From the NCBI GenBank assembly GCA_964035015.1, contig CAXIUP010000270.1, positions 336,001 through 400,000 on the forward strand: a stretch of DNA of 64,000 bases, written 5' to 3'. A model generated the notes under the pieces. The model was not told the origin of the DNA, did no database searches, and saw only the letters and a program-made list of their open reading frames with translations. This DNA is from Corallium rubrum. Taxonomy: Eukaryota; Cnidaria; Anthozoa; Scleralcyonacea; Coralliidae. The position numbers and the translations under genes are program-made. Shown piece by piece: positions 1-64,000 of this stretch. The stretch's first letter is position 1. The number at the start of each line of letters is the position of its first letter.

Positions 1-398
1 TATGGGCCCACTCCTATTGTTTAACCTAGCAACTACCCTGCCTCTCAATGGCCCTGTACCAAGATAATCAAACTTTATCACTTTAATAACAGAGTGATAT
101 TCAATGCAGGACCTTTCAATACAAAGTTATTGTTTGTATTTATATCTTGTTATAATTATTGTATATGAGAAATATTTGGATATGTTTAATTAAAAATTGT
201 GATATATTAGGTAATATGCAACTATTTTTCTTCAATTGGACGAGCCCATAAAACGTGAGGCACTATGGCAGTATGGATATATATAAGTAAAGCCTGTAAA
301 GGGCCAGGTGTATATATACTGAAGGGGGTATGGCCGAATAGAAAGGACTTGAAGATAAAGAGATGGAATTTTATGAAAATAAAGTTTAATCATTACCA
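1..398. other. No feature seen
   Basis: AT-rich sequence with no coding signal, inverted repeat or recognisable element that I can support. Confidence 0.5.
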
Positions 399-556
399 TA
401 TAATATAATATAATATAATATAATATAATATAATATAATATAATATAATATAATATAATATAATATAATATAATATAATATAATATAATATAATATAATA
501 TAATATAATATAATATAATATAATATAATATAATATAATATAATATAATATAATAT
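399..556. repeat. (TATAA)n microsatellite
   Basis: About 31 nearly perfect copies of the pentamer TATAA in one uninterrupted block. Confidence 0.97.
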
Positions 557-1245
557 AGTCATATAATTAGTATTGCACTGATATTGCTCTTGCAGAATTG
601 GTTATCGCCGCTAATTATAAAATAACAGTATCAATATCACAATTTGTCTTTTCGATAGTTGTATAATTTACTCGGTAATTATAGTTTTCATTGTAATGTA
701 AATGTGCTTTCGTATTGAATTGTTGATGTTTGCAAGCAGATTTATGTTACGATGAAAGATGTAACTGTTGCTATTAATACAAAATACTAATGCATTTTCA
801 TTATTTAAACAGCTGTGTTAAATTTTTATGGATTGTACCCTATTACGGTAACAGTCAGCACTATTGGTAATCGGGATATTAGTAAATTCATATATTGATG
901 CAAAACTACACAAGATCATGATATGAAAATAATTCAGTTTGCCTTGATGAAAGGCTTTCGCTCGAAACGTCAGCATTTCTTACTAACAGTGTTGGCAGTT
1001 TACCATATTTCGCTATTTTATCTTGTATTTCACACTAATTCGCGGCCATTTATACGAGTCATTTATACGAGTCATTTATTCGGATACGCTAGGCTCGAAT
1101 CAAGTATATTCACATTAGGTTCCGGAATTAAGAATATCCGGTTTTGTCAAAAAACTGTTTCAGATTCGTCTTTGTCGTGTCATGGTTAACTCATGATATG
1201 CCACATCACTAACACATAACTTATCCATGATGTAAACTACACTCT
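557..1245. other. No gene seen
   Basis: An 88-codon open frame at 923-1189 has no recognisable motif and no splice context, so it is not called. No other structure was seen. Confidence 0.45.
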
Positions 1246-1818
1246 TTACTTTGTCTTTATCCTCTTCTGTGACAGATTGATATGCAGATTTTTTGCACCA
1301 TTATATTGCAAAGTAGTTTTATCACCATTCAAATCAACTATACACAACTTGTCAAGCTTAAATCCAAATGTTTCGAGAAACCAGAGGGCTCTTTCTGCAC
1401 TGGTTTTTAGCTCTTTCAGCTTCTTTTGCCTCTGGGTGTAGCTAACTTTATCACATGTGCTTCCTTTGTTCCTATAAGTGGAATTGCAGTGTTTGCAGCA
1501 GTCGCTGTTCACAAGAGTCTGTACATCTTCTTGCATTTTTTTGCATCTGATATTTCTTTGAAGGATTCTTAAAGCTCAGCTATACGATGTGTATCCTCTC
1601 TGAGTTCTGCAACCTCTTGCAATAGACTATCACACCTGGCTTCAAGAGTCTTAATCTGCTCTTGCAAATGTGCTTTCTCTTCTTCAAGACTATGAATTTG
1701 AGTTAAAAGTTGGTTCGCATCCTGCACCTCATACCGATGTATTGATAATTTCTTGACATGTTGTAGTAGTATAAATAAGTTTTGTGGAAACACCACGTAA
1801 ACTATTTCTTTGCTAAGC

Positions 1819-1848
1819 TTTCGGCCTGTTGACTCAGGCCTTCATCAG
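1819..1848 (-). ncRNA. Hammerhead-ribozyme-like core (left arm)
   Basis: This is the same core as at 2100-2129 on the opposite strand: TCATCAG at 1842-1848 and TTTC at 1819-1822 as read on plus. It has the same stem II and the same doubtful cleavage triplet. It belongs to the left arm of the Penelope-like insertion. Confidence 0.5.
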
Positions 1849-2099
1849 AGCAATGACAACAAGTTGTTGGCTCACGTCATTTATAAACTAAGCAACTGAT
1901 CAATTAAATCACGTAAGAATACAATGGCGTATCACGTTAATTTTATTAATTAGAAAACAAAATCAAGAATGTTCTCCGAATAGGGCACGCCACGTGCTAT
2001 TTAATGGCTGTCCCTCCTGAGAAATAGTGTGATGTTTGGCGATCTCAATGGATTCTCTAGTTCATAAATGACGTGAGCCAACAACTTGTTGTCATTGCT

Positions 2100-2129
2100 C
2101 TGATGAAGGCCTGAGTCAACAGGCCGAAA
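2100..2129 (+). ncRNA. Hammerhead-ribozyme-like core (right arm)
   Basis: CTGATGA at 2100-2106 is followed by a 6-bp hairpin (GGCCTG, loop AGTCAA, CAGGCC) and then GAAA at 2126-2129. This matches the conserved CUGANGA / stem II / GAAA core of hammerhead ribozymes. Stem I could form between AGC upstream and GCT just before the core. The expected NUH cleavage triplet reads GUG, which is unfavourable, so activity is doubtful. Confidence 0.5.
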
Positions 2130-2344
2130 GCTTAGCAAAGAAATAGTTTACGTGGTGTTTCCACAAAACTTATTTATATTACTTTATCGCCATGAAAACG
2201 TTCAAAGAATTAATGTTGTAGTAGCTTTGTCCTTTTAGATCCAGAGGTCCCAGCACATGATTTAACAGCAGAGCTACACAGTTCTCTTAAGCGTTGTTCC
2301 ACTCGTACTTTAGCTTCTTCCTTTATGAAACAAGCTGAATTATT

Positions 2345-3330
2345 TTGCGATTGATATAACGAATCCAAGAATGACATGCACAGAAAGCTTGTTTATCACT
2401 CTTATTTGGTGCAACTTGACTAAAAACTCGTTAGGAATACACAAAGTAATAAAAACTTCACTGCAATTCTGCCTGCGAATATAGGAAAGAGGTCCTTCCG
2501 AGGAAAATGTTATGATCGACTTAAATTTTAGGTAATCATGAATATTCAATACATCCGACATTTGTACATTTGAATGACCGGGAAAATTGCGTGCGAAGTC
2601 CCCTCAAGTGACAGTCTGCTGATCCGAACTAGTTAGGGCTCAAGCAAAATTTCGCTCTGGCTGGACTTGGACAGCGTTCTTCAGCATTAACATATGCTCG
2701 AGGCTTTCCGAATTTGTTTCCAGGCATTCGAAATCTGAAATCTACTGTTTACAAGCTTCGATTTGATGTGTTGGTGAATAGTGTGCACCGAATATTTTTC
2801 AAATTATTGCCTCCCGAATTCTGGTAATATGGAGTACGATTGCGGCGGTTGATTAGAAGTCGTCGAAAGCGTGCTTTTGAATTGGAAAAAGGAAAGCTCA
2901 ATTTATCTCCCAAAGAGGAAAATGGACGTAAAATGTGCAGTTGTTAAACTGAAACTTACCACACGAGGTTCAACTTTTGATCTGGCGCGTCTAGTTTTGT
3001 AAAATAAGTTTCTGCATTTCGCATTTACGAGGACGTTTATAGTGTCCGCACTATGGCGGAGTTGGCGAGGAAAGTTGACATCGAAAAAGGAAAGGCAAAT
3101 TTCATCCTTTGGTAAATAATTTTTGTATTTTATGATAGATTGTATGTTCGATTTATGCGTATGAGGTTCAAATTTTGTGTATACCATATAGCAAATTCAT
3201 AATTCGAAAGTAATTATATAGTGTTTAAAAGGTGACGCCAGAGGGTCAATATAGACTTAACATTCGATTTCTCACAAATAGACAATTTGCTATACACTTA
3301 ACGTTCGATTGAAAATTTCTAAATAAGTGT
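2345..3330. other. No gene seen
   Basis: Short unrelated open frames only. The region separates the RAG1-like fragment from the BEL/Pao relic and may be decayed BEL sequence, but I cannot show that. Confidence 0.4.
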
Positions 3331-3688
3331 CTCTGTCCCTTACATAACAATTGAAACATCTACTATACTTGCGTAATAATGTTATACGTTCCTTCTTGTC
3401 CGTCACTTTCTTGCAGTCTCGTGGTTGTGGGTTCCAAGACAGTACGCACAACCATGTCGTCGTCGGTTTTCCTTTCTTGCAAACAAGGTACTCGCTGTCG
3501 GTGGATGATAACGGCTGCGACGCCTTTCGACTTCATCGTCTTTTACAGGGCCAGATGTCAGAACATGACTCTCTCTCAACTCCATTTCTTCCAGAAGTGC
3601 CTTGGAAAGTTCCCCCATCGTCCACTCGAGGTACTTCTGGCCTCTCGTTATTGTTAGTCGGACTATATTTCTGACAGTTTCTTTAAGG

Positions 3689-4712
3689 GTGTTCAGACAT
3701 TTTTATTTTCACCCGTTGCTAGCGAAAACTTGATTTGACCACAGAGCTTCTAGAGCTGTACAAATTTGATCCCCATGCTAGAAATGCTAGATATTCTGCA
3801 CGTAGTATATATGAATGAAGTTCTTTCGTTTGATGACGTCATAGTGACGTCATAGTGACGTCATTGAGATAAGAAAAAACCTATAATTTCCGCCAACTTA
3901 AAAGTTTCGCTAACTAAAGAAGTTTCACTAGAACCAGAATTGTTATGTGCAAAAAGTACGCATGCGTTTCTCAATTGAGCAAATCTTAATGACTTTATGG
4001 CCGTTTTAATGGAATTTTAAGGGATTTTTTTAACAAAAAATAGAATATCATTGTCATTTTTGTTTTATTCATAAAATCCATGCGTACTTTTTGGGAGACA
4101 TGTTTTCCCTAGGTGTAAACGAAAGAAAAGTAACGATTCGATAAATACTCGCGGAAATTATAGGAATCTTGTGAGCTCATGTTTTTGTGACTCAATGACA
4201 CTCAACCTAGCCTGAAAGAATCAGGCGCGAGCCCTCATCCTGTCTCCTGCCTGATCGGAACTTGCCAGCTAAATTGCGAGTTCAGCCGTGGTTCCAAGCC
4301 AAGAATGCTCGAAAAGTCGTCTTGTTCTACATACAAAGTTAAAAGTTGATGTCCACTGTCTTCGGAATGTTTGATTTATAGTTCATCAGCTCTGCCGATT
4401 TCTAAATTCCGGCATTCAATCCAAATATCTCGACGTGACGACGTTCTTCGTTTATTTTTCCATCTATCGCCGTCTGTGTACCGAAGTTCTTCAACTCTTC
4501 AAGTGTTTTTGCCAGCGACATTCTACAGCAAAGGAATAGTTTTCTTTTGTTTTCGTACTTTTTCTCACAAACTGCTCGGCTCTTTTCGGGTTTTTTTTTG
4601 TTATGATTTTATACCTTTTTGCAGTGTATAATATGTTTTTGTGAAAAGGTTTCTCCGACCGCAAGTAATGTCCTCAACAACCAGTTGCCTAGCAACGAAA
4701 TACGTCCGAACA
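3689..4712. mobile_element. Inverted-repeat DNA element inside BEL gag
   Basis: The left end reads GTGTTCAGACATTTTTATTT then CGTTGCTAG. The inverted right end (4712 leftward) reads GTGTTCGGACG then CGTTGCTAG. The BEL gag frame runs up to both borders and stops inside, so this is an insertion of about 1 kb. No transposase is visible and the target duplication is unclear, so I cannot assign a superfamily. Confidence 0.5.
3834..3863. promoter_or_regulatory. Three CRE/ATF palindromes, 11-bp spacing
   Basis: TGACGTCA occurs at 3834-3841, 3845-3852 and 3856-3863. This is the full consensus for CREB/ATF factors, repeated in tandem at almost one helical turn. It lies inside the inverted-repeat element. 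Regulatory use is inference. Confidence 0.45.
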
Positions 4713-5545
4713 CATTTATTACGTATGGCACAACGATTGCGGCGTAGGTTGGTTCATCGACCTTGAGGGCCTATAAGCCACGGTAGTTACTTTCGATTGC
4801 TTCGAAAAAATGACGCAGGCGTTTTGTGTCCTTAGGGTTTAACACTGGTTTCACGTTCATCAGTTCGTTTATGTGCACACGCTATACGACCGTCTTATTA
4901 CCGAACCGTCTTTGGAGGAGTTCGACAGCGGCACTGTAGTTCGCGCCTGTAAGTGAAAATCCGGCGATGGCAGATTTTTCGGGGTTTTCGACAAGTCCGC
5001 GCAGATATGTAAACTTGTTGACGTCGTTTAGAGATTCGTTCTCGTCGATTGCGCTTCTGAATGAATCCCAAAACTCGGTCCACTCGTGGATCTTTCAATT
5101 AAACCTCCAGACTTCAAGCTTTGGTAGTCTCATGCGCGCGGAGTAACTTGGTTTCGAAGTTGAAACCGAGTTGCTCCCCTTGTTAGTTCCGTCGTTTGAT
5201 TGTTCTTTGGGTCGTGCCAACAATTCGTCGATAGCTGCGATGCCACCGAAAACTTCATCTTTGTCTCCGGACGACTCTTCGATTTCTTATTCGATTTCTT
5301 GCTCTTCTTCCAGGGACTCGAGAATTTTTTCGTCCAAGCGCGCGATTATTCCGATCTTTTCGTTCAACGCCAATTTTAACTGGGCTAAGGCAACCGTCAC
5401 ATCTGGCTCTGCCGAAAAGTCTATCGAGAGTTCTTTGACTTTGGCGAGCTTCCTCGTGACGTGCATGTGTTCGGTATCCACTTCTTTTCCTCGTTATTTC
5501 GAACATAATGCTTTCACTTTCTTGAATCCCACTTGAAGGACCATG

Positions 5546-5952
5546 TGTTGCGCAACCTGTTTGCGTTCGAAGATTACGCCCTTGCCGGCTCGTTGATTCT
5601 AGACACGTTGGGACTAGATCTTTCAAATTGCGTTTATTTCTGTTACCCACAGCACACTCACACTCATCACAACTACAACAGCAACTCACAACTCTATGTT
5701 TACAGCTTGTATTTATAGTCAGAACACGAGAAGACATTCTCTAACTATGACATATTTCCAATGCGTTATTCCTACGGAATTATCTGATAATCAGTTTGCA
5801 ACATCATGTTCCTTTTCCTAATTAATAGAACCACACGTAACAAGTTCAAGTTTATTTAATAATGTGGTTTGGCCCCAATTCCTAATCTTTAATTAAGGTG
5901 TTTCTTCCCATGCACTTATTTCCCGTTCTAATCACACACATATTCTACAACA
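5546..5952 (-). repeat. BEL/Pao 5' LTR (407 bp) and primer site
   Basis: On the minus strand the LTR starts TGTTGTAGAATATG at 5952 and ends GTTGCGCAACA at 5546, giving TG...CA ends. Two bases downstream is TGGTCCTTCAAGTGGGATTC, a typical tRNA primer-binding site beginning TGG. Gag follows directly. No matching 3' LTR was found to the left, so the element is truncated. Confidence 0.7.
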
Positions 5953-6298
5953 CTGACTGTTGTGTCATTGAAGGCTGTACATCCCAGTTCTAGCCAATGA
6001 GCTTCCGCCAATCAAGTACCGCGCCTGGTTACCTATTTGTTAACCGTGGTTATTGCTTATAACCTCACCAAACTTTTCACTTACTGTTATATTGTTCTAT
6101 GTCTGCAAAAGAACAAACAAGAAAAAATAACAAAATATAATTTGTCAACGTAGCAATAAACAGCAATGTTAATCCAACGTTGACAAGATAAACATGTGCA
6201 GAAAGCAATCATGCCAATAAATTGCCCCATTGAAGTGGACATTTGGTAACTATAGGTTCCAGACTCCGCCTGAGAGGAGATAGAGTTGAAAAGTAAAC
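5953..6298. other. Spacer; probable promoter side of the 6299 gene
   Basis: 346 bases with no element boundary that I recognise. It lies directly upstream of the ATG at 6299. Confidence 0.4.
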
Positions 6299-7158
6299 AT
6301 GGCGACAGAAAAGCGTGCGCGTCCAGAGAAGGGGTTCTATCGAAGCGTGGAGAATGGTGTTCGTATACGAGCGGATAAATTACACTCAAAACAAGAAAAA
6401 TTCAATACAGAAAAGATGTATCCTATCGAGGTAAGCAGAGTTTTTGGGCAGGATTAGTTTTGCGCGAATTTCTACTGTCAATCATTAAGTAATCTTTATA
6501 TAGCGATTGATGAATCCTTGTTTTTTTAATTTATTTTGTAGATTATTGATAGAGACAAAGCCTCAAACAAAGTGAAAATTCACTTTTTAGGATAATTTTG
6601 ATGGATAATTAGGATAATTTTGATGAATGGAGAGATGGAGATGGAATCGTTACAGTGAGAAATCTAGCCAAATTTGTCGTGTAATACAACAATTTGAACC
6701 AAGCATTGATTCCTTGCCTGACAGGGCTTCAGCCTTCTTTTACCACCTGAGCAAAGCAATTAAAGTTGCCTTATATTCATCTAAGAGAGAGTCACCAGAT
6801 ATTCGGATCGAAGAACGAATTGATATTGATAATTTATAAGGAATACCTAAGTAATATTGGAGTTTTAAAGAAGTCAAGGGGAAGAGATGTCCATGTAGTG
6901 GACAACAACACTGACGTATGTAACATTTTTGGCAGCAAATGGTTTGAAAGGATTCTTAATAATAATAATGGGGACTTTTGCTATGTTATTGCGGGTACAG
7001 TGAGATTTTGGTTGAACGAAAAAAGACCATTGAAAGAATTTTTTTATGTTGGGGATCACCTTTTGGAAAATCATATTGAAAATGACTTACAAGTTATATT
7101 TACCTTTGTTCGTGGAGATGGTGTGAATGCAGAATACAAAACAAATCAGTGGAAATAG
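6299..7158 (+). pseudogene. Multicopy gene with chromo/Tudor-like start, frameshifted
   Basis: Exon 1 is 6299-6430: an ATG, 44 codons (MATEKRARPEKGFYRSVENG...) and a clean GTAAGC donor. An acceptor at 6540-6541 opens exon 2, which reads IIDRDKASNKVKIHFLG. After a stop and a short local duplication it continues in another frame as FDEWRDGDGIV. Together these resemble the beta-strand and DEWR end of chromo-barrel or Tudor-knot folds. Beyond two more frame changes the downstream domain reads FEPSIDSLPDRASAFFYHL, GSKWFERILN, FCYVIAGTVRFWL and VIFTFVRGDG. From memory this resembles an uncharacterised multicopy cnidarian family. It ends at 7158, tail to tail with the RAG1-like gene. Function is unknown. 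The frame damage could be real decay or partly assembly error. Confidence 0.55.
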
Positions 7159-7718
7159 ATTTTTTATTGTCATACATATTACCTTGTTGTACTGTTCTGA
7201 TTATAAACTTATATATACTTCTAAATTTTTTTATTTAAACATATTTTTTCCTGACATTTTCTCCAAGAGCTAACAGCTCATCGAGGGAGATTATGACATA
7301 CGTACTAATCTCACTCCTTAATATTTAACAAAGACCTTCTGTAAAAGTAGTACAAATACTTTCCCATTTCTGTAATCACCTGTATATTATAGAATAGCTG
7401 TATTCTGATGTGTTTCAGAAATTTGAGTAGGTTATACTGATAAGATTTTTATTTTTTAATTGTTGATAAATATCAGAATTTTCAAAAAGAATTATCCCAT
7501 GCCACAAGAATACAGTGACACACACCAAACCATAAACTCAGATATGGGAAGGTATTGGTATTTTAAATTTTAATACAATTTATGCAGTTTATTACAGATT
7601 CTGAGCTTTACAATCCTTTCTTGTCAGCAATTTAAGTAGTCAAATCTTATTCATATTATACAAAAAGTACCCAGTATCCAGCTGGATATTTGGCCAGATA
7701 ATTTTCAATAAACAGTAA
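7159..7718. other. Convergent 3' spacer
   Basis: AT-rich spacer between two genes transcribed toward each other. The missing C-terminal part of the RAG1-like gene (second zinc-binding His and catalytic Glu region) should lie here on the minus strand. I could not find it in any frame. Confidence 0.5.
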
Positions 7719-9775
7719 TTTACTGGGCATAAAAGTGTGAAGAATGCATGTAAGGAGTGACATGCTTTGTTTGATACAACTTTAAAAACTGATCTAGAAA
7801 TGGCTTGGATTTCTCTTGAATGTGTTCTTTGCTTACTTGTGGGCCAGTTGAACTCAACATATTTGTAATTTCTAGAAACTGTCTCCACAACTCTGAAATC
7901 TGATTGGACTTTGGGTGACTAGGCAGTAGCTCACAAATGTCAACATTCCTAAATAATTTCAGTTTCTCTGGGCCAGTGAGATCCGCCATTTTAATTTTTT
8001 TGAATGCTTGCACACAAACCAATGAAAGGAAATTTTTAAAGTATCATTATGATATGATTCCCATCTAGCCATGTGTGTAGGCCTATATGCAGAACTTTCA
8101 AATCCATCAGTAAATCTCTTCTTATTGTCAATTGAATCTAGCCTGCGAAATTCTAGAATGAGCAGGTTAATCAAGTTGTCAGAAATTCTGAGGAAAAGAT
8201 GTAGAGTGTCTATCACAACATGGTCCAGAGGTATTGATGGGAATAATGGTGAACGTTTTACATTGTAGTGAACGTTTTACATTGTAGTGAACGTTTTACA
8301 TTGTAGTGTTCCCCCCGGGACCTTTCATTTGATTTTCGTTGGATTTCGTCTATTGTGCGAGCACCTTTTGAAGTATCGGAAAGAGACCATTCTTTTGTTC
8401 CATCATATTTGTGGTACAATGGACACTTGCACCAAATACAGGGGTGAGATACAGTTGCTGCAACAAGTCCACAAACACATGCAAGAAAGTTCCAGTCCCC
8501 TCCTAAAAACCACTCAATAGCAAAACATTCTGTTCCAACTTCTAAATGCTTAAGTGATTCCACATCTCTCCGGATATCTGACAGAGATTCTGCAAGTTTC
8601 TCATAATTTTCAGGCTCTTTAATTATGGCAATCAAATGGTTCCCATCTGCTGACATTGCTTTTGAGCCTTCATCCAGAATAGTAAATGTCACATTAATAA
8701 CATGTAACCTTTTTCCAACATTGGTCCCATCGCCTGACAATTTTACACAAATTTTATGATTCTGTTTAAATGCTTCATTGGCAGGAGTGTTTTTAATTAA
8801 GTGTTGTAACCTTACTTGCAGCCTTTCTTTTATGTCTTGCTGAACACCATTTGTACCTCCAGGGGTATCAGTAAGATTCCATTTGGCATTTAAAGCCTTA
8901 ATCCTCTGCTGGACTCTCCATGATCTAGGCAGCTCCTTGCTTGTCATTGAAAGTTCATTGTATGCTTCATTTGAAACATTAAACCTTTCTTTGGTATATA
9001 GTAACAAATTTATCTCATCAATCTCCTTGTCAGTGAGAGTCTCAGTGTGAGATGAGGTGTGTATCTCTTCTTCACCCAACAGGTTTACTGTCTCGTACTG
9101 CTGAGTATTCTCATTAAACACTTCAACTTTTGTTGCGATAAAATTGTGCAACCCCAGAAATGATAGGGAGGTTTCACAGTCGGTGACCATTTGCTTTCGA
9201 ATTCTACATTGGTGTCGCCTGCTGTACTCTGAAAATATTTTTGATTGGTTGAGCCTCTTGATATTTTCCTTCTTTGTTGCCTTATTAATTTCTGTGTTAG
9301 CTGTTTAAATTTCTTTTTAAATTTTCCATTCATTTCCTGATTTTTGGCCACAGCTTCTTTTAATTTGTCTTGAATTTTAGCTTTCTTGCACCTCACCACA
9401 TCAAGGTCATCTTGAAGCTTTCTTTTCTCAGCCTTCAACTTACTGATGTCCTGCTTTAGCCTCTCAGGTTCCAGCTCACTGTAATAAATTTTAAATGACC
9501 ATGTTGAATATCTGCCTGTTGTCCATCTCGCCAATAACCTCCTAACCGGACCTCCACCATTAGCTGTTGCCTTCACCATTGCTTCTTTTAATCTCCATAT
9601 TTTTGTTTTGAATGCTTGAAGTATTCTATTGCTTATAATAACCCCTGGGACACCACTCATCTCGCATACTTGCTTCACTAAATCCTTCATATTGTTGGCC
9701 AAGCTGTCTCCCTCAGTACCCTCATCATCTTGATTTGATTTGTGTATTGATTTGGAAAGTTCGTAGAGAAGCTTG
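7719..9775 (-). pseudogene. RAG1-like DDE transposase, main exon, decayed
   Basis: The exon starts after the acceptor TTATATAG at 9776-9777, in phase with exon 1 at 16776-16951. Order of parts: a linker (KLLYELSKSIHKS); a coiled coil (LKAEKRKLQDDLDVV, about 9450-9350); a basic YSRRHQCRIRKQ stretch; then the catalytic core. The core has SGDGTNVGKR, placed like the first catalytic Asp of RAG1; GGDWNFLACVCGL, whose Asp is followed after 18 residues by Cys-x2-Cys (CIWC), the spacing at the second Asp and zinc site of RAG1; IDTLHLFLRISDN; VDICELLPS beside RAG1-type VDAVCELIPS; and VTPYMH where RAG1 has its zinc-binding His. The frame is then lost before the final Glu. Damage: 1-nt shifts near 9243 and 7985, and two extra 19-bp repeat units at 8260-8307. 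These are my own comparisons, not a database result. Confidence 0.65.
8260..8307. repeat. 19-bp tandem repeat in the RAG1-like core
   Basis: GTGAACGTTTTACATTGTA occurs about 2.5 to 3 times in a row. Removing two units (38 bp) restores the minus-strand frame from EHYNVKRS to PLFPSIPLDHVVIDTLH, so the expansion is a late frameshifting event. Confidence 0.8.
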
Positions 9776-9883
9776 CTATATAAAGGAAAATACATAACAC
9801 CACAGTTTTAGGAAGCATTATTCGAAATTGTTTACTTGAAATTATATAACCGGTACAGACGAATTTAACTTACTGTAGCTTAA

Positions 9884-10080
9884 AGTGTCTATGCGACCAA
9901 ATGAGACTTTGCATTTTTAGAATCTTTGGTAACTATAGATACTAAAACCCGAAAACAGAATTAAATTCGAGCTTTTCTTCGCGGAGTTATTGCTACTTAA
10001 ATAGTTGATTTTTTGTGGCGAATAAATTGAAAACCGCGAAAAGAGCTTGGAACCGAATCAGTGCCTTGTGACGTCACAAT
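9884..10080 (+). repeat. Kolobok left terminal inverted repeat
   Basis: About 200 bp. The outer 26 bases match the right end perfectly. Inner parts share GAAAACAGA, CCGCGAAA and a TGACGTCACAATAGTAA block with the right end at lower identity. Confidence 0.85.
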
Positions 10081-10519
10081 AGTAACCGCTCAAGAGGAAA
10101 ACAACAACATTAGCGAGTATTAGCATATAGTACGCAAAGGTTTAGTGCAATATAAGTCACTGTTGGTTTCGAAACGGAAGGTCAAAACGCAAAGGATGTT
10201 TTTCTAAAATATTTTCGTGGGAAAACAAACAAAATCTTCCTCATTTTCGTCACTAGGTGAATTTTCCCGTCGAAAGACGGACGTTTTGGTCTCTAAATGC
10301 GCAAACGCGGTTGCCTAACCCAGCCAAACAATGTCCATTAGGAAAAACGTAGGCATCTAGATCAAATTCAAATTCCGGTACGATTCCACACATATACACC
10401 CTACTCAACCAGTTAACTTCAGTTTTCTACTGTGAACGCTTCGGTAAAAGTAGATTCATTTGGATTCTGTTTGACATTCGATTTCTATCCTGGTGAACCT
10501 ACAGTCACGCAATCTGAAA

Positions 10520-13500
10520 ATGCCAAATAGATGTGTTGTTGGCGGCTGTTCTAATGTCCCTAGCGCAAAACAGGGAATTGCATTGCATTTCATACCATTC
10601 ACTGGAGACGAGAGGCCAGAAGCGAAAAAACGACGAAAGCAGTGGGTCGACTTTGTACGACTGAAGCGAGCAAAATGGGATCCGACTCCCAGCTCAAGCA
10701 TTTGTTCGGCCCACTTTCCGAAAGAAGACTTTACAGAAAGGTTTCTTGGTATTTCTGGTAAAATCCCTCGGTTGATTGCGGATGAAATTGGCGTCGTCGC
10801 AATTCCGAAATATCATATATCTGCTGAGGAAAAACCTCTGTCTGCTAGAGCCAAGAGAAAGGTAAGCGCGTACCTTTGAAATGTTTGTACATTTTGCTTT
10901 TGTAAGAAGAGACGAAATTCATTCGTCAACCTCTTGGTGTAACTGCAACTTAACGTATATCCAATTTTTAATAGATTGTGAAAGAAACTATGTCCAAGTT
11001 CATGATGACATCGACTGAGGATGTCGGTGAAAGTCAAGCTCGAAGTCACGCTAGCGCCATAGATCATGCATCGCAGCCGTTGAGCAAAGTAGAAGATTCT
11101 GAAGAGGAATTCGAAGGAAATGGCACAACAGAGGATGAGAGGCCTTTACTAGTTTTGCCAAACAAAGTACGTTTATATATGGGTTTAACCATTAAAACGC
11201 GCAAGTTGCGCCACAGCTAGATATTCAATTAGAGGTAATCGAGTTCAGTTGTCATAACACTGTCATGATCACTGTGTCTGTGATATTTTTTCTTTGCTCT
11301 AGCCAAAAGATGTTTCCACCCAAACAGACGGTTGTGTTGGATGCGCCTATTTAGTGAGAGAAAGGAGAAATCTATGGAATAAATATATTAAGCTAAAAGC
11401 TAAATTCAATGCAACGATCAAAGTGAAACGAACTAAAGGTAGTTAGACATGAAATATATACACACTGCAAGGGAAAACCCGTCTAATATTTCAATATTTA
11501 AACCCGTCTACGTTTTCTAATCTTGGCCGATATAAATAACCAACTTTTTTCCTTGGACCATTTTCAAACGGCTGGTGAATGAGCTTACATCATAAACTTT
11601 ATTCATGCACAGCCAAAACTTATTCAATTCCCACATTTCTAGGTGTTCAGTGTGATATCATTACGGAAATTGGCAGAGAACAGAAAACTGAAAGCGAAAC
11701 TCTACACGATGTAAATATGGAGCACAACACGGTTTCCGATGAGGAGGATTTCACTGAATACGAAGTAGACGACGAACCTACAGACGAGGATTTTGAGTAC
11801 GAAACCGAGACGGAATCTGAGTTGGAAATTGATTTGGATGAGAATAGGTAACGCAATTAAGGAAAAGATTGAGAATATTAACCCTTCCCCGTCTGGGAGG
11901 CTTTTCCCCAGCGAGTAGAATTGTCTTGTACACTAGCCATGCAGGCTAAAATCCAGAAAAGTTTGATGGAGAGTTAGGGAGATAGTATATAGTTAAGCTT
12001 TAAGAATAGCAATGCCAATGTATATATCCTTGGCAGCTTTGCTTTTGTATGGAACATTACCTGTTTTTCTTAAACAAATTTTAGGGTTTCTGCGAAGGAT
12101 ACAAATCTAAGACAGGAACCGAAATTCATCGTTTTCCTGTCTCAGTTGCTTTTGCTGTTTAAGTTCTGTCACTATTGCAAAACAGATAACCCCCTTGTGG
12201 AAGCTCGAAAAGCTGGAACTGCAGTGGTCATCGCAACAAATTGTCCGAATCCCAAATGTGGTCGGCAACAGGATGTTTGGAGAAGTCAACCTTTGATGCC
12301 TGGGTCGAGGGTAAATGCTGGTGATTTTCTTCTGTGTTTCTCTATTTTAGTTTCAGGAGGATCGCCCAGCAAAGTTATCCACTTGTTTCAGCAAATGGGA
12401 CTTTCCGGAATATCTCTCACTACCTATTTCGAACACCAACGCGTATGTATAACCCATCTGAACTGTACAATATTATAAGCCATTGGCACTGATTTATTTG
12501 GGGACAAACCTTTTTATTTTTGAGAGGGAGGTTGGGCAATTACAAAAAAAAAATAAATTGCCCAACCCCAGTAAACCCCCCCCCCCCCCCCTAAAAATTA
12601 GGATGGTCTATCCCTTAGAAAGCGCTTAGAAAACTGAAAATAAACCAAGCCCAAAGGCACTGTGAAAAATCATTTGAACAAATATTTGTCCAGCCAAAGT
12701 TTTACCACCATTCTTGGCTATATAAAATGTTAGTTAATTCCATGCTCTTTTCTCTTAAAGACAAAGCTGTTTCCTACAATCCTTCTTCATTGGAAAGATT
12801 ATCAGAGCAAAATTCTAGATCGTCTTAAAAATTTAGAATCATCTTTGGTGATATCTGGTGATGGAAGACATGATAGCATGGGCCACAGTGCTAAATATGG
12901 TGCTTACACAATACTTTGCTGTACTTCGCCTCAAATAATCGATTTTAGCTTGGTCCAGGTAATTAACACTGTCACCAATAAATTCAAATTTAAATAGAAA
13001 TTATGTCAGGGTCACAATGCATGTGTATAGTTTTGTTAGCCCCATGTCTTGAATGTGTACATAGTAAATAGATAGCTCATATATGAGGTCTCGAAATATC
13101 TACTAATCAATGTGCAATTTATTAACCATGTACAATATGTTTCTATTTTAGAGAAATGAAGTAGGGAGCAGTCCTGCTATGGAATATGCAGCTTTTCAGA
13201 GATGTATGGACTTTCTCCTTGGTCAAGGTTTAGAGATATCCACCCTTGTGTCAGACAGACATCAGAGCATTGCAAAACACATGAGGGAGAAACTGCCCAA
13301 CATAATCCATTATTTTGATGTATGGCATTTGAAAAAGAGTAAGTCGTAAATCATCCTCGAGTGAACAGTTCATGTGAACAGTCTAAAGGTTGCTGCCAAT
13401 TAATTGTCCCTATTTGCATCACCATGAACAATATTCTTAGCCTGTGAGGGGGCTCGTTTATGATGTAGGGCAGCAACCTTTCAATTGTTTACACAAGCTG

Positions 13501-15297
13501 TTCTAAATAAGGGAGAAACTGGCTCCTTGCAGTGAGTGAGCCACATTTTTGTGCTCAAATGTCTTGTTCAATATAGTAAAACACTTACTGAATTCATCTT
13601 TGTCCAATACATTTAGTTTCAACTTGCATGCAAGGCTTGACCTTTGGTGTCATCCAAATGTGAATGATCAACTTAAGCATTTATCTTATTTGGCTTGGAT
13701 AAATCCAATAAGTAACAATTAATAATATATATAAACATATATATGTATATATTTATTCCTAGAATTGCATAAGATCTTGACTAAATTGGTGAAGGAAGCT
13801 GACTGTACAGAATTGTCTGAGTGGGTACAACCCTGTGAAAATCACCTCTATTGGAGTGCCACATCAACTCATTCTGGAAATGGTAGGATTATATTGGCAA
13901 AGTTCAAATCTTTTCTGAGCCATATTGTTGACAAGCACGATGAATTGGATGACCCTTTATACAACAAATGTGCCCATGGTGATCTGACACCAAGAAAGTG
14001 GATTCTACCTAGTATGTTCAACTACCTTCATACCATTTACATTGTACAGTACTTGAAGGGGCAGATGTTGGGCAAATAACCTGAAGTGCTATTAAAGCAC
14101 AACCCTTGCCCTTTAATGCGTAAGGCAAGGTTATGGTTAACCCATGAAGAATGAGATCACCTAGTGGCATCAGCCAGAATAAAAAGCTAATCTGTTGCCT
14201 TGCCACAATGGGTTAATCATTCCACAATAACATACTGATGTGCCTTCAGTACTTGTTTACAAAACTGTTAACTCTGGTATTACTTTCTACATATTTTAGA
14301 CTCTCCAGCCTATACAAAACTATGTAGTGCCATGCTTAACAAGTCATTGATGAAGGGTATACAGCAAGCGTCACCTTTGGAGCAGACAAGTTGTTTGGAA
14401 GGATTTCACTCTGTTGTCAATCAGTTTTCCCCTAAAATGAATGCTTCTTCTTTTTCTGGTATTTTCTGCAGGTATATTTCTGTGTATATATGTATATACT
14501 GTAAGTTATTTTCTCTGGTTATAAAATCAGTTAGCTACATTTATTTATTTAACAACATTTTTTGACAGATGTAACATATTTTAATGCTTTGTTTTCCAAT
14601 TTTGGTGCCTATGTTATCTAGACATATCCTGGCAGCTTTACATTTTAATTACAATTTATTTCGAGTTGGCAAGAAGAATAAGGATGGTTCACAACAGGTT
14701 AAGATTACTTATCCAAAATTCAAAGATGGCAATGCTACTGTAAGGGAAGTTAAAGTGAACCAAAACTTCGGTATGAGATAATGGAAACTCTGGATTTCTA
14801 CAACTTTTTCCATTTTAATTAATTGTGTTGTTGATATTAACCACCCATTCCCCTATTTTTGTCATATTTAGGATATGTTGAAGAAATATACCAAACATAT
14901 ATAACAGCATGTTCAAACAACACTCTCGAAGATGCCTGTATGAAGTTGAAGCAGATGACACCAGCTCCAATGAATACAATGTTCGAGAAGGAGACAAGAG
15001 AAGTAGCCATCAAGAGACAGGAGACAAGAAAAAACCTTGTTGTGGAAAATGTCCCACCAACAACACCATGTATGCTCCCCTGCTATTTAAATTTATTTTT
15101 GTTAAAATGGTAATTAATGTAATTTTGTGTTATATTTTTCAGTGTCAGAAGTACTTGCTCAGGAACAGGCAGCAAAAGCCGCATCAAGAACATCAGTTAC
15201 AGCAAGAGCACCCCCACGATGCTCCGTCTGTAAAAATTTGATGAAAGGACACAAAAATGTGCAAGACTGTCCAAGAAATCAAAAAGCCCTACAGTGA
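10520..15297 (+). CDS. Kolobok transposase (THAP plus DDE), 12 exons, 846 aa
   Basis: Cut-and-paste transposase acting in the nucleus. Exons by GT-AG sites and phase: 10520-10861, 10975-11166, 11303-11438, 11643-11847, 12085-12442, 12761-12958, 13152-13338, 13763-14011, 14300-14471, 14622-14770, 14872-15069, 15143-15297. They total 2541 nt with no internal stop. Residues 1-90 are a THAP zinc finger (MPNRCVVGGCSN ... SSICSAHF). I chose the ATG at 10520 because THAP domains begin MPxxC; an upstream in-frame ATG at 10493 exists. Residues 140-290 are an acidic linker. A Cys-rich block (CKTDNP, CPNPKCG) and WRSQPLMPG precede the DDE core: Asp about 445 (SGDGRHDSMGHSAKYG), Asp about 512 (TLVSDRHQSIAKHMR, then FDVWHLKK) and Glu about 656 (TSCLEGFHSVVNQF). 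The C-terminus has a Cys-x2-Cys-x6-His-x5-Cys knuckle. AATAAA lies at 15404. It looks functional. Confidence 0.9.
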
Positions 15298-15476
15298 CTT
15301 ATGTACTGACTTATCTGTTTATACACCATTTGTAACTTAATAGTAATAATACACAAATTTACTGCACAGCAATTTACCACATTAATTTACAGTTTACCAC
15401 AAAAATAAAAACATAATTCAACAACAACATATTCCAACACATGATTCAAGATGTTTTTAATACTGATACATGTACA

Positions 15477-16421
15477 CTATGAACTGTCCTCCTCTACAAA
15501 TCCCACAAAGTCTTCCTCCACATTAGGCAAGAATCGCCTCCTTATCTGCTCGTAAGCACAGGCTGGCAAGGGATATCTTTTATTTCCCAGATGCCCAAAA
15601 ACAAGCCATACAAAACTTCTGTAAGCTGTGCTGCGAAAGAACCTACAAATTAACATATTTAAAAGTAACTATGTTTATAAAAGGGTAGAATTTAAAGTTA
15701 TTCACGTAAAATAGGGATTTTTCACATTTGCGACCATGTATTAAACCTGAAATAAGTTTCACCTACCTATCTTCTGTGCTCGTTTGGCGGTATTCTTGCT
15801 TCTGTCTCGTACGCAATTTTGTTGCTGTTAAACGAAGCGACCACTTGTCCAGACATACAGTGTCGAAACCAGGATGGTTTATTATACACGATGGTGGGTT
15901 CTCAACTTCTTGTAGAACAAGCTCACTATTCAAACATGTCCTACACTCCTCGATTTCCATACAACACTGACACTCTTTAGCGTTGCGAAGAAGCTGAACG
16001 GCACAGTTACCACATTTACACCTGAAATTTCACAGCAAACATGAAAGTACACAATGGAATAAAACACAAAGCAAGACAAACAAACGTACTTCACGACACG
16101 CACAACAACAACATCGTCATCGTCAAGTACTCACCACTTACGCACTTCTTCTGTCCCATCGAGTCTCTTTTGCAGTTCCTTCAGACGCTCGTCGTAGCTT
16201 TTCTTTTTTTCGCTGTATTCAGCCAGCCATTCTTCGTCGGCAACTGGTTCATTAGCATATGGACCAACCTCTGGTTCACGATCGTCCATTGCCGTAGCTT
16301 CCCCCACAGTTCCCTCTACTTCAGTTGGGTCGTTGATTGTATACGGCCCGGGAATATAGTTCCAATCAGAGTCGTCAGTTTGGTAACTTTCATTCTCCGT
16401 GTCTGAACTTGATGAGGACAT
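15477..16421 (-). CDS. P2X7-type ballast-domain protein of the Kolobok, 235 aa
   Basis: Three exons: 16421-16135, 16021-15767 and 15642-15477, all with GT-AG sites, 708 nt in frame. The ATG at 16421-16419 is the first after the right inverted repeat. Residues 1-70 are Ser/Asp/Glu-rich and 70-95 are a short charged helix (EYSEKKKSYDERLKELQ). From residue 96 the protein matches the cytoplasmic zinc-binding ballast domain of P2X7 receptors: WCKCGNC, a CQCCME pair, SCIINHPGFDTVCLDKW, then FFRSTAYRSFVWLVFGHLG, LPACAYEQIRRRF and a final GFVEED. No membrane segments or channel part are present. It is transcribed toward the transposase, stop to stop, so the two are probably co-mobilised. Its role in transposition is unknown; a DNA- or protein-binding helper is a guess. 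Confidence 0.88.
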
Positions 16422-16504
16422 TTTGAGCGTCACAAACTTACAATATTAGCTCGAAACACAAGATAAATCACACTACTTTAATAGGAAGCTGAGATGTTGA
16501 TTTA

Positions 16505-16703
16505 CTATTGTGACGTATTAGTTACCAGTTCTCGACTTTCGCGGTTTGAAAAATTTGTTGCCGTTAAAATTTGAATTTTCCGATTTTCAACCCGCTATAA
16601 CTTAGTGAAAACAAGTTCGAATTTGAATCTGTTTTCGATTTTTAATATCAACGCGTCAAGAAGATCCTAAAAACGTGAAGTCTCATTTGGTCGCATAGAC
16701 ACT
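16505..16703 (-). repeat. Kolobok right terminal inverted repeat
   Basis: Inverted counterpart of 9884-10080. The element ends at GACACT directly before TTAA (16704-16707). Confidence 0.85.
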
Positions 16704-16775
16704 TTAAGCTTACTGTACAGTATTAATCAGCATCAGGATCGGTATACAGTAGTGTAGGAATCACAGTAAACTTAC

Positions 16776-16951
16776 TAGTTTATTTGTGTTTGAAACGATG
16801 GCGGTTCGCTATAGCTCTCGTCACTCTTTCTCTGGTCTCCATTTTTCTTATCTTCGTTTGGAAATGCATCAACAGTATCACACAGCAATAAAATAGTTAT
16901 TCCAAACGCAGTCCATACAGGTGGAAGCCAGACACGGCTCGGTGGAGACAT
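16776..16951 (-). CDS. Exon 1 of the RAG1-like gene
   Basis: An ATG at 16951, preceded in frame by a TGA, opens 58 codons plus two bases: MSPPSRVWLPPVWTAF, a hydrophobic stretch (GITILLLC), then a charged tail (NEDKKNGDQRKSDESYSEPP). It ends at donor TA/GTAAGT (GT at 16775-16774). The two leftover bases TA join exactly with C at 9775 to give Tyr and the open frame KLLYELS of the main exon, so I assign both to one gene. The first intron (9776-16775) contains the whole Kolobok element. The hydrophobic stretch looks like a signal or membrane segment, which would be odd for a nuclear transposase. A separate secreted-protein gene cannot be excluded. Confidence 0.5.
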
Positions 16952-17440
16952 CAGTCACGATTATGCAAAAACAGCCCTCAAACAATGCCGATTTGCCATA
17001 AAAAATTTCCCTCCAAAATTTAAAAATTTGGCACCAAAATGATCAGTAGAACCTAGGCCTCCTTTATCCGACCGTACATTTTGACATTCTGGAGGATGTG
17101 AATGAGTTTTGTCGCTTAAACTGCTGGCCGAGCAGTCATGACTTAATGACGGCTATCGCCATGTCAACATATACGAAGCTCATTTGCCATGGATTTTTTT
17201 CAGATTTTCTAATACTTTATAACAAATTCAGATAGAATGATAAATAGATTGCCTTGATTCGTGCGTACATTTAAAGAAAGTAATGTACAACAGGAAAAAT
17301 CTTTCACTTTAACTCAAGATTTCATGATTTTTGAATATTTCACAGTGAAAATCTGGGAGCCTGGGAACGAAAATAAAATGAATAGGCAAATGTCACACGA
17401 TATTTTGCCATGTAACATTTGGACGATACGTACATTAGTT
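16952..17440. other. No gene seen
   Basis: Presumed 5' flank of the RAG1-like gene. No element border was recognised. Confidence 0.4.
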
Positions 17441-17936
17441 ACTAATTCCGAATAAAGCACTATATCGTCTGTCCACCGTTGCGTGCTCTTTAGATTACGC
17501 ATAAATAACTAATTAATAATACCTCTTTAGATGTGTTTTGCCAACACACAGCACAAAATTGCGCATCTTGATCTTCAACGGTGTTGGAATATTTTGCGAG
17601 AGACTGAGAATAGAGCAAATAAGATATTATATTGAACTGTTTGCATGTCTAGATGTCGTGTGGGTGTCCGTGTCGTATTACATTTGGAAACGTGTTTTTC
17701 AAAACATGTTTAAATATTTTCTGTTTGTCCGAATTTGAGTTGATTAGTGATGCGGCTGAAAATTGTCTTAGAGACCTACATAAAAGATGAGGAGCTATTT
17801 CGAAACAGGTTGGTTGGCCCTGGCCTTGCTGGTTAGCCCAACAACTACAAAATACAGGTTTAATAATAATAAGCACGGAGTGGAGCAAATAAGATATTAA
17901 TATGTTGAACTGTTTGCATGTCTAGATGTCGTGTAG

Positions 17937-18507
17937 GTGTCCGTGTCCGAACTGTCTGACGTTTCACTACTTTTTAAGAATAAGAATGGTCTTATTAATG
18001 TTAACTTTGATAAATACTTTACACCTGCGTGTCCTTCTCACAATACTAGGAACTTTGATCCTAATAATTACCGTCCTATGACCACCCACAAACAAAATTA
18101 TTTTAGGCCTAGATGTTCTTTCTTTCCGAGAACCATCAGCCTTTGGAATAGTTTGTCTACAACTATCAAATGCTGCAGTAATATTAGTCAGTAAGTTAAA
18201 GTGTTACTATAAGGATAAGCTCTCAACTTACCAGCCGCCATAGTCAACTTGTTTTTCTTTTTTTTCTACTTTTTTTTTAAGTTTTCTTTTTAATTTTTTT
18301 TTATTTTTTTTTATTTAATTACTTTCTTAAACTTATAACATTCTAATTGTAATCCAGCACTATATATTACCGTTTCTCAACTTATTTGGGGGGAAATGTC
18401 AATTGGGGCGATAGTCCTGTTTTTCTCCCAGCCATGTTACTTGTTGTATTCATGTGATGTAATGTTGTGGCAAAGCAAATAAATTAAATAAATTAAATTA
18501 AATCAAA
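17937..18507 (+). mobile_element. CR1/L2-like LINE, 3' end only
   Basis: An open frame at about 17937-18190 reads NYRPMTTHKQNYFRPRCS then FFPRTISLWNSLS and stops. This is the characteristic C-terminal tail of reverse transcriptases of CR1/L2/Jockey-type LINEs. T-rich sequence follows, then a simple tail of AAATTAA units at about 18476-18505. The rest of the ORF is absent, as in the usual 5' truncation. A 70-bp segment repeated at about 17612-17682 and 17880-17945 lies just upstream. Confidence 0.75.
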
Positions 18508-18786
18508 CTGATCGCTTGAATCTGTCGAATCCGGCACTATAAGTTTTGTCTACTAAATATATTAGATCCGTTGTTTAATTTTCGGAAAAACGGCCTTGTT
18601 TACATTACTATATTAGCAAACCTTCGGCGTTTCCTGTACCGCTGCAGTTCATAGAACACCATAGATTTGACTTGTCACAATCTATGCTATTATGCATTGC
18701 CATATAGCCTTGCTATAGTACACATAGGCTACGCCAAGCTGTCAGAAATCAGTTGCCCGAGTGAACGCCTGAGCAGGCGTCTTCTT

Positions 18787-18788
<2 letters not shown>

Positions 18789-18826
<38 letters not shown>
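18789..18826. repeat. (AT)n microsatellite
   Basis: About 19 AT dinucleotides. Confidence 0.95.
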
Positions 18827-18830
<4 letters not shown>

Positions 18831-19290
18831 AGCCTGCAGATGATCAAGTAGATCGAAAACGTTTATTTCTTCGCGAATTGTAAAATCAAACATTTTGCTT
18901 TCACAGAATGCAGGAAATGCCATTTCAGCGACTCTAGATGTTCAAAACATTTTGTGGTCCTGCCCCCAGACCTTCTAGCAGGGCTCCGGTTTCGCTCTCG
19001 GACATCCGCTACAGCACCACGCGGTCGACGACAAGATTTGCCCTCCCTTTTCCAAAATCCTGAAACCGCCCATGAAAACGACTATCGTCATTGTTTGTTG
19101 TTATTCTTTTTAACTTCTATACGTTCTAATGAGTTTGAAGATAATGCTGAAATACTACTGATTATTTTAGCAATAAACATTCTATGGGGTTGGTTGTCAC
19201 ATTTTATTTAAATCCGTAAAAACTTAGAACCACAACATTTTTTACGTTGATTTACATTTTGTTTACCCTTGGAATAAACAATACAATTCT
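18827..19290. other. No gene seen
   Basis: An 85-codon frame at 18954-19211 shows no motif and is not called. Confidence 0.4.
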
Positions 19291-19791
19291 TTAAAGCACC
19301 TTATGAGGCGAAAATTCAGTCCAGACTGTATTACTATTTATAAGAATACTTAAAATGACGAAGTAACGTCTTGCGGTTTTTGGTTTCCTTGCTTCGTTTT
19401 TGAAATATTTCAGTTTGATTGACATGCAAATTAAATATTTTGACGCCACACATGTAATGAGTTATCGGATAAGGTTATATATCGTTGCTATTAGCAAACC
19501 AAATTAATTCGAAGGGAGCATGTGGGTGGGTTTCTCAGCTCCCACAAACTAAACATTAAATTTTTAAGTGATTTCGTTCTATAATAGCAATGACTCAAAC
19601 CTTCTCCAATAACTCATCATATATGACGAAGTTGTTGAATTTGCACATCAAACAACCTGAAACATCTCAACAACGAAGCAAGGAATTTGAAGCAAACGAA
19701 AAACTAGAAAAAATGTTACTCTCTCATTTTAATTGTTCTTTAAAGTGAGACATATTTCGTGTAATATACGCTTATATGAGCTAATTTAATT
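19291..19791. mobile_element. Degraded Kolobok-type MITE
   Basis: Starts TTAA-AGCACCTTATGAGGCG. It shares its body with the elements at 21216 and 36996, including the palindromic pair GGTTTCCTTGCTTCG / GAAGCAAGGAA and the inner block GTTACTCTCTCATTTTAA. The right end near 19791 is eroded but still ends in TTTAA. Confidence 0.6.
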
Positions 19792-20213
19792 ATTGAAACG
19801 TTGGCTTGTTCCTGTCTCCAACATATAATATCACAAAATATACAATAAGCCAGTTTGAAGCTTCGACTGTGTATTAAATATGGCTCGGGATAGAACTTTG
19901 TTCGATTATAACATGAGGCTGAGACCAGAGTAAGGAAGATATATCTTTCATGATTTCAATTAAACGTCGTTAGTTAGGAAATATTTTGCTTATTGATTGT
20001 TTTTTACGATTAAAAATCAAGTTTTTGAAATTGTACACATTGGGCCTTAATATTTGTTAAATTTACCATCATGCTTAATGAACAGAATTTTTGAAACTCC
20101 GAACTGGCTTATACTACTACGTGTTAGTGTCTATATGTTAGTCTCTGTATCTTTTAAAACATTCTATAAAAGGTACCTTTTAGAAAAATCAAGAATGCAA
20201 AATTCTTCTTTAC
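19792..20213. other. No gene seen
   Basis: AT-rich, nothing recognised. Confidence 0.4.
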
Positions 20214-20366
<153 letters not shown>

Positions 20367-20969
20367 ATAATACTTTCTTTTTGCATCATTTGTTATAAGT
20401 AATGTTTAAAGGCGAACTGCAGTCAAAAAATGAATTATTTTTAAATAAAACTTTTCAATGCAATTTTTGAAAAATATTAGTAGTTTGCGATATTTGCTCT
20501 AGTACTCGAAAAATGACCACTCAGTTTTCATGTTCAGCGGGATGTTGTTTTCAATTTTGACGTCATATCGTCATAGTCAAATTAAAATTTATGACGTTAA
20601 ATTGAAAAAAAAAAACAGATAAAAATTCATACAAGCAAAAAAGGTTTAAGAAACCAGGCAATACAAACGTCTCAAAAAGATTACATGCACAGCAATCGGG
20701 ATGCCATTACAGAAGAGCCCTATTGATAAATGGTTTGTGGGAGAGGCACTGCAAAGGCCAGGACCTCCAAAAGTGCACCTCGTATTTTTCAACTCCAGCT
20801 GGCTTCCTGCTTTCCCACTGTGTCTATATCGATAGATACCTTTTATATGTGCTATTTATAGTCAGATAAAGTCTACCATGATGTCTTTATTGATATTTAG
20901 ATCTATCCTTCTTGTTGGTTTAGGAAATTTGCTAAAACATTTCTATTTTTGTAGTGTGAAAGCAAAGAA

Positions 20970-21211
20970 GAAAGACTTTCTCAAGAAAAATTTTAATACC
21001 TGACATCATAAGTAGATCGACTATTTTAAGAAGACGACCCCTTATTTAAAAAGGCAACCTTGTAAAAAAGTCGACCCCATAAAAAAATTGCCCCTCAAAA
21101 ATATACGACCCATAAAAATGACGACTCCATAATATAATTGACCTCGTAAAAAAGAAGGCCCCGTAAAAAGACGACTCTTTAAAAATTATGACCACTAAAA
21201 AGACGGCCCAT
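20970..21211. repeat. Degenerate minisatellite, GACGACCCCNTAAAAA type
   Basis: About ten diverged 16-22-bp units based on GACGACCCCATAAAAA run up to the MITE at 21216 and continue for one unit after it (21692-21710). The same motif family reappears at 35155-35262. Confidence 0.6.
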
Positions 21212-21215
21212 TTAA

Positions 21216-21687
21216 AGTGCCTATGAAACGAAAATCAAGTTTGTCTTATTTGAAAGAACACTTAAAATGATAGAGTAACATATTTTGAAGTTTCTGGTTT
21301 CCTTGCTTTGTTCTTGAGATATTTCAATTTGTTTGATATGTAAATTAAACATTTTGACTTTACACTTGCATAATGAGTTATCGAAAAAAAGTTATATCTT
21401 TGCTATTGTCAAATATAATCACTTGAAAATCTACATAGTGTTCTGGGCGACACACACCCTCATGCTGCCTTCGAATTAATTTGGTTTGATATTAGCAAAG
21501 ATATATAGCTTTTGTCGATAACTCATTATGCACATCAGTGTGACGTCAAAATGTTTAATTTGCAATCAAACCAACTGAAATATCTCAAGAACGAAGCAAG
21601 GAAATAAAAAAACTTCAAAATATTTTACTCTTTCATTTTAAGTGTTCTTTCAAATAAGACAAACTTAATTTTCGTTTCATAGCCACT
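21216..21687. mobile_element. Kolobok-type MITE, 472 bp
   Basis: TTAA at 21212-21215 and 21688-21691. Inverted ends start AGTGCCTATGAAACGAAAAT and AGTGGCTATGAAACGAAAAT, sharing the AGTGnCTATG start of the autonomous Kolobok at 9884. The inverted similarity covers most of the element. It has no coding capacity and is inserted in the degenerate minisatellite. Confidence 0.85.
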
Positions 21688-21759
21688 TTAAACGGACGAC
21701 CCCATTTTTTCAAATTTTAAAATACGGCTAAACCAGAAATACATTAACGCAACAACCCC

Positions 21760-22900
21760 TCACCCGCTTTTACATACGTTTACGTAACACCACCGCCCCC
21801 TATTAAAATAAGTACACCTCACCTGATCTGTTTTTGTATACAAGTATAAACCCCCTTCCCTCCTTTACAACCTGTTTTATATACATATATAGTTGTTCTA
21901 TTATTGACCAATTTCCAAAGAAATTTTTTCCAAAATGTATAGCAGTGGTTGAGGAAAAACTTGTGCTGCGACTTAGTACCAGAAACTTATAGCAAAAATA
22001 AAACAATGACAGAGGCTTATATAAAGGTGACTATTAAACTGTTTTAATATATCAGAGAGAAAAGTATGAGAAAGAAAAAACTATAATGCAAAGTTTTGCT
22101 CGAACATTTGGAAAAAACACCTGGGAAAATGTATATTGTTTGACAAGATTTTTGCTGTTTTAAACTGAGTCACTGAAAAGGTTTTGGATATATACCGACT
22201 CTAATCAGCTAAACAAAACTGGCAAGATAAATACGAATTACATAACCGTTAAATTTTCGTTTGACTCTTCTCAGATGCTTATACTGCAAACACTGCCACT
22301 TCAATTTGTCTTTTTAACTACGGCGTTTGGTTTCTCCTGGTTTTCTCATTCGGTTAATTCTTGACAAAAAATAATCCGTTAAGCGTTATCTTCGAAATGT
22401 AAAAAGCTATTTGTTTTATTCTCTCTCGAGATAAGTAAGTTATCAGTCACATTTGTCGGCATCTTTTCCGGTCTTTATCGCAATTTTTCTTGCTTTTCTG
22501 ATGTTTTCTGGTCGTGTTTAGTATTGTTGGTTCATCCCACTGCAACACCTCTTCTTGGCTTTCTTTCTTCGGTATTTTCGAGGGCTGCGTTTAAGAGGGC
22601 TGGAATTTACCTCGCGTTGACTTGTTTACTGACTTGTGCAACTTTCCCACAGAGCCCGAAATCATGTTTTCTCAAACGCGATTTGAATTTATAAGAAGCA
22701 CATGAACAAACACAACTTATAAAATAAAAAAATTGACAAAATATATCAGTAAAGGCAAACTTTACCGCGTATACTTGGCTTCGATTTGCCAGCGCTCCTA
22801 AGAGGGCCAGCCCAGCCCTCTTGAGTGCGTTTACATGGGAAATTTCCAGCTCTCGCAGGCGAGAGGAAAGTGACGTGCCATTACTAGCCGTTCTGATTAT
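21760..22900. other. No gene seen
   Basis: A 98-codon minus frame at 22607-22903 overlaps repeat-like sequence and has no motif. Nothing else is supported. Confidence 0.4.
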
Positions 22901-22939
22901 CATTTGTCATTCAACAAATGTTGTGTAAGGACGCTACCA

Positions 22940-23138
22940 GCGTACTAGCCTGGTAACCACTAAAGACCTCTGCTTTCCTATTGGTTGAAATTTCGCGCGT
23001 TTTTAGTGGCTATATGAGTAAAACTGCAATCGTCATAAGTGGATTTAGCCCTGATGACGCGAAAATGAGATTAGTGGTTACCTGGCCCATATTTCTTTTG
23101 AAATTGGGCCAGGGTACCAGGCTACCAGCGTACCTCAG
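22940..23138. repeat. Inverted-repeat element (CTGGTAACCACTAA arms)
   Basis: The left arm has GCCTGGTAACCACTAA near 22949. The right arm has TTAGTGGTTACC near 23070 and ACCAGGCTACCAGCG at its end. This is MITE-like with no coding content. Confidence 0.55.
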
Positions 23139-23331
23139 TCAAGGTAGCTACAGAACTAATATCAGTGTCTGTAAATGTGATACAGAATTGATGTTTTGTT
23201 AAACACTTCTCTATCAAATTTACAGACACTGATATCAGTTCTGTATCTGGGTAAACAGACATTGATTGAACTTTAATTTATTTTGAATTTTCCTTGTGAA
23301 TTAGTAGTAAATAAATGATTTTAGAAGTAAT

Positions 23332-23470
23332 ATTTCAAATCCGAGTTAGTGTTCTAGACGTGGTTTCTAAATCCTATGTGACGTTAACAATAGCGAGGCG
23401 CAGCCGAGCTATTGTTAACGGCACGTGGGATTTGGCAACCAAGTCTAGAACACTAACTCGGATTTGAAAT
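23332..23470. repeat. Palindromic MITE, 139 bp
   Basis: ATTTCAAATCCGAGTTAGTG and its inverse form the ends, and the arms pair for about 50 bases. The centre is a GTTAACAATAGC / GCTATTGTTAAC hairpin. Confidence 0.85.
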
Positions 23471-23807
23471 AGCTTCTCACACATCATTAGATATTCATTG
23501 CAATGAGGGCAATCACAACAGACTAGTCGTCAAGCGCTTGCAGAGACAAGGAGAAATTTTGTTTTAAAACAGCCAGGAGTTTTGGTTCGCAAGACGTTGG
23601 ATTTATTGGATAACATACATTAGATTATGTTGAATAGCAGGATCAATTTAGCCAGGAGTGATATTGAGCAGAGAAAATATAGATGACAATTGGAATAATG
23701 TAGAACTTTACAAACTAAAGAAGACAGAAGATGTTAATAGTCGATACCGGAGAAAACAAAGCGTGAGGTGACTGTCTTGTATACTTTTATATGTACTTCA
23801 TAATATT

Positions 23808-23924
23808 ATGAAAGGTAGATGGATGTTTAAACTTCATTACTTCAATCAGTCTGCAAGCAACATCACTGTTTTAGTGCTTTTCGTAGGTTTCTGTCTGTCA
23901 TCGAATAACTTAAATTGCACCAAC
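23808..23924 (+). CDS. Signal-peptide-like first exon (left arm)
   Basis: ATG and 39 codons in phase 0, ending in CAAC/GTAAGT. The peptide starts MKGRWMFKLHYFNQ, has a hydrophobic core (NITVLVLFVGFCLS) and ends NNLNCTN, as expected for a secretory leader exon. No following exon was found before the arm ends, so this may be a captured first exon. It could be chance. Confidence 0.35.
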
Positions 23925-24414
23925 GTAAGTTTGGTTTCTTGTTAGTCTATTTTACTTGTAATGTATGTATCGCATGTAGTCGCCTATATTGTGAAGCGCT
24001 GTTAAGTAAAAAAATCTGTTGTATTTGGAACTGGTTTCTATAGCGACAGAAAATTGTATTGGGAAATGATTTCTAAATACAGCGTATTGTATTTAGAAAT
24101 GTTTTCTAAATGCAGTTTACTGTATTTAGAAAACATTTCTAAATACAGTATTGAAATTTTAAATTAACATATATATTGTTCTCGCACTTGAATTAATTGG
24201 TCTCTGGTTTAGACTGGGTTTCTAGGTAAGTACATGTGACGTAAATCAAGCAACCGGATTGGCCGAAATGCTATGAATATCTAATGACGCTGTCGCTATA
24301 GAAACCAGTTCCAAATACAACAGATTTTTTTACCTAACAGCGCTTCACAATATAAGCGACTACATGCGATACATATATTACAAGTAAAATAGACTAACAA
24401 GAAACCAAACTTAC

Positions 24415-24531
24415 GTTGGTGCAATTTAAGTTATTCGACGACAGATAGAAACCTACGAAAAGCACTAAAACAGTGATGTTGCTTGCAGACTGATTGAAGT
24501 AATGAAGTTTAAACATCCATCTACCTTTCAT
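24415..24531 (-). CDS. Signal-peptide-like first exon (right arm)
   Basis: Mirror copy of 23808-23924. The frame and donor site are kept; the visible changes include one Cys-to-Tyr substitution in the hydrophobic core. The same caution applies. Confidence 0.33.
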
Positions 24532-24839
24532 AATATTATGAAGTACATATAAAAGTATACAAGACAGTCACCTCACGCTTTGTTTTCTCCAGTATCGACT
24601 ATTAACATCTTCTGTCTTCTTTAGTTTGTAAAGTTCTACAATATTCCAATTGTCATCTATATTTTCTCTGCTCAATATCAGTCCTGGCCAAATTGATCCT
24701 GCTAATCAAGAAGAAAACATAATGAAATCAGTTACCGGGACGTTGTTGTGAAATGTGGTTATAAACGCCCATAAATTAAGACCAGTCTTACCTCAAATTT
24801 CTCTTTAAATACTGATTTCTTTGAGAAGCTATACCATAT

Positions 24840-24962
24840 CACTCGAAAGCCGTTTACTATATCTGATTTAAAAAACACCTCGAAGTGAGTTAAAAAACTC
24901 GCCTCGTTTTTTCGGGTTTTTTTTCAAATCAGATAATAAACACTTCTCGTGTATGATATATT
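24840..24962. repeat. Short inverted repeat
   Basis: TATATCTGATTTAAAAAACACC pairs imperfectly with TTTTTTCAAATCAGATAATA around an ACTCGCCTCG centre. MITE-like. Confidence 0.5.
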
Positions 24963-25009
24963 ACATATGAACACTCACAGAATTTCTTTCCATGCACTCG
25001 CATGTAGCC

Positions 25010-27065
25010 TTTACTTTTTGACGGGTTTTATCCATTTTCCAACCTTTGAAATAAGGTGATAAAAGGATAATCTAGCTCAAATAAAGCCTGTTGGTGGCTT
25101 CTGTAACAACAAGATGGCTATTTTTGTGCTAAATATGTATATCTGGCCTTATTTCAAAGGTTGAAAAAATGGCAAAAATCGGTCAAAATTAAAAATTTGG
25201 CGGGATTAACGTTTATTTTTTTCACCGATTTGGCCATTTTTGCAAACCTTGAAATATGGTCAAAACGATAATTTAACAACAAAAAAGCTGTATTTGTGCT
25301 GAATATTTCTTCATATATTCCTCCAACCCGGGGAGAGTGCTAATCTCGACACGCGTGGAGTCCCCTTACGCGCGAAATTATAGCAATTTGACCAATTTTG
25401 ACCATTTTTTAAACTTTCGAAATAGGGCCAAAAAATGACGATTTAGCACAAATAAAGCCTTCTTATTTTTACATGCAGAAGCAAGAAAAATGCATTATTG
25501 AGAAAATTTATCATTCTTTGACCTTTTTTTTAAAGTCGTTTAAAATATTAAGGGCCTGCTTTTTGCTGATTTTGGCTATAGGAGCAAGAAGGCTATATTT
25601 GTGCTAAATCTTCATATTTTAGCCTTATTTCTAAAGCTAACTTTAACCAAAAGTTAACCTTTACTTTTTACCGATTTTCGCCATTTTTTAACCTTCCAAA
25701 ACAGGGTCAAAACATCATGAATTAGCTCAAATATATAGGCTTTTTTTAGCTTTTGAAGCAACAAGTAGGTTTTACTTGTGCTAAATCTACATATTTTAGC
25801 CTTATTTCAAAAGTTGGAAAATTGGCCAAAATCGATCAGAATCTAAAGGGGTTAACCTTTATTTTCTGACCGCTTTAGCCCCTTTTTTAAGCTTCCAAAT
25901 TCGGTCAAAAAATGATAATTTAGCTGAAATATAGGCTTTTTTAGCTTTTGAAGCAACAAGTAGGTTTTACTTGCGCTAAAACTACTTACTGTATTTTAGC
26001 CTTATTTCAAAAGTTGGAAGAAATGGCCAAAATCGATCAAAATCTAAAAGGATTAACCTTTACTTTCTGACGGATTTTGGTCATTTTTTAACATATTTTA
26101 GCCTTATTTCTAAAGTTAAAAAATTGGCCAAAATCGATCAAATTCTAAAGGGGTTTAACCTTCCAAATATACTATCAAAAAATGAGACTCAAACATAGCC
26201 TTTTTTAGCTTCTGAAACTAGGTACAAGTAGGCTTTATTTGTGCTAAATCGATCTACATATTTTATCTTTATTTCAAAACATGGAATTGATCAAAATGTA
26301 AAGGGATTAATCCCTTTACATTTTGATCAATTCCATGTTTTGAAATAAAGATAAAATATGTAGATCGATTTAGCACAAATAAAGCCTACTTTTTGACCGA
26401 TTTTGGCTAATTTATTGAGCTTCCAAATACGCTTAGAAAATGATAATTTAGCTCAAATATAGGCATTTTTAGCTTCTGTATAGCAACAAGAAGTTTCTAT
26501 TTGTGCTAAATCTTCATATGTTAGCTATGTTTTAAAAGTTGAAAATATGGCCAAAATCGATCAAAATATAATGGGGTTAACCTTTACATTTTGACCGATT
26601 TTGGCCATTTTTAACCTTCCAAATATACTGTCAAAAAGTGAGACTCAAACGTAGCCTTTTTTAGCTTCTGAAACTACAAGTAGGTTTTATTTGTGCTAAA
26701 TGTACATATTTTATCTTTATTCAAAACTTGCAAAAGTGGAAAAAAATTGATCAAAATGTAAATGGATTAATCTTTACTTTTTCACCGATTTTGGCTATTT
26801 TTTTAAGGTTCCAAATACGCTCAAAAAATGATAATTTAGCTTAAATATAGGCATTTTTTAGCTTCTGTATAGCAACAAGAAGTTTCTATTTGTGCTAAAT
26901 CTTCATATTTTAGCCATGTTTTAAAAGTTGAAAAAATGGTCGAAATCGATCAAAATATAAAGGGGTTAACCTTTACATTTTTACCGATTTTGGCCATTTT
27001 TAACCTTCCAAATATACTATCAAAAAATGAGACTCAAACATAGCCTTATTACTTATACAAATAAA
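25010..27065. repeat. Degenerate satellite, period about 190-200 bp
   Basis: Recurring blocks such as GGTTAACCTTTACTTTTT, CCGATTTTGGCCATTTTT, AACCTTCCAAATA and TTTGTGCTAAATC occur in the same order. Starts lie near 25648, 25850, 26050, 26385, 26575, 26765 and 26960, with earlier diverged units from 25010. One stray piece lies at 29456-29490. No coding content. Confidence 0.8.
26226..26391. repeat. Perfect palindrome, 2 x 83 bp, no spacer
   Basis: Perfectly symmetric about GGGATT|AATCCC (26308/26309). The two halves are one satellite segment in opposite orientations. Confidence 0.95.
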
Positions 27066-27257
27066 AACTTCTTGTTGTTAGAAGCTAAGAAAAGGCTATG
27101 CTTGAGGGAGTTTTTCAAGAACTATCAAAATTATATCAGAACTATAAAAAACTCACGAGGGCATGTTTTTCCAAATTGCACGAAAAGCCATGCTATTACT
27201 TATTAATAATAATACACATGAAAAAAATGTCCAAGTCAACTGTACTTACATTACAGT

Positions 27258-27352
27258 GTCCCTTCGGCAGTGTCCACTCCTCGTATATTTGGTTGTAAAC
27301 CTGTAAACTGTCCTTTCGGCAATGTCCACTCCTCGTATATTTGGTTGTTGAT
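27258..27352. repeat. Tandem duplication, about 50 bp x 2
   Basis: TCCACTCCTCGTATATTTGG with its flanks occurs twice, each preceded by TTCGGCA. An (AT)n tract follows at 27352-27372. Confidence 0.8.
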
Positions 27353-27826
27353 GTATATATATATATATATATACCAATCAAACATATTCACACGCATAAA
27401 TCACACTATACCTCATGCCACTATAATCTGCCACCAACAGATTATACGCGCACACGTCATCCCTAATATTGATAACCTCATAATTTGAATTTGACATACA
27501 CATTATCACGTGACACATATTACAAACACGCACTCCTTCAATCAATCAAATCTCCGCTAGACGATACTGAGCGGAGAACCTCACAAGAGAGAACCTCCCA
27601 TTTTTAAACTGTAAAAGAAAAATCCTTACGATGGCACAAAGAGTTGGAATGTCTCGAAAAAACAACACATTCGGTAGAGCTTCTTTACCTTTATATTATC
27701 GCAATGCACTATAAACTAACATCAAACTCTCTCCCTCTAATCCCCTTTCTTACACTTCTAAATCTCCTATCTTTATACGATACAAGGATACGCACAACAG
27801 AACTCCTGTTCCCCTAAAAATCCCTT

Positions 27827-27850
27827 CTGATGAAGACTGTAAGGTCGAAA
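27827..27850 (+). ncRNA. Hammerhead-like core, Penelope-type
   Basis: CTGATGA at 27827-27833, a GAC...GTC stem II with loop TGTAAG, then GAAA at 27847-27850 followed by CGCGTC. This matches the hammerhead core in sequence and order. Flanking stems I and III are not convincing, so it is probably a decayed Penelope-like remnant. Confidence 0.4.
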
Positions 27851-28338
27851 CGCGTCAGGGGGTGCCGACTTTACAGAAAAAAAATACCTTTTTCCCAACG
27901 CAGTCATATCCATTCACCCTAATATCCTCCACGTCTCCTTTCTCTCTCAAATTCATACTCTACACTCTATACTCTACCTAAAGCCTTTACTAATAATGAA
28001 AATCACATCTTCATTTTATATATACATATCTCTTAAATAAGTTTATTTCAGTAATCCTCCAATGCGATGGTTCTGCTTAAGAACCTAGCTTGTATTGTTT
28101 GATAATCTGTATTACACACAGTGTTTAACACCATTGTGGGTCCAATTACCTGTCTATCAATGAAAATCAAGTTTGCTATATAGGTATAGTTTTATAGCTT
28201 TACATGTATTTGTGTACACGCTAACCCAACAGTTCGCACATTTTAACAAATCTGATTGGCTAATGTGCTTTTGGATGTTCAAAGTTTTTGCAGGAGCCAA
28301 TCAAATCTCTTAACGCCTTATTGTGCACTTCATGTAAT

Positions 28339-28490
28339 AGATCAAACATGCGAGGAAGAGTGTTTCATCCAATATCCAGTCACTGAGAAGTGGTTGAAAA
28401 ACGAGGCCGTAGGCCAAGCTTTTTAACCAATTTCTAGGTGACTTGATAGAGGATGAAAAACTCTTTCGAGTGTTTGATCTAGCTTCTCAA
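28339..28490. repeat. Inverted-repeat MITE
   Basis: AGATCAAACA ... TTTCATCC pairs with GGATGAAA ... GAGTGTTTGATCT, with an imperfect centre containing GAGGCCGTAGGCC. Confidence 0.65.
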
Positions 28491-31400
28491 ACAAGTCAGT
28501 ATTTTATGCAAAAATTGGGTTTAACGTTGTCAAAATTCTATGCTAATTAAGATCGGGTATCCAGTTCACAGTCTCAGTACTGATTTCCTTTGTTTTCATC
28601 TTATGAATTATTAATGAGTTTGAGAAGTCAACAGTTCATTGAAACAAAAGTATACTTCCTTGGGAAATTTAGTGAGTTTTCGTTCTTCAAAGAGGCAATT
28701 ATATGCACTAGAGTATTTAAATAATAGTCAATAATTGGTTTGTGATACTGTTGATATATAAATACTACTAAAATTACCAGAATGTCTTTTTTGAAAGAAA
28801 GGTTGTTCAAAAGGTGGCCAAATATTCATTTTATATGACATCAAGCCTAGAAATGCAGCAACAAGCAACATCTCTGTAGTTTACAACCTCGCACGCAATG
28901 TTTTATCTCCGCTACCACAGCCCCTATGCGGTTGTCTAGTTTAGTAACTCTTGTCTTGATGACAAAAGAAACTTCATAATGTTAAAATAAACCTAGTTGA
29001 CGCACAAGATACAACAGTCATGCATATTCCCAGCTATTATTTGCATTGGCATCACATCCTAGTTATACGATAGAACAACTGCACGACTACTGCAGAACGC
29101 TACAGTAAGGAAATTAGAGTGGGTGCGCGTTACAACCCCTGCCTTTTTTGCCACACCTGTCAATTTTTTGCGTATTCTGCATATCTAGTATCCCAAATTA
29201 TTTAGAAATCAGAACGATTTTGTCTTTTTTTGCGTACCAACCCTGCCCTCAGGATTTTCTAGTTGCGCGTTTATATTTACCCAACGACAAGCTATCAATA
29301 TGGCATTCCGCATTCGAGACCGAGCTCCGAAATATCTCGGGAGTGTACCCTAAAATAGTGTAATGTTGCAATCGAATTCGACAAAACAAAATAACCATTT
29401 ACAACCTCCTATATTTACCAAGTCGCCAATTCGAGTAAATAGCACCGCAGACCTATTTTTAACCTTCCAAATACGGTCAAAAAATTATAATTCAGATCCC
29501 TTAAAGTGCTTATATCACTTGTGGGGTTTTAACATATTTAAATAGATCAAAAAAAGTTAGTTAATTAGTTGTTTTGCCGTCTGACATCTTTTGTACCCTT
29601 TGCTATTGTTTTCCAGTCAACTATTGACAACAACAACTTTTTGAACTTCTCGAAATTTTTGCATAAAAAGCTTGGTGTATCACAAGACTTTCTGTTCAAA
29701 ATTAATACGTATCGTGTGACGTCCAGTCGATCCAGATCAAAATCTGACTAAAATCTGCCAAGTAGATGTAAAGATAAGTAAGTTTTTGTTGCGTTTACAA
29801 ATTACGATCGTCTGATGATTATGTTGCTATAGCTTCAGGATATTACCTTGCGATCGTCTGCCCAATCACGCGCTAAGTTCACGCAGGTACAGATACATGT
29901 AGAACCATTCATGTTCTATAATATATGGCCAGGGTTCTTCGTACAGTTGTTTATAATAAACAGTTTATTGAACTCAAATCAAAATGCGGAGACAGTCCAC
30001 AATCTCCAGTATACACAATTTGTTATGATCTGACATGCAAAACACTCTACAAACAGACTCAACATGCCAGACCATATTAAAGTTGAATATAAAGCTTCTA
30101 ATATTTATTCGCGCCTTCCGTTCGGCAGACAATAAATCCTTTCGTCCAGACCATATTCAATTAGCCATGCAGCTAAGCCTAGAAAGTCGTTGTTTCGAGA
30201 AAAAAATTGATCGCGCCTTTGCGTTTCTCCGCCATTGTTGTATTCGCCAGTCGCAAACAAAACCACGCGTGTGCAGTGCTATTCTAATATATTGCGGGGG
30301 GAAACTTCTTTCACTCTCGATATATTATAATGCAGCAGGATTTTATAGGATTTTACACGTCTTTCAAGAAATACACATAGATAAGGTACAAACCTGATAC
30401 TACAGTGTTTCACATTTTCACTGGTTTTAGCCGGGGGCGCCTTTCAACTACGACAAGTATGTATGCAACCTCGTACCCTGAGTCTTATCTCCCCTCCCCC
30501 GTCCTTACCCAACCACTGCGAATGCGAAACGACCCTGGTCCAGGCTGGTCACGTGCTGCCCAAAATATGGGCAGTACAAAATAAATTTAGTGTGGGTAGG
30601 GTGGTACAAAAAAACTTTCTCGACTTACCGACCGTCCAGATGAAATGTCACGACTCACGAGAAAGGTGAACAACTGCTTGGAGAAACAATCCGAAACGAG
30701 ATATAATTTAATAAGAATGCCAAAGTCTCAAAGATCAATATTTTGCTGGCTTTGTAGTGCTGGCGATATGTGTCATTGATGGGAGAATATTCGTTTTAAG
30801 CATTGGAATCGCGAGGCTTTTAACTGGACGTATTCATTTAAATATAACGGCAGCTTTCGCGTGTGGTATTCAACAACGTACAGGCGAAACACATACGTAT
30901 TTTATTGTTTATGTTGAGAGTTTGAAACAGTCTTCCATTTCATTATCAACTGTGTGGTTTACTGTGCTGCGTTGTTTTGACCAGTTCTCATGCGGACAAA
31001 ATTATGGTCAGTTGCTCACAAATATATTTGATATAAAATGCCAATTTTCAAGTTCATTTTAAAAAGCTTAGTCGATATCCGTACCTATTATATTACTCAT
31101 TCTTGTCTGGCGTGAAAACCACTCACAGCAGGTGGTCTCAGCAAATTTGTGAATTAGCATGCCATAATAACACAAAAATAATACCACAATATATCATTTG
31201 AATCGTTTTCACCTCTACTATTCAAATTTTGGGTTGTCGGGTCTTGTCAGACAACCCATTTTGCAAATTATGCTAATTTATGCTAATCATTATTAATAAT
31301 ATTATAATCTACAACAAAATGTTAAATATTTAAACAATAAATGACTTTAGCACCAAACTTTGGGGAAGTAAAATGAAAAGCACTATTTCACAAATTCAAA

Positions 31401-32040
31401 TTGAAAAAATTAAAGCAATATAATAAAATGCGAATATTATATTCATTTTTTAGTATTTTTCATTGGGCGACCCCCCGTGGTGCCGTCGAGCGGGATCGTC
31501 ACTTATTTTGGAAATTTACAAATTAAAACAGAATTATACAAGAACATACAACCATAATACATCATTAAGATCATTTTTAAGTCAGCTATTCAGATTTGTT
31601 GTTATTTTGCACGATATTTACTCCTGTTTGCCATTACAACGCCGACAAGTCGAGGCAAATTTTGTTCGACAAATGGCCCATGGGCTGAGATCGTTTTCGT
31701 CACATTTTACCAAATTACTGCTAATCTACGAAATAATTACATCAAACAAATGCTTATACTCACTTTAGGAGTTGTTACAGCAAAAAATTTGGTTGGTTTC
31801 GCTTATATATTGACCAAAAAAAGCCACGTCACGCCACGCCACGAGCTGATTTCCGGATCAAATTTCCTCGCTTCAGAGCTCGGGTAGTACTTCATGGCAT
31901 AACATTATAAAGGTCTCATTTTAAAAAGGGATCTTTCAGTCATTTTAAGCCCATGGGGAGTAATTTTGGTCAAAACCTCTCAGATCCACAACGAGTCGAA
32001 GTTATCGTTCACCGGTGGACGATGACAATAGGGCCGGACG
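28491..32040. other. Long stretch without a supported gene
   Basis: Several open frames of 60-120 codons occur (for example 30035-30397 and 30757-31062), but none shows motifs, splice phasing or a family resemblance. One hairpin, GGGTTGTC ... GACAACCC, is at 31231-31258. Otherwise AT-rich. Confidence 0.45.
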
Positions 32041-32194
32041 AGAATAGACCTTTCCGCACGAAGTGCGTGGATAACGCGTTGAGAGATTTGATTGGCTCTC
32101 GCAAAACTTCGGACAATCATTGGACATTAGCCAATCAGATTTGTCAAAAAGAACGATCATGGGATCCATTCACTTCATGCGGAAAGGTCTATTG
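32041..32194. repeat. Inverted-repeat MITE
   Basis: AATAGACCTTTCCGCACGAAGTG near 32043 pairs with CACTTCATGCGGAAAGGTCTATT at 32171-32193. No coding content. Confidence 0.7.
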
Positions 32195-33126
32195 GCGAGG
32201 GACTATAATTTACTACGACGTGTTATTAATATAGTCCGAAAAGCGGCGGGTATTAGGTTGTTGCGTTTAAAACGATCAAAACTAAAAGATACGTAACAAG
32301 TTAACTTGAACGGGGGTTTCTTTATCGGACAAGAAGTTTGTGTCTTTGTGACAGCCAAGAAGCAGAAAAATCGATAAGACATGCCGCTTTCTTGAAGTCT
32401 ACTGAAAGTACTATTTCTTTAATTAAACAACAGTGCATTCAGAAATGAAGAACAGGCCCGGATTTACCAATTTTGGGCCTACAGGCTAAGTGTGACGAGG
32501 GGTGGTCCGGGGGCATGTCCCCCCGGCATTTTTTTTGAATTTTGGGTCTCTGAAACAGCATTTCCCGCATTTTGAGGACACTTTTGAGCAAAATATAAAG
32601 GTATGAAATTTTTTAACAGTTTCTCATCATTTTTTCCCGTCCCAAAACGTGGGCCGTCCAAATTGTGAGTCTACAGGCTATATAGCCTGCTTGCACCTTG
32701 CTGCTAATTTCATAGAATTCAAAGCAATCAACGGTGTCTAATTGAAAGAAAAATGAAACTTGTGGTGCACAATTCTAGGGGATTTTTTTAAATTTGGGTC
32801 TCTAAAATGGCATTTCCCGCGATCTGACAGCACATTTGAGCAAAATTTTGAAAGTTTTAAAACATACTTTTAATGGCACGTTTTAGCATTTTTACAAAAA
32901 TTGGATGATTTTTCAACTTTATTGAGAAAATTACAGCATTATATATTTACAAAGCCAACTAAAATATTAGTTAGGCTAGCGAAACGAGACAGGCCGAGGC
33001 GCATTCCTACCTTGTGGTCTCAGGTCCGCGCAGGCGGTTTACTTAGTGTACAGTATTACCTTCGGCGTGTATGACGTATCACGTAAACGGCACGGTGACG
33101 CGTAGTTATGATATTAGAGACTTTAA

Positions 33127-33482
33127 GATCTACGACGCGGCTAGCTCGACGACGCGTCCTTAAAAAGCAATGCATTTAAATGAAGACGGTAAATTAACTG
33201 TCTGTTTCATGTTTAAGCTTGTTTAATGACTTTCAAGACGCTCCAGTTCTTGCTAAAACGGCTTTAGTGTCTGAGCTGAAGTCAACGTTAAGAAACAGCT
33301 GTCACTTGTCAACGTGTTCGCGTTGTTCTGAAGACGTAAAAATGCTGAGAGTGGCGTTGTTCATAGAACGAGGACGGTATTGATATATACTCCTGGGATT
33401 ACAAATTATTCATTCACTTTGTTTTAATTAAGAATTCTTTTGTTTTTAAGGCGCGTCGTCAAGCTTAGGCGCGTCGTGGATC
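33127..33482. mobile_element. TTAA-flanked MITE with ACGACGCG ends, 356 bp
   Basis: TTAA at 33123-33126 and 33483-33486. The ends start GATCTACGACGCG and GATCCACGACGCG, each with a second ACGACGCG copy inside. It differs from the Kolobok ends, so it belongs to another TTAA-targeting family such as piggyBac-like. No coding content. Confidence 0.65.
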
Positions 33483-33489
33483 TTAATTA

Positions 33490-34906
33490 AACTAACTAAA
33501 ATGAGTAATGACAAGCCAACATGTCATTTTGGTGTAATTATTAGAACAAATGTGCGCCACGCGGCGCCAGCATACTACGTATATTTCTGCACCAATATAA
33601 TGTAGGTTCACGAATAAACCGCGCCGAAGATCTTCGGCACATCCTACAAACTTTCCACCGTGGTTAAACTCCTAGCAGACTGCAGTTTTCTATAGTATTA
33701 GTCTGAGAGCATGTCTTGGATGTGTTTGCCTTTGTCAATTGTCCTGAGCAGTAAAATGTTAGATGTTCGTCTAAGTCACTCAGCCAACCTAACATGAAGT
33801 AGCTAAGAGGGCTGCGATCCTTTGCGCTGACCAAATGCATTGTGGCTTCTGTCTGTAGACAAGTTGCTGTTGCTGAAATCTCTATTGAATAAAACTTACT
33901 GGAAGTCGAAGATTCATTGGGGAAAAAACACCTAACTTGTAGGTAACTTGGTACTGTTGTAATTTGGTACAACAACAGATGAATACTTGGAAAAAGTCAA
34001 GATTTGAAAGTCAAAAAAATCAAATGTCGTTTAATAAATTGTATCGTACTGTCGTGCATAATTTATTCGTAATTCGTAATTCAATCCCAGATTGAGTTTC
34101 TAGGTCCGGTAACCGGACCTAGAAAAGTGCTTGGATAAAACCCTGGCCTATCGGTAAATCGGGGCCTGATGCAGGCAGATGACAACAAAAGTTCAACATT
34201 TCACCTTTGCCTTATTAAATGTGTCTACTGGCTTGCTATAGCATTATAGAATGATCTTGGTTTCAAATATTTTACTATTTTAGTACTGTTTATTTTTGTT
34301 TTCTTTGTCGTTGATTACTATTGTTCGATATTTTAATATACTTCGCCGAATGGAGGAGCGGCAACAGTTTTCGTTGTGACGTATTCATATTTCACGATCA
34401 AGCGACGAAAGATCAAATTTGCGGAGTAACTGGAGTTTACATAAATAGAAAAATGATAAGATACCGATTAATCGACTATATATTGTATAATTTAATTATT
34501 TAAGCACCCAGGCTGACGATTATTAAACGAATGAGAATATCAAAAACTTTCTTCATTGTAAACTTAAATAAACACAGCGATTTACTATAAACTTTAGTTT
34601 ACAAACAATAGCTGTCAAAACAACTTCTTTCAATTTTAAAATCGTGTCACCGGTTTAACCATTCATTTCAAAATCTAATACCAGAAAGCAAGACAAGATA
34701 CGTATACATGCATTTCTTCGACAACGCGAGGTCAAGCATTGATACGCAGGGGACCCTCCAACAGTCGGAAATTTTGATAGACGACACGTGACCAGCCTGG
34801 ATCAGGGTCTTTTCGTAGCGGTGAGCGGGGGCAGTCCGCTGCCCTGGGTACGAGGTCGGTATGTATGTCGTTAAACCTGGTAATTTTACCCCCAGGAAAG
34901 TTTACA
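33490..34906. other. No gene seen
   Basis: Only short open frames without motifs. Confidence 0.4.
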
Positions 34907-35078
<172 letters not shown>

Positions 35079-35154
35079 TGTATCGTGTGAATTTTCGCCA
35101 CTCATCACAATACTTCAAAGTTTCTGGGAAACTTTGCAGAAACTTTGCACTAAA

Positions 35155-35262
35155 AATGACGACTCCTTAAAAAAAGACGATCCCTTGAGAAAAAGATGGC
35201 TCCGTAAAAAAGAAACATACGATCCCTTAAAGAACAAGATGGCTTGACTAAGACGTCCCCCT
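35155..35262. repeat. Second block of GACGAnCCCTTAAAAA minisatellite
   Basis: Diverged units (GACGACTCCTTAAAAA, GACGATCCCTTGAGAAA and similar) related to those at 20970-21211. Confidence 0.5.
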
Positions 35263-35299
35263 GAAAGCAGTTTGTGCACCACGTGAGTAGCCTGTATTT

Positions 35300-36990
35300 T
35301 GTACATACTCATGTGGGCTCAAAAATGTGATTGTAACAAAATGATAGGTTAAACTCATTAACACGTTAAAGCAAAGCACATTACCGTTTCTAATGAACTT
35401 TAGACAAAGCATTTGCATTGCACACGTCCCTATAGCAACGATATGAAACGCTTCGTGCATCAATTTTCACCATTTTATTTATTATTTTGTGAGATTAACA
35501 CTGTTTACATCGTATAAATTTTGGAAAATAAACAATATGTGCAAAGGAACAATATTAATTTGACAGCAATCTTCGTTAAGGTTCATTACTAAATACTGAC
35601 TAAATACTGACTAAATATCTATATACCAGTTAATCTCGACTGCGCATCAAAATGACGCGTTCTGTGCCGGGATAAAACTTTACGTGCAACGTAAACTTTC
35701 AAAGTTACTCCAGAAAAAACTGGCAGCACGTTTTTGGAGACTGATACGTCTTACACAAAAGCTTAATATAAAGAGTAAGGTAACAAACGTTTAGTAGACC
35801 TTCGTCAATGTCAAATACTCAGAAAATGTTTCTGACCCCAAAATGTTGACCAGTCAGATTCTCTAATCAAGCAACCATCAAGCAACTAAAATTCGGATCG
35901 AAAATTGAGACTAAGGTTGCAAACTGATATAGTCGTATGTCTTTTCTTTAAACGTTAACGTTAAGACCTTCAACCCCGGTCTTCCGCTCAAAAAAATATT
36001 ATTTTTTTTGAGTATTTGAACTTGAGAGTCTACCAAACGTCTGTCAGCAGGTATCTTATCGAGCCTAAATCACTTAGCTCGTGTTTTAGAATTTACCCTG
36101 TATAATAGACTATTTAGTTTTAGTAAAAACTTACTACTATACTATTGCAAATGCCGCAATGTGATTAGCCGCTCTAGCTACTCGATATCTATTCTATTGG
36201 AGTACAAAATTCAGTATCGGGACCCGTGCGGTCAAGCAGCAAAACAACATGGAGGCGCCGAGGAATGGAGGATTTGTTTTACCTTGGATGGTTATGATTT
36301 TTTTTCGCTTTCTGAAACGATTCTAAAAAGCTAAGTGTACAGAAGTTAGTTTCTACTAAAAACAATATTAGATTATTCGCATGATATGAAAGCCTGAGTC
36401 AACAGACCAAAAGATGTCTTAAAGTGCGTATCTGATGTCTGGGTTCAATATATTTATAATCGTTTGCACTTTCTGATAAGAATTGCTTAATATTATCACC
36501 AACTGTTTCATCGTAGTGACTTTCTCTTCTTCTGAAGTTAGTTTGCTATTCGCAAGAATTGATGCCAACTGAGGAACACGCAAAGATGTTGTACCGTGAT
36601 TTAACAGCGGAATAGTTTACTCTTAATTTTACTTAAGTCACTCAGAAAACTCTTGAATGCATGTCCTTGGGTTGCTATCATGCAGTTTTTGTGAATGATA
36701 AAAAACTTTAGCAGGAAAAAAATGCATCAAGATGAAGCTCTGGTTGGTAACAATATTAATAAATCCCTATCAGAAAGCGACGAAGTTCGTAAATTTAACT
36801 CATTCTCTGCCAAATTTGACGCATCAAAGGAAGAAAACTTGCAGTGAAAAATATGTACAAAAATACCAAACATGAGATATACACCTTAAAGTCATTTACT
36901 CTAATTTATTTTTCTGTTGATACTAACACGTTAGTAGTATTGTATATTTTGTGATTTTTATGTGTCGGAGACTGAAACGAATCAATCATT
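35300..36990. other. No gene seen; one decayed hammerhead-like trace
   Basis: At about 36386-36415 the sequence ATGAAAGCCTGAGTCAACAG resembles the Penelope-type core of the element at 1770-2212, but CTGATGA and GAAA are mutated. Nothing else is supported. Confidence 0.4.
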
Positions 36991-36995
36991 TTTAA

Positions 36996-37536
36996 AGTGC
37001 CCAGAAAACGAAAATTAAGTTTGTCTTATTTGAAAGAACACTCAAAATGAGAAAGTAACAACTTTTGCAGTTTTTGGTTCCCTCGCTCTGTAGTCAAGAT
37101 ATTTCAGGTTGTTTGACATGCAAATTCAACATCTGGCGCCACATGTGCATAATGTGTTATTGGGAAAAGCTATATATTTCAGTGACTATTATCAAATCAA
37201 ATTAATTGAAAAAAAAACGCGTGGATGTGTTTCTGCTACAACATCAAACATCTAGGTTTTCAAAGGATTATGTTTGGAAATAACAAAGATATATAACTTT
37301 CTCGGAAAAGTCATTATACACATGTGACGTCAAAATGGTTAATTTGCATATTAACTCTTTTCTGTCCATTGATTTTACGCCAGGCGATTTTATTCACTTC
37401 TGGGGAAGTCCTCGGACAAGAATGAGTTAAAAAAAACCAAATATATCTCAACAACTTAGCAAGGAAACGAAAAACTGCAAAAGATGTTACTCTGTTGTTT
37501 TAAGTGTTCGCTCGCCAAAATCGTTTCATAGGCACT
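36996..37536. mobile_element. Kolobok-type MITE with nested mini-MITE
   Basis: TTAA at 36992-36995 and 37537-37540. The ends are AGTGCCCAGAAAACGAAAAT and AGTGCCTATGAAACGATTTT, the same family as 21216-21687. At 37351-37429 it is interrupted by a TTAA-flanked mini-element with CTCTTTTCTGTCC / GGACAAGAATGAG ends. Confidence 0.8.
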
Positions 37537-37822
37537 TTAAGTAATTAAATTGACTAGCTAATGAACTTTGAGAATTGTACTGTAACATTATTTATTCCGG
37601 TGGGTTGGATAAAGGTGGGTGTTACGGGTTGTAAAGGAGTGTTGTTCTGAATTTTAGTGAGTTTAAGTAAATGGATGCGAAAATCTAACCACGGTTTGTT
37701 TTTTTATTCAGAATAATCAATTATTCATTACCTTCAAACTCATTAGAAAACAAAAGATGAAGATGAGGGTAACAACGGAAAACAATGACGATGGGAACTT
37801 AGTCGGTCGTTGTCGGTTTCTT

Positions 37823-38055
<233 letters not shown>

Positions 38056-38752
38056 AGAATAAAGTAGTATTATATATTGAGATAGTTTTTTTTAATGTCT
38101 TGGAGACTGGATGGAGCTCTAAACCAGTCACATCATTTCCTTTTAATTGGTTACCCAGAAGGTTTTTTTCATTTCGGGGAGGGATGAGAAAAAACCAGTT
38201 GGGTTTCCGTTTATGGAAAAAATGAAAGCGTAATTGAGGGTTATCAGTGACTTTTAGTGTATCCGTTTTGGATCTATAAGAGTGTAGTGATGTCACTTAT
38301 CGTTCCACCTTCTGTTGTTGGCGACGTGAAAATGGTTCAAAATTACTTTTTTTTTCAAAATAAAAATAAAATGATTTCTTTGGCCTATGTTTTGTTTGTG
38401 TTGCGGGAGGTCCTTCTAGCGCGACGCCATGACATTGAATGAGTGTTTTTGTCTGACGTCATGAATTATATGTCTGTCTCTCTCTCGAAATCTTGGAGTA
38501 GAGTAGGAAGGTAGCAGTGTGTAGAGTTCTCGTAGCAGTTTAGTAGGAGAGACAAAAAATCACACTCCTTTGTCAGTCTTCGGATATGTAATGAGGGTGT
38601 ACATGATATGTACCCATTTTGAAATGCAAATTCCTTAAAATAATAAACCCAATATGTCATTTTAACATTAATATAATATCAGGAAATATTAATTCTCCAT
38701 TTTTGAAGATCAGTAAAAAAAATTAATAATCATAAATCTTTGAAGGGGGGAC

Positions 38753-38930
38753 ATGTCAAAAGCAAAAGATTTTTATTGGTCTAATAACATGGTCCCAACT
38801 ATCCAGGAAATACAAGAGTATTCTTTGAAAACTAGCGGTAAGAAGTTTGGCTGTATTCATCCTCCACTTATCAGAATCCCACTGTGCAACATTGTCCCTG
38901 ATGAATTACATCTTTTCTTTACAGAAAGAT
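38753..38930 (+). pseudogene. RAG1-like family fragment (middle of core)
   Basis: The frame gives KDFYWSNNMVPTIQEIQEYS, then FGCIHPPLIRIPLCNIVPDE and LHLFF. It is collinear with the larger gene's stretch KEWSLSDTSKGARTIDEIQR through FPSIPLDHVVIDTLHLFL, which follows the Cys-x2-Cys site. It breaks off after LHLFFTER. It ends about 80 bp before the left end of the second Kolobok copy. Confidence 0.6.
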
Positions 38931-39013
38931 CTAATTCTAAATTGCACTAAGAGAATATACATTTTTAAACTTTAAATCTATAGTTATAAGAATCTTTTTT
39001 TTGTTCTTTTTAA

Positions 39014-42000
39014 AGTGCCTATACGACCAATTGGGACTTTGCATTTTTCGAATCTTCGTGATCTGTAGATACGAAAATCTGAAAACAGAATTACATTTGG
39101 ACTTTTCTTCTCAAAGTTATCGGCGTTTAAAAGTCCAAATTTTATTGACTAAAGCGTAAGGAGCTTGGAACCGAGTTAATGCCTGTGACGTATTTATAGG
39201 AACTCATTCAAAGTAAGAGGAAAACCATAACACAGCAAAAATATTAACATATAGTGCTTCAAAGTTTATTGCGACAAGTCGTGAATTTCGAAAATGCCAA
39301 ATAGATGTGTTGTTGGTTGTTGTTCTAATGGTTCAAACCCAAAGCAGGGAACTTCGTTGCACTTTATACCATTTGCTGAGGACGAAGAAAAGACGAAAGC
39401 AGTGGGTCGAATTTGTACGACTAAAGCGAGCCAAATGGGACCCGACTCCTAATTCAAGTATTTGCTCGGTACACTTCGCTAAAGAAGACTTTACAGAAAG
39501 GTTTTCGGGGGTTTCTAGTCCTAGACGTCGTTGGTTGGTTACCGACGAAATTGACATCGTCCCTATACCGAGACATCACAAATGTGTCGATGAGAAACCT
39601 CTATCAGCTAGAGATAAAAGGAAGGTAGGTGTACAATAATATATATACAACATCTATAATATACAAATCTTGGTATTTTGTGGGATATGCGTAATTAAAA
39701 AAGTCCAATGTTCAACATCTTTTTGTTACTGTAAATTATTCGATTAGATTATAAAAGAAAATACGAGAACTTTGGTTGAAAAGGATAGCGAAGCCGTGAA
39801 TGTTAGCGCTGAGTCACATTCGTTGGAGTTGAAACTTAGAAAACGAAACGACAGAGGAAATGCAATCCTTACTAGTTTCTTCAAGCCAAGCCAAGTATGT
39901 GTATAGTTGGGTTTTTTATTACAAAGTCACATTTAGCTATACCCAACAGCTAAATATCCCTTGTTTATATTTATAATTTTGAGTTGATATTTGAAACCAT
40001 GGTCCTTTTACAATCAATGATGAAACCATTCTCATATTCCTTGCTCAATAGTGTAAACAAAAAAGCGTTCTCACCCAAACAGATGGTTGTGTTAGTTGTG
40101 CTGCGTTATTGAAAGAAAGGGGAGAGATGTGGAACAAGTACATTGATCTAAAAGTCAAATTCGAAGCAACAATCAAAGTGAAGCGAAATAAAGGTCAGTG
40201 TATACGATTAGTGTCAATAGCGGTTGTGTACGCGCTCATTGCTGGGAAAACCCCTCTATTTTCACTCAGGTTCGGCGTTCGGCAAGTCATGCAACTTCGT
40301 ACCAATCGTTGACGCTTTTCATAGTTTAATAGTCACAATCAATAGTCATCCTATTCTTTACATTTATAGGTATTCAGTGTGACATAATTTCAACTGGAGA
40401 AGGGCAGGAAGCGGAGACTGATGATAACGCAATACCCTTAACTCATTCCTGTCCGGGGGCTTCCCCAGAGGTGAATAAAATCGTCTGGCGTTAGCCAGAC
40501 TAAAATACTAAACACCAATTCGGACAAGAAAGAGTTAAAGAGATAGTTTATAACTCATTCCTGTCCGGGGGCTTCCCCAGAGGTGAATAAAATCGTCTGG
40601 CGTTAGCCAGACTAAAATACTAAACACCAATTCGGACAAGAAAGAGTTAACACAAAACGATGACGATGTAAACATGGACCATGACGCAGATTCCGAAGAG
40701 GATGTTAGCGAAGACGACGCATCTGTTAACCAGGATTTCGAGTGCGAAACAGAGACAGAATCTGAGGCGGAAACATGTTTAGACAACAATAGGTAACACA
40801 AAATAAACAAAAATATAGATATTGAGATTTGTGGTTCACTGCGAGGTTCACTGCATGGCAAGTCGTTAATCAGATTAACGCGTTAATAATACCCGATTTT
40901 CTAAACAAATTTTAGGGTTTGCGTAAAGAATACAAATCTGCGACAGGAGAAAAAATTCGTCGTTTTCTTGTCACAATTACTTTTGCTGTTCAAGTTTTTC
41001 CACTACTGTAAAACGGATAACCCTCTCGTTGAAGCTCAAAAAGCTGGAACTGCAGTTATTATAACAACAACTTGCTCAAACCCAAAGTGTGGTAGACAAC
41101 AGGATGTCTGGAGAAGTCAGCCTTTCATGCCTAGTTCACGGATAAATGCCGGCGATTTTCTTCTAAGCTTCGCCATTTTAGTTTCTGGAGGATCAGCCAG
41201 CAAAATTATCCAATTGTTTCAGCACATGGGACTTTCCAGCATATCTCTGACAACATTTTTCCAACACCAACGTGTATGTGCAGCTGTTTATTTATATATG
41301 TATCAGGTCTACAAAGTTTAACTATTCTAGAGTATAATCACAAATGATCTTAGTTATTCACTCTTCCTGTCAGTAGTATGTTGCAAAGTTCACTACTGAA
41401 TGATATTTGATGAACTACGCAGGTATACTTCCAATTTTCAAAACCCATGCAGTTAACAAATTATGGAACCTTGTAGGCGTTGTTGCAATTGCAAAATGCT
41501 ACTTTACAATATTCGTGTGAAGTTTGCTGACTATTGACAGGAAGCAGTCGATACACGTGTAATAATGCGCTTTTTTGTATTTTTTTAAAGACAAAACTAT
41601 TTCCTGCAATCTTCCTTCACTGGAATCAATATCAGAAAAATATTCTGGACCAGCTCAAAAATTCAGGGTCATCTTTGGTGATATCTGGTGATGGAAGACA
41701 CAGTGCTAAATATGGTGCTTATATACAGTATTTTGTTGTAGTGAACCTCAAATCATCCATTTTAGCTTAGTTCAGGTAAATAATATTTGTCTGCATTAAC
41801 TATTTTGTATTGAAACAGTGTATTTGCTAATACATCAGTATTACATTGATATATGAACCATAAATTGTACATAACTGCAAAATTTCCAACTACTGATTGT
41901 ACATGTCATTCCTACATGTAGATACATGTAAGAAAAACGTTGTGTTAAAGTTACTTAATGAGACCCTGCCCTCTTACCCTATCTCAGAATGATTACAGCT

Positions 42001-43120
42001 TTATTGCAAATGGACAACCTGTTTCCATTTTAGAGAAATGAAGTTGGAAGCAGTAGTGCAATTGAATATGCTGCTTTTCAGAGATGCATGGACTTCCTTT
42101 TGCAAGAGCAAGGTTTGGATATCTCTACCTTTGTGTCAGACAGGCATTCTAGCATTGCAAAAGCATATGAGAGAAAAGCTACCTAACATAACCCATTATT
42201 TCGATATATGACATTTGAAAACGAGTAAGTATCATAATCATGATGTTTATTACTTACATTCATACTGCAATTATAAGCCTTCTATATACAATCCCCATGT
42301 ATTGCTACAAACCACTAAAATAAACAATCATATCCTTGTTCGTAGAGTTGCACAAGATATTGTCCGCATTAGCAAAGGAAGGAAATTGTTAAGAATTGGC
42401 TGAGTGGATACGCCCCTGTGAGAATCACCTTTATTGGAGTGTACATATTACTAAGTATTCAATATTTGTTTATAATATATGAACTCTGGGATTATTTTTT
42501 ACATATGGTATATGTTTAGACTCTCCAGCATATGAAAAGCTGTTTACAGCCATACAGAACAAGTCACTGATGAAGGGTTTCCAGCAAGCTTCACCATTTG
42601 ACCAGACAAGCTGTTTAGAAGGGTTCCACTCTGTTGTTAACCAATTTTCTCCCAACTAGTGATTGCTTATTCTTTTTCTGGTATGCTCTGCAGGTATGTA
42701 TGTCTATGGAAGTTATCTTGTGTGAAACACATTTCCATTTACTAACATATGTTTTGTTGACAGATGCAAATCATCATTTTGATAAAATTATCAATATTTA
42801 TATATTTGTATTTCTAAATTTCTACACACACATTTTGGCAGTCATACATTTTAATCGAAATTTGTTTCGTGCTGGCATGATGAACAAAAATGATGATTCA
42901 CAACAAATTAAGATTGTCTACCCCAAATTCAAAAATGGAGAGGCAACCTTTAGGGAGGTTAAAGTGAATCAAAATTTTGGTAAAGAGCTGACAATGCAAA
43001 ATTCAGTCATTGTGATGTCTGAATTTTTCTAATCTTTAATATATACGTGTCTCTTTTCCTTCTATTTATTTATTTAACTAACATATGTTGATGAGATATA
43101 CCAGACATACATAACAGCGT
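39014..43120 (+). pseudogene. Second Kolobok copy, dead and truncated
   Basis: Starts at TTAA (39010-39013) with AGTGCCTATACGACC and follows the copy at 9884 collinearly through exon 11. The THAP exon (ATG 39294) has a small deletion near 39383 that shifts the frame. Exon 4 (from 40372) holds two mini-MITE copies. Exon 6 (41592-41774) lost five residues (DSMGH) after the first catalytic Asp, and a later shift follows. Most of exon 8 is gone. Exon 9 still encodes TSCLEGFHSVVNQF. Similarity stops at about 43120, so the last exon, the ballast gene and the right inverted repeat are missing. It is an older relative of the intact element. Confidence 0.88.
40442..40646. mobile_element. Mini-MITE, two tandem copies in Kolobok exon 4
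   Basis: A 93-94-bp unit with inverted ends CTCATTCCTGTCCG / CGGACAAGAAAGAG, copy 1 at 40442-40534 and copy 2 at about 40554-40646, identical as far as I can read. TTAA borders lie at 40438-40441, 40535-40538 and 40647-40650. Related single copies are at 37351-37429 and, decayed, at about 11879-11980. Confidence 0.8.
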
Positions 43121-43918
43121 CCAAGAGATGTGAATAATACGGACAGTGACTATTCTTACGAAGCAATATTTTTTAATCTGAACAACAGTAAATGCACATG
43201 TGTCGTTAAATTGAAATCTGATTCTATGAGTTTGTTATATGAAATGCCTGTGGAATGGTCTCGTCGAATATATGTACGATCTGATTGATAATCAAACAGA
43301 ATTCGATTTAATACTTTTTAAAGACGAGTTTTGTTGTCGTGACAATATTTATGTCAATGGGAAATACGCATCGTAAGCATGCAATTTATAACTGTCCCTA
43401 GTTATGTTGAACAGAACAAAGAGAGAAACTGAACAGGTTGGTAGACAGATTGAGGAAACTAATTCCGGCTTCGTATAGTACGGTTAGTCGGCCCGATGTT
43501 ATTGAAAGCGCGGCGGACTACATCGAGGTAAGTTGATAAACAGATGACTTACGCGCGTACTCCCCTCGTTGAACAAAGGGACGGCAAAGGGATTAGCCAC
43601 AACGCGCGTATTTACTACGGTTTTCTGTTTTAGTATCTGCTCGGCCAGGCACCGACGTTTCGGAGGAAACGAGCGAGAAAACCAGCTAAATTACCCTCTT
43701 CTTCAACACCGCAGCCTCGAAACGATACCACCGGTCCGGCGGTAGAAGAGATATTAGAGATATTCCACACTCATCATGTGTTATGTTGCCTGTTAGAAAG
43801 GTGGGTTGGTTATAGTCGGGAAGAGGCTAGTTATCTTCTACAGATGATACCTGATGAACGTGTATTTTACGGAATCAAGCACGGAAAGAAGGGGTTTGAT
43901 ATTAGTAAAAATGTTTAA
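43121..43918 (+). pseudogene. bHLH-domain gene remnant
   Basis: The segment at 43402-43527 encodes a basic helix-loop-helix: VEQNKER, then one base further in frame LNRLVDRLRKLIPASYSTVS and RPDVIESAADYIE, ending in a GTAAGT donor. The exon at 43634-43918 continues in phase (YLLGQAPTFRRKRARKPAKL, then GPAVEEILEIFHTHH and an acidic/aromatic tail) to a TAA. Upstream, 43121-43372 encodes a possible N-terminal part (YEAIFFNLNNSKC, then LIDNQTEFDLILFKDEF in another frame). At least two 1-nt shifts occur and the upstream gap (43373-43401) is only 29 bp, very short for an intron. The left side abuts the truncated Kolobok. bHLH proteins are dimeric transcription factors; the subfamily is not recognised. 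Confidence 0.6.
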
Positions 43919-44090
43919 ATAAATACTTGCCAGAAAGTTGATAGTATGTTATTGAGTACGTTGTCGATGTTTAATCCGATTGGCGTTGCGGTTACGTCTA
44001 CGCTGTTTAAATAGTGAAACTTAGGTTACCCTTTGCTTTTGGGTAGGTTGGAAAACCCGGAATCCGGAATCCGGAATGGAATCGGGAATC

Positions 44091-44790
44091 TGTAGGAATC
44101 GTCATAGTGAATATAGCAACGGTTTTCCTAAAATTAGTAATATAATAATTAACTATTAACTGTTAAAATAATAATAACTGACCAATATATCATATAATGA
44201 TTAACTATTAATTAATTAGTAATATAATAATTAACTATTAATTATTAACTATTAAAATAACAATAATAACTATCCAATATGTCAACATGAATTGTATGAC
44301 ATTTTATTTTGGCTTGCAAGAAGTTTGTTTTGTACGAATTTTTTTATTTCGATTTTTGATTTTTGGCATTGACGGTCTCTTTGCTGCAAGAAATCAACGC
44401 ATCACTGTATATCTCGCTATGCATGTTTTGCAAACCGCAGAAAATAAAAAAAGGGTGTTAGTATTATCTATGACTATGAGGCAAGCCGACAGCTATCCTG
44501 TTTACCGGGCTAGCTTGCAGTATATTGTTTCTGCCTTTCTGGTGTGCGTTTAATATTATGAGTGAATTTCATCATGCCTAATAAGTACCGAGATGATTTG
44601 ACATCAACAAAAATATCGAAAGACTCCTCCAATAGTCGAGGATAATACGCGAAGCGCTTTTGAATATTAAAGTCTTGAAAAATTCAACCTGGCAACTAGT
44701 CTGAATCGATCTATTAAAGACTGATAAAGAAACCTAAATATTGACTATAACTTAACAAAACACGAAATATTGTTAAGTGGGATATTCTAT
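44091..44790. repeat. Dispersed repeat, inverted copy at 56120-56872
   Basis: Both copies share, in order, GAATCGTCATAGT, a TTTTCCTAAAATTAG block, TAATTAACTATTAA runs, a TTGACATATTGGATAG / GTCAACATGAATTG region, GCATAGCGAGATATACAGTG and AGTGGGATATTC. An 88-codon frame inside (44287-44553) is not called. Confidence 0.7.
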
Positions 44791-45449
44791 TTACTGATAA
44801 ACCGGCCGAAAGATACTTTTTTTAGCATAATAATCCAGATATAATATTTTTTTTATTAATAACCATTATCATTTCAAAAATAGTCAGCCATATTTCGCTT
44901 TTGGAAAATTGGGTAAATTCTGAGCTTCCATGTCCTCACACTAGTCACTGTGGCTTGGAATTATTCATGCCAGAACACGGCGCTGATATGCGAGCTGATT
45001 ATGAACAATAGCTGTATTTGGCTTGCATTTTTACAGGCCAGTTTTAATACAATGACCTGTAGAAATAGTAAAATTCGTCACAACACCTTGATATGATCCT
45101 TTGGCTTGAATTTCTTTAAGCCATAAATCTATTCAGATATTTAAACATGTTTCTCTATAGCAAACCAACAAAAAGCAACAACCTGCCTTAGTTTGCAACA
45201 CTTCCTTGGTGTGATTTTTTCAAGCCAACTCAATATTAATATAAATTTATGTCTGGTAATAAAAGATACTGGTTATCTAATTAGTTTACAAAAACCGGGA
45301 AATAACGCCTTAATGGTTTTAATATTTCAAGCCATAATTCTATTCAAAGAATCAAAAGTAATTTTGTTTAACAAAACCAACAAAAATTATTCTGTATATA
45401 TATTTCTAGACTGATGCAACAATATACTGTACACATTTCTCCAGCAAAA

Positions 45450-45785
45450 CAGCACATTTTAGTTTAATATATATATATATATATATAGTACCTCATACAC
45501 ATATACAAAAAATGACTTGGACTTATTCATTACAAGTCAACTATATAAAGAAATAACAATCGAAATATGGTATAGTAGGTTAGTACTGCCGAAACAAAGA
45601 ACGTGAGTGGTCTAACGTTTCGAGCGAAGGCCCTTCGTCAGAGAGAAACGTGGGGCCTTCGCTCGAAACGTTAGACCACTCACGTTCTCTGTTTCGGCAG
45701 TACTAACCTACTATACCATATTTCGATTGTTGTTTCAACACTGCCTACGCAGCACACTACTTTTATTACACTATTTATATAAAAA
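45450..45785. repeat. Penelope-like inverted pair
   Basis: Arms near 45562-45641 and 45651-45729 are inverted copies (ATGGTATAGTAGGTTAGTAC, CGTTTCGAGCGAAGGCC). GTGTGCTGCGTAGGCAGTGTT-like sequence at the right edge recurs at 50353-50375 and, diverged, at 49553-49575. It has the same general design as the element at 1770-2212. Confidence 0.6.
45618..45641 (-). ncRNA. Hammerhead-like core in the Penelope-like pair
   Basis: On the minus strand: CTGACGA, stem II GGGC / GCTC with loop CTTC, then GAAA and CGTTAG. CUGANGA allows C at this position. Stems I and III are uncertain. Confidence 0.4.
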
Positions 45786-47635
45786 AATATTGCCTGTCAA
45801 AAACAACTATGCCTAATACCTGGAAGTTATTGAAGTCATAGCTTAGTTCTACAGTATACTGTACAAAACAAACACTTAACCACACACCTAAACACTTTAA
45901 TATAAAGGATTGAAAAGCATTGGTTTGTATTTTTTAACATGCTTCAAGCCATAATTCTTGCATTGATCTGACATACTGTACTAAATTTCATTGAACACTT
46001 AAACATGAAAATAAAGTGATAAAAGGTAATCTGAACTATATACAGTAAATTAACTTGTTTCTGCTCATGCAGACCGTCTTCCATGGTTACACTCTTTTAG
46101 CTAATTTGACACAATCTTACTTATTCAGGAAAGCCTACAGCATAATTGTATCAGCAAAAATAGTAAGTCGAAATTGGGCACAATAGCAATGCCATTGCTT
46201 TTGTCTCCAAGTGGCATCACAAGTACAATATACATGTAGTTTAATTGTTATAATTATAGTTGTTTTCATGCATTTTCACTTTAAAGTTAAATTGCATGTA
46301 GAGTGAATGGACTCATTCCTGCGCAGACCACATGTCCTTGACAATTACAGTAATACACTAAAGAATAGATTTATTAAGATACTTTAATTCATTCTTGCCT
46401 ACTAGACAACTTCTTCCCAAAATTGCAAAATGCAAATAAAATCTCTATGCATTAACTAGAGCAAAATTAAAAAGGAACTCAAGTTAATTACTGAAACCTG
46501 CCTAGATGATATTACCCAATGTAAAAGGTTAACTGGACAGGAATAAGTTAAGATGACAGCAAACTTACAGCTGTTGCACTGTAGCTTACTATTGACTATT
46601 ATAAATTATAAAATAACATGTATACTACGTGAGCCCTGATTGGTCAATTGCTGTGTTTGGATCAGAGTATCCAAACATGGAAAATTCCTGCCAAAACGAT
46701 TGTTTGAAAATGTTGGACACTATATCATATTCACTTGTGATTATTTTATAAAAGAAATACCAAATTTTTTTACCGTGTTTGGAGACTCTTATGCGAAGAC
46801 TTGGGAAATTGCTTAAACTTTCGAAAAGCTAAAAACACACAGCTCGTGTTTTGTTATGCTTTTCTCCAGTCTCGCAATTTCCCACGTGTTTGGATCAGAG
46901 TATCCAAACACAGAAAACCATTTGGTCTTTCTTTAACAGGTTGCATGTGTCTTACGCACACTGTGATCAGTAAGTTACCATGTTAATATCAGGCTATGCA
47001 GACATGGTTGTGATGTCATGGCACATTTCTTAGTCTTATTTCATAAAAGAAATTAAAAATGGATGCCCTGTGTTTATATAAACACTCGAATGAGTTTGGG
47101 AGAATTCAAAACTTATGTAAACCCTCAGCTATACCTTGGGTTCACATAAATTTTTGAATTCTTCCAACTCACTCTTTTGTTTGTATCAGGCTATATAAAC
47201 GTGGCTATCCATTTTCTATTTATTTAACAAATATAAAATTGCTTGCATGCAAGCTTGTCTCTGTAATGTGGTCCAAACATGCACAGATGATGTTACTTCC
47301 ACCGGAAAAAATGCTTAGTGGAAACAAGAGGTGCAGCCAAGTGTTTTCACGCATTTTTTCCAGTTGAAATTGCATCATTTGTGTCGGAATCACAGTGAAG
47401 AGTCACAAAAGCTATTTTCTATTTGTTTTATAAAATAACCATTTTACAGCATACAACCCAAGGAGAAGCCACCGAAGTGATCAAGACTCAAATGACAAAT
47501 GATGGTGTGATCAAATAATTGTGCCAAGTGATTATCTAAGACATATTTAACCAAAAAAAGCATGCATTGTACAATAAAAGATGAAAATTAAGTCAAACAG
47601 GTCTCTGTACTCTGATTGAATTTGGCCTTGTCCAA
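45786..47635. other. No gene seen; short palindromes
   Basis: TTTGGATCAGAGTATCCAAA occurs twice (near 46666 and 46891). A hairpin at 47084-47185 pairs GAGTTTGGGAGAATTCAAAA with its inverse. Otherwise non-coding. Confidence 0.45.
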
Positions 47636-49321
47636 TCAGAGCGAGCGTAGGACACCTGTTATTTTATAATTCCTAATCAATTTGTTGATATTGAGCATAA
47701 AATTCCCTAATCCGTTTTTTTGTGCTGGTCTGCTGGTCAGCTTATCACTATCATTTAGCTGAAATGCTGCAAGTAAAACACACTCTTTTGGTAGTTCATC
47801 TATCCAAGGATTACCACTTTCATGAAGCCATGGTACCCACTTTTTGTTCCAACTCCCTTTCCAATAATGCATTTTAAATGTAGTGGTTTCTTTCTCAACA
47901 ACTTTCCCAATGACAGGAACATTGTCATAATTTTCAAGTCTTACTGCCACAAATTCACCAATTTTGACATGTTCCCAAATATCATCCACTAAAATTGCTG
48001 CTGATTTCCTGTAAGGACCAGTGTAAACCTAAAAAATAAATTCATGTAAAAACCACTGTTGTACATTCTACAATATTGTTTTTATATACATGTAATTAGT
48101 TTATTGGAACAATCATTATGTCACTTTGTTGATTTTTTTGTTTATGGATATACATGTGTAGTAATATTTGTTATTAAGTACATTTTGCGTACATTTAAAG
48201 GTACATTTGAAGAAAACTACCTTCTTTTTTGAAACTTTTGAAGTTATGAAGATTGATCTTTACTGCTCTTGCTAAACTATCTTACTTCAGTTGTCATGAA
48301 TTCCTTTTTGCAAACCCATGAATGTCTCTGATGTTATCCAATAAAGTTACTTAAAACTTAAGCAGGTGTATGTATTTATTAACACTATAAACCAGCAAAG
48401 CTTTCAAAGATTTAATGGATAATCACAAAGATATACTTCTTTTTCTAATACAGTAACTCATTATGCAATGTGAAGTAAGCAGTGAAATTGTTTACATATC
48501 AAACAAATCTCTGTCTCAAGAGGAGTGAGATACCCGACAGTTGTAAAGACCAATTTTTTATAACATACAAAGTTCTTACCAGAGAGAACATTTCTTTCAA
48601 GTCTATTTTTTATTAAATAAACATTATTTTTTTTCACCAAGAACATTTTCACAGATTATTTTTATTTAATATATTTTTACTTTAATTATTGCATACTATT
48701 CTGGACAAAAATTTATATTGTTTAACAACACCAATGTTCAGGTATCAAACAAAACAATGATAATTTTTGCTGGATGTTTCTAATTATGACAATGCATCAT
48801 GGATAGTCTGTGGACCTACATGTAGTTAATCAATTTTTTGTGAAATTATACTACATCCTCAATTAATTAATTAATTAATTAATTAATTAGTATATGTTTT
48901 GCCAACCACTGTTTCACATACATAAATTTTTTGTCAGCCCTATTACTAGTTTATGTTAATAGTTCTGTCTGTTCAAAGGCATTGTCAAATATCTCATTGA
49001 TTTTGACAACTTTAATACCTAATTTAAGTGCCTGTTCGATACAGTTCAAATAATTTGTTGTGCCATATTTACAACAGCTTCTTGCTATCATTGACATTGA
49101 ACGATTATTTCTTGAAAATGTTTTTGTCAGTTTCAAGGGTTTTTTCTTGACATCCTGATCAATTAACAAGTGTGTTACATCCCTGTACAGAAACAAGCTG
49201 ATATATTAGCCACACGCTTTAGCAACATTTGTTCTATGGTTTTAATAGTACCATCTGTCCACTTCTGGGTTAGGTGTAGAAAAAAAGAACATACCTTGCA
49301 AGGACTCGCTTTGCCCGGCAT
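47636..49321 (-). CDS. Candidate multi-exon gene with chromo-like domain, partial
   Basis: The last exon (48028-47636) is the best supported: after an ATTTTTTAG acceptor it reads VYTGPYRKSAAILVDDIWEH, VKIGEFVAVRLENYDNVPVI, then MHYWKGSWNKKWVPW and LPKECVLLAAFQLN to a stop. The Trp-rich beta-strand pattern resembles a multicopy family I associate with cnidarians that often accompanies transposon-like genes. An upstream open segment (49185-48951; HLLIDQDVKKKPLKLTK) and a short first exon (49321-49295; MPGKASPCK, GTATGT donor) lie on the same strand. Their phases do not join directly, so exons are missing or the parts are unrelated. Function unknown. Confidence 0.4.
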
Positions 49322-49439
49322 CTTTGTCTTTGTTAAAACTTTTTTTCTCTGCAATTACAAAAAATTAATTAATATTATGGTCACTCCCAAGTCTAAGATC
49401 TTCTTACGAGTATTTTTTTAAAGAACAGAGAATTCTGTG

Positions 49440-49520
49440 AAATATAGTATAAAGAACATAGATGTCTAACGTTTCAAGCGAAACCCTTTGCTCGAAACGT
49501 TAGACATCTAGTATCTACGT
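49440..49520. repeat. Palindrome related to the 45.6-kb Penelope-like pair
   Basis: GATGTCTAACGTTTCAAGCG pairs with CGCTCGAAACGTTAGACATC-like sequence around AAACCCTTTG. It shares CGAAACGTTAGAC with the 45618 core but lacks CTGANGA. Confidence 0.55.
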
Positions 49521-49754
49521 ACGCCAACCTTACTTTCTTTCAATTTGTATTTCAGTACTACCTAAGCGGCACCCTACTTTTTATTTGCTTCGCTAATTGT
49601 TTGAGGAGGGCTGTGTCTATTTGAATAGACTTGAATCCTGATTGAGTTCGAATTTCATAGTCGTTGAGATTTTACAGTTGATTTCATATTATTTTACCGC
49701 CGTGGTTTGCCAAGTTCGTTGGGAAGTTCCCAGTTCCGAAGTTCGTGGGGACTG

Positions 49755-49862
49755 CGGAATTTTTAATACGTTGTCAAGGTTGACAAATTATCCAATCAAA
49801 CTGCGAGGTTTGGATCAGAGCTCATTTAATATGACTGGATAATTTGTCAACCTTGGCAACAT
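49755..49862. repeat. Inverted-repeat MITE
   Basis: TTGTCAAGGTTGACAAATTA pairs with TAATTTGTCAACCTTGGCAA. Confidence 0.75.
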
Positions 49863-50629
49863 AATTCCGAAGTTGCGAACGAACATCGGAACTCCCAACG
49901 AATTTCGTAAACACGGGGAAAGTAAAATCTAATGTAAGCACGTGGTTGATAAAACCGCCAAACCGGTATAATGCTTGCCAATAGCGACACGCATAGTTAC
50001 TATTTAAAGGCTAAAAATCAGACAAACAAATCGAAATTGCTCCTAGCTTCCACACTTTATATTTTTAAATAAGAAAATGAGCCCTTTTATAGTTTTTTCT
50101 TTGACTTTAAATGCAAAACGTGATTTCCTGGGCCCTCTAACCCAAACGGATACCCTAAATTGTAACAGCAACATTTACCGCGCCCAGCTTTATATACACA
50201 CAAACCTAACCCGACCAGTGAGTACGCTAAATTACAAACTAAACTGCACTCACTGGTGTACTTTAAAATTTTGACTGAACTTTATCAAAAAAAAAATTAA
50301 ATCTGGAAAGAAAACCATAAATATATAGATCTATATAGAGATGTCAAAGTAGTGTGCTGCGTAGGCAGTGTTTAACACACAAATCGAAATATAGAAAGGT
50401 TGCAGTGTACTGCAGGCGAAACATGGAACGTAGGGCTAAGTAAACGTTTCTCGAGAGAAACAACTAGTCGAGAGAAGTTCGTTTACAGGCCCGCAAATAT
50501 AGCTACGGCCTATTTTGTTTGCCGCGTGATCCGCCATGTTCGTGATCTAATTACAGAATATGGACCACCTTGTTTATTCTTGCCAAAATGTTTACGCGCG
50601 GATAAAACAGAGCAATTTAATTGGTAGAA

Positions 50630-51055
50630 TTACTTAGTATGTTTTTCGACAATATAATAGTTACCTTCTTCCTCGTGACTGTCGCTGCTAGAGTAAGAAA
50701 TTGGATAGCATCCAATGTCGCTGTCGTGGTCGGTATCTGAGTGTAACAATGTAGAATGGCCGACAGGCGACCCACAGCTCAGCGATGGTGATAAATCTGA
50801 ATGTGCAGCCCGTTTTATTCCAATGTTCGGAGAACTATCGCTTACTGTGCTGAGAAGAGAATAGTAAAAATCGGCGGCGTCCTGTTCTAAATAATTTTTT
50901 CTACTGCAAAAGATTTCTCTCGTATCTGACGCTGGGCTAGTTATAGAATCGGCATCGTCCTGTTCTAAATCACTTGTTCTACATGAAAAAACTTCTCTCG
51001 CATCTGACGCCGGGCTAGTTATCGAATCGGCGCCGTTCGGGCTCCTCCAATTCAC
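50630..51055 (-). CDS. Unrecognised Ser/Asp-rich protein, partial
   Basis: A 141-codon open frame with an internal duplication: ADSITSPASDTREIF and a near copy (SITSPASDAREVFSC), each followed by a LEQDxAD motif, at about 51030-50870. The remainder is Ser/His/Asp-rich (HSTLLHSDTDHDSDIGC) and ends near a glutamate run. The frame starts at GTG. A more natural ATG upstream (about 51070; MDLNTSELEEPE) leads into it with one frame change. It lies head to head, 670 bp apart, with the gene starting at 51722. Function unknown; probably disordered. Confidence 0.4.
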   Translation of the reverse strand: MNWRSPNGADSITSPASDAREVFSCRTSDLEQDDADSITSPASDTREIFCSRKNYLEQDAADFYYSLLSTVSDSSPNIGIKRAAHSDLSPSLSCGSPVGHSTLLHSDTDHDSDIGCYPISYSSSDSHEEEGNYYIVEKHTK

Positions 51056-51721
51056 TCGTGTTTAAATCCATAAGCCATTAAATACCAACAATGGAAAATC
51101 ACGTTTAAGCGATGCGCAACGAAAAACTGAATCAAACTTCAGACAATGTTTTCCTTCAGAACATCCTTGCCAGGTGCGCGATCAAACTAACGAATTCTCG
51201 AGCGTTATGCTTTTTTGCTTGATTTTGATTGGCTCGCATAATTTAGCCCTTTAACATGAGTGGTCCACCCTTGATGTTATTGCTTACTGCCAAGCTGTTT
51301 TCTAATAAAGCGTTCTCAAATTGCCTAAACCGAGTAGGGGCAGAAAGGCTACACATGCATGCCCTGAAGGGCAAAACAGAGAAAAATTATTATGTTTGTA
51401 GATTGGCAAAACTGCGCTTGCCAAGTCTTTAAATCAGGCACGAACTAAAAAACCCCCACAAACACAGGTTAGCTAGTTACGTTAGCCTTCAGGAATGTGG
51501 ACCAACGTGGTAGATAATGAGTTAACAGGAAATATTTATGCTATCTATCACCAAGTGACAAATTGAGAACAAAGAAAGTAGCTAAGAAAGACCAGCCGCT
51601 TGAATACAATCGGATTAAAAACTGACACAATGCTTTCTCGTTCAACAAACGATGGTGTCGGTATTCATCAGATCGTTTCTTTTCGTTGGACCACTTGAAG
51701 TTTTCAATCGCATAGTCGAAA

Positions 51722-52616
51722 ATGGAGTGTGGTGCCGGTAACCGAAGCTCGAAAGAAAGGCTCGATCGAGCAAAATGGTGGTTTAAACGTGACTTGTCGA
51801 AGATTTGTGTAGAAAGAGGAATTGGTAGAGCAACAAGCGGTGGAAACTTGTTGTTGGATGTAGTCAACATTCAAGCAAGTGAAAAGAAACCAGACGCGTT
51901 AAAGGTTAGCAAGCATTCCAGTGCTCATGTGCATTCTAGCATGTAAAACTTTTTAAATATTGGCCTTTTTTTAACCTAGCTCTCTCTCTCTAATATAGAA
52001 GTCTTTTTATGGTATGAACAATGATTTTTTCTCTATTCGTTGTAGATTCAGTTCCGCGATAAACAAATGCAAATGGTGTTCAAGCTCACGTTGTTCGATT
52101 TTACCGGTAACAATTTCTCGCGAAATTTTGAGCCCTTTGTAAAATCAAGCAAAAGTTTTACCGCTAGAGTGAATGAGGTGATCAGTAAACTCGACAACAC
52201 AAAAACTGCCGTCGCTAGTGCCAAAGTTCATCTCGAGTGTCGGAGCTACTAGTAAGTCCAATCCAAAGCTCATCTCGAGTGTTGGAGCTAAGTCCAACCA
52301 AAAGCTCATCTGAAGAGTCAGAGTTATGCCGTTCAGAGACGCCGTTGTCAAAACTCGAGGGAAACCACGAAACATCTGCGTCAGATCCGCCGTCACCACA
52401 TGCTGTGGATACACCCGAAGGACGAAAAGTAGAAAACCAAACAACTACTCGACGAAAAACTAGACTTTTAAACAGAGTTTCCGTCGTGGATCCCGACCAG
52501 ACGAACTGAACATGAATGAAAGGTCCAAGAGAGCAAAAGTTGATAATCTGGTGCCAGTGGTGGACGACAACGCCTTTCACGAAACCATAATGAAAAACTT
52601 TTCAATTAAAGAAGGT
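51722..52616 (+). CDS. 5' exons of the gene at 51.7-55.2 kb
   Basis: The exon at 51722-51904 starts at ATG (MECGAGNRSSKERLDRAKWW, then ICVERGIGRATSGGN). A TTGTAG acceptor opens a segment at 52046-52252 (FRDKQMQMVFKLTLFDFTG ... EVISKLDNTKTAVAS). This meets a stop inside an approximately 38-bp repeat (AAGCTCATCTCGAGTGT...). A second frame then gives a Ser/Glu-rich stretch (SPTKSSSEESELCRSETP), and a third reads NERSKRAKVDNLVP to a GTATGT donor at 52617. The repeat expansion appears to have broken the frame. The family is not recognised. The gene could continue into the methyltransferase-like exons. Confidence 0.4.
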
Positions 52617-53139
52617 ATGTGCCAAAGATATCATTGTGTTGTTTTGCATATGGTACTCTGATGAATGGCTTCATTCGAAACATCAGCACTACATTCTTAA
52701 AAATATTGGCAGTTTTGCTTTGTTGTTCTATATACTGTGCAACGGTTGACGTTTTTCTTGTGCTTTGGAAGTGCCCGTTTCCATCATCGAAGGCAGTATT
52801 TTTAGAACATCAATTAGATGTTTTCGCTTGTTGCATAGTCATAGAATTGTGCATAAAATTGTTTTTCTGTAACCGGCAAATTTCGGCAATCGGGTATTTG
52901 AGCAGATTTAAGTTGCGCGCCGCGGGAAAGTCGAAGTTCGAGTGGTTCGACTGACATCCGCGTTGTTATCGTAGTTGTGAGCTAATGGTCGTTGTTTCTA
53001 TTATTTCACAGTAAATTACAAATTTAGCACTTCCGAAATGTCGTTTTTTACCATCACAAATGCGCACTACTTAGCCACAAAACTAAAATCAAATGGCAGA
53101 CGTTGTAATTTAACTCTGAGCCACACTCCGTGCCGACTT

Positions 53140-53600
53140 TTTCAATTTAATATTAAAGTCGATATCACTGTGACAATATGGGTTTATATTCCCGTATTGT
53201 CATAATGATATCTCCCGTTGCGTTTCACGCCAAAGCTCATGGATTAGGGTCGTTTCAATAATTCGGGGGAGAACAAGCTGCGGTTTGTTTAAACTATCAG
53301 TTAACAATTATTCGCTGAAGGCGAGGTGAATATCGGTGTATAATAACCGAGACGAAGTCGAGGTTATTATTCGCCGATATTCACTGAGCCTGAGGCGAAT
53401 AATTGTTTTAGTATAAATACACATTTTTGTACTTTTAGGAAGAGCATTTTCTTTAAAATTGTTAATTTCCTTGTCTGTCGCATTGACAACTTTGGCTGGC
53501 GGCTATTTTGAATAAACGCTGCAGGTGATTATCGAGAATTAATCCGAAGTAGCTCGACCAATCAGCGCGCGTGATTTCCTATAATCACCTCTGTATTTAT
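53140..53600. repeat. Two inverted-repeat MITEs
   Basis: 53158-53212 is a palindrome (GATATCACTGTGACAATA... inverse). 53310-53405 pairs GCGAGGTGAATATCGG with CCGATATTCACTGAGCC around GACGAAGTC, in a larger element whose outer parts include GGTGATTATCG and ATAATCACC. Confidence 0.65.
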
Positions 53601-54300
53601 ACTAATAACAGATAATCATGGTTTAAAGCTTTTAGACCCGAATAGCCATGATAAGAATAAAAGTCCACACAGGAAATTTTCATGATTTTCTAAGACGGCC
53701 GATATCAATAGGAAAATGCTGACTAAAATGGGATTTTAAAAGGTACAAGTGCAAATCCCGCTCAAGTCAATATTTTGTCATTTTATTTTCATGTTTCTCA
53801 ATTTGAGGATAATTGTCAATTAAAATCGAGACATGCAAATAGTTTAAGATATTATTATTAAAATTAGGCTGATGTGGTATTGAAAAAAAAAACGAATACC
53901 GATACCAGAAAAAAATACCGATAATACCAATATATCGATATTTGTATTTTTCCACTAAACGACAAAAATGTCGCGGGTTTTCACAAAAAATTTCCGATAA
54001 TACAACCTGTTCCGCAGCCAGAAAAACCCGTGTTTTTCCGCTGCGGCAAAGTCTACAGAAATAACGTTTAACCACGCGCTGTCTTGAAAATGTTGCCTTC
54101 GCGGGAACTTGATAACGTGGCTCCACGACGCTTGAGTAAACGGAAAGACGCTGAGACGGTGGAGACACGCGGGGTGAAGAAGCTTGTTCTTTCTTTTTGT
54201 CTACGGAGCTGTATACCATGTATATCTTCGTACACAATATATTTAATAAAAATGAATAATTACATGGTTATAATAACAACCCCATAGTTGAAGAGAAAAA

Positions 54301-54432
54301 ACTTTACATATGTAGCGAAACAACTTTACGTATGTAGCGAAACGACTTTACGTATGTAGCGAAACGACTTTACGTATGTAGCGAAACGACTTTACGTATG
54401 TAGCGAAACGACTTTATATCGCGAAACGACTC
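54301..54432. repeat. 22-bp minisatellite, about 6 copies
   Basis: Unit ACTTTACGTATGTAGCGAAACG, with only edge units diverged. Confidence 0.95.
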
Positions 54433-54499
54433 TGTACCGGTATATGCAGATTTCTTGGCACCGAAAAATTCCAAAGACTGCGTCTGCGATCGCACTTTG

Positions 54500-55157
54500 A
54501 ATAGTCCTGCTGTGACAATGGTTTTTAAACAAACAGTGTTTCACAAAACGCACGATTCCACTGGGAAATACAAACAAAAGATCATCGGTATGTAAAGAAA
54601 TAGGGTTACATGACACGTCGAATACACGGGTCAATTTTAAGGACAATTTTTAAGGTGGCTCCATATGGTTTTTTGAAAAATGGAAAATACAAGTTTGAGA
54701 GTTCAAAACACGGGCATAAATAATTTGGAAAAAGAATAAAACTAAATGTTAGTTGCTTTACTGGTAATTCATGAATGCACAAGTTGCCTTGTATTTCTAA
54801 ATATATTTTTATCTTTTTATACTTGTAGATAGTAATCACCTAACAAAGACAGTTTTGCCTTTTGTGGCTAGTCGAACTAGTCACAAGACTATTAAGGGAT
54901 GTGATATGTTTTCCATACCCAGTGAGCCATTCACCAAAGAGAAAGATAGTGGTGTCATTTACGAAAGACAAAAGCCTGTTGCTTTGTATTCTTCCTTGTT
55001 GGAAATCTTTCATCCTGACAAGTTGTTACATGTCTTAGATTCCTGCAGTGGCGCAGGATCTTGTGCAGTTGCATGTTTAAATGCAGGACTAAAATGCCTT
55101 GTTTTAGAGAAAGATCTACTAAGAGCTAGACTTATAGAGCAAAGATTACAGTTTTAA
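54500..55157 (+). CDS. Beta-class DNA-methyltransferase-like C-terminal half
   Basis: A small exon (about 54500-54592; SPAVTMVFKQTVFHKTHDS ... KQKIIG, donor GTATGT) joins in phase through acceptor CTTGTAG to the final exon (54831-55157). That exon reads FSIPSEPFTKEKDSGVIYER, QKPVALYSSLLEIF and VLDSCSGAGSCAVACLNAG, then LVLEKD and a stop. QKP followed by VLDxxxGxGS and a final Glu is the SAM-binding end of beta-class N4-cytosine/N6-adenine DNA methyltransferases, where the catalytic (D/S)PPY lies upstream. I did not find that motif in the window, so activity is unproven. The exact start of the first exon is uncertain. Confidence 0.55.
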
Positions 55158-55273
55158 TTTACATGTAAACATTTTTGGGGACATTCATCTGTTTTTTAAA
55201 CATCGTGTTAAGTGATATTTTTGTTTTAAATTTCCTTTGGACTACTAAATATTTTGGGCCAAATATTAATATA

Positions 55274-55397
55274 TGTAATCATATGACAGCGAGTGCAATT
55301 AAGGATTAACACTACTAGTGATTTTTGAAAATTTAACTTTTTCAAATATCACGAGTAGTGTTAATCATTAATTGCACGAGCAAAATCATATGATTAC
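55274..55397. repeat. Palindromic MITE, 124 bp
   Basis: GTAATCATATGA ... GAGTGCAATTAAGGATTAA pairs with its inverse, including ACACTACTAGTGAT / ATCACGAGTAGTGT. Confidence 0.85.
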
Positions 55398-56119
55398 TTA
55401 TTTATAGTATTCGTGACAAAATTACAACGTTTTGGCTATATTGTCGTATTACATATTTCTCTGTTTATTCTAAAAATGTTAATTCTTCTTTTATATTAGA
55501 ATCATATACTTATTTCATTGATTGACTTGAAATATTTCAGGTCAACAAGAGAAGTTGATTTGTTCTTGAGTGATATTTGGCTTGAAAAATTTCAAGACAT
55601 ATAACTCATGTTAACTCATTAATCGAGTTGGAAAATATTGGGCTTGAAATTTTTCATGCCAAACATATCACCTTATTTTGGTGTTTGAGGTTATTTCATA
55701 TGATTTATTATAAGACATGGCATATTCAGCAGAATTGAGTAATCTCTACCTTCAATAACCGCGGTTTTAGATTAGACTTAAAAATTCGTCCTATTTTTAA
55801 CACCATATTTTTCTAAATAGACATTATGTCCTATCAAATTAACGTTTAGCAATACATTTGCAAACATTTTTTCAATAAACTAACTATTTTTGATCAGTTT
55901 TATTTGTGTTTACTTGGGCTTTTTCTTATCTTGCTGTAACGTAATATTTTTTAAATAATATATATACGGTTAGTTTCGCTACACTTTAGGGAAATTGTTA
56001 ATGATTTTTACTTCCAGTTACCGGTTTGAACAAAGTAAAATAAAAGCGAATTTTTATCTAAAATGGAAGAAAAATTTTGGATAATAAACTATCGTTTCAT
56101 TAAATTTTTTCAATAATGT
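55398..56119. other. No gene seen
   Basis: AT-rich with repeated TTGAAATTTTTCA-like hairpins (about 55528-55662). Nothing coding. Confidence 0.4.
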
Positions 56120-56872
56120 GCTAAATAGAATATCCCACTTAGAAATATTTCGTGTTACAATATCACAGAGAGTGTCGTAAAAACGCATTAGAAACCTAAT
56201 TCTGGATTGTTGGGCAGAGAAATCAGGTGAATATAATGATATTAATTGCTATACTCTGAATGACGAACCATACGACCGCTCCATGTTCACACGATCAAAT
56301 TAGATCTATCCGATTTCTCAAGAGTGGCCTGTCTGATCCAATATAAAAGGATGGCCAGGCCTTTTAATAGACTTGCTTAAATGGATTTGTCATGTACTAA
56401 TTCAGATTGGTTTTTGTTAATTACTGCACTTTTTGTTAATTACACCCTTTTATTATTTTCTGCGGTTTGCAAAACATGCATAGCGAGATATACAGTGATG
56501 CGTTGACTCATTCAGTGATATGATTTTGATAGCAGTAATTTCTTGCTTGAAAATATGCTTTGATTATTCAGTTTTTTGTGATACCGTCAATGCCAAAAAT
56601 TAAAAAATCGTAATAAAAAATTTCGTACAAAACAAACTTCTTGTAAGCCAAAATAAAATGTCATAGAATTTATGTTGACATATTGGATAGTTATTATTGT
56701 TATTTTAATAGTTAATAATTAATACTTAATTATTATATTACTAATTAATTAATAGTTAATCATTATATGATATATCGGTTAGTTATTATTATTACTTTAA
56801 TAGTTAATAGTTAATTATTATATTACTAATTTTAGGAAAACCGTTTTTATATCAACTATGACGATTCATAAT
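56120..56872. repeat. Inverted copy of the 44.1-kb dispersed repeat
   Basis: See 44091-44790. The same blocks occur in reverse order and orientation. Confidence 0.7.
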
Positions 56873-56899
56873 TAACATAAAAACGTTTTTTCTCTTTTC

Positions 56900-57412
56900 A
56901 TAGTCCAACAACTACAAAATGCAATTATAATATCATTATTAATCAGCGAATAGAGCAAATACCGATAAGATATCAATATGTTGAACTGTTCAGTGAATCC
57001 GTGCATGTCCAGATATCGCGTAGGTGTCGCGTGTCGTATTACATTTGGAAACGTGTGTTTCAAAACATGTTTAAATATTTTCTGTTTGTCCGAATTTAAA
57101 TAAATTCTATATCAAAATGATCGCTTGAATCTGCCGAATCCGACACTATAGGTTTTGTCTGCTAAATATATTGGATCCGTTGTTTAATTTTCAGAAAAAC
57201 CACCTCGTTGTTTTAATACATGTACATTAGCAAACCTTCGACGCTTCCTGCACTGCTACAGTTCATATAAGACCATAAATTCTATTTGTCAAAATCTATG
57301 CAATTATGCATTGCCATTGCCATATAGTCTTGCTAAAGTTCGCATAGGCTACGCCAGGCTTTCAGAAATCAGTAGCCCGAGTGAACGCCTGAGCAGGCGT
57401 CTTGTTATTCAA
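56900..57412. repeat. Dispersed repeat with 3' hairpin (copy also at 17.6-18.8 kb)
   Basis: The sequence from GTATTACATTTGGAAACGTG to AGTAGCCCGAGTGAACGCCT is shared with 17660-18784, where a LINE tail interrupts it. Both end in ACGCCTgagcAGGCGT then CTT (hairpins 57385-57400 and 18765-18780). The short 3' end alone recurs at 58990-59022 (hairpin 59002-59017). A shared 3' terminus with a subterminal hairpin is Helitron-like, but no TC start or helicase was seen. Confidence 0.5.
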
Positions 57413-58421
57413 TAAAACCCCTACTTACTATATCCACGTGCTTCAAGCTGACACATCTCGTCTTGGCGGCGGTTTCGGTTAATAAACTGAATAAAAGCTC
57501 ATTATTTCGTCAACAACCTTGAAATATACCACTCAAAGCACTTAATATCACTTATTTCTTCTTAATAGCAATTTCCAGACGATATTAAACGACTAGTACT
57601 ATTTCATGACACAGCGATACAACGATACAGGAACCTGGAACCGGAACCAGAACCTGGAACCGGAACCGAATGTTAATTTATCCTAATTTATGCTAATTAT
57701 TCAAATTACGCATTATAAAGGTACAAACTATTTCTCTTTTCCGGGGGGAGTAGTTGTTATATACTCTATGAGATACAAACTATTTTTCTTTTCGGGGGGG
57801 GGGGGGGGGCAGTTGTTCTGAAGAAATACAGTATACTGTTTGAGTAATAATAAGCTTATTAACCCTTTGAGATCTGAAAAGGACTTTTATTATTTTACTC
57901 TGGTTAACGCTAGATTATTTTACTCTGGCTAACCCCAGACGATTTTACTCGTTAACGGGAAAGCTCCAGGCTTTATTCATTGGGTTAAGGAAAATCGCAC
58001 GCAACGCCAAATTTTGACGCGTATAACTCTTTAAAGTCCGAGACCTTTTTCTATGTTGAATAAAATCGCATGCAAAAGGCCCACTATATATAAAGGGATA
58101 ACGCGTCTTTGTCGCAGGTTTGAAAGCAAGTGCACTATGGCCAAGTGAAATATATTTCAGCATGTAGCGCTTTTACAAGTATTATAATCATGCCGGTAAT
58201 AGGATTTCATATCGATCACAGTCTCGACGTCTTACCGCGATTCACCTGACGGAAAACGCCATTGAATGAAGCGCGAAGAACGACACTCTGCGAATAACAA
58301 GCTATAGTATACTATCGAACATATCTACATTAATTTTATTTTTATTTTATTTTATTTTATTTGCTTTGCCATACTCAAACAATACGTACAGACATCGACA
58401 AAAACAACTGGCAGGGCAACC
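57413..58421. other. No gene seen
   Basis: Includes a tandem duplication around a G-run (57726-57810, 16-18 consecutive G) and a short (TTTTA)n tract at about 58336-58362. Confidence 0.45.
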
Positions 58422-58530
58422 GCACTCTCATACAACACTTGTTCCTTTCCACTCTCATACAACACTTGTTCCTTTGCACTCTCGTACAACACTTGTTCCT
58501 TTGCACTCTCATACAACACTTGTTCCTTTT
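58422..58530. repeat. 27-bp minisatellite, 4 copies
   Basis: The unit begins CACTCTCATACAACACTTGT. Copies start near 58422, 58450, 58477 and 58504. A repeat whose unit is a multiple of 3 keeps frames open on both strands; those frames are not called. Confidence 0.93.
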
Positions 58531-59522
58531 CTGCTGTTTTTTTCTGCAGTTCTGTACCGAGAAGTTGTACACGTAACACGTTTTAGTCAACTGTCAATGT
58601 ACGTCAATAAGAATTTTTTTATCTTGAGAATTTTATTGCAACACATACACTCGCACACTTTCGCATGCCAATAAGGTATTAATCTTTCAGCAGAGAATGG
58701 CCTGAACGTAATAAGGAAATAGCTAAGCCAGAGGACAGACGACTCGATCGTTGTATATTAAAAAGAGGAAGTCACTGTCATTCTTTCAGTTAGTGTTTCG
58801 CTAGTTTTGTATCTACTAACACTGTGGTTTTTGAACACACGACATAACCTTTCGGTGTATACTTTCTGTTTTCTGGAGATTTTACAATGTCATCATCTCG
58901 ATCATACGCAGATGTTGTTTCTGGAGTTAAAAGTTCCGAGTATAAATATTTAACTAATTAAGCTATTAACCAAGTTGCATTGCTATGAGTAGCCCGAGTG
59001 AACGCCTAAGCAGGCGTCTTGTTTATTTAGTTTTTAATATTATTTTATGGGTGGGATAGTGGGTGAAATTTCGCTTGAATATATTTCGTGTTGTGTGTTT
59101 CCTCTTTTCATGTGGAGGCACTGCAGTAAAATAGACACATCTATATAAATAAGCTGTATTTAATTATCTGTAAGGACGGCCTAGTTAACATTCTGACCAT
59201 TGAGTGCATGTCGACATCTAGCCGGAATGTCGGTGAACTTGCTGCCCCGATTTTATCTATCATTTGTTTTCTGTCAAAGTAAATATCTGTTATCGGTTTT
59301 TGCTGTAAGGTACTTATGAAATTGTCATCACTCATTGACAAAACATAAAAGTAAACACTGACAATGCATATGTAAAGATTTACTGTCATAGCCTGCCACA
59401 ACTTTGCGAACTTTAGTTAGTTCAAAATAGCATAAATTCACTAAATTAATATGGGTTTCTACTAAATTAACTGACATCTAACCTTTTGTTCGTATATTTA
59501 AGAATTGAAATAAATCATTTCT
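58531..59522. other. No gene seen
   Basis: Holds the third 3' hairpin copy at 58990-59022; otherwise AT-rich, possibly 5' flank of the MULE relic. Confidence 0.4.
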
Positions 59523-61310
59523 GTGACGAGTGGTAGCAATTCCTCGTTGGAAGACGAGATACAACCTGTTCCGTATACGCCCGCGAACAAACTTGGTGGC
59601 AGCGGTGACGGAGAAATATCGATTGGGAACGACGAAAAGAAGTCAAAACCGAAGGCAACGGGAAGGTTTTTGGGCTATGCTGGCTATGGCGCAACTTTGG
59701 CGAAAATGCGAGCAACTTCCCTTGAATTTCCAATTAAGTAGACAGAAGCTTGCTCCTGCTCTTTTCCCTTCACCTCCTAAGAAGAGTGTAGACATGACAT
59801 CTGTCCCATCCTCTGACGAATTGGTCACAACTGCCTCTGAAGATGAAATAACGCAGTATTTCAACGATGATCCCAGATTCCCCATGCTTAGTCCAACCAA
59901 TGCAAGCTATACCGCTGAGAAAGTGCTTGAAATAATTTCGGAGGATTTTCCAGAAGAAAGTAAGTGCCGCAACAGCCAATAAGAGTACAAAAATTTGCAC
60001 GTTTGCAATTGATACGTTTGCAATCGATACCCGGTTTGTTCCCCTAGAGGACTTACCAGCAGCTGGAAATGGGTCATATGTGAACAATGGCCGCTCAATA
60101 CACACATACCGTCGCAAAGCCAATGGGAGATGGAAGAAAGTGAGCGCGCGGGGTACTGACATTGCAAACGGTCATCGGAAGTGCATTTTACGCGAGAGTA
60201 TAGAGCACATAAGCAAAGTTCCGAATTTCCGACAAACAATTTTTTACGCCAAAACCAAGAATGGAGAAGTTTTGAACAACTTGGCGATATTACAATATCG
60301 TTTCACGGGACTTGAACACAGAATAGAGTTAATCTCCCACGGTAACGCAAAGTCTGGAAAATCTTACGCACGCACGAAGCCTTCTGTTAAGCAAATGTTA
60401 AGTGAGAACTTTAAAAGTTTACCAGCAAGTGAGGCAGTTGCGAAAACGCGCAAAGATCTTGGTGCACTATTCAACACTTTATCTCATTCAGAAGCACCTA
60501 GAGGGAGAGCTCAAGCTTACGACATGAAAAGAGAGGTTCGCAAGCTTCATGCTCACAATCCAAAAGAAAGCACATCGACGAAATGAGGAACATTAAACTG
60601 GTTTGCAAAGACCGATGGGAAGGGTTTTGTACGAATGCAAGAACTTTCGTCTGAGCCAATGATTTTGCTCGCAACGGATAAGCAGTTGGCAGACGTCTCC
60701 AGATTCTGTACAAGCCATATCAACTTCAGTTACCTCTCAGTCGATCCAACATTTAATTTTGGCGAATTTAGCGTCACCCCAACTTCTTATAGAAACGTCT
60801 TCCCGAAGAATAAGAAGACAAGCAAGTCGCCTGTGTTTGTTGGCCCTATTTTTATTCACCACACAAAAACGAAAGAAACTTACGCACAATTTATCTCCAA
60901 ACTTTCTGGATTATCTCCTCAGATTGAAGACTTAAATTGTTTTCGGCATGGACGGTGGAAAAGCTCTTTCAGATGCCCTTTCAGATGCCCTGAGTGAAGC
61001 TTTCCCACTTGCAATTCATCTTCGGTGTTTCATCCATTTCAAACGAAACACAGAGTCGATGTTGCACTCCTTAAAAGTAAAGACCATGGACAATATTACG
61101 GAGAAATTTTTGGCAAACAAACAAGAGGGAAGTGTTGACGAGAAAGGTTTGCTGGACGCAAACCGCGAGGAAGAATTTGACACCATCCTTGCTTCGCTAA
61201 AGGACCCGTGGTGCAAGACGGAAAATGATGAAGCTGGAAGCAAGTTTCATGAATGGATGCTTGAAAGATCCGATATGATGAAAGTCTCCATGATTGCAAT
61301 GATTGCATGA
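59523..61310 (+). pseudogene. MULE-like transposase relic
   Basis: Exon 1 (59523-59960) reads GRFLGYAGYGATLAKMRATS, then after a 1-nt shift PALFPSPPKKSVDMTS and EKVLEIISEDFPEE to a GTAAGT donor. A CCCCTAG acceptor at 60046-60047 continues in phase. The second exon gives NGRSIHTYRRKANGRWKKVS, KMLSENF-type sequence, a single TGA at 60584, then GKGFVRMQELSSEPMILLAT and YLSVDPTFNFGEFSVTPTSY (first catalytic-type Asp), GPIFIHHTKTKETYAQF, and after another shift DGGKALSDAL (second Asp) and AIHLRCFIHFKRN. This order matches MULE-type transposases in animals as I know them. The 3' part is cut by a LINE insertion near 61315. Three lesions make it inactive. Confidence 0.65.
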
Positions 61311-61316
61311 TTGAAT

Positions 61317-61867
61317 GACCATCTCAGTGATATAGGTCCTAAGTTGTCTGCTACTCTAGAGGAGAGTGATAAAAGCTTTGAAGATTACATCACGCCAAGC
61401 GATTTTTCGTTTGATTTAACTTTAACCTCTCCGGTTATTTTACATGATTTACATAACCCATTGTTTGAAGTTCTTTGGACGAAATTACAACCTAAAAGAC
61501 TTCCTCGTGGGATAACTAGTATTATCATAGGAATAATATACCACCCACCAGGTTCAGACAACCTTTTAATGATCGACTATCTCATTAATTCCTTAACCAG
61601 TATTGAAGCATTGTATGCTAATTGCGGAATTATCTTAATGGGCGATCTAAACAGGCTGAATACTTCCCGTATTAATCGCCAGTTTAAGTTGAAACAACTA
61701 ATAAAATTTGCTACTAGAGGAGAGAGAACTTTTGACGTTATTTTAACCAATACTAGCCAGTTTTATGACAGTCCACAAAAATTTTCACCCTTCGGTCTTT
61801 CCGACCATTTTACAATAAAAGTCCTTCCTAAGGCGAGAACTTTTACCACCAACAGTTTTAAAGTTAT
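61317..61867 (+). pseudogene. CR1/L2-like LINE, endonuclease part
   Basis: The open frame encodes the C-terminal half of an apurinic-type endonuclease: WTKLQPKRLPRGITSIIIGI, YHPPGSDN, GIILMGDLNRLN, TRGERTFDVILTN and the SDHF motif. It is 5'-truncated inside the MULE relic. The frame stays open to an LTR insertion at 61868 and resumes at 63609. It is probably fairly young. Confidence 0.8.
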
Positions 61868-62123
61868 TGTTGCGTGTTGAGATTGTTGTTCCAATCTACG
61901 TAGTTAACTAATCGGATTAGGTGGCAGAACTTTCGTTATTTCCTGCAGTACTTAGGTGTTGATATATAATGTATTAATGAAATGTGTAAATGACGTAGTT
62001 CCTACTTAATTGGGTGAGGTTCTCACGCAATACTTTGATATATAAGATTGTGCTTTGTTTGATTAAATCGTTCTCCACTCTGGCTTTGACTCTGCACGAT
62101 GTGTTGTACTTCGGCACGTTACA
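61868..62123 (+). repeat. 5' LTR
   Basis: 256 bp, starts TGTTGCGTGTTGAG and ends GGCACGTTACA. Confidence 0.9.
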
Positions 62124-63352
62124 AATTGGTGCTCAGCGGTGGGATTCATCCATGCACATGTGTGTAAGTGGTGGAAGACACTGAAGACAAGATTGAACGG
62201 ACCGAAAAGCATCAAGCAACCCAGTGGCAAGGCATTTGGGGTCGCAAGTTGGAAGGAAAGAAGGAAAAGAATAAATGGACTGGTCAGAGTCGAAGCCAGA
62301 GTTGCCGTTGGTGATGGAGAACCAGATCGTCGATGTTGGTCGATTGGCGATCTTATCAAGACCAAACTAGGACCGGACCAGAATCAGAATGGTGCCGTGG
62401 GGAAAGAAGGAGAGAGAAGAAAAAGGACGGAGTGGAAAGAAAAAAAAGACCACCGATAACGAACCAAAACTGAATTGAACTGTTAGTGCGTGAGTTGCGT
62501 GTTTCCTTTTTTGTTTGCTGTGTATTTTGACTTTAGAGTTTGAAAACGAATTGTGGAACGAATCACCAGAGGTAAATCGCCTATCCAGTGTCACCTGTCA
62601 AGGCTATCGTCCTACCAGCTGTGAAGTCCTGGCGTTTTCTGCGTTGGTTCGTCTTAACTTTCGTGTGAACTGTTGCCTGCGTTATATGTACTGTTGCCTG
62701 TGAACTGAACTAGTCAATCCGTCAAGACTATTTTAAAAGAACATTGTCTCGCTGGTCGCTATTACTTTTAAGTAGATTTACCGTGACCAGTTATATTATT
62801 TTAATTTTGTTAAGCGCGCGCGAGGAAGCCGATAATTTGAGTTAATTCTTGCTATAAGATAGAGCGGTACACTAAGAAAATAGAAAAAAAAATATTCAAA
62901 GAAACAAAGAAGAAAAACGCAGTTATGTTGGCAGAAACAGCGTAAGCCCGGTGGTAACGGCAGACCAACGAGATAGTAGCTGTATGTTAGTTGAGCACAA
63001 GTGAATAAGTGTCAGTGATGTCACGTTGTGAGATTGCGATGACAGAAATAGTCCTTTAGAAGATAGGGACGAAGAGTAGTGACAAGAATAACATTAATTA
63101 GTATAATCAATGGCTGAAGGGTAGTCAGTTGTACTGTAAGTCGTAACGTAAGGGCAATAGTCCAAATTTATGGCGTTCTGGTTACGTAGTACGTAAATTC
63201 AAATCATGATTCAATATAAGACAGTGTAGGATTACCAAAATGTTATAAGATCTAAGGCGCGATTTATTTTTTATTTTTTATGTGTATACAAAGCTTGTCG
63301 TTTCTGTTACTTTAATTCAGTTTTTGGGTCGAAAACAAAAGGGGGAGGATAG

Positions 63353-63608
63353 TTTTGCGTGTTGAGATTGTTGTTCCAATCTACGTAGTTAACTAATCGG
63401 ATTAGGTGGCAGAACTTTCGTTGTTTCCTGCAGTACTTAGGTGTTGATATATAATGTATTAATGAAATGTGTAAATGACGTAGTTCCTACTTAATTGGGT
63501 GAGGTTCTCACGCAATACTTTGATATATAAGATTGTGCTTTGTTTGATTAAATCGTTCTCCACTCTGGCTTTGACTCTGCACGATGTGTTGTACTTCGGC
63601 ACGTTACA
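63353..63608 (+). repeat. 3' LTR
   Basis: 256 bp, starts TTTTGCGTGTTGAG (first TG mutated to TT) and ends GGCACGTTACA. Confidence 0.9.
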
Positions 63609-64000
63609 TTATCAAGACACAAGATCTGAGACCAAGTAACAAAAAAGCCCTCGGTAGAGTCCTTTCAACGGTGGATTGGTCATGCTTAGACAAAATCTAT
63701 TCTTGTGAGAATAAACTAACAGTCTTCAATAATATTTTGTCTAAAACTCTAGACACAATTATGCCAATTAAAGATAAGAAAATCCATGTAAATGATGCCC
63801 CCTGGATGACGGAAAAACTTAAATCCGCAATAAAAAATCGACAACGTGCGCTGAACACTGGAAATAAAACTGCCTTTAAGTACTATCGGAATCAGGTAAA
63901 CTCTGAACGAAAGAAATGCAGACAGTTTTACTTCCATGGTAAGATCAATAATCTAAAACATACTAAGCCCAAAGACTGGTGGAGTGCTGTTAAAAAGATT
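63609..64000 (+). pseudogene. LINE continuation, linker before RT, runs off window
   Basis: Open frame in phase with 61317-61867 once the LTR element and one TTAT are removed (FKVI joins KTQDLRPSNKK). It reads APWMTEKLKSAIKNRQRALN, AFKYYRNQVNSERKKCR and PKDWWSAVKKI. This is the basic linker between endonuclease and reverse transcriptase in CR1/L2-type ORF2 proteins. The RT itself lies beyond the window. Confidence 0.8.

Follow-up and report, generated by a model that had tools for sequence, protein, structure and literature searches.

The window analysed here, a 64,000-nucleotide stretch of the Corallium rubrum genome, harbors at 9884-16703 a complete Kolobok transposon, flanked on both sides by TTAA (target-site duplication, left copy at 9880..9883 and right copy at 16704..16707) and bounded by matching inverted ends. 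The terminal inverted repeats, each 110 bp long and 77% matched, occupy 9884..9993 on the plus strand and 16594..16703 on the minus strand. Their outer arm pair (9877-9926/16661-16710) comprises 50 nt that are 92% complementary, with 43 nt of each arm lying within the element, and a second, inner pair comprises 56 nt at 79%. The termini, 5'-AG...CT-3', agree with the 5'-RR...YY-3' rule given for Koloboks in the accessible part of PMC9587614. Of 21 element ends preserved to their final base, at 16 loci of the same genome, 20 adjoin TTAA, the only exception being L011 with TCAA; the count leaves aside three truncated ends (left of L014, left of L017 and right of L018), and two of its loci, L019 and L020, have one left flank in common.

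Two genes, arranged tail to tail, lie between these ends. The THAP-DDE transposase gene (10520..15297, plus strand) is predicted to have 12 exons, of which exons 1-6 lie at 10520-10861, 10975-11166, 11303-11438, 11643-11847, 12085-12442 and 12761-12958, and exons 7-12 at 13152-13338, 13763-14011, 14300-14471, 14622-14770, 14872-15069 and 15143-15297. In this model every intron is GT-AG and the frame is open over 846 codons and a stop. The THAP domain (residues 5-71, encoded by 10532..10732) matches Pfam PF05485 with E 2.5e-9. Motif inspection by eye identifies a DDD/E core with D445 (12860), D512 (13254) and E656 (14398), and between the second D and the E it finds the C/DxxH motif in the form DVWH, from residue 533 (13317); CENH from residue 564 and KCAH from residue 608 fall between DVWH and E656, the interval in which Kolobok transposases carry a zinc finger. 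The 5' leader of this gene contains a 342-bp insertion (10161..10502), with AGTCAC at both 10155-10160 and 10503-10508, which is missing in the C52 copy of the element and in the second family described below. The insertion is present in three copies (window, L009 and L010), and its two parts have counterparts in a longer repeat at another locus (L028, 617-1666). On the other side of the left end, at window positions 8261-9807, the minus strand holds two long open frames of 348 and 240 aa.

The second gene, KolX, lies on the minus strand (15477..16421) and is predicted to consist of three exons (16421-16135, 16021-15767 and 15642-15477) joined by GT-AG introns into an open frame of 235 codons and a stop. 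The structures proposed in the initial annotation, namely an intact Kolobok, a 12-exon THAP-DDE transposase and a 3-exon gene for a stand-alone ballast domain, are thus confirmed. The KolX protein has an acidic N-terminus, a helix and a Zn-Cys ballast domain, and it scores 26.2 bits with the Pfam family P2RX7_C (PF20478; E 8.8e-6), above that family's cut-off of 23.5; the KolX proteins scanned contain no other Pfam family above threshold. A search of PDB chains with the 235-residue protein alone gave no match. With a profile of 18 cnidarian-type rows the three top chains were P2X7 (E 0.0022, 0.095 and 0.12), followed by an unrelated fourth chain at E 0.17. The closest KolX relative (P0001), from the octocoral Dendronephthya gigantea, is 72% identical, and the core of its predicted structure is confident, with pLDDT of at least 90 for 104 of 236 residues. 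The 14 best matches to this predicted fold are all P2X7 chains (E 0.0011 to 0.021), the fifteenth match having E 3.6, and none of the Foldseek matches for the class-1 model (class 1 being that of the window, see below) attains E 0.001. Cysteines C122, C141 and C152 are kept in all 18 KolX rows, and C97, C99, C102, C115, C116 and C209 in 17 of 18, with one gap each. Taken together, sequence profiles and structure prediction indicate that KolX is a ballast domain of P2X7 type with predicted Zn-coordinating cysteine clusters, in agreement with the identity initially assigned.

The resemblance to the P2X7 ballast known from cryo-EM (6u9v, 8tr5, 9e3q and others) extends to the fold, the Zn-cysteine clusters and the positions of R546 and R578. 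Counterparts of these two arginines, which hold GDP in rat P2X7, are each kept in 16 of the 18 KolX rows. Those of H547, R574 and K583 are not kept, and the R574 site is occupied by Tyr in 17 of 18 class-1 rows. Apart from the loss of R574 and K583, KolX differs from P2X7 in having no channel part, and the window protein shares 27% identity with rat P2X7 across 113 columns.

The initial annotation had left it in doubt whether such a pairing of genes was already known. It is: Kojima & Bao 2022 (PMC9587614) report, in the accessible part of the article, that Koloboks of the Kol0 lineage encode a transposase together with KolX, that KolX resembles residues 476-595 of human P2X7 and adopts the ballast fold, that P2X7 arose by fusion with KolX, and that the lineage occurs in cnidarians too. 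In our literature search on Kolobok and P2X7, this was the only article to join both in substance and the only one to name KolX. Kol0/Kolobok-1_XT and its kin, as far as that text describes them, share with the window element the two genes, TTAA, the 5'-RR/YY-3' termini and C/DxxH, and by its gene content (transposase and KolX) the window element fits the published description of Kol0. Both the transposase-KolX pairing and the route to P2X7 have therefore already been published, and the window copy is a further, apparently intact member in a new host. Relative to the accessible Kol0 account, the present analysis adds the presence of two KolX classes in this one genome, the selection acting on KolX, the identity of the class nearest to P2X7 and a derivative devoid of transposase. 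Of these, the division into classes and the derivative that keeps KolX alone may be new, although the classes could show in the supplements of PMC9587614.

A genome search found close copies of the element as well as a second family whose DNA identity is about 68-86%, and the order of parts is the same in these related elements. We sampled the second family through ten loci with transposase matches (L013-L022) and a left-end fragment (L024). KolX occupies the same place in seven of the ten (L020 being partial). The element thereby withstands the checks named in the initial annotation, a significant profile match and the presence of the ballast gene at this position in other copies. L017 carries a deletion at the KolX site; in L021 and L022, both broken copies, the transposase ends at about residue 733 and no KolX was detectable in the next 4 kb. 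L021 (39500-47500) is itself a second, broken Kolobok of family-2 type within the window, at about 39294-43122, and L022, also on contig C279, breaks where L021 does. Both genes are open in L013, L014 and L015, whereas KolX has a stop in L016, L018 and L019. Among the close copies, the KolX frame of L009 is open, yet its transposase lacks exons 2-3 and exon 7 is changed in length; KolX is broken in L010, L011, L012 and L023, and L026 is cut.

The proteins of the window element and of the second family are 75-77% identical, and dN/dS between them is about 0.10 for KolX and about 0.16 for the transposase, with overlapping intervals; these Nei-Gojobori values are rough, dS being near or above 1. 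Judged by these ratios, KolX is under strong purifying selection and is about as constrained as the transposase, which argues for KolX being a working part of the element rather than a chance insertion. Free-standing ballast proteins do exist across animals (Rump 2020, PMC7016195, in its accessible part), and a host ballast gene might in principle have been caught by chance in the window copy. We regard this as extremely improbable, since two families with conserved proteins and low dN/dS share both the gene and its position, ballast genes also adjoin the transposases of a second Kolobok group, and the available text of PMC9587614 reports the pairing for other animals. The shared position in related elements refutes such a chance capture.

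The ballast domains of this genome extend well beyond the window's type. A genome-wide search with the Pfam ballast model gave no fewer than 159 matches, including fragments of the same gene, and the best 30 of these (L029-L058) belong to a second class with ballast scores up to 134 bits. Related full-length class-2 proteins combine a Cys-rich N-terminus with a charged linker, and one class-2 ORF alone matches mouse P2X7 with E 3.6e-14. In public data, a class-2 profile retrieved 1043 protein clusters at E of 1e-5 or less, of 7997 candidates scored. An unrooted tree of 39 ballast domains, constructed without L029 (the same protein as L060), L040 (cut end) and P0045 (no WCxCxxC start), separates class 1 from class 2 plus P2X7 at 100/100. 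A position of P2X7 just outside class 2 is compatible with these data (AU p 0.335), so that P2X7 may lie inside class 2 or beside it. In a 54-row set, which includes every fourth of the 120 class-2 matches listed (30) and from which P0200 and P0028 were dropped for want of a WCxCxxC start, P2X7 groups with 24 of 37 class-2 rows at 99/100, this tree too being unrooted and its bootstrap not settled. Grouping of P2X7 with the window's class-1 lineage was rejected in both (AU p 8.6e-5 for the 39-row tree and 0.0033 for the 54-row set). Of four P2X7 sequences, only those of rat and mouse enter these trees, where the P2X7 branch is long (2.8). Class-2 sequences share 29-39% identity with rat P2X7, and class-1 sequences 24-30%. 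On this sequence evidence the genome has two deep KolX classes, the window's class 1 is not the one nearest to P2X7, and among the KolX examined class 2 looks closer to P2X7 than class 1 does. The reading in the initial annotation is thus supported in part: its anatomy and ballast identity hold, the route that it raises, by which a mobile element could have given P2X7 its ballast, is already in print (PMC9587614), and the lineage in the window is not the one nearest to P2X7. In trees of the kind that it called for, rat and mouse P2X7 group with class 2 rather than with the window's class. The class split narrows down which transposon lineage should be considered as the donor of the P2X7 tail.

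Class-2 KolX is also found within transposons. On contig C299 an element of 7193 bp runs from TTAA to TTAA with inverted ends; it encodes KolX and, on the opposite strand, a DDE transposase that includes DGRNDSPGH, DVWH and CAHGEL pieces. A class-2 DDE piece aligns to the DDE exon of the window transposase with E 2e-9. For 19 of the 30 class-2 loci, several of which are copies of one family and hence not independent, the 1.5 kb of flank considered contains a transposase piece, downstream of KolX and on the opposite strand. The 11 loci lacking it in that flank are L032, L034-L039 and L055-L058; in the case of L055-L058, a longer stretch (L059) has the transposase farther on. A control of 92 kb, made up of eight class-1 loci and the remainder of the window, produced no match. 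These arrangements indicate that class-2 KolX is mobile too, carried by TTAA-flanked Koloboks.

The same loci bear on the question of whether the ballast instead arose as an animal host gene that was captured early by Koloboks, the P2X7 tail being derived from the host gene. Rump 2020, in its accessible part (PMC7016195), describes stand-alone ballast (ZCD) proteins across animals, and its account of the domain there names no transposon. According to the same text, two conserved markers accompany ballast genes in animals ranging from sponge to sea urchin, and this linkage suggests an ancient fixed locus; moreover, our ballast trees are unrooted. Nanor and other stand-alone ZCD proteins (PANTHER PTHR36981) are, like KolX, short with a C-terminal ballast, but as described in the available text they amount to few genes per species (PMC7016195), whereas KolX in C. 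rubrum occurs in many copies whose readable surroundings are largely transposons. The count of fewer than 10 per species reported by Rump would be surprisingly low if the family is mobile, and repeat masking might account for it. Given the at least 159 matches in this genome, the transposase piece beside 19 of 30 loci examined and the arguments of Kojima & Bao for a transposon origin (PMC9587614, accessible part), we think that a host origin is quite unlikely.

What KolX does for the element is addressed in part by a 2.4-kb derivative (L043, L046-L050 and L052). All seven copies aligned end to end have TTAA at both ends and 39-bp inverted ends; further copies (L042, L044 and L045) carry inserts and were left out of this alignment. 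Class-2 KolX is the only complete gene of the derivative, about 60 codons of the transposase C-terminus remaining. Six copies, in which the KolX frame is open, are 99.7-100% identical (0-7 differences in about 2.4 kb), and the seventh is 98% identical. The near identity of the six points to recent movement, and since the spread of these elements did not depend on a transposase that they themselves encode, they do not demonstrate a need for KolX. Retention of an open KolX after loss of the transposase could nonetheless be read as a sign that KolX is a regulator or anti-silencing protein, acting as a repressor of its own element or as a shield against host defence and having no part in the transposition reaction. 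KolX and the transposase are read separately, each from its own end of the element, and the low dN/dS of KolX would fit any function that serves the element. Yet the open frames in such recent copies are no proof of selection, and the only Pfam family detected in KolX is P2RX7_C. We therefore consider a purely regulatory role to be unlikely, if still the chief competitor.

We rather favor, as the probable explanation, an autonomous-looking two-gene cut-and-paste Kolobok in which KolX is a needed accessory protein, the P2X7 ballast being a later, separate use of this transposon protein, with class 2 as its nearest relative among the KolX examined. The THAP domain of the transposase would bind subterminal repeats and its DDE core would cut and join at TTAA, while KolX, made from the other end, would be required for the element to spread. 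The zinc-stabilised ballast would most likely aid in building the transposition complex or in controlling it. Against this reading, L021 and L022 keep most of the transposase without detectable KolX, both being broken. The KolX ligand is perhaps a guanine nucleotide, because two of the arginines with which rat P2X7 holds GDP are matched in almost every KolX row examined. The P-element transposase, another THAP-DDE enzyme, uses GTP, which makes a nucleotide-binding partner plausible.

It is possible, albeit doubtful, that all of these threads belong together, the P2X7 tail coming from a class-2 KolX, both classes being Zn- and guanine-nucleotide-binding accessory factors of transposition, and the 2.4-kb elements being KolX riders without transposase. 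If this were the case, P2X7 would be a receptor reusing a nucleotide-sensing transposition factor. To our knowledge, P2X7 is a receptor of inflammation whose ballast has no agreed function. Selection on a ballast domain within a transposon offers a second, simpler setting for asking what the ballast binds and does.

Some ballast regions are found in tandem. L059 (C1:4073000-4082999) contains the class-2 region twice, about 3 kb apart, the first copy being cut short near a stretch of N. In L034 (C39:3053365-3056736) the last part of the class-2 ballast exon is repeated with a unit of 375 bp, giving at least four further copies. Finally, at the far end of the window (59527-64000), open frames resemble, as judged by eye, a non-LTR retrotransposon.
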